Below are positions 1 to 35,304 of a DNA stretch of 35,304 nucleotides, piece after piece. Source of the stretch: Streptomycetaceae bacterium (GTDB lineage: Bacteria > Actinomycetota > Actinomycetes > Nanopelagicales > Nanopelagicaceae); contig QYPT01000032.1 of NCBI GenBank assembly GCA_007280125.1, positions 1-35,304 of the forward strand. The letters are read 5' to 3'. Positions within the stretch are counted from its first letter, which is position 1; the number at the start of each line of letters is the position of its first letter. The translations under genes and the position numbers were made by a program. Below the pieces are notes generated by a model that worked only from the letters and a program-made list of their open reading frames with translations, was not told where the DNA came from and made no database searches.

Positions 1-1860
1 ATATATAAAGAGACACCGGTCCGTGCCCTTTTCCTTGCGCCTAAAGCGCTGTGGAGTGCTCTGCCGATGTTGGGCCAATTACTCTTTGCGGTCTTCTTTA
101 TCATCATTCAATTTGGAGCAATGTTCTGGTTCCTAAGTCGCGGAGGAGTCGACACATATTTCCCTGACGATATTCGTACTCGCTTTACCGATGTGTGGGG
201 ACAGGACCATGTCCTTAATCGCATTCGCGAGAATTTGCTTTTCTTAGAGCGTCCCGAAGAAATTGAAAAACATGGCGGTTATGTTCCCGGTGGCATTTTG
301 CTTTGGGGGCCTCCAGGAACTGGCAAAACCTTGATGGCAGAATCAATGGCGGGCGAAACGGGAAAGCCCTTCGTCTTCGTAGATCCGGGTGCATTCACCA
401 ATATGTTCTTTGGTGTTGGCATTCTTAAAGTAAAATCTCTTTTCAGAAAACTTCGCAAACTTGCACTTCGTTATGGCGGGGTGGTCGTTTTCTTCGATGA
501 GGCGGATTCCTTGGGAAATCGCGGAAGTATTTCATCTGGTGGACAACAACGCAGCGATGGCGCAAAGATTCCGGCAGTATTTGGCGATTCGTGTCATGGC
601 GGTGCCTACTTATCTCCAGCTACCGCTTCTGTTCTAGTTCGTGAAAGTTTTGTAGTAGGAGGAGCTGCTGGCGGCGGTGGAGGCGGTGGCGGAATGGGAA
701 CGCTACAGGCGCTCTTAACCGAACTCTCTGGATTGAAAAAGCCACGCGGATTCTTTAACCGAATAGTTAGACGTACCCTAGGTATGCGTCCTAAGAATCC
801 TCCGAAGTATCGAATTTTAGTTGTGATGGCAACAAATATGCCCGAGGCGTTGGATGAAGCGCTATTGCGACCAGGTCGTATTGATCGCATGTATCGAGTG
901 GGTTATCCGAGCAAAGCTGGTCGCGTGCGGACCTATGAAGGTTACTTGGCGAAGGTTTCGCATTCTTTGTCTGCAGAGGAAATTGATAAGTTAGCAACTA
1001 TCACTCCATACGCCACTGGAGCAACGATTAAAGACACGATTAACGAAGCGTTGATTACGGCAATTCGCAATGGACGTACCTCCATAACGTGGCCAGATGT
1101 AATTAAGGCGAAACATCTTAAAGAGCTCGGACCTTCTGAAGATGTTGAATATATTGAGCGAGAGCGCCATGCAGTAGCTGTTCATGAGGCATGTCATGCA
1201 GTCATGGCTCATCGGGTGCGCCAACATATGGCAATAGATTTAGCAACTATCGAAAAAGGTTCTGACTATTTAGGAATGGTCGCAAGCATTCCGCCCGATG
1301 ATCAATTCACGCGTTGGCGCAGCGAGTACGAATCTGACATCTTGGTTTCGTTAGCCTCATTAGCAGGAGAGCGGATGTTCTTTGATGGTGATAATTCTTC
1401 TGGCGTATCAGGTGACCTAGAGAGCGCAACGACTATCGCAAGTTTGATGGAAGGCCATTGGGGAATGGGTTCAACGATTTCCTCACATGCTTCCAATCGT
1501 CGCTTTGAAGTGGGCGCACCTGGAGGAGGCAAAGGAAAGGATGATTCTGCGAAGGAAATCCGTCATGCACTTGGCGATCGCATCGAGGATAAACTTTCTG
1601 GTCTCTTGGCTAAGGCAGAGAAATTCCTTACCGAGAATCGAGCCGAAGTGCTCTCCTTGGCTCATGCCCTAGAAACCTATAAAACACTCTCGGGTGAGGA
1701 TGTCGCTGCAGTGATTGACGGCACACAAGGCTCGGTTGTCGATGGGCGCCCCTACAAAAATGTGGATTTCTTGGCAAAGATTGAGGAATACCACCAAGCA
1801 TCGTTGGTAGCTCATAGAAACCACGAAAAGCCTGAAATTCAATTACCACTCATTGATTGA
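1..1860 (+). CDS. FtsH-like membrane AAA+ zinc metalloprotease (5' end probably outside window)
   Basis: ATP-dependent membrane protease of the FtsH/M41 type, expected to unfold and degrade membrane or cytosolic proteins as a hexamer. Numbering from the ATG at 67: hydrophobic membrane segment about 4-24; Walker A GPPGTGKT 81-88; pore motif MFFGVG 113-118; Walker B VFFDEAD 141-147; arginine-finger region LLRPGRIDR near 266-274; zinc motif HEACH 373-377; probable third zinc ligand D450 in SGVSGDLESAT. The AAA core differs from classical FtsH. About 60 extra residues, with eight consecutive Gly at 202-209, follow Walker B, and a basic insert lies at about 224-248. No periplasmic domain is visible. 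The frame has no stop from base 1 to the ATG at 67, which has only a weak upstream GGAG, so the real start probably lies left of the window. The alternative is a 597-residue protein starting at 67. The protease family call is firm; the substrate is unknown. Confidence 0.85.
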   Translation: MYKETPVRALFLAPKALWSALPMLGQLLFAVFFIIIQFGAMFWFLSRGGVDTYFPDDIRTRFTDVWGQDHVLNRIRENLLFLERPEEIEKHGGYVPGGILLWGPPGTGKTLMAESMAGETGKPFVFVDPGAFTNMFFGVGILKVKSLFRKLRKLALRYGGVVVFFDEADSLGNRGSISSGGQQRSDGAKIPAVFGDSCHGGAYLSPATASVLVRESFVVGGAAGGGGGGGGMGTLQALLTELSGLKKPRGFFNRIVRRTLGMRPKNPPKYRILVVMATNMPEALDEALLRPGRIDRMYRVGYPSKAGRVRTYEGYLAKVSHSLSAEEIDKLATITPYATGATIKDTINEALITAIRNGRTSITWPDVIKAKHLKELGPSEDVEYIERERHAVAVHEACHAVMAHRVRQHMAIDLATIEKGSDYLGMVASIPPDDQFTRWRSEYESDILVSLASLAGERMFFDGDNSSGVSGDLESATTIASLMEGHWGMGSTISSHASNRRFEVGAPGGGKGKDDSAKEIRHALGDRIEDKLSGLLAKAEKFLTENRAEVLSLAHALETYKTLSGEDVAAVIDGTQGSVVDGRPYKNVDFLAKIEEYHQASLVAHRNHEKPEIQLPLID

Positions 1861-1872
1861 CTATCTCTCGGG

Positions 1873-1878
1873 TAGACT
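1873..1878 (+). promoter_or_regulatory. Possible -10 element (TAGACT) upstream of the DUF948-alaS run
   Basis: TAGACT fits the actinobacterial TAnnnT -10 pattern and lies in the 88-base gap between the FtsH-like gene and the DUF948 gene. It would give a leader of about 60 bases. No convincing -35 hexamer is seen at 17-18 bases. I see nothing else in this gap apart from the strong Shine-Dalgarno just before 1949. Confidence 0.25.
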
Positions 1879-1948
1879 GAGCACCGGACGACGTTGAACG
1901 CACGTGGGTCAATACAGACTCGGTTAACTCAATTGAGGAGGAAAGACA

Positions 1949-2311
1949 ATGGGTCCAGGTGGAATCGCGACAATTATCGCTGCAAGTTCACTGTTAGTAA
2001 TAGCTATAGCAATTAGTTATGCCGTTGTCCGATTTGGCAGATTGATTGATGAAGCTAAACTCTCTTTGAAAACTATGACCGATGATGCAAGTCCACTCAT
2101 TGAGGAAGTCACCACAACGGTGACCTTGGTAAATGGTCCTTTGCGCAGCCTCAATCGGATTACAAAAAATGCTGAAGAGGTAACCGCCAAGGCAACAGAT
2201 GTCGCATCTTCATTCTTGGATAAGGGCGGACCTGCAGTTAAGGCACTAGGAATGATCCTTAGCGCTGCACAAATGAAGAAGTCCCATTCTCGCAAGAAAA
2301 GGGCTGAGTGA
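1949..2311 (+). CDS. Small single-pass membrane protein, DUF948-like
   Basis: A 120-residue protein of unknown function. An N-terminal membrane helix at about residues 5-27 is followed by a long amphipathic, coiled-coil-like region (about 30-110) and a basic tail (KKSHSRKKRAE). This is the layout of DUF948 proteins, which are often found directly upstream of alaS in actinobacteria. The start is well supported by a strong Shine-Dalgarno, GAGGAGG at 1935-1941, seven bases before the ATG. alaS begins nine bases after the stop, so the two are probably co-transcribed. The topology suggests a membrane-anchored cytoplasmic coil; no enzymatic motif is visible and no specific role can be assigned. Confidence 0.8.
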   Translation: MGPGGIATIIAASSLLVIAIAISYAVVRFGRLIDEAKLSLKTMTDDASPLIEEVTTTVTLVNGPLRSLNRITKNAEEVTAKATDVASSFLDKGGPAVKALGMILSAAQMKKSHSRKKRAE

Positions 2312-2320
2312 CTCGAGCTC

Positions 2321-4996
2321 GTGGATTCTGCTGAGGTACGTTCACGCTGGCTTCATTTCTTTGAGTCAGGTAACCATCAAGGTTTAAACCACACGGTGGT
2401 TCCCTCGGCTTCGTTGATTGCAGATGACCCAAATCTTTTGCTAGTAAATGCAGGAATGGTTCCTTTCAAACCGTTTTTTCTTGGGGAAGAGAAGCCTCCT
2501 TATAAGCGAGCTACCTCAGTACAAAAATGCGTTCGTACACTTGACATTGACGAAGTGGGTAAAACGACGCGACATGCCTCATTTTTCCAAATGTGTGGAA
2601 ACTTTTCATTCGGCGATTATTTCAAAGAAGGCGCAATTGCTCTGGCTTGGGAGTTGCTGACTCGGCCAATCAATGATGGTGGATATGGATTTCCTGAAGA
2701 GCGCCTTTGGGTAACTGTTTATCTCGATGATGATGAAGCAGCCGACATTTGGCACCATAAAATGGGAGTGCCGCGAGAGCGCATTCAACGTCGAGGTATG
2801 GCCGATAACTTCTGGTCGATGGGAGTTCCTGGACCATGCGGGCCGTGTTCTGAAATTTATTACGATCGCGGACCAGCCTATGGAATCGAAGGCGGACCAA
2901 TTGCCGATGAAAATCGGTACATGGAAGTCTGGAACTTAGTTTTTATGCAAAATGAACGCGGCGCCGGCGGAGGAAAAGATGATTTTCCTATTTTGGGAGA
3001 GTTGCCTGCCAAGAGTATTGATACAGGCCTTGGACTAGAACGCACAGCTGCTCTACTGCAAGGCGTAGAAAACATTTATGAAATCGATACAACAAAACAG
3101 ATTCTTGATCGAGCCTCCCATCTAACGGGAGTTGTTTACGGCAAAGAGTTGAAATCTGATATTTCACTGCGCGTTATTGCAGATCATGCACGTACTACCG
3201 CAATGCTCATCGGAGATGGCGTGACGCCAGGTAATGAAGGTCGCGGCTATGTGCTGCGGAGAATGATGCGACGCACAATTCGAAATATGCGAATTCTCGG
3301 TTCTCACGAGCCAATTATGTCCGAGCTCGTGAGTGCATCGATAAGTGCAATGAGCCCGCAGTACCCAGAATTGCTTACGGAAAAGGCTCGAATTCTTAGT
3401 GTCAGCGTTTCCGAGGAAGAAACTTTCTTGCAAACCCTCAAGAGCGGTACCCAAATTTTTGATATGGCAAGTGCGCAAGTAAAGAAGTCCAAAGGAAAGG
3501 CTCTATCAGGCGAAGAAGCTTTTAAACTTCACGATACATACGGGTTTCCTTTTGATTTAACGTTAGAGATGGCCCAAGAAGAAGGTCTAGAAGTAGATGC
3601 AGATGGCTTTAGGCGTCTCATGAAAGAACAACGAGATAGAGCTAAAGCCGATGCGAGAGCGAAGAAAAGCGGTCATACCGATCTCACTGAGTACAGAAAA
3701 ATTGCCGATGGTTTTGGTCGTACTGAATTTATTGGATACGAGCATCTGACTTCCGAATCCATCGTGAGCGCAATCTTGGTCGATGGAATCGGCGCCACTC
3801 ACGCAATGGCTGGTGATGATGTTGAGATTGTTCTTGACCGAACTCCTTTCTATGCCGAAGGCGGCGGTCAACTGGCTGACGGTGGAACTATTACTTTGGC
3901 AAGTGGAGCGGTCATTGAAATTGAAGATGTACAAGTTCCTGTGCCAGGCGTACTCATTCACCGAGGTCGTGTAATCAGCGGCGGAGTGGAGATTGGCAAT
4001 CATGGCTTGGCAGCTATCGATAAAGAGCGTCGTCAAGCAATTTCTAGAGCGCACACTGCAACACATATGGTGCATAAAGCATTTAGAGAAGTTCTGGGTG
4101 AAACTGCCACGCAGGCAGGATCTGAAAACGCTCCTGGGCGATTTAGATTTGATTTCCCAGCCACGGGAGCGGTCTCTCAGTCAGCTATGAATGAAGTCGA
4201 ATCGCGTGTAAATACCTTGCTCTTAGAAAACTGGGAGATTACCGCTGAAGTCATGAGTCAAGACGCCGCCAAAAAGATGGGTGCGATGGCGCTCTTTGGC
4301 GAGAAATACGGAGAGCGTGTACGCGTTGTCAGTGTTGGAGATTGGGCTCGCGAACTTTGTGGCGGAACGCACGTAACTCGGGCGGGCCAGTTGGGCGTTG
4401 TAAAACTTTTGAGTGAGTCTTCTATTGGAGCAGGCGTACGTCGCGTTGAAGCCCTAGTGGGCGTGGATGCATATCAATTCTTAGCGCGAGAGCATGTAAT
4501 ACTTGATTCGCTCACTCAAATTATTAAGGGTCCCCGTGTTGAGGAATTGCCTGAGCGGATTTCTGATTTGATCTCCAAGATGAAAGAGATTGAGAAGGAG
4601 CTTGCGGGAGTACGTTCTGAACAAGCACTTGGCCAAGTCTCGGCTATCGCAAAATCTGCACAAGTAATAAGTGGCATCACTGTTGTAGCCTCCGTGCTTG
4701 CAGATGGCATTAGTGGCGACGATTTGCGATTGATCGCTTTGGACTTGCGTAACCGTTCTGCCAATTCTGTTGTAGCGCTAATTAGCTCTAACGGTGGAAA
4801 ACCAATTTTAGTAGTTGCTTGTAGCGAAGATGCGCGCGCTCAAGGATTGAAAGCTGGTGCACTAGTTAAGATTGGATCAATCGTTCTTGGCGGTGGCGGT
4901 GGCGGAAAAGATGATTTTGCCCAAGGCGGGGGAGTTAATAGTTCACAGGCCCAAGCTTCACTGACTGCGATCGTTGCTGCAATATCAGGTCAGTAA
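2321..4996 (+). CDS. alaS: Alanine--tRNA ligase
   Basis: Charges tRNA-Ala with alanine in the cytoplasm and edits mischarged tRNA. The 891-residue length matches full bacterial AlaS. The N-terminal class II catalytic core opens with [13 protein letters not shown] and contains [18 protein letters not shown] and the [10 protein letters not shown] motif. The editing domain carries the metal-binding set HTATH (H578, H582) and CGGTH (C680, H684). The C-Ala domain ends with the glycine-rich [15 protein letters not shown] segment. Translation starts with GTG, in line with the family N-terminus. ruvX follows after two bases. No irregularity was seen. Confidence 0.98.
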
Positions 4997-4998
4997 CA

Positions 4999-5424
4999 AT
5001 GCTCAAGGGACGAAGGATGGCCTTTGATTATGGTGATGCACGAATTGGAATTGCTATAAGCGATATGGATGGCTTGCTCGCAGTTCCATTGGCCACCGTG
5101 AAGAACGTCTTAGAAACTCGGGAGAACGAATTACGAGCGCTAGTTGCTGAGTATTCACCTATCCATTTATATGTTGGGCGCCCGCTACATTTATCCGGCA
5201 AAGAGGGGGAGTCCAGCGCGAAGGCGCAAGCATTCTCAGAGTTGTTAAAGGATATTACGGGAATTCCTGTATCCCTTATAGACGAGCGATTATCTACAGT
5301 CTCTGCCGCTCGAGCGCTCAAAGAAGCAGGCAGAACTGCAAAACAAGCGCGCAAAGTTATTGATGAAGCGGCGGCGGTCGAAATACTTGAGATGGCCCTT
5401 AACGCAGAAAAGGCTAAACGATGA
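4999..5424 (+). CDS. ruvX: Putative pre-16S rRNA nuclease RuvX/YqgF
   Basis: A 141-residue RNase H-fold protein implicated in trimming the 5' end of 16S rRNA. Visible family motifs are FDYGDARIGIA near the N-terminus, the YVGRPLHLSG segment, the DERLSTV motif, and a C-terminal aspartate in IDEAAAVEIL. These carry the acidic metal-binding residues expected of the fold. The gene lies two bases after alaS and shares an ATGA overlap (5421-5424) with mltG. The alaS-ruvX-mltG-aroE order is standard in actinobacteria and argues for one transcript. Confidence 0.95.
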   Translation: MLKGRRMAFDYGDARIGIAISDMDGLLAVPLATVKNVLETRENELRALVAEYSPIHLYVGRPLHLSGKEGESSAKAQAFSELLKDITGIPVSLIDERLSTVSAARALKEAGRTAKQARKVIDEAAAVEILEMALNAEKAKR

Positions 5425-6446
5425 ACCGCCAATCGCTGCTTCGAATTTTCGCAGGTCTAGCCTTTGTTGGGGTTCTTACAGGGTCACTTTTTCTCATTCG
5501 CACACATGGTTCAGGTTCACCCGATTTCGCCGAAACTACCTCAGGACAGAGCGTTGATATCGAAATTCCCGAAGGGGCAACGGGTTCGGATATTGCAAAA
5601 ATTCTCGTCGATGCGGGAGTAGTGAAATCTAATTCCGCATTCTTTCAAGTGGCGGTAGGCAATAGCGATTCATCACGAATTGCACCTGGCTCTCACCGCA
5701 TTGATCTGCATATTTCGGCTCAGAGCGCACTTACGCAGTTGCTTGATAGCAAGCGAATCTCCAATCTCATCAAGGTGCCTGAAGGTGCCTGGACCTCTGA
5801 AGTCGTAGAGCTTCTCGCCAAAAGTGGGTTTAAGAAGAACGAGTTGCTAGATGCTTTACACACAATGACCTTGCCTACTGATTTCCCTTCGAGTGAGGGG
5901 ATTTTCTTCCCAGCTCAATATAGTTTTGCTAAGAACACGAGCGCAGCACAAGCGATTGAAGTAATGGTTCGACGCTTTGAATCCGAGGCAGTACGCGCTG
6001 GCCTTACCTCTGCAACAGATGGTTTTTCACCATTGCAACTCTTGACTATTGCATCGATCATCCAAGCAGAAGGAGATGCAGGAGATTTTTCCAAGATTTC
6101 CCGCGTTATACGAAATCGCCTCACCATAGGAATGCAATTGCAAATGGATACAACCGTCCATTACGTCCTTAAGACACGCGGTCAAGTCTTCCTTAGTTCA
6201 CAGTCAACTCAAGTTTCCTCACCTTACAATACTTATAGAAATTACGGATTGCCTCCTGGGCCAATTGGTAATCCAGGGAGAGCCGCCATGAATGCCGCTC
6301 TCGCACCTGATAGTGGAGACTGGTTGTATTTCATAACAGTAAAACCAGGCGATACGCGATTTACAAAATCTGACTCACAGTTCTTAACATGGAAACAAGA
6401 ATATGAGAAGAACTTACGTGCTGGACTATTTGGAAGTAAGAAATGA
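5421..6446 (+). CDS. mltG: Endolytic murein transglycosylase MltG (YceG-like)
   Basis: Inner-membrane lytic transglycosylase that cleaves nascent glycan strands and so limits peptidoglycan chain length. The 341-residue protein has one N-terminal membrane helix at about 8-26, two LysM-like subdomains (about 45-68 and 116-137), and a catalytic domain with the expected glutamate, E217, in ASIIQAEGDAG. The conserved motif GLPPGPIGNPG follows, then the end of the domain near WLYFITV. It overlaps ruvX upstream and aroE downstream by ATGA junctions, so translation is probably coupled through the three genes. Confidence 0.95.
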   Translation: MNRQSLLRIFAGLAFVGVLTGSLFLIRTHGSGSPDFAETTSGQSVDIEIPEGATGSDIAKILVDAGVVKSNSAFFQVAVGNSDSSRIAPGSHRIDLHISAQSALTQLLDSKRISNLIKVPEGAWTSEVVELLAKSGFKKNELLDALHTMTLPTDFPSSEGIFFPAQYSFAKNTSAAQAIEVMVRRFESEAVRAGLTSATDGFSPLQLLTIASIIQAEGDAGDFSKISRVIRNRLTIGMQLQMDTTVHYVLKTRGQVFLSSQSTQVSSPYNTYRNYGLPPGPIGNPGRAAMNAALAPDSGDWLYFITVKPGDTRFTKSDSQFLTWKQEYEKNLRAGLFGSKK

Positions 6447-7249
6447 TACGCGCTGCTGTTTTGGGTTCTCCGATTGCTCATTCGCTGTCCCCTGCATTGC
6501 ATATGGCGGCTTATAACCACTTGGGGATCGCCGGTGAATATACGGCTATTGAAGTTCTGCCAGCAGACGTGAAAGACTTCATTGACTCTCGCGATGAATC
6601 CTGGACCGGCTTCTCCTTGACGATGCCATTGAAAGAGTCAGTCTTGGCTATTGCCGACGTTATTGATCCTTTAGTTATACAGGTGGCGTGCGCAAATACT
6701 TTGATTAGAAGAGAAGACACATGGAGCGCTTATTCAACTGATGTGAGCGGGTTTCGACATTCGATCCTTAATAAAGGCGCAGCAACCTACAACTCTGTAA
6801 CCATTATTGGCTCTGGCGCAACCGCCCGCGCGGCAGCTGCCGCAGTAGATGAAATAGGAAGAGTCATCCACGTAGTTCATCGGAATCCCGATCGATGCCA
6901 AGCTATGAAGAACGCCGCCCCAAAGAGTGAGATCATTTTTCATCCGTGGGAAAGCGCCTTACCGATGGCCGACATCACGATTAACACAACTCCCTCAGGT
7001 GCTGCAGATGTTTTTCTTCACACGTTATCGAGCAAAGTTCATGGGATCTTTTTTGAGGCGTTATATAAACCCTGGCCGACGGCGCTTTTGGCACGATGGC
7101 GTTCTCTTGGTGGCGAATCGATCGATGGCTTAGATTTATTGGTTCATCAAGGGATAGATCAGATTTCGCTTATGACCGGGATAGAGTGCGATCATCAAGA
7201 ATTTGCTCAGCTATTGCGTAAAATTGGATTGGCGCAGTTAAATATCTAA
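6443..7249 (+). CDS. aroE: Shikimate dehydrogenase (NADP+)
   Basis: Reduces 3-dehydroshikimate to shikimate in the chorismate pathway. The 268-residue protein opens with the substrate-binding motif LGSPIAHSLSPALH. The catalytic Lys is in TMPLKESV and the conserved Asp is in YSTDVSGF, where most homologues have NTD. The nucleotide-binding glycine loop is GSGATARAAAAA, and the C-terminus has GLDLLVHQGIDQ. The gene starts on an ATGA overlap with mltG. A 63-base gap separates it from aroC, the only sizeable break in the aro block. Confidence 0.95.
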   Translation: MIRAAVLGSPIAHSLSPALHMAAYNHLGIAGEYTAIEVLPADVKDFIDSRDESWTGFSLTMPLKESVLAIADVIDPLVIQVACANTLIRREDTWSAYSTDVSGFRHSILNKGAATYNSVTIIGSGATARAAAAAVDEIGRVIHVVHRNPDRCQAMKNAAPKSEIIFHPWESALPMADITINTTPSGAADVFLHTLSSKVHGIFFEALYKPWPTALLARWRSLGGESIDGLDLLVHQGIDQISLMTGIECDHQEFAQLLRKIGLAQLNI

Positions 7250-7300
7250 ATTTCTGGGCGTGATAGTCGTTAATCCGAACGGGATATGCGCTCTTTCTGA

Positions 7301-7306
7301 CAGAAT
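7301..7306 (+). promoter_or_regulatory. Possible -10 element (CAGAAT) for leaderless aroC
   Basis: CAGAAT ends exactly six bases before the aroC ATG, and no Shine-Dalgarno is present. The 6-base spacing recurs at several other genes in this window. The hexamer itself is a weaker match to TAnnnT and no clear -35 was found. Confidence 0.25.
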
Positions 7307-7312
7307 ACGACA

Positions 7313-8494
7313 ATGCGTTGGTTAACTGCAGGCGAATCTCATGGGCAAGCCCTTTCGGCGATCATTGAAGGATTGCCTGCGGGAGTGCGCGTAAATTCTG
7401 GCGATATTGATTTTCATTTAGCACGCCGCAGATTAGGTGCTGGCCGTGGAGCAAGGCAAAGTTTTGAAGCAGATAAAATCACAATTTTAGGTGGAGTCCG
7501 CTTAGGAGTTACGCAAGGTGGCCCCATCGCGATTCAAGTTGGAAATTCTGAATGGCCAAAATGGGAGAAGGTAATGTCAGCTGACCCATTGCCTGAGGGC
7601 GAATTGGATGGTTTGGCTCGCAACGCCCCTTTAACGCGACCTCGTCCTGGACATGCAGATTTAGCGGGGATGCAAAAGTATGACTTTGATGATGCGCGAC
7701 CAATTCTTGAAAGAGCAAGCGCTAGAGAAACTGCAGCACGAGTTGCTTTAGGCGCCATTGCTCGTGCGTTTTTAGAACAAAGCGTTGGTATAACGATTCT
7801 TAGTCATGTGCTCTCAATTGGTTCGGTGCGCGTAAAGGACGATATGACGCTACCGACACGCGATGATTTGGATCGAGTAGATGCTGATCCGATGCGCTGT
7901 TCGGATCCAGTGACGAGTGCTGCAATGCTTGCAGAAATTGACAGTGCTCATCGTGATGGAGATACCTTGGGGGGAGTGGTCGAAGTTTTAGCCTTTGATT
8001 TACCACCAGGACTTGGATCGCATGTTCATTGGGACCGACGTCTAGATGCGCGCCTAGCTGGTGCCATGATGGGTATTCAAGCAATAAAAGGTGTAGAAGT
8101 TGGCGACGGTTTTGCTTCAGCGGCTCGTCGAGGATCTATTGCACACGATGAGATTGAGCATGGAGCCGATGGTTCTTTGCAGCGCAGAACTGATCGCGCG
8201 GGCGGTACTGAAGGTGGCATGAGCAACGGTGAAATTTTGCGAGTAAGAGCCGCGATGAAACCTATTTCTACCATTCCTAAGGCTCTAGATACCGTAGATG
8301 TTGCAACAGGTTTGCCTGCTAAAGCAATTAACCAACGTTCTGATGTGTGCGCGGTGCCTGCGGCTGGAGTAGTCGCCGAAGCGATGATGGCTTTAGTTTT
8401 AGCAGAAGCAGTTCTTGAAAAATTCGGCGGAGATAGTGTTGGTGAGACTCGTCGTAATTTTGAATCGTACATGGCCAACTTGCGTTTTAAGTAA
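7313..8494 (+). CDS. aroC: Chorismate synthase
   Basis: Last step of the shikimate pathway: converts 5-enolpyruvylshikimate-3-phosphate to chorismate using reduced FMN. At 393 residues it has full family length. Signature motifs are [14 protein letters not shown] at the N-terminus, RPGHADLAG, and the [13 protein letters not shown] segment. The C-terminus carries the basic and FMN-contacting region around [14 protein letters not shown]. The start lacks a Shine-Dalgarno and may be leaderless. aroK follows after five bases. Confidence 0.97.
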
Positions 8495-8499
8495 ATTAA

Positions 8500-9012
8500 A
8501 TGACGCCTTCCATTATTCTGATTGGCCCACCTGGCTCTGGTAAAAGTAGCGTCGGAAATGCTCTTGCTAAGAGTATGCATGTTGATTTTGCGGATACGGA
8601 TTCACTCATTGAAAAAGATCTAGGAAAGAGCGTTTCGCAGATTTTTGTTGATGACGGAGAACCATTCTTTCGGACCAATGAAGAACGTATCTGCTGCGCA
8701 GCAATTGAAACTCTCTCTGGCGTACTTTCCCTCGGTGGGGGTTCTGTTATATCTCAAGCCGTGCGAGATGCGTTGAAGAAGTCGGGGGCAGCGATCGTCT
8801 TCTTAGACGTTTCACTAGCCGTTGCTGCGCCACGAGTGGGATTCAATCGTGATAGGCCGCTCCTACTCAATAATCCGCGTCAACAATGGCAGACTTTGAT
8901 GGAAGCGCGACGTCCGATTTACGAATCTGTGGCAACGATTCATATAGAGGTAGCAGATGACTCCATCACAGACATCGTGAAGGAAATCCTTTCGAAAGTT
9001 GTGAATGTATGA
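8500..9012 (+). CDS. aroK: Shikimate kinase
   Basis: Phosphorylates shikimate at the 3-hydroxyl with ATP. The 170-residue protein has the P-loop GPPGSGKSS at about 8-16, the DTDSLIE shikimate-binding Asp motif, FRTNEE with the substrate Arg, the LGGGS glycine triplet, and a lid region with NRDRPLL. It ends in an ATGA overlap with aroB (9009-9012), the usual actinobacterial aroK-aroB pairing. Confidence 0.96.
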   Translation: MTPSIILIGPPGSGKSSVGNALAKSMHVDFADTDSLIEKDLGKSVSQIFVDDGEPFFRTNEERICCAAIETLSGVLSLGGGSVISQAVRDALKKSGAAIVFLDVSLAVAAPRVGFNRDRPLLLNNPRQQWQTLMEARRPIYESVATIHIEVADDSITDIVKEILSKVVNV

Positions 9013-10064
9013 GCACTATTTCCGTCAATGCCGAGAAGAAGTATGAAGTATTAGTTGACTGCAATTGGCGTGAAGCCCTGGAAGAAATCGCACAATCACG
9101 AACTCGCGTTGGAATAGTCGTCTCTGCCTCCTTACGCGAGCGACTAGGTGATATCTCTCTTGGAGATTGCGACGTTCACCTTTTCGAAGTCATTGATGGT
9201 GAAGGATCAAAGAGCGCAGAGAACGTGCAGTTGATGTGGGATTGGCTAGGCGCGGGTGGCTTTACTAGAAATGATGTACTCGTTGCAGTTGGAGGCGGTG
9301 CTACGACAGATGTTGCAGGTTTCGCTGCAGCGACGTGGTTACGAGGGATAGATTGGATCGCTGTTCCGACTACTCTGGCTGGAATGGTTGACGCTTCGGT
9401 TGGCGGCAAAACTGGTATGAATTCTAGTTTCGGTAAGAACCTAATTGGTGCTTTCCATTCACCTTCGGCGGTGCTCATTGATTGCGAATGGCTGAGCACG
9501 CTCTCTGATCGTGACTTTTCAGCTGGAATGGCCGAAGTAGTTAAATGTGGATTTATCGCCGACCCAAAGATCCTAGATATTGTGGAGAACAATTCTTTGG
9601 CGGAGATTCGGTCAAGTCGTGCTTTAACGACTGAGCTCATCGAACGTTCTGTTCGCGTCAAAGCCTCAGTTGTTTCAGAAGATTTCAAGGAAAGCTTTGC
9701 TCGAGAGATTTTGAATTATGGCCATACCTTGGGTCACGCCGTTGAACTCCATAGTAATTACTCATTACGCCACGGTGAAGCGGTGTCGATAGGCATGGTC
9801 TTTGCAGCAGAGTTGGCGGGCGCTACCGGCCACTTGTCGGATGAAATTGTGGCCCGCCACAGAAGCATCCTGGCCAGTCTGAATTTGCCGATCTCTTACG
9901 CGCGCGATGCGTGGGCACAGTTGTTGCCGTTGCTCTATTTAGATAAGAAATCACGAGGTCGTCAGCTTCGTTTCGTAGGAATTTCGGATATCGGAAAGAC
10001 ATTTCGCGTAGAAGAGGTATCAACTCAGGAGTTAACGCAAACGTATGAGAGGATTTCGGAATGA
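9009..10064 (+). CDS. aroB: 3-dehydroquinate synthase
   Basis: Converts DAHP to 3-dehydroquinate, using NAD+ catalytically and a divalent metal. The 351-residue protein shows the glycine-rich NAD motif VGGGATTDVAGF, the PTTLAGMVDASVGGKTG block, and metal-binding residues in AEVVKCGFI, the NYGHTLGHA histidines and HGEAVSIGM. It is joined to aroK and aroQ by ATGA overlaps on both sides. Confidence 0.97.
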   Translation: MSTISVNAEKKYEVLVDCNWREALEEIAQSRTRVGIVVSASLRERLGDISLGDCDVHLFEVIDGEGSKSAENVQLMWDWLGAGGFTRNDVLVAVGGGATTDVAGFAAATWLRGIDWIAVPTTLAGMVDASVGGKTGMNSSFGKNLIGAFHSPSAVLIDCEWLSTLSDRDFSAGMAEVVKCGFIADPKILDIVENNSLAEIRSSRALTTELIERSVRVKASVVSEDFKESFAREILNYGHTLGHAVELHSNYSLRHGEAVSIGMVFAAELAGATGHLSDEIVARHRSILASLNLPISYARDAWAQLLPLLYLDKKSRGRQLRFVGISDIGKTFRVEEVSTQELTQTYERISE

Positions 10065-10495
10065 AGATTCTCGTGCTTAACGGTCCAAATCTCTCTCGAT
10101 TAGATATTCGTGATTCTGCGATATATGGCGGTTTTTCATACCCGCAATTGGTAGATTTCATTGAGAAGAGCGCACAAGAGCGAGGCCTAGAAGTCGATGT
10201 TCGCCAAAGCAATGAAGAGGCAGAGATCATTGGCTGGTTACATGAGGCGGCCGATAACGCGATGCCAGTAATCATAAATCCCGCCGCTTTCACTCATTAT
10301 TCATATGCAATTCGCGACGCAGCAGAACTTTTGAAATCACCTCTTATTGAAGTGCATCTCTCTAATCCGATGGCTCGAGAGGAATTTCGCCACACATCGG
10401 TGATTTCAGGGATAGCTAAGGGGACAATCGCAGGATTTGGCCCAAATTCCTACATTTTGGCCCTAGACGCTATGAAAACACTCCTGCACAAGTAA
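10061..10495 (+). CDS. aroQ: 3-dehydroquinate dehydratase, type II
   Basis: Dehydrates 3-dehydroquinate to 3-dehydroshikimate; type II enzymes are small dodecameric proteins. The 144 residues include NGPNLSRLDIR, the catalytic Tyr in IYGG, the NPAAFTHYSYAIRDA block, EVHLSN with the catalytic His, and REEFRHTSVIS. It starts on an ATGA overlap with aroB. With aroE, aroC, aroK and aroB it supplies five of the seven chorismate steps; DAHP synthase and aroA are not in the window. Confidence 0.95.
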   Translation: MKILVLNGPNLSRLDIRDSAIYGGFSYPQLVDFIEKSAQERGLEVDVRQSNEEAEIIGWLHEAADNAMPVIINPAAFTHYSYAIRDAAELLKSPLIEVHLSNPMAREEFRHTSVISGIAKGTIAGFGPNSYILALDAMKTLLHK

Positions 10496-10510
10496 CCCCT
10501 CAATTGCAGG

Positions 10511-10516
10511 TATCCT
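10511..10516 (+). promoter_or_regulatory. Possible -10 element (TATCCT) for efp-nusB
   Basis: TATCCT lies just after aroQ. A transcript would begin near 10523 and have a leader of about 48 bases before the GTG at 10571. The position fits the homology-based EF-P start and makes a start at the GTG at 10517 unlikely. The -35 region is weak. Confidence 0.35.
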
Positions 10517-10570
10517 GTGCCACTGGAAGTGGTCGCTAAATACGTAGCACCTCAATGGATTGGATTTATC

Positions 10571-11131
10571 GTGGCGTCAACAAATGACCTCAAGAATGGC
10601 ATGACTTTAGATATTGAAGGACAGTTGTGGAATGTAGTTGAATTCCAACACGTGAAGCCAGGAAAGGGTCCAGCTTTCGTTCGCACCAAGCTTAAGTCTG
10701 TAATGAATGGCAAGGTAATTGACCGCACATTTAATGCTGGCGTGAAGATTGAAATCGCGATTTTAGAGAAGCGCGAAATGCAGTACCTGTATAAAGATGG
10801 CGACGATTATGTCTTCATGGATCTAAAAACCTACGACCAGACGTCGATTTCTGCAGATACAGTTGGCGACGCGGTTAACTACATGTTGGAAAATACCGAC
10901 GCAATCGTTGCAGTTCACGAAGGCAATCCGTTATACATTGAGTTAGCAGCATCAGTTCCTCTCACAATTACCTATACCGAGCCGGGCCTTCAAGGTGATC
11001 GCTCATCCGGTGGCACCAAGCCAGCAACTCTTGAAACTGGCATCGAGATTCAGGTTCCTCTTTTCATAAAGCAAGATGAGAAGGTTCTCGTGGATACTCG
11101 AGATGGTTCGTACCTTGGCCGCGCTAACTAG
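10571..11131 (+). CDS. efp: Translation elongation factor P
   Basis: Binds between the P and E sites and relieves ribosome stalling at polyproline stretches. Three EF-P domains are evident in 186 residues. K32 sits at the tip of the domain I loop in VKPGKGPAF, the position that is post-translationally modified in several phyla. I chose the GTG at 10571 because the protein then begins [11 protein letters not shown], the usual actinobacterial EF-P N-terminus. An upstream in-frame GTG at 10517 would add 18 residues with no family counterpart and overlaps the presumed transcription start. The stop overlaps the nusB start in TAGTG. Confidence 0.96.
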
Positions 11132-11553
11132 TGTCCGCACGAAGTAAGTCGCGCAAGCACGCTTTAGATCTTCTCTTTGAGGCAGATTTAAGAAACACCG
11201 TTGCATCAGACCTACTGGCGACTCGATTAGTTGTTGAAGAAGGACCGGATGCGCGTCCGGTTCGCGACTACACAAAAGTAATTATCGCTGGAGTCGGAGA
11301 GCACCGTAGAAAAATAGATGAACTTATATCTACCTATGCGCAAGGCTGGGATATGGATCGCCTTCCAGCGGTCGACCGAAATATATTGCGCATAGCGATA
11401 TACGAAATTCTATGGGCTGATGACATTCCAGATCCGGTTGCAATTGATGAGGCTTTAACTTTGGCAAAGGAACTATCAACCGATGAGTCATCAGGCTACA
11501 TCCATGGGGTCCTTGGTCGCATAGCCTCCATTAAAGGTGATTTGTCGCTGTAA
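11131..11553 (+). CDS. nusB: Transcription antitermination factor NusB
   Basis: RNA-binding antitermination factor that works with NusE/S10 on boxA sequences of rRNA operons. The 140-residue all-helical protein begins SARSKSRKHALDLLFEAD, the typical arginine-rich N-terminal helix. It contains the conserved motifs VDRNILRIAIYEILW and DEALTLAKELSTDESSGYIHGVL. It starts with a GTG overlapping the efp stop by one base. Its last 23 bases overlap the 3' end of the convergent bldD-like gene. Confidence 0.95.
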   Translation: MSARSKSRKHALDLLFEADLRNTVASDLLATRLVVEEGPDARPVRDYTKVIIAGVGEHRRKIDELISTYAQGWDMDRLPAVDRNILRIAIYEILWADDIPDPVAIDEALTLAKELSTDESSGYIHGVLGRIASIKGDLSL

Positions 11554-12055
11554 TTAGATATTTCCTATCCGCCAACCATTTCGTCATTGACTCTTGGGTG
11601 GAGTACGTGAGCAAGGCTAGGTTGTCGAGATCGGCTTTGCGTAAACTGAGTATCTCCCCGTTCCAGTCATTGCGTTGACCAGCTATCCACCCAAGAAAAG
11701 TTTGTACGGTTGTCAGGGTTGCATCGGAGCTATCTGTCGAAGCGCTTACGGCTCTGAGGTCAACTATGAGCCGAAAGAGTGGCTGATAGGTAACGGGCGA
11801 ACTTCCGGGGGCGCATAAGAGATACGAGAGCGGGACTTCATAAAGCGCGGCGAGTTCGATCGCGCGTTTAACACTGAGAGCACGGTCACTTCTTTCGTAG
11901 GATCCCAAGACAACGGCTTTAATTCGACCATGGGTACGTTTCTCAATATCGCCCAGACTCCAATGATGAGACTTGCGGATTAATCTCAACCGCGCGGCTA
12001 TGTCGTGGGTTGAGGGTTGGGTAAATATGGGCGTCAATCTTACGGAGGCGGTCAT
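11531..12055 (-). CDS. bldD: BldD-like transcriptional regulator with c-di-GMP signature
   Basis: Probable DNA-binding regulator of the BldD family; in Streptomyces BldD is a dimer whose DNA binding requires cyclic di-GMP. The 174-residue protein has an N-terminal helix-turn-helix domain (LIRKSHHWSLGDIEKRT to VVLGSYERSDRALSVKRAIELA). The C-terminal domain carries an RxD-X8-RxxD signature: R128, D130, R139, D142 (bases 11630-11674), in RNDWNGEILSLRKADL. Location next to nusB and pyrR matches BldD in other actinobacteria. I prefer the ATG at 12055 over the TTG at 12082 because neither has a Shine-Dalgarno and a TACGCT -10 lies seven bases upstream of the ATG. The gene is divergent from pyrR and overlaps nusB convergently. 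Confidence 0.85.
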   Translation of the reverse strand: MTASVRLTPIFTQPSTHDIAARLRLIRKSHHWSLGDIEKRTHGRIKAVVLGSYERSDRALSVKRAIELAALYEVPLSYLLCAPGSSPVTYQPLFRLIVDLRAVSASTDSSDATLTTVQTFLGWIAGQRNDWNGEILSLRKADLDNLALLTYSTQESMTKWLADRKYLITATNHL

Positions 12056-12062
12056 AATGAGG

Positions 12063-12068
12063 AGCGTA
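12063..12068 (-). promoter_or_regulatory. Possible -10 element (TACGCT on minus strand) for leaderless bldD
   Basis: On the minus strand TACGCT lies seven bases before the ATG at 12055, and no ribosome binding site is visible. This would place transcription initiation at or next to the start codon. The -35 region is weak. Confidence 0.3.
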
Positions 12069-12094
12069 AAAGAAAGATTCAAGAGACGAAAAAG

Positions 12095-12103
12095 TTATCC
12101 ACA
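12095..12103 (+). promoter_or_regulatory. Perfect DnaA-box match in the bldD-pyrR intergenic region
   Basis: TTATCCACA matches the nine-base consensus DnaA box exactly. It lies just upstream of the inferred -35 region of bldD and about 35 bases upstream of the pyrR -10. It is a single site, so it is not an origin. A chance match in 35 kb is quite possible. Confidence 0.3.
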
Positions 12104-12137
12104 TTATTGCCTTCATCCACGGTCAAAACCCTCGTGG

Positions 12138-12143
12138 TAGGCT
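12138..12143 (+). promoter_or_regulatory. pyrR: Probable -10 element (TAGGCT) of the pyr operon
   Basis: TAGGCT fits TAnnnT and would start transcription near 12150, directly before the PyrR-binding hairpin. The -35 hexamer is poorly conserved. Confidence 0.4.
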
Positions 12144-12153
12144 CACCGAGTAG

Positions 12154-12190
12154 TTTCCTTTAAGACCCGTCCTGCGAGGCGGGGAAGGAG
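12154..12190 (+). promoter_or_regulatory. PyrR-binding leader hairpin overlapping the pyrR Shine-Dalgarno
   Basis: The leader folds into a two-part stem. TCCTT (12156-12160) pairs with AAGGA (12185-12189), and CCCG (12166-12169) pairs with CGGG (12180-12183). They enclose the loop TCCTGCGAGG (12170-12179), which fits the PyrR-bound consensus UCCNGNGAGG. The lower stem contains the AAGGAG ribosome binding site of pyrR, five bases before its ATG. No attenuator terminator follows. The arrangement therefore points to translational repression by PyrR-UMP, as proposed for mycobacteria, rather than Bacillus-type attenuation. Confidence 0.85.
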
Positions 12191-12195
12191 CATTA

Positions 12196-12741
12196 ATGAG
12201 TGTCGCCCTGCCTGCCGCCGATATATCGCGCGCGCTAACTCGCATTGCCCATGAAATTCTGGAACGCAATGAGGGTGCTACACAGATTACTTTGCTGGGG
12301 ATTCCCACACGCGGTGCCCATTTAGCAAAGAGACTTGCACAGATCATTGCAACAATTGAAAAGGTTCCCCTGTCAGAGATTGCGGTTGGAACCTTAGATA
12401 TCACTATGCATCGAGATGACCTTCGCCTGCGTGCGCCTAGGGCTCTTATGCCAACAATGATTCCTCCAGTCGGTATCGAGAGCCGCCATGTGATTCTCGT
12501 TGATGATGTTTTCTTTTCCGGTCGCACAATTAGGGCCGCCTTAGATGCACTGGGAGAGATGGGACGCCCAAAGAGCGTTCAGCTAGCGGTTTTAGTGGAT
12601 AGAGGACACCGAGAGTTGCCCATTCGTGCTGATTTTGTTGGGAAGAATCTCCCAACTGCGCACTCACAATCAGTCAAGGTTCATTTGACTGAAATTGATG
12701 GAGTAGATGAAGTAATCATTGAAGATGAGGTGAGTGCATAA
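12196..12741 (+). CDS. pyrR: PyrR bifunctional pyr operon regulator / uracil phosphoribosyltransferase
   Basis: RNA-binding regulator that senses UMP and represses pyrimidine genes; it may also make UMP from uracil and PRPP. The 181-residue type I phosphoribosyltransferase fold shows the PRPP loop [18 protein letters not shown]. Other family segments are [13 protein letters not shown] and [11 protein letters not shown]. It is the first gene of the pyr operon, directly behind its own RNA target. The stop overlaps the pyrB start by one base (TAATG). Confidence 0.96.
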
Positions 12742-13694
12742 TGCGACATTTATTATCAATCGCTGATCTCAATCGCGCAGATGCGCTCTCTATTTTAGAT
12801 ACCGCCGTAGAACTGGCACGTATCTCTGATGCCCCAGTTAAGAAGTTACCGACACTTCGAGGTAAGACAATTGTAAATCTATTCTTTGAGGATTCAACGC
12901 GAACTCGAATCTCTTTTGAAGCAGCAGCCAAACGTCTCTCAGCCGATGTCATCAATTTCTCTGCTAAAGGCTCAAGCGTTAGCAAGGGCGAGTCTCTCAA
13001 AGACACTGCCCAAACTCTCCAAGCGATGGGCGCCGATGCCGTAATCATTAGGCACTCAGCATCAGGAGCTGCGCAATGGCTAGCCGATTCTCATTGGATT
13101 GGTGGAAGTGTCATTAATGCAGGCGATGGGACTCACGAACATCCCACACAAGCATTACTTGATGCATTCACTATTCGCAAACATTTAGGATCAACTTCAG
13201 GAGACCTTAAGGGATTGCACATAGCAATCGTGGGGGACATATTGCATTCTCGAGTTGCGCGTTCGAATGTGCTTTTGCTTTCACTGCTTGGCGCTGAAGT
13301 GACTTTGGTTGCCCCACCTACGCTCTTGCCGATGGGTGTGCAAACGTGGCCGGTGAAAGTTTCCTACGATTTCGACTCCGTACTACCTCATGTAGATGCG
13401 GTGATGATGCTTCGCGTTCAACAAGAAAGAATGCAGGATCTTTTCTTTCCTACTGCACGTGAATACTCACATTTCTTTGGACTCAATCGAGATCGATTAA
13501 GTCTGATGAAGAAATCATCAATCATTATGCATCCGGGCCCTATGAATCGTGGACTTGAGATAACTGCTGAGTGCGCCGATAGCGCTAGATCAGTTATCGT
13601 CGAGCAAGTTGCAAACGGCGTGAGCGTTCGAATGGCGGTCTTGTATTTACTCCTTGCTGGAGCGCAACAAGAACAAGGAGGACTACTCGCATGA
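12741..13694 (+). CDS. pyrB: Aspartate carbamoyltransferase catalytic chain
   Basis: Condenses carbamoyl phosphate with aspartate to N-carbamoylaspartate, the committed pyrimidine step. The 317-residue protein has the carbamoyl-phosphate motif [13 protein letters not shown], the catalytic loop [12 protein letters not shown], the [11 protein letters not shown] motif and the C-terminal HPGPMNRG. There is no regulatory chain (pyrI) nearby, as expected in actinobacteria. ATGA overlap with pyrC (13691-13694). Confidence 0.97.
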
Positions 13695-15004
13695 CTAAAT
13701 ATCTTTTAACAGGCGCGAGGTTAGCTAATAATCAGCAAGCAGATGTACTCATTTCCGATGGAGTAATTGTTGGAATTGGCGAAAACATCTCTCACCCAGA
13801 CGCAACAAGAGCGTCAAAGATCGATGTAGCGGGTTGCAAGATTTTGCCAGGTCTGGTTGATCTACATACTCACTTGAGAGAACCAGGACGTGAAGATTCC
13901 GAAACGGTGCATTCAGCATCACGTGCCGCGGCAAAAGGTGGTTTCACTGCTGTTTCGGCTATGGCGAATACTTTTCCTGTGGCTGATACCGCTGGAGTCG
14001 TGGAGCAGGTGTATCGCCTTGGTCAAAGCGCAGGCCTGGTTGATGTTTTTCCAATTGGTGCGGTAACTCAAGGGATTGCCGGCAAAGCTCTGGCCGAACT
14101 CGGAGCGATGGCGCAATCTGCTGCTCGAGTACGCGTCTTCAGTGATGATGGAAATTGCGTCTTTGATCCTATGGTGATGCGCAGAGCTCTTGAGTATGTT
14201 AAACAATTTGATGGCGTGATTGCACAGCATGCACAAGAACCAACGCTGACTCACGGTGCGCAGATGAATGAGGGAACTATTTCCTCCATCCTTGGACTAA
14301 AAGGTTGGCCAGCCGTTGCCGAGGAAGCGATTATTGCTCGCGATGTTCTCTTAGTTGATCATGTTAAGTCCCGTCTACACATTTGCCATGTAACAACAGC
14401 TGGCGGTGTAGAAATTATTAGGTGGGCAAAGGCTCGAGGAATTGAAGTGACCGCGGAAGTAACCCCACATCATTTGCTTCTTACTGATGAAATGGCCAAG
14501 ACATACAACCCCATTTTCAAAGTCAATCCTCCGTTGCGCACAGAAGCAGACGTTATGGCATTGCGCGAAGGATTGGCCGATGGAACGATTGATATCGTGG
14601 CAACTGATCATGCACCGCATCCGGCAGAGGATAAAGAGTGCGAATGGCAGAATGCGGCTTTTGGAATGATTGGCCTTGAAACTGCGCTCTCTATTGTTCA
14701 AAAGACGATGATTGATACTGCATTAATGACCTGGGAGACGTTAGCGGAAAGAATGTCCACCGCTCCCGCGAAAATTGGAAGATACAGTGCTCAAGGTCAA
14801 GGCATCACACTAGGTTCACCCGCACATGTAACAGTGATTAATCCGAGCCAATCTTGGCGAGTAGATCGCGACTTAGTCTCCTCGCGAAGCAGGAACACAC
14901 CATTTCATGGCATGGAATTACCGGGGAAAATTGTTGCGACATTTTTCAATGGAATTCCAACAGTTCTAGATTCACGCTTAGTGAAGGCAGGAAACAATGG
15001 CTAA
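13691..15004 (+). CDS. pyrC: Dihydroorotase
   Basis: Zinc amidohydrolase that cyclises carbamoylaspartate to dihydroorotate. The 437-residue type I enzyme has the metal motif [23 protein letters not shown], the histidine-bearing HAQEPTLT and [10 protein letters not shown] segments, and the catalytic Asp in [13 protein letters not shown]. All expected metal residues appear present, so it is unlikely to be an inactive pseudo-dihydroorotase. It overlaps carA by eight bases. Confidence 0.96.
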
Positions 15005-16115
15005 AGCGTTTCTTGTTCTTGATGATGGCCGCATTTCCGAAGGAAAGAGCTGGGCCGCCCAGGGAATTACATTTGGTGAGGCGGTTTTTGCCACCGGCAT
15101 GACCGGTTACCAAGAGACGCTGACGGATCCTTCATATCATAAGCAAGTTGTTATTATGACTGCCCCTCATATTGGTAACACTGGAGTTAACCTGGCAGAT
15201 AACGAGTCAAGCAAAATTTGGGTGGCCGGTTTCGCCGTTCGTAACCCGTCGACAATTGTGAGTAATTGGCGAAGTGAAGGTTCTCTAGAGGATGAATTGA
15301 TTGCACAAGGCATCGTCTGTATTCAAGGGGTCGATACACGCGCGATCACTCGACATTTGCGAAAACGTGGAGCTATGCGAGTTGGTATTTTTTCAGGCCA
15401 AGAGCTTTCTCGTGAGGAAATGGTTATTGAGGTACGAAAGAGTGGCGCCATGTCGGGTGCTTTCTTAGTAGGCGATGTTTCAACGCCGAAAACGTATGTA
15501 GTCAAGGCCAAGGGTGATAAAAAGCTAACTGTCGTTGCCTTGGATTTAGGAATCAAATCTGCTACACCTCGCTCTCTTGCCGAACGTGGAGTTGAGGTTC
15601 ATGTGATGCCTTACAACTCTACTGTGGAAGATATTCTTGCCGCTAAACCAGATGGTGTTTTCATTTCGAATGGCCCTGGCGATCCTTCGACTATGGATTT
15701 CGTGGTGGAGATTGTTCGACAGTTACTTGAGGCGAGAATGCCAATATTTGGAATCTGCTTTGGTCATCAAATTCTTGGAAGGGCTTTAGGTTTTTCAACA
15801 TACAAATTGCAATTTGGTCATCGTGGCATTAACCAGCCTGTTATGGATCGAACGACCAAAAAAGTTGAAATAACAGCGCACAATCATGGATTTGCTTTGA
15901 CGGCGCCTTTAGAAGGTGTCTTCACTACGGTTTATGGCCATGGCGAGGTAACCCATGTGAGCCTTAATGACAACGTGATCGAGGGATTACAGTTACTGGA
16001 TGCACCTGCATTTAGTGTTCAGTATCATCCAGAAGCAGGCGCTGGCCCACACGATGCCGCGTATTTATTTGACCGATTTATCGAACTAATGGAAAAGAAT
16101 CCGGTGAACCACTAA
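14997..16115 (+). CDS. carA: Carbamoyl-phosphate synthase small (glutaminase) chain
   Basis: Class I amidotransferase that releases ammonia from glutamine for CarB. The 372-residue protein has the N-terminal CPSase domain ([16 protein letters not shown]) and a glutaminase domain. The nucleophile C254 sits in [10 protein letters not shown] and the His-Glu pair is in [11 protein letters not shown]. The stop and the carB ATG overlap by one base in TAATG, consistent with equimolar synthesis of the two subunits. Confidence 0.97.
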
Positions 16116-19100
16116 TGCCATTAGACCAATCAATAAAAAGTGTTCTTGTAATTGGCAGCGGACCCATCGTTATTGGGCAAGCGTGCGAGTTTGATTACTC
16201 TGGTACACAAGCATGTCGCGTGTTGCGAGCAGAAGGCATTCGCGTGATTTTGGTGAACTCCAACCCAGCAACAATTATGACTGACCCCGAATTTGCGGAT
16301 GCAACATACATAGAGCCGATCACGCCGGAGTTCCTTGAGAGAGTCATCGAGATTGAAAGACCAGACGCAGTTCTAGCAACCCTTGGTGGCCAAACTGCTC
16401 TCAATGCAGCAATAGGGCTACACGAGCGCGGAACCTTGGCACGATTTAATGTGAAGCTGATCGGTGCTGATGTTGATGCAATCGAAAGGGGCGAGAACCG
16501 AGAATTATTCCGGGATATCGTTTCAAAAGTAGGTGGAGAGTCCTCTAAGTCAATTATTTGCCACACTATGGATGAGTGTTTTGCTGCGGCAGAGGTTCTT
16601 CATTACCCAGTAGTTGTCAGGCCTTCGTTCACTATGGGCGGGCTAGGTTCTGGTATCGCTTTCGAGAGAGCAGAACTTGAGCAGATTGCTGGCGCCGGCC
16701 TTCGTCATAGCCCGACTTCTGAGGTTTTACTTGAGGAATCAATTATTGGTTGGAAAGAGTACGAACTAGAAGTTATGCGGGATCGTAAAGATAACGTGGT
16801 CATTGTATGCAGTATCGAAAACATAGATCCGATGGGCGTGCACACCGGTGATTCGATTACGGTAGCACCAGCGATGACATTGACGGATGTCGAATACCAG
16901 AAGTTGCGAAACCTATCTCTTCTTATCATCCGTGAAGTTGGTGTTGATACAGGTGGCTGCAATATTCAATTCGCCGTGCATCCTGAAACTGGACGCATTA
17001 TTGTGATTGAAATGAATCCACGAGTTTCGCGCTCCAGTGCTTTAGCTTCTAAGGCTACCGGCTTTCCAATTGCTAAAATTGCGACCAAATTGGCAATAGG
17101 TTACACGTTGGATGAGATTCAAAATGATATTACTAAGGTAACGCCTGCATCATTCGAGCCAACTCTAGATTATGTTGTTGTAAAAATGCCACGCTTTACT
17201 TTTGAAAAGTTCCCCGATGCTGATCCGCGTCTGACAACGACCATGAAGAGCGTTGGCGAGGCGATGGCTATCGGCCGATCGTTTCCCGAAGCGTTGCAAA
17301 AAGCGATGCGTTCGCTGGAGCGCAAAGAAGCCCCATTCTCATTTCCAACTGACGTTGCAGAATTCTCCAAAGAGGCACTGTTGCGCTCCATGGCGATTCC
17401 AACAGAATTTCGTTTAAAGCAGGTGCAGCAAGGGTTGTGGCTGGGTGCAACAATCAAGGAAGTGTACGCGGCAACCGGAATTGATCCGTGGTATCTCAAT
17501 CAGATAGAGACCATAAACACTGGGGCGAGAGAATTAGCCCGTGCGATTGCGTTGGATTCTGATGCGATTCTTGAAGCGAAAAGTTTAGGCTTTTCGGATA
17601 TTCAAATAGCCCAAATTAGAGGTATGTCAGAATTAGATGTTCGACAGATGCGTCATCATCTGCAGATTCGGCCCGTCTACAAGACTGTGGATACGTGTGC
17701 TGCGGAATTCGAGGCATTTACTCCCTACCATTATTCAACCTATGAAGAAGAGACAGAGATTCGTCCTCGCACGAAACCAGCAGTAATTATTCTTGGAAGT
17801 GGACCTAATCGAATCGGACAAGGCATTGAATTTGATTACTCATGCGTGCATGCTTCCTTCGAATTGCGACGCATGGACTTTGAAACGGTGATGATCAATT
17901 GCAATCCGGAAACAGTCTCCACCGATTACGACACCAGTGATCGACTGTATTTTGAGCCCCTTACACTTGAAGACGTATTAGAAGTTATTTATGCTGAAAT
18001 GCAGGCAGGTCCGGTGCTCGGAGTCATTACCCAGTTGGGTGGACAAACTCCTATGGGAATTGCACGAGCGCTTAAAGATGCAGGCGTAACAATCTTAGGT
18101 ACTAGTCCCGAGGCTATTAATATGGCCGAAGAACGAGGCGCATTTGGACAGATGCTGGCAGATAAAGGGTTAACGGCCCCGTCATTTGGTATGGCATCTA
18201 CACACCAAGAAGCTCTGGATATAGCCCGACGTATTGGATACCCAGTGCTAGTGCGTCCATCTTTTGTTCTGGGTGGTCGAGGTATGGAAATTGTTTACGA
18301 TGATTCTTCTTTGGGAGGATTTATTTCACGCGCTACTGACATCACTCCCGATCACCCAGTTCTTGTTGACAGGTTTTTAGATTCGGCGATTGAGATTGAT
18401 GTGGATGCCTTGTATGACGGAACGGAGCTCTTTCTGGGCGGAGTTATGGAGCACATCGAAGAAGCAGGCATTCACTCAGGTGATAGTGCTTGCGTGATCC
18501 CCGCAATGACCATTACTCCTGAACAAAATGAAGAGATCCGTCGTGCGACTTTGAAAATTGCAGAAGGTGTAGGTGTTCGCGGTCTTATCAACATTCAGTT
18601 TGCACTCACTGATGGAGTTCTTTATGTTCTTGAAGCTAACCCTCGCGCATCACGGACAGTTCCATTCGTGAGTAAGGCAACGGGTGTCCAGTTAGCGAAA
18701 GCAGCTGCTCGTATTGCTACAGGAACCACGATTGCTGCATTAAAAGATGAAGGCTTGCTCCCACATGCTGGCGGGGCAACACCTAGGGGAGTGTGCGTTA
18801 AAGAAGCAGTATTACCGTGGAATCGCTTCAGACGAAGTGATGGACGCGGAGTAGATGCGGTTCTGGGACCAGAAATGCGTTCTACTGGTGAAGTTATGGG
18901 CATCGCTGCGACTTTTGGTGAGAGCTATGCCAAGAGTCAGATAAGTGCATTTGGTCCCTTGCCTTCTACGGGCAAGGTATTTATATCCCTTGCAGACAAA
19001 GATAAGAAAGAAGGAATCGCACCAGCCAAGGCTTTGCAACAATTGGGCTTCACTCTTATCGCAACTGCTGGTACCGCCGCATTTTTCCAAGAAAATGGAA

Positions 19101-19378
19101 TCACGACGGCGATTGTTCGAAAGAATTCGGAGGGCCCAGGTTTATTCGGTGAACGCACGGCAGTGGAATTAATCAATTCTGGGGAAGTTGATTTGGTAAT
19201 TAATACGCCGGTTGGACGAGGTACTCGTCATGATGGTTGGCTCATCCGGACCGGTGCAGTTCAACGTTCGATTCCTTGCATTACAACCACAGCTGGATTT
19301 AGCGCTGCAGTTGCAGGTATTGCTGCCTTGCAAAAGGGCGCCTTAACCGTTAAGTCGTTGCAAGAATGGTTGAGTTGA
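16115..19378 (+). CDS. carB: Carbamoyl-phosphate synthase large chain
   Basis: Makes carbamoyl phosphate from bicarbonate, ammonia and two ATP, for both pyrimidines and arginine. The 1087-residue single chain has two ATP-grasp synthetase halves. The first opens with [20 protein letters not shown]; the second has [19 protein letters not shown] near residue 560. They flank an oligomerisation domain, and a C-terminal MGS-like allosteric domain contains NTPVGRG. Length and domain order are normal. pyrK starts one base after its stop. Confidence 0.98.
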
Positions 19379-19379
19379 T

Positions 19380-20228
19380 ATGAGCTCTATAAATAGATTT
19401 GCGAAACAGATTCCAGCTCATGTGCTCAGCAATAAAAGAGTGGGCCAGTATCACCAGATATTGCTTAACATCGGGGATCTGGTTAAACATTGCCATCCTG
19501 GAAATTTCGTTGCCATTTCGGTGGGTGGGGACAATTCTGGAATGATCCTCCGCCGTGCGTTCGCTATCTCACGTGTTTCAGATCGCGGGGAATATGGCGG
19601 AACGATGGAACTCATCGTGGCACCGCATGGCGCTGGAAGTAGATGGCTCTGCTCACAACAAGAAGGTGCCACGTTAGATGTTGTCACACCGCTGGGTAGC
19701 GCCTTTGGCATACCGACGGAGCCAGTGAATGCGCTCTTGATAGGCGGTGGATATGGCTCAGCACCACTATTTGGTTTAGCAGAGGTTTTAAAAGCGCGTG
19801 GATGCAGGGTAGATATGATTCTTGGCGCAAGTTCAACTCCAAAAATATACGCTCCGCTTGAGGGAAAACGTTCCGTCAATTCGCTGAAGATTTACACCGA
19901 AGATGCTACTTCTGGAATACATGGTCGTGTCACGGATTCGCTCCGCGAAATTATCGCGCAGGATCAGATAGATGTTATCTATTCATGTGGTCCGATGGCG
20001 ATGTTGTCAGCGATTTCATCAATCGCATCATCAATGGATGTAGTCCACCAATGTGCAGTCGAGGAAGCAATGGCTTGCGGTATTGGAGTGTGCATGACCT
20101 GCGTCCTTCCCGTCACTAAGGATGATGGCTCGATTGCGATGTTACGTTCGTGTATTGAAGGACCAGTCATGGATGGCGCGAAAGTTGCGTGGAATCTTGT
20201 TGGCCAAGGAAGAGAGGTGAAAGCATGA
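19380..20228 (+). CDS. pyrK: Dihydroorotate dehydrogenase B, electron-transfer subunit
   Basis: FAD and [2Fe-2S] protein that passes electrons from PyrD to NAD+. The 282-residue ferredoxin-reductase fold has the flavin-binding LRRAFAISR, the nucleotide motif LIGGGYGSAPLFGLA, and a C-terminal cysteine cluster MACGIGVCMTCVLP with a further Cys in LRSC. That gives the four iron-sulphur ligands. ATGA overlap with pyrD. Its presence identifies the neighbouring PyrD as class 1B. Confidence 0.95.
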   Translation: MSSINRFAKQIPAHVLSNKRVGQYHQILLNIGDLVKHCHPGNFVAISVGGDNSGMILRRAFAISRVSDRGEYGGTMELIVAPHGAGSRWLCSQQEGATLDVVTPLGSAFGIPTEPVNALLIGGGYGSAPLFGLAEVLKARGCRVDMILGASSTPKIYAPLEGKRSVNSLKIYTEDATSGIHGRVTDSLREIIAQDQIDVIYSCGPMAMLSAISSIASSMDVVHQCAVEEAMACGIGVCMTCVLPVTKDDGSIAMLRSCIEGPVMDGAKVAWNLVGQGREVKA

Positions 20229-21187
20229 GTAGCGAATTCGATTATTCAACAAAACTCGGTACTGCATGGTTTCCGACGCCACTTTTTACTGCAAGCGGAT
20301 GTGCAAGCTCCGGACGTGAATTAGCTCAATTTTTTCCTCTGAAAAGTATTGGCGCCGTTGTAACCAAATCGATAATGCTCAAACCACGTTTAGGACGCCC
20401 CACTCCACGTATGTCAGAAACGCCAAGTGGAATGCTAAATTCCATTGGATTACAAGGCCCCGGAATTGATGCGTTTATTGCTAACGATATTCCTTGGTTA
20501 GTGGAAAATAGCGCCCGCGTAGTTGTTTCCATTGCGGGAGAAACTGTTGAAGAATACGCAACGCTAGCAAGGCGCTTACGTTCGGTTCCAGGAATATCTG
20601 CTCTTGAAGTTAATATCTCCTGTCCTAATGTGGAAAATAGAGGGTTAGTTTTTGCATGCGATCTAGATAGTTCGCGTGCAGTTATTGATGGTGTTCGACG
20701 AATTATTGGCGGGGACTTGCCCATCATTGCCAAACTCTCACCAGATGTTACTGACATTGTTTCGATTGCCAAGGGCGTTGTCGATGCAGGAGCAGATGGA
20801 GTTGCACTCATTAACACTCTTTTAGGAATGGTTATAAATATCGACACGATGCGACCTCATTTGGGTGGGAAAACTGGTGGTCTTTCTGGTCCCGCCATCC
20901 GCCCTGTTGCCGTTCGTGCGATTTATCAAGTGCACGAAGCGATGCCAAAGCTACCTATTCTGGGTATGGGAGGAGTTCGCTCTGGCCGCGATGCTTTAGA
21001 GATGATTTTGGCTGGTGCCAGCGGAGTGAGCGTCGGTACTGCTTCCTTTGGAAATCCTCATGCGATTATTGATGTGCAAACAGAGCTAGAGAGACTTCTT
21101 CGAGAAAGAGGGTTTGATTCTTTGCGTTCTGCTGTTGGCTTTGCTCACCGAGATGCGCAAAGTGCGCCAGATGAGGATCTCTCGTGA
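20225..21187 (+). CDS. pyrD: Dihydroorotate dehydrogenase B, catalytic subunit (class 1B)
   Basis: FMN enzyme that oxidises dihydroorotate to orotate. The 320-residue TIM-barrel protein has the class 1 catalytic Cys in EVNISCPNVENRG, AKLSPDVTDI, the GGLSGPAIRP block and GMGGVRSGRDALE near the C-terminal FMN phosphate site. I chose the ATG at 20225, which overlaps the pyrK stop as ATGA. A GTG further upstream at 20189 would add residues unlike the family. Class 2 quinone-linked features such as an N-terminal membrane helix are absent. Confidence 0.96.
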   Translation: MSSEFDYSTKLGTAWFPTPLFTASGCASSGRELAQFFPLKSIGAVVTKSIMLKPRLGRPTPRMSETPSGMLNSIGLQGPGIDAFIANDIPWLVENSARVVVSIAGETVEEYATLARRLRSVPGISALEVNISCPNVENRGLVFACDLDSSRAVIDGVRRIIGGDLPIIAKLSPDVTDIVSIAKGVVDAGADGVALINTLLGMVINIDTMRPHLGGKTGGLSGPAIRPVAVRAIYQVHEAMPKLPILGMGGVRSGRDALEMILAGASGVSVGTASFGNPHAIIDVQTELERLLRERGFDSLRSAVGFAHRDAQSAPDEDLS

Positions 21188-21888
21188 AGTCAACATCTCC
21201 TATTATTTTGGCTGTAGATACCCCTGATTTTGAAACTGCATCAGCATGGATTCAAGCAACTCAGGGATCGGTTGCAGCCTATAAATTAGGTTTAGAATTT
21301 TTCGCCCGATTTGGATATGAAGGCGTGGCTCGACTACGAGAAATGACAGATGCTGATCTTTTTCTCGATTTAAAGTTGCATGACATTCCCAACACTGTGG
21401 CGGGAGCGGTGCGTCAAGTAGTTGGCTTAACACCGCGCTTTTTAACTGTTCACGCATCGGGCGGTAGAGCGATGATGCAGGCGGCAGTTGCAGAGGCGCC
21501 GAGCGTTGAGATCACTGCGGTTACGATTCTTACCTCCTTAGGTGATGCGGATTTGCAAGAAATTGGATTTGCTCATGGTGCACTTGATGCAGCAGTGAAA
21601 CTCGCGTCTTTAGCAAAAGAATCTGGCGCACGAGCTATTGTCTGTTCACCATTAGAGATTGCGGCGATTCGCCAAGCCGTGGGCCCGGAAATGACGATTA
21701 TTACGCCAGGTGTTAGGCCCTCAGATGAAGCAGGTGGGGATGACCAAACACGTATTATGAGTCCAGCGCAAGCGATGAACGCGGGCGCAACGTATTTAGT
21801 AATTGGACGGCCAATTACTCGTTTTTGGCCCCAAGGAGCACAAGCCTTAGCCTCCCGAGCGCAGGCGCTAGCCGATCAGGTTAAATAA
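21184..21888 (+). CDS. pyrF: Orotidine 5'-phosphate decarboxylase
   Basis: Decarboxylates OMP to UMP, the last de novo step. The 234-residue protein carries the active-site motif DLFLDLKLHDIPNTV, the phosphate-binding TPGVRPSDEAGGDDQ, and VIGRPITR. This is the short type 1 form, not the longer type 2 enzyme known from mycobacteria. It starts with GTG in a GTGA overlap with pyrD. pyrE, needed between PyrD and PyrF, is not in the window. Confidence 0.95.
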   Translation: MKSTSPIILAVDTPDFETASAWIQATQGSVAAYKLGLEFFARFGYEGVARLREMTDADLFLDLKLHDIPNTVAGAVRQVVGLTPRFLTVHASGGRAMMQAAVAEAPSVEITAVTILTSLGDADLQEIGFAHGALDAAVKLASLAKESGARAIVCSPLEIAAIRQAVGPEMTIITPGVRPSDEAGGDDQTRIMSPAQAMNAGATYLVIGRPITRFWPQGAQALASRAQALADQVK

Positions 21889-21903
21889 TCTCCGCATAAG
21901 AGA

Positions 21904-21909
21904 TAGGTT
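21904..21909 (+). promoter_or_regulatory. Possible -10 element (TAGGTT) for leaderless mIHF-gmk
   Basis: TAGGTT ends exactly six bases before the ATG at 21916. The same hexamer at the same distance precedes metK. The AGG inside it could alternatively serve as a weak Shine-Dalgarno. Confidence 0.35.
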
Positions 21910-21915
21910 TTAGTC

Positions 21916-22809
21916 ATGGCGCTACCTCCTGTGTTGACTCCCGAGCAACGTGCCGCTGCATTGGCAAAAGCGACAACATCGCGTCGAACACGAGCCTTGG
22001 CAAAGAACAGAATTCGAGAAGGCTCCATCACTATTAGCGAGATTTTAGATTTGGCAACAAAAGATGAAGCTATTGCGAAAATGCGGGTACTCGAACTTCT
22101 CGAGTCCATTCCTGGCTTAGGTCGCATTAGAGCTCTCGCTATATTGGAGAAGCTGGGAATCTCCACCACGCGAAAACTGCAAGGCTTAGGAATTCATCAA
22201 CGCTCTGCATTGCGTGAGGAGTTCTCGCATTCTGTTACGACGACAAGGTCAGCGAGTCGAGGTCGCCTCATCGTCCTTTCGGGTCCTGGCGGTGTGGGTA
22301 AAAGTACGGTTGCACATGCGCTACGAAAGAGCAAAGAATTTTCAGTCAGCGTGTCTGCGACAACTCGCCAACCTCGAACGAGCGAGCGCGACGGTATTGA
22401 TTACTTCTTCATCTCTCAAGAAGAGTTCGATCGCCGCATTGCCGCCGATGAATTCTTGGAGTGGGCTGCATTTGCCGGTGCCAGATACGGAACACCTGCG
22501 GCAGCCGTGGAGGAGGCGCTATCTCGTGGCCGAAATGTCCTTCTTGAGATTGAGATTGAGGGGGCGCGACAAGTCCGCGCTCACAGTAGCGAAGCGATCT
22601 TGGTCTTTTTGCAGCCTCCCACGTGGGAGGACTTGGTCTCTCGACTTGAAGGTCGAGGATCTGATACCCCAGAACGTAGGGCTCAGCGCTTAGAACTGGC
22701 TCAAACAGAGCTGGCAGCGGCACAAGAGTTCGACATTGTCTTAGTCAACGATGAGGTCGAGAAGGTGGTCGATGCACTGCTATCCTTGGCCCGCACATCA
22801 CGCTCGTAA
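21916..22809 (+). CDS. gmk: Fusion of actinobacterial integration host factor (mIHF) and guanylate kinase
   Basis: One 297-residue frame holds two proteins that are normally separate neighbours. Residues 1 to about 105 match mIHF, the actinobacterial nucleoid DNA-binding protein. They start [19 protein letters not shown], contain the helix-turn-helix-like [19 protein letters not shown], and end [12 protein letters not shown]. Residues about 116-297 are a complete guanylate kinase, GMP to GDP with ATP: P-loop GPGGVGKS 123-130, [42 protein letters not shown]. No ATG, GTG or TTG occurs in frame between the TTG at 22210, still inside mIHF, and the P-loop, so separate translation of the kinase looks unlikely. 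The linker is short ([13 protein letters not shown]). Confidence 0.93.
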
Positions 22810-22838
22810 TTGTTAATTTCAACCATTTAAGGGGCTCC

Positions 22839-23087
22839 ATGGACGGCATAACCAATCCACCGATCGACGAACTTCTCGATAAGAGCGGATCTAAATATAG
22901 CCTCGTGCTCTATGCAGCCAAGCGCGCCCGTCAGATTAATGCGTACTACTCCCAACTAGGTGAGGGCCTTCTTGAATATGTTGGACCCCTTGTTGAGACT
23001 CATGTGCACGAGAAGCCTTTGTCAATTGCGCTCCGTGAAATTAACGAAGGTCTCTTGACGATGGAAAACCTCGAGCCAACTGCATAA
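22839..23087 (+). CDS. rpoZ: RNA polymerase omega subunit
   Basis: Small subunit that promotes assembly of the RNA polymerase core. The 82-residue protein contains the family segment [21 protein letters not shown] and the helix [12 protein letters not shown]. It ends with [14 protein letters not shown], typical of actinobacterial omega. A Shine-Dalgarno AAGGGG lies at 22829-22834. The gmk-rpoZ-coaBC-metK-priA order is conserved in actinobacteria. Confidence 0.95.
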
Positions 23088-23107
23088 TTATTCTAGATAG
23101 TTCACCA

Positions 23108-24295
23108 ATGTCACTGCCAGGCCGAGAAGTCATTCTTGGTATCGGTGGTGGCATTGCTGCATATAAGGCATGTGATCTTCTTCGGCGCTTACAAGACGAT
23201 GGTTTTCTCGTCACGGTAGTTCCAACACCAGCTGCTCTAAATTTTGTAGGTAGCGCTACGTGGGAGGCTCTTTCTGGAAGACCGGTTTACACGCAGGTGT
23301 GGGAAAATATTTCTACAGTTCCGCATGTAGCCTTAGCAAAAAATGCAAATTTTATTATTATCGCCCCGGCCACCGCTGACCTCATCGCACGATTAACCCA
23401 TGGACGAGCCGATGACTTGCTGACAAATGTGGTCCTATCAAGTGAGGCTCCAAAGATCCTTGTGCCAGCGATGCATCCTGCGATGTGGTACAACCCCGCA
23501 ACAATCGCAAATGTGGAGACGCTTCGATCGCGTGGTTTTCATATCATCGAACCAGATACGGGTCGGCTCACCGGCAGCGATAGCGGACAGGGTCGTTTCC
23601 CAGAAACGGCGCGAATTCTTGAAAGATTTCATGAGATTGTTGGAAAGAAAGCAGATTTATTGGGCAAGAGAATTCTCATATCTGCTGGAGGCACTCGAGA
23701 AGCGATCGATCCAGTGCGCTTCATAGGAAATCGTTCATCAGGTAAACAAGGATTTGCCATCGCTGCAGCGGCAGTGGCTCGAGGTGCCACTGTTCACTTG
23801 GTAGCGGCCAATTCATCGCTACCGGATATTGCAGGAGTGAGCGTTGAAAGAGTTGAGAGCACGCAGGAGATGGGAGAGGCTCTGGAACGCGAATTTCCAC
23901 ATAGCGACATTTTGATCATGAGCGCTGCTGTTGCCGATGCCCGACCAGTGACTTCCAGTAAAGAAAAGATTAAGAAAGACAATCTCCACGACATTGCTTT
24001 AGTTTCTAACCCCGACCTATTGGCGGGGCTGGCTAGCAAGAAGTCTTCTACGCAAAGAATCGTGGGTTTTGCTGCTGAAACTGCCGACTTGCTAGCTAAC
24101 GCGCAATCGAAATTGCTTGCCAAAGGCCTCGACCTTGTATATGTCAATGATGTTTCAGGGGGAGCAATCTTCGGCAGTGAAGATACTTCGGGGACCTTGA
24201 TTGCAAAGGATGGATCTTCTCTCAACTTTGTCGGTGTTTCAAAGGACACGCTTGCAAATGCCTTACTCGATCAGCTACTACTTCAGATAGGTTAA
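23108..24295 (+). CDS. coaBC: Bifunctional phosphopantothenoylcysteine decarboxylase / phosphopantothenate-cysteine ligase
   Basis: Catalyses two consecutive steps of coenzyme A synthesis. The N-terminal CoaC half (about 1-180) is an FMN flavoprotein with [12 protein letters not shown], the catalytic His in VPHVALAK, and [11 protein letters not shown]. Its substrate loop reads PAMHPAMW where many bacteria have PAMN, a variant also seen in other actinobacteria. The CoaB half (about 190-395) has [24 protein letters not shown] and the lysine motif KEKIKKD. Full family length; no defect seen. Confidence 0.95.
24288..24293 (+). promoter_or_regulatory. Possible -10 element (TAGGTT) for leaderless metK
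   Basis: TAGGTT lies in the last codons of coaBC and ends six bases before the metK ATG, identical in sequence and spacing to the element before mIHF-gmk. Confidence 0.35.
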
Positions 24296-24299
24296 CCCA

Positions 24300-25490
24300 A
24301 TGTCACAACGCCTTTTTACCTCCGAATCAGTAACTGAAGGTCATCCAGATAAGATTGCAGATCAGATTTCTGACGCGATATTGGATTCCCTTCTTTCTCA
24401 AGACTCAACAAGTCGCGTTGCTGTAGAGACTCTCATAACAACGGGTCAGGTTCATGTTGCGGGCGAGGTTACGACCAATGGTTATGCCGATGTCATGGGA
24501 ATTGTCCGAGATAAAGTTTTGGATATCGGCTATGACTCATCAGAAAAAGGTTTTGATGGTCATTCCTGTGGAGTGTCAATCTCTATCGGTCAACAATCTC
24601 AAGATATCGCTCAGGGCGTTGATGATGCCTACGAAAATCGCGTTTCATCTTCGGTAGACCCATTGGATTTGCAGGGCGCCGGAGATCAGGGGTTGATGTT
24701 TGGTTATGCATGCGATGACACCAAAGAATTGATGCCACTTCCGATTTCATTAGCTCATAAATTAGCTCAGCAACTCTCCAAAGTTCGCAAGAATGGAGAT
24801 CTTCCATATCTTCGCCCAGACGGAAAAACGCAGGTAACTATTGCTTATGAGGGTGACAGAGCGGTTGCTTTAGATACCGTTGTTATTTCCAGTCAGCATT
24901 CGCCAGATGTAGATGTCGCCAAGACTTTGACAGCTGATGTTATTGCTCGAGTGATTAACCCTATTTTGGATACTATCGATTTGCCTAGAAAAGATTTAAA
25001 GATTCTCATTAACCCAACTGGGCGTTTCGTTATTGGTGGGCCGATGGGTGATGCTGGACTTACTGGTCGAAAAATCATTGTCGACACATATGGTGGAATG
25101 GCTCGACACGGCGGCGGCGCTTTTAGCGGTAAAGATCCTTCGAAGGTTGATCGCTCGGCTGCATATGCAATGCGTTGGGTTGCAAAAAATGTTGTTGCTG
25201 CGGGATTAGCTCGTCGTTGTGAAGTGCAAGTGGCTTACGCAATCGGGAAGGCGCAGCCTGTTGGCCTATTTGTAGAAACATTTGGAACTGAAACGATTCC
25301 CGTTGACAAGATTCAAGATGCAGTCCTTGCGGTATTTGATTTACGCCCTGCTGCAATCATTCGAGACCTTGATCTCCTACGACCTATTTACGCACTTACT
25401 AGTGCTTACGGCCACTTTGGACGCGAACTTCCTGAATTTACTTGGGAAGCCACTAATCGGGTGGACGCGCTCCGCGCCGCCGCGCATTAA
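24300..25490 (+). CDS. metK: S-adenosylmethionine synthetase
   Basis: Makes S-adenosylmethionine from ATP and methionine. The 396-residue protein has the methionine/ATP motif [16 protein letters not shown], the metal-binding [16 protein letters not shown], and the phosphate-binding [20 protein letters not shown]. These are the canonical signatures. No SAM riboswitch is seen upstream; the gene follows coaBC after four bases. Confidence 0.98.
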
Positions 25491-25502
25491 AAGTATCTAA
25501 TC

Positions 25503-27428
25503 GTGGTTACCCCACGGCCGTTAAAACTTCGAACACAGGTTGCTCGAAGTTCTTCTTTACCTGCGGCGGACCATCTACCAGTTGCGCGTGTTCTCGTGGA
25601 TACAGGTGTTTTCCATTTGGATTCTACATATGACTACTTGGTCCCTGAAATTCTGTCTCAGAGTGCACTAACCGGATGCAGAGTTGAAGTTGAATTCGGT
25701 CATGCTAAGCAGGAAGGCTTGGTTGTCGAAAGAATTTCAGAGAGTTACAATTCTGGTCCTCTTAAAATGATCTCAAAGGTTTTATCTCCACACGCAGTGG
25801 CAACGGACGAGACGCTTGAACTCTTTAACGATGTTGCTAATCGATGGGCAGGTGCTCCCTATGATGTTGTAAGAAGTGCGATTCCGCCTCGTGTGGCCCT
25901 TGTTGATAAAGAAAGTTTTCAACCTAGTGGCTCGACAATTGCAGTTCAACGAACTGCAACGCTCCCTACCGAATTGCATAAAAAGAGCGTTAGATCCTAT
26001 TGGCATTTACCGCCTTCTTTCTCTGCATCTCGAGCTCTGGTAGAACTAGCAATAGCACGCAGCAGATATGGCCAGGTACTTCTAGTTGTCCCTGATGAGC
26101 GAATGAGAATCGCAGTTGTTGCGGAACTCGAGAGAAACGGTTACCCATCTGATCGCGTAGCTCAATTAGACGGGCATACTTCGCGTTCGGATCGTTACCG
26201 GGACTATTTACGCATGACATATGCAACGGCTCGAATAGGAGTTGGATTACGAGGGTCAGTATTCACTCCTCTTGAAAATGGGTCTACGTTAATTGTCTTT
26301 AATGACTCATCCGAGCACTATTTCGAACCACGATCACCAGGGTGGAATGTTCGTGATGTGGCTTTGCTTCGAACTCGTAAATCTTTAGTGGACATTGTTT
26401 TTGTCGGATATTCACCTTCACTTGAATTAGGACGATTAATTGATTTGGGCTGGTTATCGCTGATAGAAAGTTCGTGCCGCATGAACATCAGGGCGGTTGA
26501 ACCAGTTCTAGGGGAGTTGCTTCCGTCAAAGGTTTTCCACGTTGTCCGCAAGGGCCTTAAGAGCGGGCCAGTGCTTTTTCTGGTTCCTCGAAAAGGATAC
26601 GCATCGGCTGTTTTATGTCGCAAATGCAGGAATATTTCGATCTGTTCGTGTGGTGGCCGTTTAGCTCAGAAAAATAAGAGCGCGGATCCGCACTGCGTAA
26701 TGTGCCATACCCTCTACCCGCATTGGCGATGTTCGTGGTGCGAAGGTGATGAAATTTATATTGCCGGACGGGGAATTGAGCGTTTTGCAGAAGAGATCGG
26801 CCGGGCATTTCCTAACTATCCAGTGATTGGTTCATCGGGCGAAAAGATACTCGCAAGTGTTGCAGATGTGCCATCGTTAGTTCTGGCTACACCTGGCTCC
26901 GTTCCTCTGGCTGAAAACGGATATTCAGTGGTGGTTTTACTTGAGGGCATTAAATTCTTTGGGCATACCGATATGAGAGCGAACGAAAATGCGAGGGAAG
27001 TATTCTTCTCCGCGGCTTCCTTTGTCAGACCAGAGGGCGAGATAGCGGTTGTTATTGACTCGTCGCATCCAATAGTTGCCGCGCTAACACGGTGGAATCC
27101 GGCGCCAATGATTCGAAAAGAGCTGGTCGAGCGAGATGAGTTGAGTCTTCCTCCTTTCTATCGATACATCACGATAGAAATTGATACTAAAGAGTCCATT
27201 GAGTTCAAAAATGGATTGGTTTTAGCGATATCTCACGGACGTATTCCTTCCTCTACGAAGATACTTGGACCGCATGAAGGCGAAGACTCCCGTTCTCGCA
27301 TTTCGCTCGCGGCACCGGTGTCAGAGGCTGAGGAGTTGGTCGCTTTCCTTCATGAATTTCAACGAAGACGCAACATTTCCCGCAAAGAGTTGCTCTATAT
27401 CCGAGTGGACCCGTATTCGCTTTCGTAG
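25503..27428 (+). CDS. priA: PriA-like primosomal protein N' lacking helicase ATPase motifs
   Basis: Homologue of the replication-restart protein PriA. The 641-residue protein keeps the N-terminal 3'-DNA-binding region (VARVLVDTGVFHLDSTYDYLVP). It has an intact eight-cysteine zinc cluster: C372, C375, C381, C383, C398, C401, C410, C413. A C-terminal domain follows. The Walker A GxTGSGKT is missing; the corresponding region reads ASRALVELAIA. Walker B DEEH is replaced by FNDSSEHYFEP. This matches the known actinobacterial PriA type, which is thought not to be a helicase. It starts with GTG twelve bases after metK. Confidence 0.9.
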   Translation: MVTPRPLKLRTQVARSSSLPAADHLPVARVLVDTGVFHLDSTYDYLVPEILSQSALTGCRVEVEFGHAKQEGLVVERISESYNSGPLKMISKVLSPHAVATDETLELFNDVANRWAGAPYDVVRSAIPPRVALVDKESFQPSGSTIAVQRTATLPTELHKKSVRSYWHLPPSFSASRALVELAIARSRYGQVLLVVPDERMRIAVVAELERNGYPSDRVAQLDGHTSRSDRYRDYLRMTYATARIGVGLRGSVFTPLENGSTLIVFNDSSEHYFEPRSPGWNVRDVALLRTRKSLVDIVFVGYSPSLELGRLIDLGWLSLIESSCRMNIRAVEPVLGELLPSKVFHVVRKGLKSGPVLFLVPRKGYASAVLCRKCRNISICSCGGRLAQKNKSADPHCVMCHTLYPHWRCSWCEGDEIYIAGRGIERFAEEIGRAFPNYPVIGSSGEKILASVADVPSLVLATPGSVPLAENGYSVVVLLEGIKFFGHTDMRANENAREVFFSAASFVRPEGEIAVVIDSSHPIVAALTRWNPAPMIRKELVERDELSLPPFYRYITIEIDTKESIEFKNGLVLAISHGRIPSSTKILGPHEGEDSRSRISLAAPVSEAEELVAFLHEFQRRRNISRKELLYIRVDPYSLS

Positions 27429-27432
27429 TTGG

Positions 27433-27438
27433 TAGGAT
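27433..27438 (+). promoter_or_regulatory. Possible -10 element (TAGGAT) for leaderless def
   Basis: TAGGAT ends six bases before the def ATG. Its AGGA could instead act as a Shine-Dalgarno seven bases from the start, so the two readings cannot be separated from sequence alone. Confidence 0.3.
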
Positions 27439-27444
27439 TGCCCC

Positions 27445-28005
27445 ATGACCATTCAACCTATTCGCCTCTTTGGCGATCCAGTCCTGGTGACACCTTGCGG
27501 GTTGGTCGTCGATTTCGATAAAGAATTACGGAACTTAGTCGCCGATCTGACAGAGACGATGCAAGAAGCGCCTGGCGCAGGTCTTGCTGCTCCTCAGATA
27601 GGCGTACCGCTGAGGGTATTTGTTTGGGATGTTGATGATGAATTAGGGCACCTCATCAATCCCACTTTAGATTTAAGTGAAGAGATACAAGAGGGAGAAG
27701 AAGGCTGTCTCTCTTTCCCGGATTTGCGATACGAAACACCGAGAGCCTTTCGAGCGGTGGCCAAAGGGTGGAACATGTACGGGGAGCCTGTAACGGTTGA
27801 GGGGACCGAATTATTGGCTAGAGCGCTACAACATGAGAGCGATCACCTAGACGGCATCCTTTTCATCGATAAACTCTCAAATCAAGATAGAAAAAGTGCG
27901 ATGAAGGAAATACGCGAATCAGAGTGGTTTGGCGTTTCGCAAAGTCAAGGATTTACGCCCATTGTAAAAGTTTCTCCTCACGATACTTTCGGCCGGAGTT
28001 TTTAG
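27445..28005 (+). CDS. def: Peptide deformylase
   Basis: Removes the formyl group from nascent N-terminal methionine using a metal ion. The 186-residue protein shows all three family motifs: GAGLAAPQIG (44-53), EGCLS with metal ligand C88, and HESDH (130-134) with the catalytic Glu and two metal-binding His. The stop overlaps the fmt GTG in TAGTG, coupling the enzyme that removes formyl groups with the one that adds them. Confidence 0.96.
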   Translation: MTIQPIRLFGDPVLVTPCGLVVDFDKELRNLVADLTETMQEAPGAGLAAPQIGVPLRVFVWDVDDELGHLINPTLDLSEEIQEGEEGCLSFPDLRYETPRAFRAVAKGWNMYGEPVTVEGTELLARALQHESDHLDGILFIDKLSNQDRKSAMKEIRESEWFGVSQSQGFTPIVKVSPHDTFGRSF

Positions 28006-28931
28006 TGCGTATAGGCGTGGCGGCGACGCCATCGGTAGCAATACCAACAATGCAATGGCTCAGAGATTCCGAAAACATATTCGACGTCATCATTACTCGC
28101 CCGGACCAACAAGCTGGCAGAGGACGTACTATGCAATCTTCGCCTGTAGCGCAATGGGGGGAAGATCATGAAATTTCTGTTAAAAAACCTGCTTCTCCCA
28201 ATGACATGGTCGAAACTATTTCGACTTTGGATCTTGTCATAACCATAGGATACGGAGTTTTATTACCACTTGAGGTTTTGACAATCCCTCGTTATGGATT
28301 TATCAATCTCCATTTCTCTCTTTTGCCTAAGTGGCGGGGAGCCGCTCCAGTAAATAGAGCAATTCAGAACGGAGATTCGATTTCAGGTGTGACTGTTTTT
28401 CAGTTAGATGCAGGCATGGATACAGGCCCGATATATGTACAAAAAGATATTGCGATTTCTGATGAAGAGTGCACAGGTGATGTTCTACTTAAGATGGCGC
28501 AACTTGGACCCTCGGCGATCGAGGAAACTCTTCAATTAATCTCTACGGGTTTCACTCCGATTGCACAAAGTGATTCTGGAATTAGTTTTGCGCCCAAAAT
28601 ACGCAAAGCAGAAGTTGAAATAGTTTGGAGTCAAGGTGCGGATGAGGTACACAGAAATATTCGCGCATTTACTCCGGAACCCGGGTCATGGACTAGTTGG
28701 CGCGATGCGTCGATCATCATCTCTAAGGCTTCGCCTATTTCTCATGTTTCTAATCTGAAGCCAGGTTCAATTCGATTGGTTGAGGGGGATGTTGTTGTCG
28801 GTTGTGGTGATGATTCAGGATTGCGGCTCGATGAAGTGAGGCCCTCAGGAAAGAATACGATGACGGCGCAAGCATGGGCTCGTGGCGCTCGAATACATGA
28901 AGGGGATTGCTTTGTCTCAACCAACGGGTAA
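28005..28931 (+). CDS. fmt: Methionyl-tRNA formyltransferase
   Basis: Formylates Met-tRNA(fMet) with 10-formyltetrahydrofolate. The 308-residue protein begins MRIGVAATPSVAIPTMQWL from a GTG that overlaps the def stop by one base. The frame is open further upstream, but those residues have no family counterpart. The core has INLHFSLLPKWRGAAPVNRA and LDAGMDTGPIY; a C-terminal tRNA-binding domain starts near WSQGADEVHRNIRA. rsmB starts before its end. Confidence 0.96.
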   Translation: MRIGVAATPSVAIPTMQWLRDSENIFDVIITRPDQQAGRGRTMQSSPVAQWGEDHEISVKKPASPNDMVETISTLDLVITIGYGVLLPLEVLTIPRYGFINLHFSLLPKWRGAAPVNRAIQNGDSISGVTVFQLDAGMDTGPIYVQKDIAISDEECTGDVLLKMAQLGPSAIEETLQLISTGFTPIAQSDSGISFAPKIRKAEVEIVWSQGADEVHRNIRAFTPEPGSWTSWRDASIIISKASPISHVSNLKPGSIRLVEGDVVVGCGDDSGLRLDEVRPSGKNTMTAQAWARGARIHEGDCFVSTNG

Positions 28932-30288
28932 GCAGGCACGGGCTGGAGTGGACACCTTCAAGAAGCCGCGTCCCGATGCCTCCAGAGTTCTCGCTTTTGA
29001 AGTCTTTAGCGAGGTAAATCAGGGGCAGGCATACGCAAATCTAATTCTTCCTAGGGCTTTATCGGAGAGCAATTTAGAACTTAGAGATAGAGCTTTCGTT
29101 ACTGAGTTAGTTTATGGATCATTGAGAATGCAGGGCCGGCATGACTGGATTTTGCAACAAGTCAGTGATCGCCCATGGAATGAAGTGGATGCAGGGATCG
29201 TAAATGTCGCGCGCCTGGGAGTACACCAACTATTTGAAATGCGAGTTCCTACCCACGCAGCAGTATCTGCGACAGTGGAGCTGGCTCGCAAAGTTGTAGG
29301 GGAAGCAAAGGCATCGTATGTCAACGCATTACTTCGAAAAGTCAGCGGCAAGACTTTAGAACAATGGTTGGAACCGTTAGAGCTTGTTGAAGATCGCATC
29401 GCTCAACTTGCTGTCCGCTATTCGCACCCCGAATGGATTGTTTCTGCCTATTTCGATTTACTGCGCGAGAGTGATGAGGTGGCGCTGGCTCTTGCTGCCA
29501 ACAACATACCTGCGGTGCCTACCCTTGTTGCGTGGCCTGGACGATCTACTCAGCAAGAGTTGGTTGATTTAGGTGGGGTCGCAACACTCTATTCACCATA
29601 CGGAGCATCTTCACCAAGTATGCCCGGCGACCTCGATCTTATTCGTACGCGCTACGCCGGTGTTCAAGATGAAGGTTCGCAACTAGTGGCACACGTATTT
29701 GCACAAGCAGCACAAGCACAGCAGTCATGGCTGGATCTGTGTGCAGGACCTGGTGGCAAAGCAGCGCTGATTTCGAGTATCGCCTCTGAGACAGATAAAT
29801 CTTTTACCGCAAATGAGATTTCTGATGTTCGAGCAAATCTTGTAGAGCAAGTTGTGGCCAAGGGACGAGTATGGGTTGGGGATGGTCGCGCTATTGCTGA
29901 TCACGAAGAAATATTTGGTGCCGTGATTGCAGATGTTCCATGCACTGGCATAGGAGCGCTAAGACGACGACCAGAGGTTCGATGGAGACGCAAGGCATCC
30001 GATTTAGCTGGGCTCTCGCAACTCCAAGGTGAGTTATTAGATAGCGCTATAGGAGTAACCGAAGTCGGGGGCGTAATCGCCTATGCAACATGTTCTCCGC
30101 ATTTAGCCGAGACTAAAGTTCAAGTGAATTCTGCGCTAAAGCGCCATCCAGGGATTGTTCAGATTGATGTGGCTCCTTACCTGCCCGCTAATCTACAAGG
30201 GGCTACTTCGGGCCAATCCATGCAATTGTGGACGCATAGGCAAGGAACAGATGCGATGTTCCTAGCCCTTTTTCGCCGGGTTTCATAG
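28912..30288 (+). CDS. rsmB: 16S rRNA (cytosine(967)-C(5))-methyltransferase RsmB
   Basis: SAM-dependent m5C methyltransferase of the NOL1/NOP2/Sun family. An N-terminal NusB-like RNA-binding domain (DASRVLAFEVFSEVNQGQAYA to about residue 150) precedes a Rossmann methyltransferase domain. The SAM loop is LDLCAGPGGKAALIS. The two catalytic-type cysteines are in ADVPCTGIGALRRRPEVRWRR and YATCSPHLAET. I prefer the TTG at 28912 because AAGGGG lies six bases upstream. The in-frame ATG at 28897 and GTG at 28882 are alternatives that lengthen the overlap with fmt. Confidence 0.92.
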   Translation: MSQPTGKQARAGVDTFKKPRPDASRVLAFEVFSEVNQGQAYANLILPRALSESNLELRDRAFVTELVYGSLRMQGRHDWILQQVSDRPWNEVDAGIVNVARLGVHQLFEMRVPTHAAVSATVELARKVVGEAKASYVNALLRKVSGKTLEQWLEPLELVEDRIAQLAVRYSHPEWIVSAYFDLLRESDEVALALAANNIPAVPTLVAWPGRSTQQELVDLGGVATLYSPYGASSPSMPGDLDLIRTRYAGVQDEGSQLVAHVFAQAAQAQQSWLDLCAGPGGKAALISSIASETDKSFTANEISDVRANLVEQVVAKGRVWVGDGRAIADHEEIFGAVIADVPCTGIGALRRRPEVRWRRKASDLAGLSQLQGELLDSAIGVTEVGGVIAYATCSPHLAETKVQVNSALKRHPGIVQIDVAPYLPANLQGATSGQSMQLWTHRQGTDAMFLALFRRVS

Positions 30289-30297
30289 TCCTTTCTA

Positions 30298-30303
30298 TAG
30301 AAT
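30298..30303 (+). promoter_or_regulatory. Probable -10 element (TAGAAT) for leaderless rpe
   Basis: TAGAAT, within TATAGAAT, ends six bases before the rpe ATG and no Shine-Dalgarno is present. A weak -35-like TTCGCC lies upstream (30272-30277). Confidence 0.4.
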
Positions 30304-30309
30304 CAGCTC

Positions 30310-30975
30310 ATGCCGCACGAGATTCGAATTACGCCAAGCATTCTTAACGCAAATTTGGATGACTTGGATAATGAAATCCGCAGGATCGCTTCGGTGTCAG
30401 ATTTAGTGCATCTTGATGTTATGGACAATCAATTTGTTCCGAATTTTACTTTTGATTTTGATACTGCGTCAAAGATTATTAAGCAAAGTGTCCTACCAGT
30501 AGATGCTCATCTGATGGTTTTAGATGCAGATAACGTTGCTCCTGCTTATGCCGAGATAGGTTGCGCAAGTGTTACTTTGCATGTTGAGGCGACACAGGAT
30601 GTTCCGGGAACCTTGCGAGCAATTCGTAAAGCGGGCTCTCGTGCAGGTTTAGCCGTTAAACCTGGAACTGACATTGCCGAATACGCACAGGTGATTGATC
30701 TAGTAGATATGTTCTTGATTATGACTGTAGAGCCAGGCTTTGGTGGCCAATCTTTTATGAGCGATATGTTGGAGAAGGTAACTCGAACAAAGCGCATTAT
30801 TGGTGATCGACCAATTTGGTTGCAGGTTGATGGCGGCATTTCTCTTGAAACCATAGAAATGGCAACTCGGGCAGGGGCAGATACTTTCGTGGCAGGTAGT
30901 GCGGTCTTTAGGGCAGATGATCCAGCGCTGATGGTCACTAAATTGCGCGCTTTGGCGCAAGCTGTGGAAGACTAA
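30310..30975 (+). CDS. rpe: Ribulose-phosphate 3-epimerase
   Basis: Interconverts ribulose 5-phosphate and xylulose 5-phosphate in the pentose phosphate pathway. The 221-residue TIM barrel has TPSILNANLDDL, the metal and catalytic motif HLDVMDNQFVPN, DAHLMV, TVEPGFGGQSF and VDGGIS. The stop is only six bases before the FMN riboswitch begins. In related actinobacteria rpe is followed by riboflavin synthesis genes; here only a transporter follows. Confidence 0.97.
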   Translation: MPHEIRITPSILNANLDDLDNEIRRIASVSDLVHLDVMDNQFVPNFTFDFDTASKIIKQSVLPVDAHLMVLDADNVAPAYAEIGCASVTLHVEATQDVPGTLRAIRKAGSRAGLAVKPGTDIAEYAQVIDLVDMFLIMTVEPGFGGQSFMSDMLEKVTRTKRIIGDRPIWLQVDGGISLETIEMATRAGADTFVAGSAVFRADDPALMVTKLRALAQAVED

Positions 30976-30981
30976 GGACGT

Positions 30982-31101
30982 TGTTCCGGGGGTCGGTGTA
31001 AATCCGAACCGGCGGTAAGAGTCCGCGACCCGATCACATCCAGTGGTCGGTTGACTTGGCGAAATTCCAAGACCGACAGTTAGAGTCTGGATAAAGGGAC
31101 A
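30982..31101 (+). promoter_or_regulatory. FMN riboswitch (RFN element)
   Basis: FMN-sensing aptamer upstream of a riboflavin transporter gene. The closing helix P1 pairs TGTTCC (30982-30987) with GGGACA (31096-31101). Conserved core segments are GGTCGG...CCGAACCGGCGGTAA, GTCCGCGACCC, CTTGG...CCAAG and GACCGACAGTTAGAGTCTGGAT. A variable hairpin CCGATCAC/GTGGTCGG lies between them. All expected helices of the class are present. FMN binding is expected to lower expression of the downstream gene. Confidence 0.95.
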
Positions 31102-31105
31102 CATT

Positions 31106-31132
31106 GAATGGGTTGGCTTTGCCTACCCATTC
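31106..31132 (+). promoter_or_regulatory. Hairpin directly after the FMN aptamer (expression platform)
   Basis: GAATGGGT (31106-31113) pairs with ACCCATTC (31125-31132), extended inward by GGC/GCC around a TTT loop. It starts four bases after P1. No T-tract follows, so it does not look like an intrinsic terminator. It may switch with the ribosome-site hairpin at 31155-31178. Confidence 0.6.
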
Positions 31133-31154
31133 CTTGAGTGCTTTGCGTTTGCCC

Positions 31155-31178
31155 CCCTTTTGCATTTCTACGAAAGGG
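31155..31178 (+). promoter_or_regulatory. Potential Shine-Dalgarno-sequestering hairpin before ribM
   Basis: CCCTTT (31155-31160) can pair with AAAGGG (31173-31178), which is the ribosome binding site four bases before the ATG at 31183. This suggests translational control by the riboswitch. Confidence 0.5.
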
Positions 31179-31182
31179 AAAA

Positions 31183-31848
31183 ATGTCAGTTATCAATTGG
31201 TTACTCAATGAACAAGTTCACTTTGGCTCAAAGGCCATCTATTGGCGTGAAATTATCGGTGGCTCCTTCGGTCTTGCCAGTGCAATTCTTGGGATGCGCC
31301 GCAAAGTAAGCGCGTGGCCTATCGGCATTATCGGAGACGGACTACTTTTCACCGTCTTTCTCGGAGCGGTTTTCAATACCACTACAAACACCGCGAATTT
31401 CTACGGTCAAGCGGGTCGCAATCTACTGTTGATTATCGTCAGTGTTTACGGGTGGATTCGTTGGGTGGGTTTGCGATCAAAAGATGATTCTCGTCCTGCA
31501 GTGAGCCCTCGATGGACTACTCGAAACGAAAAGGCTTACTTGATTCCTGCGGTTATCGTTTTCTACGTTATCTCGTATTACATCTTTAAAGCCTTAGGTG
31601 AATCTGGGGCTTGGTTGCGCGTAGATACATGGATCTTCACCGGTACGGCGTTAGCAACGTATGGAATGAGTCGTGGCTACGTTGAATTCTGGTTGGTATG
31701 GATTGCTGTTGACGCCGTTGGAGTGCCTTTCGCATTCAAGAATGGCTATTACCCAACTGGCACCCTGTATGCGATTTATCTTCCCTTTGTGGTGTGGGGA
31801 TTCATTTCGTGGCTACGAATTAGCAAACTAGAGAAGGTTTTACGCTAA
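31183..31848 (+). CDS. ribM: PnuC-family riboflavin transporter (RibM/PnuX type)
   Basis: Predicted riboflavin uptake facilitator in the cytoplasmic membrane. The 221-residue protein has about seven hydrophobic segments (near 22-38, 43-63, 75-96, 118-136, 148-162, 167-184, 192-210). It has PnuC-like features such as NFYGQAGRNLLLIIVSVYGW and the C-terminal FKNGYYPTGTLYAIYLPF. Vitamin specificity comes from the FMN riboswitch upstream; PnuC itself carries nicotinamide riboside. I chose the ATG at 31183, which has AAAGGG in front. An in-frame upstream start at 31138 would put the ribosome-site hairpin inside the gene. Confidence 0.9.
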   Translation: MSVINWLLNEQVHFGSKAIYWREIIGGSFGLASAILGMRRKVSAWPIGIIGDGLLFTVFLGAVFNTTTNTANFYGQAGRNLLLIIVSVYGWIRWVGLRSKDDSRPAVSPRWTTRNEKAYLIPAVIVFYVISYYIFKALGESGAWLRVDTWIFTGTALATYGMSRGYVEFWLVWIAVDAVGVPFAFKNGYYPTGTLYAIYLPFVVWGFISWLRISKLEKVLR

Positions 31849-31878
31849 ATGAGTACGCATAGAGATTGATGCTTCCAG

Positions 31879-31884
31879 TAAAGT
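31879..31884 (+). promoter_or_regulatory. Possible -10 element (TAAAGT) for leaderless hisE
   Basis: TAAAGT ends six bases before the hisE ATG. No properly spaced Shine-Dalgarno is seen. The -35 region is weak. Confidence 0.35.
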
Positions 31885-31890
31885 AAAGGC

Positions 31891-32154
31891 ATGAAGACAT
31901 TCGAGGACCTCTGGGCGCAGTTGCAAGAGATTTCACAGACTCGCCCGGAGGGTTCCGGAACTATTCGATTGCTTGATGGCGGCGTTCACGAAATCGGAAA
32001 GAAGATTTTGGAGGAGGCCGGTGAAGTATGGATCGCCGCAGAACACGAGGGCGATGATGCTTTGGCGCAGGAGATAAGTCAGTTGCTCTATAACGTGCAG
32101 ACAATGATGATCGCTAGAGGGATTTCTCTCGAAAACGTTTACAAATACTTGTAG
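31891..32154 (+). CDS. hisE: Phosphoribosyl-ATP pyrophosphatase
   Basis: Second step of histidine synthesis: hydrolyses phosphoribosyl-ATP to phosphoribosyl-AMP. The 87-residue all-helical protein has the MazG-like metal-binding motif [18 protein letters not shown] and a later [13 protein letters not shown] segment. Its stop codon is part of the Shine-Dalgarno region of hisG, which starts eight bases later. Adjacent hisE-hisG is the usual actinobacterial arrangement; other his genes are elsewhere. Confidence 0.94.
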
Positions 32155-32161
32155 GAGTGAG

Positions 32162-33007
32162 ATGTTAAGAATTGCAATTCCCAACAAAGGCTCTCTTTCT
32201 GATTCTGCGACCGAAATTCTAAGAGAGGCTGGTTATCGCCAGCGTACCGATATGAGGGACTTGGTCCTCCTGGATCCCGAGAATGACGTAGAGTTTTACT
32301 ATCTGCGACCTAGGGATATTGCGCTCTATGTGGGCTCTGGTGAATTAGAAGCGGGAATTACAGGGCGAGATTTGCTCATTGATTCAGCGGCTGCCGCGGA
32401 GGAAATATTAGAACTAGATTTTGGTCAATCTACTTTTCGATTCGCGGGAAGCCAAAATAAAGAATGGACCCTTGGCGATATTGCGGGCAAGCGCGTTGCT
32501 ACTGCCTATCCAGGGCTTGTTGAAGATTACTTATCTAAAGCTGGTATCTCCGCAACAGTTGTTCGTTTAGATGGAGCGGTAGAGAGCAGCGTCCGTCTAG
32601 GGGTGGCAGATCTTATTGCTGATGTTGTGAGCACCGGAAATACGCTTCGGCAGGCGGGTTTAAAGATTTTCGGAGAACCCATTTTAAAGAGTGAAGCAGT
32701 TTTGATTCATCGCAAAGAGAGTGAAGTTAGCGGTGTTTTGGAAATTCTTATTCGACGATTGCAGGGTGTTGTAACCGCTAGACAGTATGTACTCATGGAT
32801 TACGACGTTCCTCAAGAGTGTTTGGAAGTTGCATGCGCAATGACTCCAGGATTGGAGTCGCCGACGATTTCTCCTCTGCAGAAAACAGGGTGGATGGCAG
32901 TTCGCGCAATGGTTCTACGTAAAGACACGAATCGTTTGATGGATGAACTGTGGTCCTTGGGAGCACGTGGAATTCTAGTAACGGATATTCACGCCTGCAG
33001 ACTTTGA
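32162..33007 (+). CDS. hisG: ATP phosphoribosyltransferase, long form
   Basis: First and feedback-regulated step of histidine synthesis: joins ATP and PRPP. The 281-residue protein is the long HisG form. A periplasmic-binding-like catalytic domain (LRIAIPNKGSLSDSA, DLIADVVSTGNTLRQAGL as PRPP loop) is followed by a C-terminal ACT-like regulatory domain (after about 205, with VPQECLEVACAMTPGLESPT) expected to bind histidine. Shine-Dalgarno AGGAG at 32153-32157. Its 3' end overlaps the convergent serB by 19 bases. Confidence 0.96.
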   Translation: MLRIAIPNKGSLSDSATEILREAGYRQRTDMRDLVLLDPENDVEFYYLRPRDIALYVGSGELEAGITGRDLLIDSAAAAEEILELDFGQSTFRFAGSQNKEWTLGDIAGKRVATAYPGLVEDYLSKAGISATVVRLDGAVESSVRLGVADLIADVVSTGNTLRQAGLKIFGEPILKSEAVLIHRKESEVSGVLEILIRRLQGVVTARQYVLMDYDVPQECLEVACAMTPGLESPTISPLQKTGWMAVRAMVLRKDTNRLMDELWSLGARGILVTDIHACRL

Positions 33008-34191
33008 TTGTCGGCTTCTTCTACATCTTCGCGAGCAATTCCCATGAGGTATAAAACGGAATCTAAATAGGGAGCCGATACAGCACTGTCAGCTGCAGCT
33101 CGGACGGCGGGCTTTGCATTGAAAGCGATACCTAGTCCAGCTGCGGTAATCATGTCCAAATCGTTTGCTCCATCGCCAATGGCAATCGTTTGCTCCATCG
33201 CCACGCCGGCCATTTTTGCGAACTCTCGCAATGCAACAGCTTTAGCAGGGCGATCAATGATTGGTCCAAGCAATGTGCCAGTTAGCGCTCCATCAACTAT
33301 CTCTAAAGAATTAGCCCGATATAGCTCGATCCCTAATTCCTTAATAAGGGGTTCGATCACTTCGATGAACCCGCCAGAGACAATGGCGACAGTATGTCCC
33401 AATCGCTGGAGGGTTCGAATAAGAGTGCGCGCTCCTGGCGTTAGCGTTATTTCCGAACGCACATCCTGCAAAACGTGCGCAGGTAGCCCTTTAAGTAGTC
33501 CTACTCGTTGGCGAAGTGATGCTTCGAAATCGATCTCGCCGCGCATCGCACGAGCAGTAATTTCAATCACTTGGTCAGCAACACCTGCTTTAGCTGCAAG
33601 GAGCTCTATAACTTCCTGAGCAATGAGAGTGGAATCGACATCCATGATTACTAATTTCTTAGCCCATCGCATCAGCCCGCCTTCTTGGACCGTTAAATCG
33701 ACGGAGAACTCTGCCGAAATCTTTGAAAGATCGGTATGGATTTGCTTTTGCGTTGCACCCGAAACAACAAACTCTACGGCGGTAATTGGATAAGAAGCAG
33801 TTCTATGTATGCGTTCAATATTTGCGCCGTGTTCGGAGATCGCACCTGCTATAGCCGCAACAGCTTCCGGCTTCATAGGGTTTGCAAGAGCGACAATGTG
33901 CAAGAGTCCAGACTTTGCTGCAATAGATTCTGGTTGCATTGCTGAAAAAGAGGTAGCGATATCAACACCCAACTCTTGGGCGCAAGCATTGAGGTCGGCT
34001 TCAATCGCCGATGCATGGGCTTTGTTGAGGCCGATGAGAGCAGTAAGGATTAACCGTTCACGGATTACAACTTGTTCGATATCAATAATGGTGACCGCAA
34101 AAGGGGATAGGGCCCCAAATAGTTTTTGGGTAATTCCGGGCGCATCAACCCCAGTAAGTAGGATCAATCCTGTGTAGGTTTCTTCTGCCAT
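32989..34191 (-). CDS. serB: Phosphoserine phosphatase with two N-terminal ACT domains
   Basis: Last step of serine synthesis: dephosphorylates phosphoserine. The 400-residue protein has two ACT-like domains (about 5-80 and 95-170) followed by a HAD phosphatase domain. The domain has the nucleophile motif DVDST (D184, D186), SGGF, a conserved Lys in RPAKAVAL and IGDGANDLDMI. The architecture matches mycobacterial SerB2 and suggests allosteric control by an amino acid. It is divergent from an ABC ATPase, as in mycobacteria, and overlaps hisG tail to tail. Confidence 0.96.
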   Translation of the reverse strand: MAEETYTGLILLTGVDAPGITQKLFGALSPFAVTIIDIEQVVIRERLILTALIGLNKAHASAIEADLNACAQELGVDIATSFSAMQPESIAAKSGLLHIVALANPMKPEAVAAIAGAISEHGANIERIHRTASYPITAVEFVVSGATQKQIHTDLSKISAEFSVDLTVQEGGLMRWAKKLVIMDVDSTLIAQEVIELLAAKAGVADQVIEITARAMRGEIDFEASLRQRVGLLKGLPAHVLQDVRSEITLTPGARTLIRTLQRLGHTVAIVSGGFIEVIEPLIKELGIELYRANSLEIVDGALTGTLLGPIIDRPAKAVALREFAKMAGVAMEQTIAIGDGANDLDMITAAGLGIAFNAKPAVRAAADSAVSAPYLDSVLYLMGIAREDVEEADNQSLQA

Positions 34192-34197
34192 TGGCCC

Positions 34198-34203
34198 AGT
34201 TTA
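34198..34203 (-). promoter_or_regulatory. Possible -10 element (TAAACT on minus strand) for leaderless serB
   Basis: On the minus strand the sequence TATAAACT precedes the serB ATG. TAAACT ends six bases, and TATAAA eight bases, before it. No Shine-Dalgarno is present, so a leaderless transcript is likely. Confidence 0.4.
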
Positions 34204-34238
34204 TAGCGAAAATGCAGTAGCTAAAGCACAATTACCAC

Positions 34239-34244
34239 TATCTT
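34239..34244 (+). promoter_or_regulatory. Possible -10 element (TATCTT) for the ABC ATPase gene
   Basis: TATCTT lies ten bases before the ATG at 34255, in the 63-base divergent region shared with serB. Transcription would begin about 4 bases before the start codon. No Shine-Dalgarno is visible. Confidence 0.35.
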
Positions 34245-34254
34245 GTACGTACTT

Positions 34255-35043
34255 ATGAGTGGTCAAAAAGTTCTTTCAATAAAGAACGTTTCCGTGCAAC
34301 GCGGTGAACGCACGATTTTGGGACCCATTGATTTTGCCGTTTCCGAAGGGGAGCGTTGGGTCATTCTGGGGCCTAACGGAGCAGGCAAATCCACATTATT
34401 GAAATTACTTGCAGCAATGAGTTTCCCAAGTTTTGGTTCAGTTGAAATACTTGGTGAGATATTGGGCAAGGTAGATGTATTCGAGTTACGGCCTCGAGTT
34501 GGTTTCTGCAGCTCTTTGTTGGCTGAAAATATTCCCGAGGATGAGTTAGTACGAGATGTTGTGCTAACTGCGGCCTACGCGATAATAGGACGCTGGAACG
34601 AAGATTACGATTTATGGGATGAATCGCGCGCAGTTGCGCTATTAACGACTTTTGGAGTCCGTGATTTAAAGGACCATGAATTCAGAACACTCAGCGAAGG
34701 GGAGAGAAAACGCGTTCAAATATGTCGCGCTCTCATGGCCGACCCAGAGGTTTTACTCTTGGATGAACCGGCAGCTGGTTTAGATTTGGGTGGTCGTGAA
34801 GATCTATTGAGTCGATTTGCTGCCTTCTCTAGAGATACGAGTTCCCCAGTGACGATTCTGGTTACGCATCACATTGAAGAAATACCAGAAGGGACGACCC
34901 ACGCCTTATTGATTAAAGATGGCGTAATAGCGGTTTCTGGTCCAGTTGCCCAGGTGATCACAAGTGAACATATAAGCGCTGTTTTTGGTCTTCCGATACA
35001 TGTAACTCAAGAAGGTTCACGTTTCTTTGCCCGCGCACAATAG
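34255..35043 (+). CDS. ABC-type ATP-binding protein (orphan, serB-linked)
   Basis: ATPase subunit of an ABC system, cytoplasmic. The 262-residue protein has Walker A GPNGAGKS (39-46), signature LSEGE (146-150), Walker B LLLDEP (167-172) and an H-loop His in VTHHIEE. No membrane permease or binding protein is encoded beside it, so its partner and substrate are unknown. A homologous ABC ATPase gene sits next to serB2 in mycobacteria. I chose the ATG at 34255. The in-frame TTG at 34243 falls inside the likely promoter. Confidence 0.9.
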   Translation: MSGQKVLSIKNVSVQRGERTILGPIDFAVSEGERWVILGPNGAGKSTLLKLLAAMSFPSFGSVEILGEILGKVDVFELRPRVGFCSSLLAENIPEDELVRDVVLTAAYAIIGRWNEDYDLWDESRAVALLTTFGVRDLKDHEFRTLSEGERKRVQICRALMADPEVLLLDEPAAGLDLGGREDLLSRFAAFSRDTSSPVTILVTHHIEEIPEGTTHALLIKDGVIAVSGPVAQVITSEHISAVFGLPIHVTQEGSRFFARAQ

Positions 35044-35069
35044 ATATTTACATTTTAGTTCAATGTAGA

Positions 35070-35110
35070 TAAATAAGGCCCGAGATGATTTCCATCCCGG
35101 GCCTTATTTA
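35070..35110. terminator. Bidirectional intrinsic terminator
   Basis: A 13-base-pair stem pairs 35070-35082 (TAAATAAGGCCCG) with 35098-35110 (CGGGCCTTATTTA). An inner GATG/CATC extension closes a five-base loop. T-rich flanks occur on both strands. It lies between the ABC ATPase gene and the convergent permease gene and can serve both. Confidence 0.85.
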
Positions 35111-35124
35111 TTACTTATCTATTG

Positions 35125-35304
35125 TTATCCAACCCATGTGTTGATAGGGCCAGATAGGAAGTAGACGATAAATAGACCTGTTACCAACATCAACAGAGGA
35201 TGAATTTCCTTGCGTCGACCTTGGACCATGCGAATAACTACGTGAGATATAAATCCTGCACCGATTCCCACTGAGATGCTGTAGGTAAATGGCATCAAGA
35301 TAAT
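35125..35304 (-). CDS. NCS2-family purine permease, AzgA-like (C-terminal fragment, cut by window edge)
   Basis: The minus strand encodes the last 59 residues of a membrane protein, ending WVG at the stop at 35125-35127. The visible part reads MPFTYSISVGIGAGFISHV, then a basic loop RRKEIHPLL, then a hydrophobic helix ending VYFLSGPIN. This is the C-terminal end expected of guanine/hypoxanthine permeases of the AzgA/PbuG group. The start lies to the right of the window. Substrate is inferred from family resemblance of a short fragment only. Confidence 0.8.
   Translation of the reverse strand: MILMPFTYSISVGIGAGFISHVVIRMVQGRRKEIHPLLMLVTGLFIVYFLSGPINTWVG

Follow-up and report, generated by a model that had tools for sequence, protein, structure and literature searches.

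A fusion of the genes for mIHF and guanylate kinase in Nanopelagicaceae and two other actinobacterial lineages

In many freshwater acI actinobacteria of the family Nanopelagicaceae, the gene for the nucleoid protein mIHF and the guanylate kinase gene gmk are found as one uninterrupted reading frame. Such a frame lies in the window, by which we mean the whole 35,304-nucleotide stretch of DNA that was analysed. With a probability of roughly 0.7, it would encode a bifunctional protein in which the sole detected mIHF and the sole detected guanylate kinase of the genome form two folded domains whose native ends are connected by a short flexible linker, the fused frame having arisen through the in-frame loss of the mihF stop codon. 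Both domains are already known; the new part is the recurrent two-gene fusion, which is well supported at the level of sequence and joins the gene of a nucleoid protein that is essential in M. tuberculosis to that of an essential nucleotide kinase in acI bacteria and in two other actinobacterial lineages. None of the papers searched mentions an mIHF-guanylate kinase fusion. The fused frame and its neighbours are arranged as follows:

21184..21888, + strand: pyrF (OMP decarboxylase), upstream neighbour; Pfam OMPdecase
21916..22809, + strand: fused mIHF-guanylate kinase ORF; 297 aa plus stop, ATG start
21928..22224, + strand: actinobacterial IHF (mIHF/sIHF) domain, residues 5-103; matches to NF041260 and to the sequences of PDB 4itq and 6tob
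22225..22260, + strand: linker, residues 104-115; no in-frame ATG, GTG or TTG; predicted disordered
22261..22791, + strand: guanylate kinase domain, residues 116-292, with a P-loop segment of 10 residues; TIGR03263
22839..23087, + strand: rpoZ (RNA polymerase omega), downstream neighbour; Pfam RNA_pol_Rpb6
23108..24295, + strand: coaBC, downstream of rpoZ; Pfam DFP and Flavoprotein

Profile searches against NCBIfam assigned residues 5-103 to actino_IHF (NF041260) with 118.2 bits, where the curated cut-off is 60 bits, and residues 116-292 to guanyl_kin (TIGR03263) with 217.4 bits (cut-off 160.45 bits). Pfam was in agreement, placing H2TH_5 at residues 34-103 and Guanylate_kin at 116-289. The mIHF half aligned with sIHF (4itq, 97 bits) from end to end and finishes at the native -EF terminus, the kinase half starts at the native first strand of guanylate kinase, and only about 10 residues are added at the join. 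In a fold comparison, the best matches of the kinase half were the M. tuberculosis Gmk structures 1z8f, 1znw and 1s4q, with 46-47% identity. Across 17 fused sequences, the P-loop and GMP-binding motifs (19 residues plus LLEI) are invariant or nearly so, and the basic mIHF residues R12, R23, R26, K30, K55, R57, R72 and R86 are invariant. An AlphaFold2 model built from 17 sequences (mean pLDDT 81, pTM 0.55) contained two folded domains and a linker disordered at residues 106-113 (pLDDT under 50), and at that pTM it gave no confident arrangement of the mIHF and kinase domains.

Purifying selection on each of the two domains is strong, with dN/dS values of about 0.05. In the nearest species pair the ratio was 0.058 for mIHF (dN 0.018, dS 0.31) and 0.054 for gmk, and in other unsaturated pairs it ranged from 0.01 to 0.08. 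The initial annotation of this stretch had proposed that one frame codes for both proteins, that the linker lacks an in-frame ATG, GTG or TTG before the P-loop and that both halves are intact. All of this was borne out, by the single 297-codon ORF with both profiles above their cut-offs, by the position of the last possible start codon ahead of the P-loop (a TTG at Leu99, within the mIHF domain) and by whole-domain profile matches together with the selection acting on each half.

The genome to which the window belongs, placed in Nanopelagicaceae through named relatives that include Candidatus Planktophila, is a draft of 1.86 Mb, 86% complete and divided into 128 contigs. Such a fragmented draft invites the suspicion that the join is an error of sequencing or assembly, but the chance of this is negligible: the same uninterrupted frame occurs in the nearest relative (G019, 97% identity, where the linker does contain an ATG) and in complete single-contig genomes of several Nanopelagicaceae species, which rules out the error that the initial annotation had itself raised. 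Another of its reservations, a separate mIHF gene elsewhere combined with a degenerate N-terminal domain at this locus, is likewise countered. The genome contains a single match to the fused protein and a single match to the mIHF model, no second mIHF or second guanylate kinase was detected in the 86% of it that is covered, and the N-terminal domain is not degenerate. Gene order around the fused ORF is the usual pyrF-mihF-gmk-rpoZ-coaBC-metK, and in M. tuberculosis mihF, gmk and rpoZ follow one another in the same order (PMC6155035). A PriA-like gene also lies downstream; its 641-aa product (window positions 25503-27428) matched only the Pfam model of the 3′ DNA-binding domain, and the helicase part is apparently degenerate. 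Further along the window, an FMN riboswitch (RF00050, 93 bits) is located at 30978-31105, upstream of the ORF at 31138-31848. mIHF is not alone among the nucleoid proteins of this genome, which also encodes an HU-family protein (G000:C110:25974-26240, L197) in an open frame of 213 codons, more than an ordinary HU takes up; Lsr2 gave no match in this 86%-complete assembly.

The initial annotation had left open whether the fusion belongs to one lineage. Mapping by profile and tree showed that it is widespread, although not universal, in Nanopelagicaceae and that it also occurs in two other lineages. Junction DNA was read in 60 loci and in named relatives, and ORF and profile served to type about 150 loci, a number that includes some overlapping copies. 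About 94 of the 131 Nanopelagicaceae genomes carry the fusion (two of these are cut off at contig ends), about 34 have separate mihF and gmk genes and three gave no match. The fused genera are g1, g2, g3, g4, g6, g7, g8, g11, g13, g15 and g16, and the split genera are g5, g9, g12, g14, g10 and g17. On a tree built from pyrF, rpoZ, coaBC and metK, g5, g9, g12 and g14 are basal, whereas g10 and g17 are nested within the crown group of fused genera, where g10 is the sister of the fused g8 with support of 100/98. The position of these two split genera within the crown group means that the fusion is not indispensable. Three state changes are required on this tree, for which repeated fusion and a return to separate genes in g10 and g17 account equally well. 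Constraining all fused Nanopelagicaceae to one clade was 25 log-likelihood units worse and was not rejected (AU p 0.11). The linker of g8 is longer than that of the other fused genera, which might mean that g8 acquired its fusion independently.

Separate genes in this family are very close to one another. A four-base overlap (ATGA) between mihF and gmk is common in the split genera, and in the split outgroups and basal genera together the junctions are four-base overlaps, an in-frame TAG followed by ATG, or short gaps. In some g17 species the ATG of gmk comes immediately after the TAG of mihF in the same frame, so that the loss of the stop codon alone would join the two genes. Full-length matches had also made g17 (G454, G458, G474, G490) and g14 (G033) candidates for fusion; in-frame stops showed them to be split.

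Beyond the family, a class-wide scan of 394 genomes with follow-up on selected families pointed to two further groups. In family f36, which is probably Microbacteriaceae, 19 of the 20 genomes sampled gave full-length matches, one further match was broken across contigs, and all ten loci that were read are fused; on the tree this family groups with Actinomyces and Schaalia. The other group is genus g103 of family f34 (G227, G260), whose sister genus g117 is split. At least three origins of the fusion are thus likely. Candidate fusions in Actinomyces and Schaalia (L060-L062) were discarded: the tblastn matches were full-length, but a stop codon separates the genes. Full-length matches containing a stop in f4 (Mycobacteriaceae-like), f19 (Streptomycetaceae-like) and elsewhere were taken as read-through of separate genes, and the two loci of these families that were read (G039 and G054) are both split. 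The survey also returned genomes with gmk in which mIHF was not detected, namely G040 and G067 (f5), G219, G268 and G308 (genera g67 and g114 of f34), G161 and G170. If confirmed, these would be natural lineages devoid of mIHF, although in M. tuberculosis this nucleoid protein is essential and highly abundant (PMC6155035).

The mIHF half of the window protein departs from the free protein in a motif of the H2TH region. Free mIHF reads (S/T)RRxRGLG there, and the window reads T85-R-K-L-Q-G-L-G (22168-22191, about residues 85-92), with RKLQ at the place of RRxR, a motif that is typical of free mIHF and no curated requirement of NF041260. Its arginines, Arg170, Arg171 and Arg173 in M. tuberculosis numbering, are reported to be DNA-binding. 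The fourth residue is never Arg in the fused forms that were read, where Q, A, G, K or M takes its place. The f36 proteins carry KRLG or KRIG, and those of g103 have a degenerate motif. For this reason the DNA binding of the fused protein, as judged from its residues, may be altered and not simply carried over. Split genes keep the Arg in basal Nanopelagicaceae, in Actinomyces and Schaalia and in most outgroups, whereas those of g10, g17, f39, f41 and part of f34 no longer have it. In the 60-row set, the fourth Arg is absent from all 28 fused genes and from 10 of the 32 separate ones, a difference that represents only three or four independent comparisons, too few to reach significance. This pattern of loss, seen also in several split lineages with small genomes, is a new observation, and the change in RRxR may have preceded the fusion.

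Taken together, the scenario that we favour would begin with a tightly spaced pair of separate mihF and gmk genes, in which the mihF stop codon was lost in frame to give a single ORF. The kinase half is predicted to phosphorylate GMP to GDP. The mIHF half, kept by selection, would most likely still sit on DNA, possibly with a changed affinity because the fourth-place Arg of RRxR is replaced. We infer that the cell produces a single chain, which remains intact and keeps both activities; if a single chain is produced, the two functions are necessarily supplied at a fixed 1:1 ratio, and this, rather than a dedicated signalling link, would be the main consequence of the fusion. The fused frame might instead yield two proteins, as the initial annotation had also considered, by internal initiation or by cleavage of the linker, with little functional change. 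The linker is predicted to be disordered, varies in sequence and length and could hence be cleaved, an in-frame ATG, GTG or TTG falls within codons -17 to -5 ahead of the P-loop in 47 of the 69 distinct fused Nanopelagicaceae sequences, and a protein as abundant as mIHF, among the top ten in M. tuberculosis (PMC6155035), is not obviously suited to a 1:1 ratio with a kinase. Nevertheless, the remaining 22 of these 69 sequences and eight of ten f36 sequences contain none of these codons in that interval, as is the case in the window, and neither a start position nor a linker motif is conserved across the fused genera. The lack of a conserved start codon and the existence of linkers with none at all make a two-protein output less likely, and we regard it as improbable.

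Less probable still is that the fusion is a selected regulatory device, which would either hold kinase activity at the nucleoid or let the kinase, by binding guanine nucleotides or ppGpp, govern how mIHF binds DNA. Tethering and nucleotide control, both raised in the initial annotation, are possible for such a protein, and the separate origin of the fusion in at least three lineages, the purifying selection on both domains and the change of the H2TH motif in every fused form agree with a selected device. We attach the same low likelihood to its evolutionary version, a recurrently evolved DNA-bound guanylate kinase that would convert GMP to GDP at the nucleoid, or whose guanine nucleotide or ppGpp binding would alter the DNA-binding half, the RRxR change lowering affinity to suit the fusion. 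However, no conserved linker was seen, the structural model gives no confident domain arrangement, g10 and g17 do without the fusion, the motif change is shared with split g10, g17, f39, f41 and part of f34, and ordinary loss of a stop codon between adjacent genes is enough to explain the join. It is even more doubtful that the mIHF half has become a vestigial N-terminal extension of the kinase that no longer binds DNA. The non-Arg fourth residue of RRxR in all fused forms would fit such decay, as would the strong divergence of the mIHF domain in f36 and g103 (54-79 bits, compared with 118 in the window), and the absence of a detected mIHF near gmk in f5, in g67 and g114 of f34, in G161 and in G170 implies that mIHF can be dispensable. 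Against it stand the dN/dS of about 0.05 in the window's clade, with the dN and dS of the nearest pair given above, and the invariance of the eight basic mIHF residues from R12 through R86 in the 17 fused sequences. The bifunctional protein is the reading that we retain. The closely related pairs g8 and g10, and g103 and g117, in each of which the first genus is fused and the second split, are natural comparisons for deciding whether the join affects chromosome organisation, nucleotide metabolism or neither. If it is neutral, it will clearly illustrate how neighbouring genes with little space between them become one when a stop codon is lost.

Comparison with known systems places each half of the window protein close to a characterised relative. 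Homology of the N-terminal half extends along its entire length to mIHF of M. tuberculosis (Rv1388, PDB 6tob) and to sIHF of Streptomyces coelicolor (SCO1480, PDB 4itq and 6bek), and the locus resembles theirs in having gmk and then rpoZ downstream (PMC6155035). Whereas free mIHF and sIHF end at about 105 aa, the window protein runs on into the kinase and carries RKLQ instead of RRxR. NCBI types the mIHF model NF041260 as a domain and not as a whole protein, which suggests that curators have met mIHF in longer proteins. With M. tuberculosis Gmk (Rv1389, PDB 1s4q, 1znw and 1z8f), the window protein shares a complete kinase domain, here the only Gmk detected, and it differs by bearing an N-terminal mIHF domain. 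The eukaryotic MAGUK proteins likewise join a guanylate kinase fold to other domains, in an unrelated fusion. Their guanylate kinase domains are mostly catalytically dead protein binders. Unlike them, the window kinase is the only Gmk detected and has kept its P-loop and substrate motifs.
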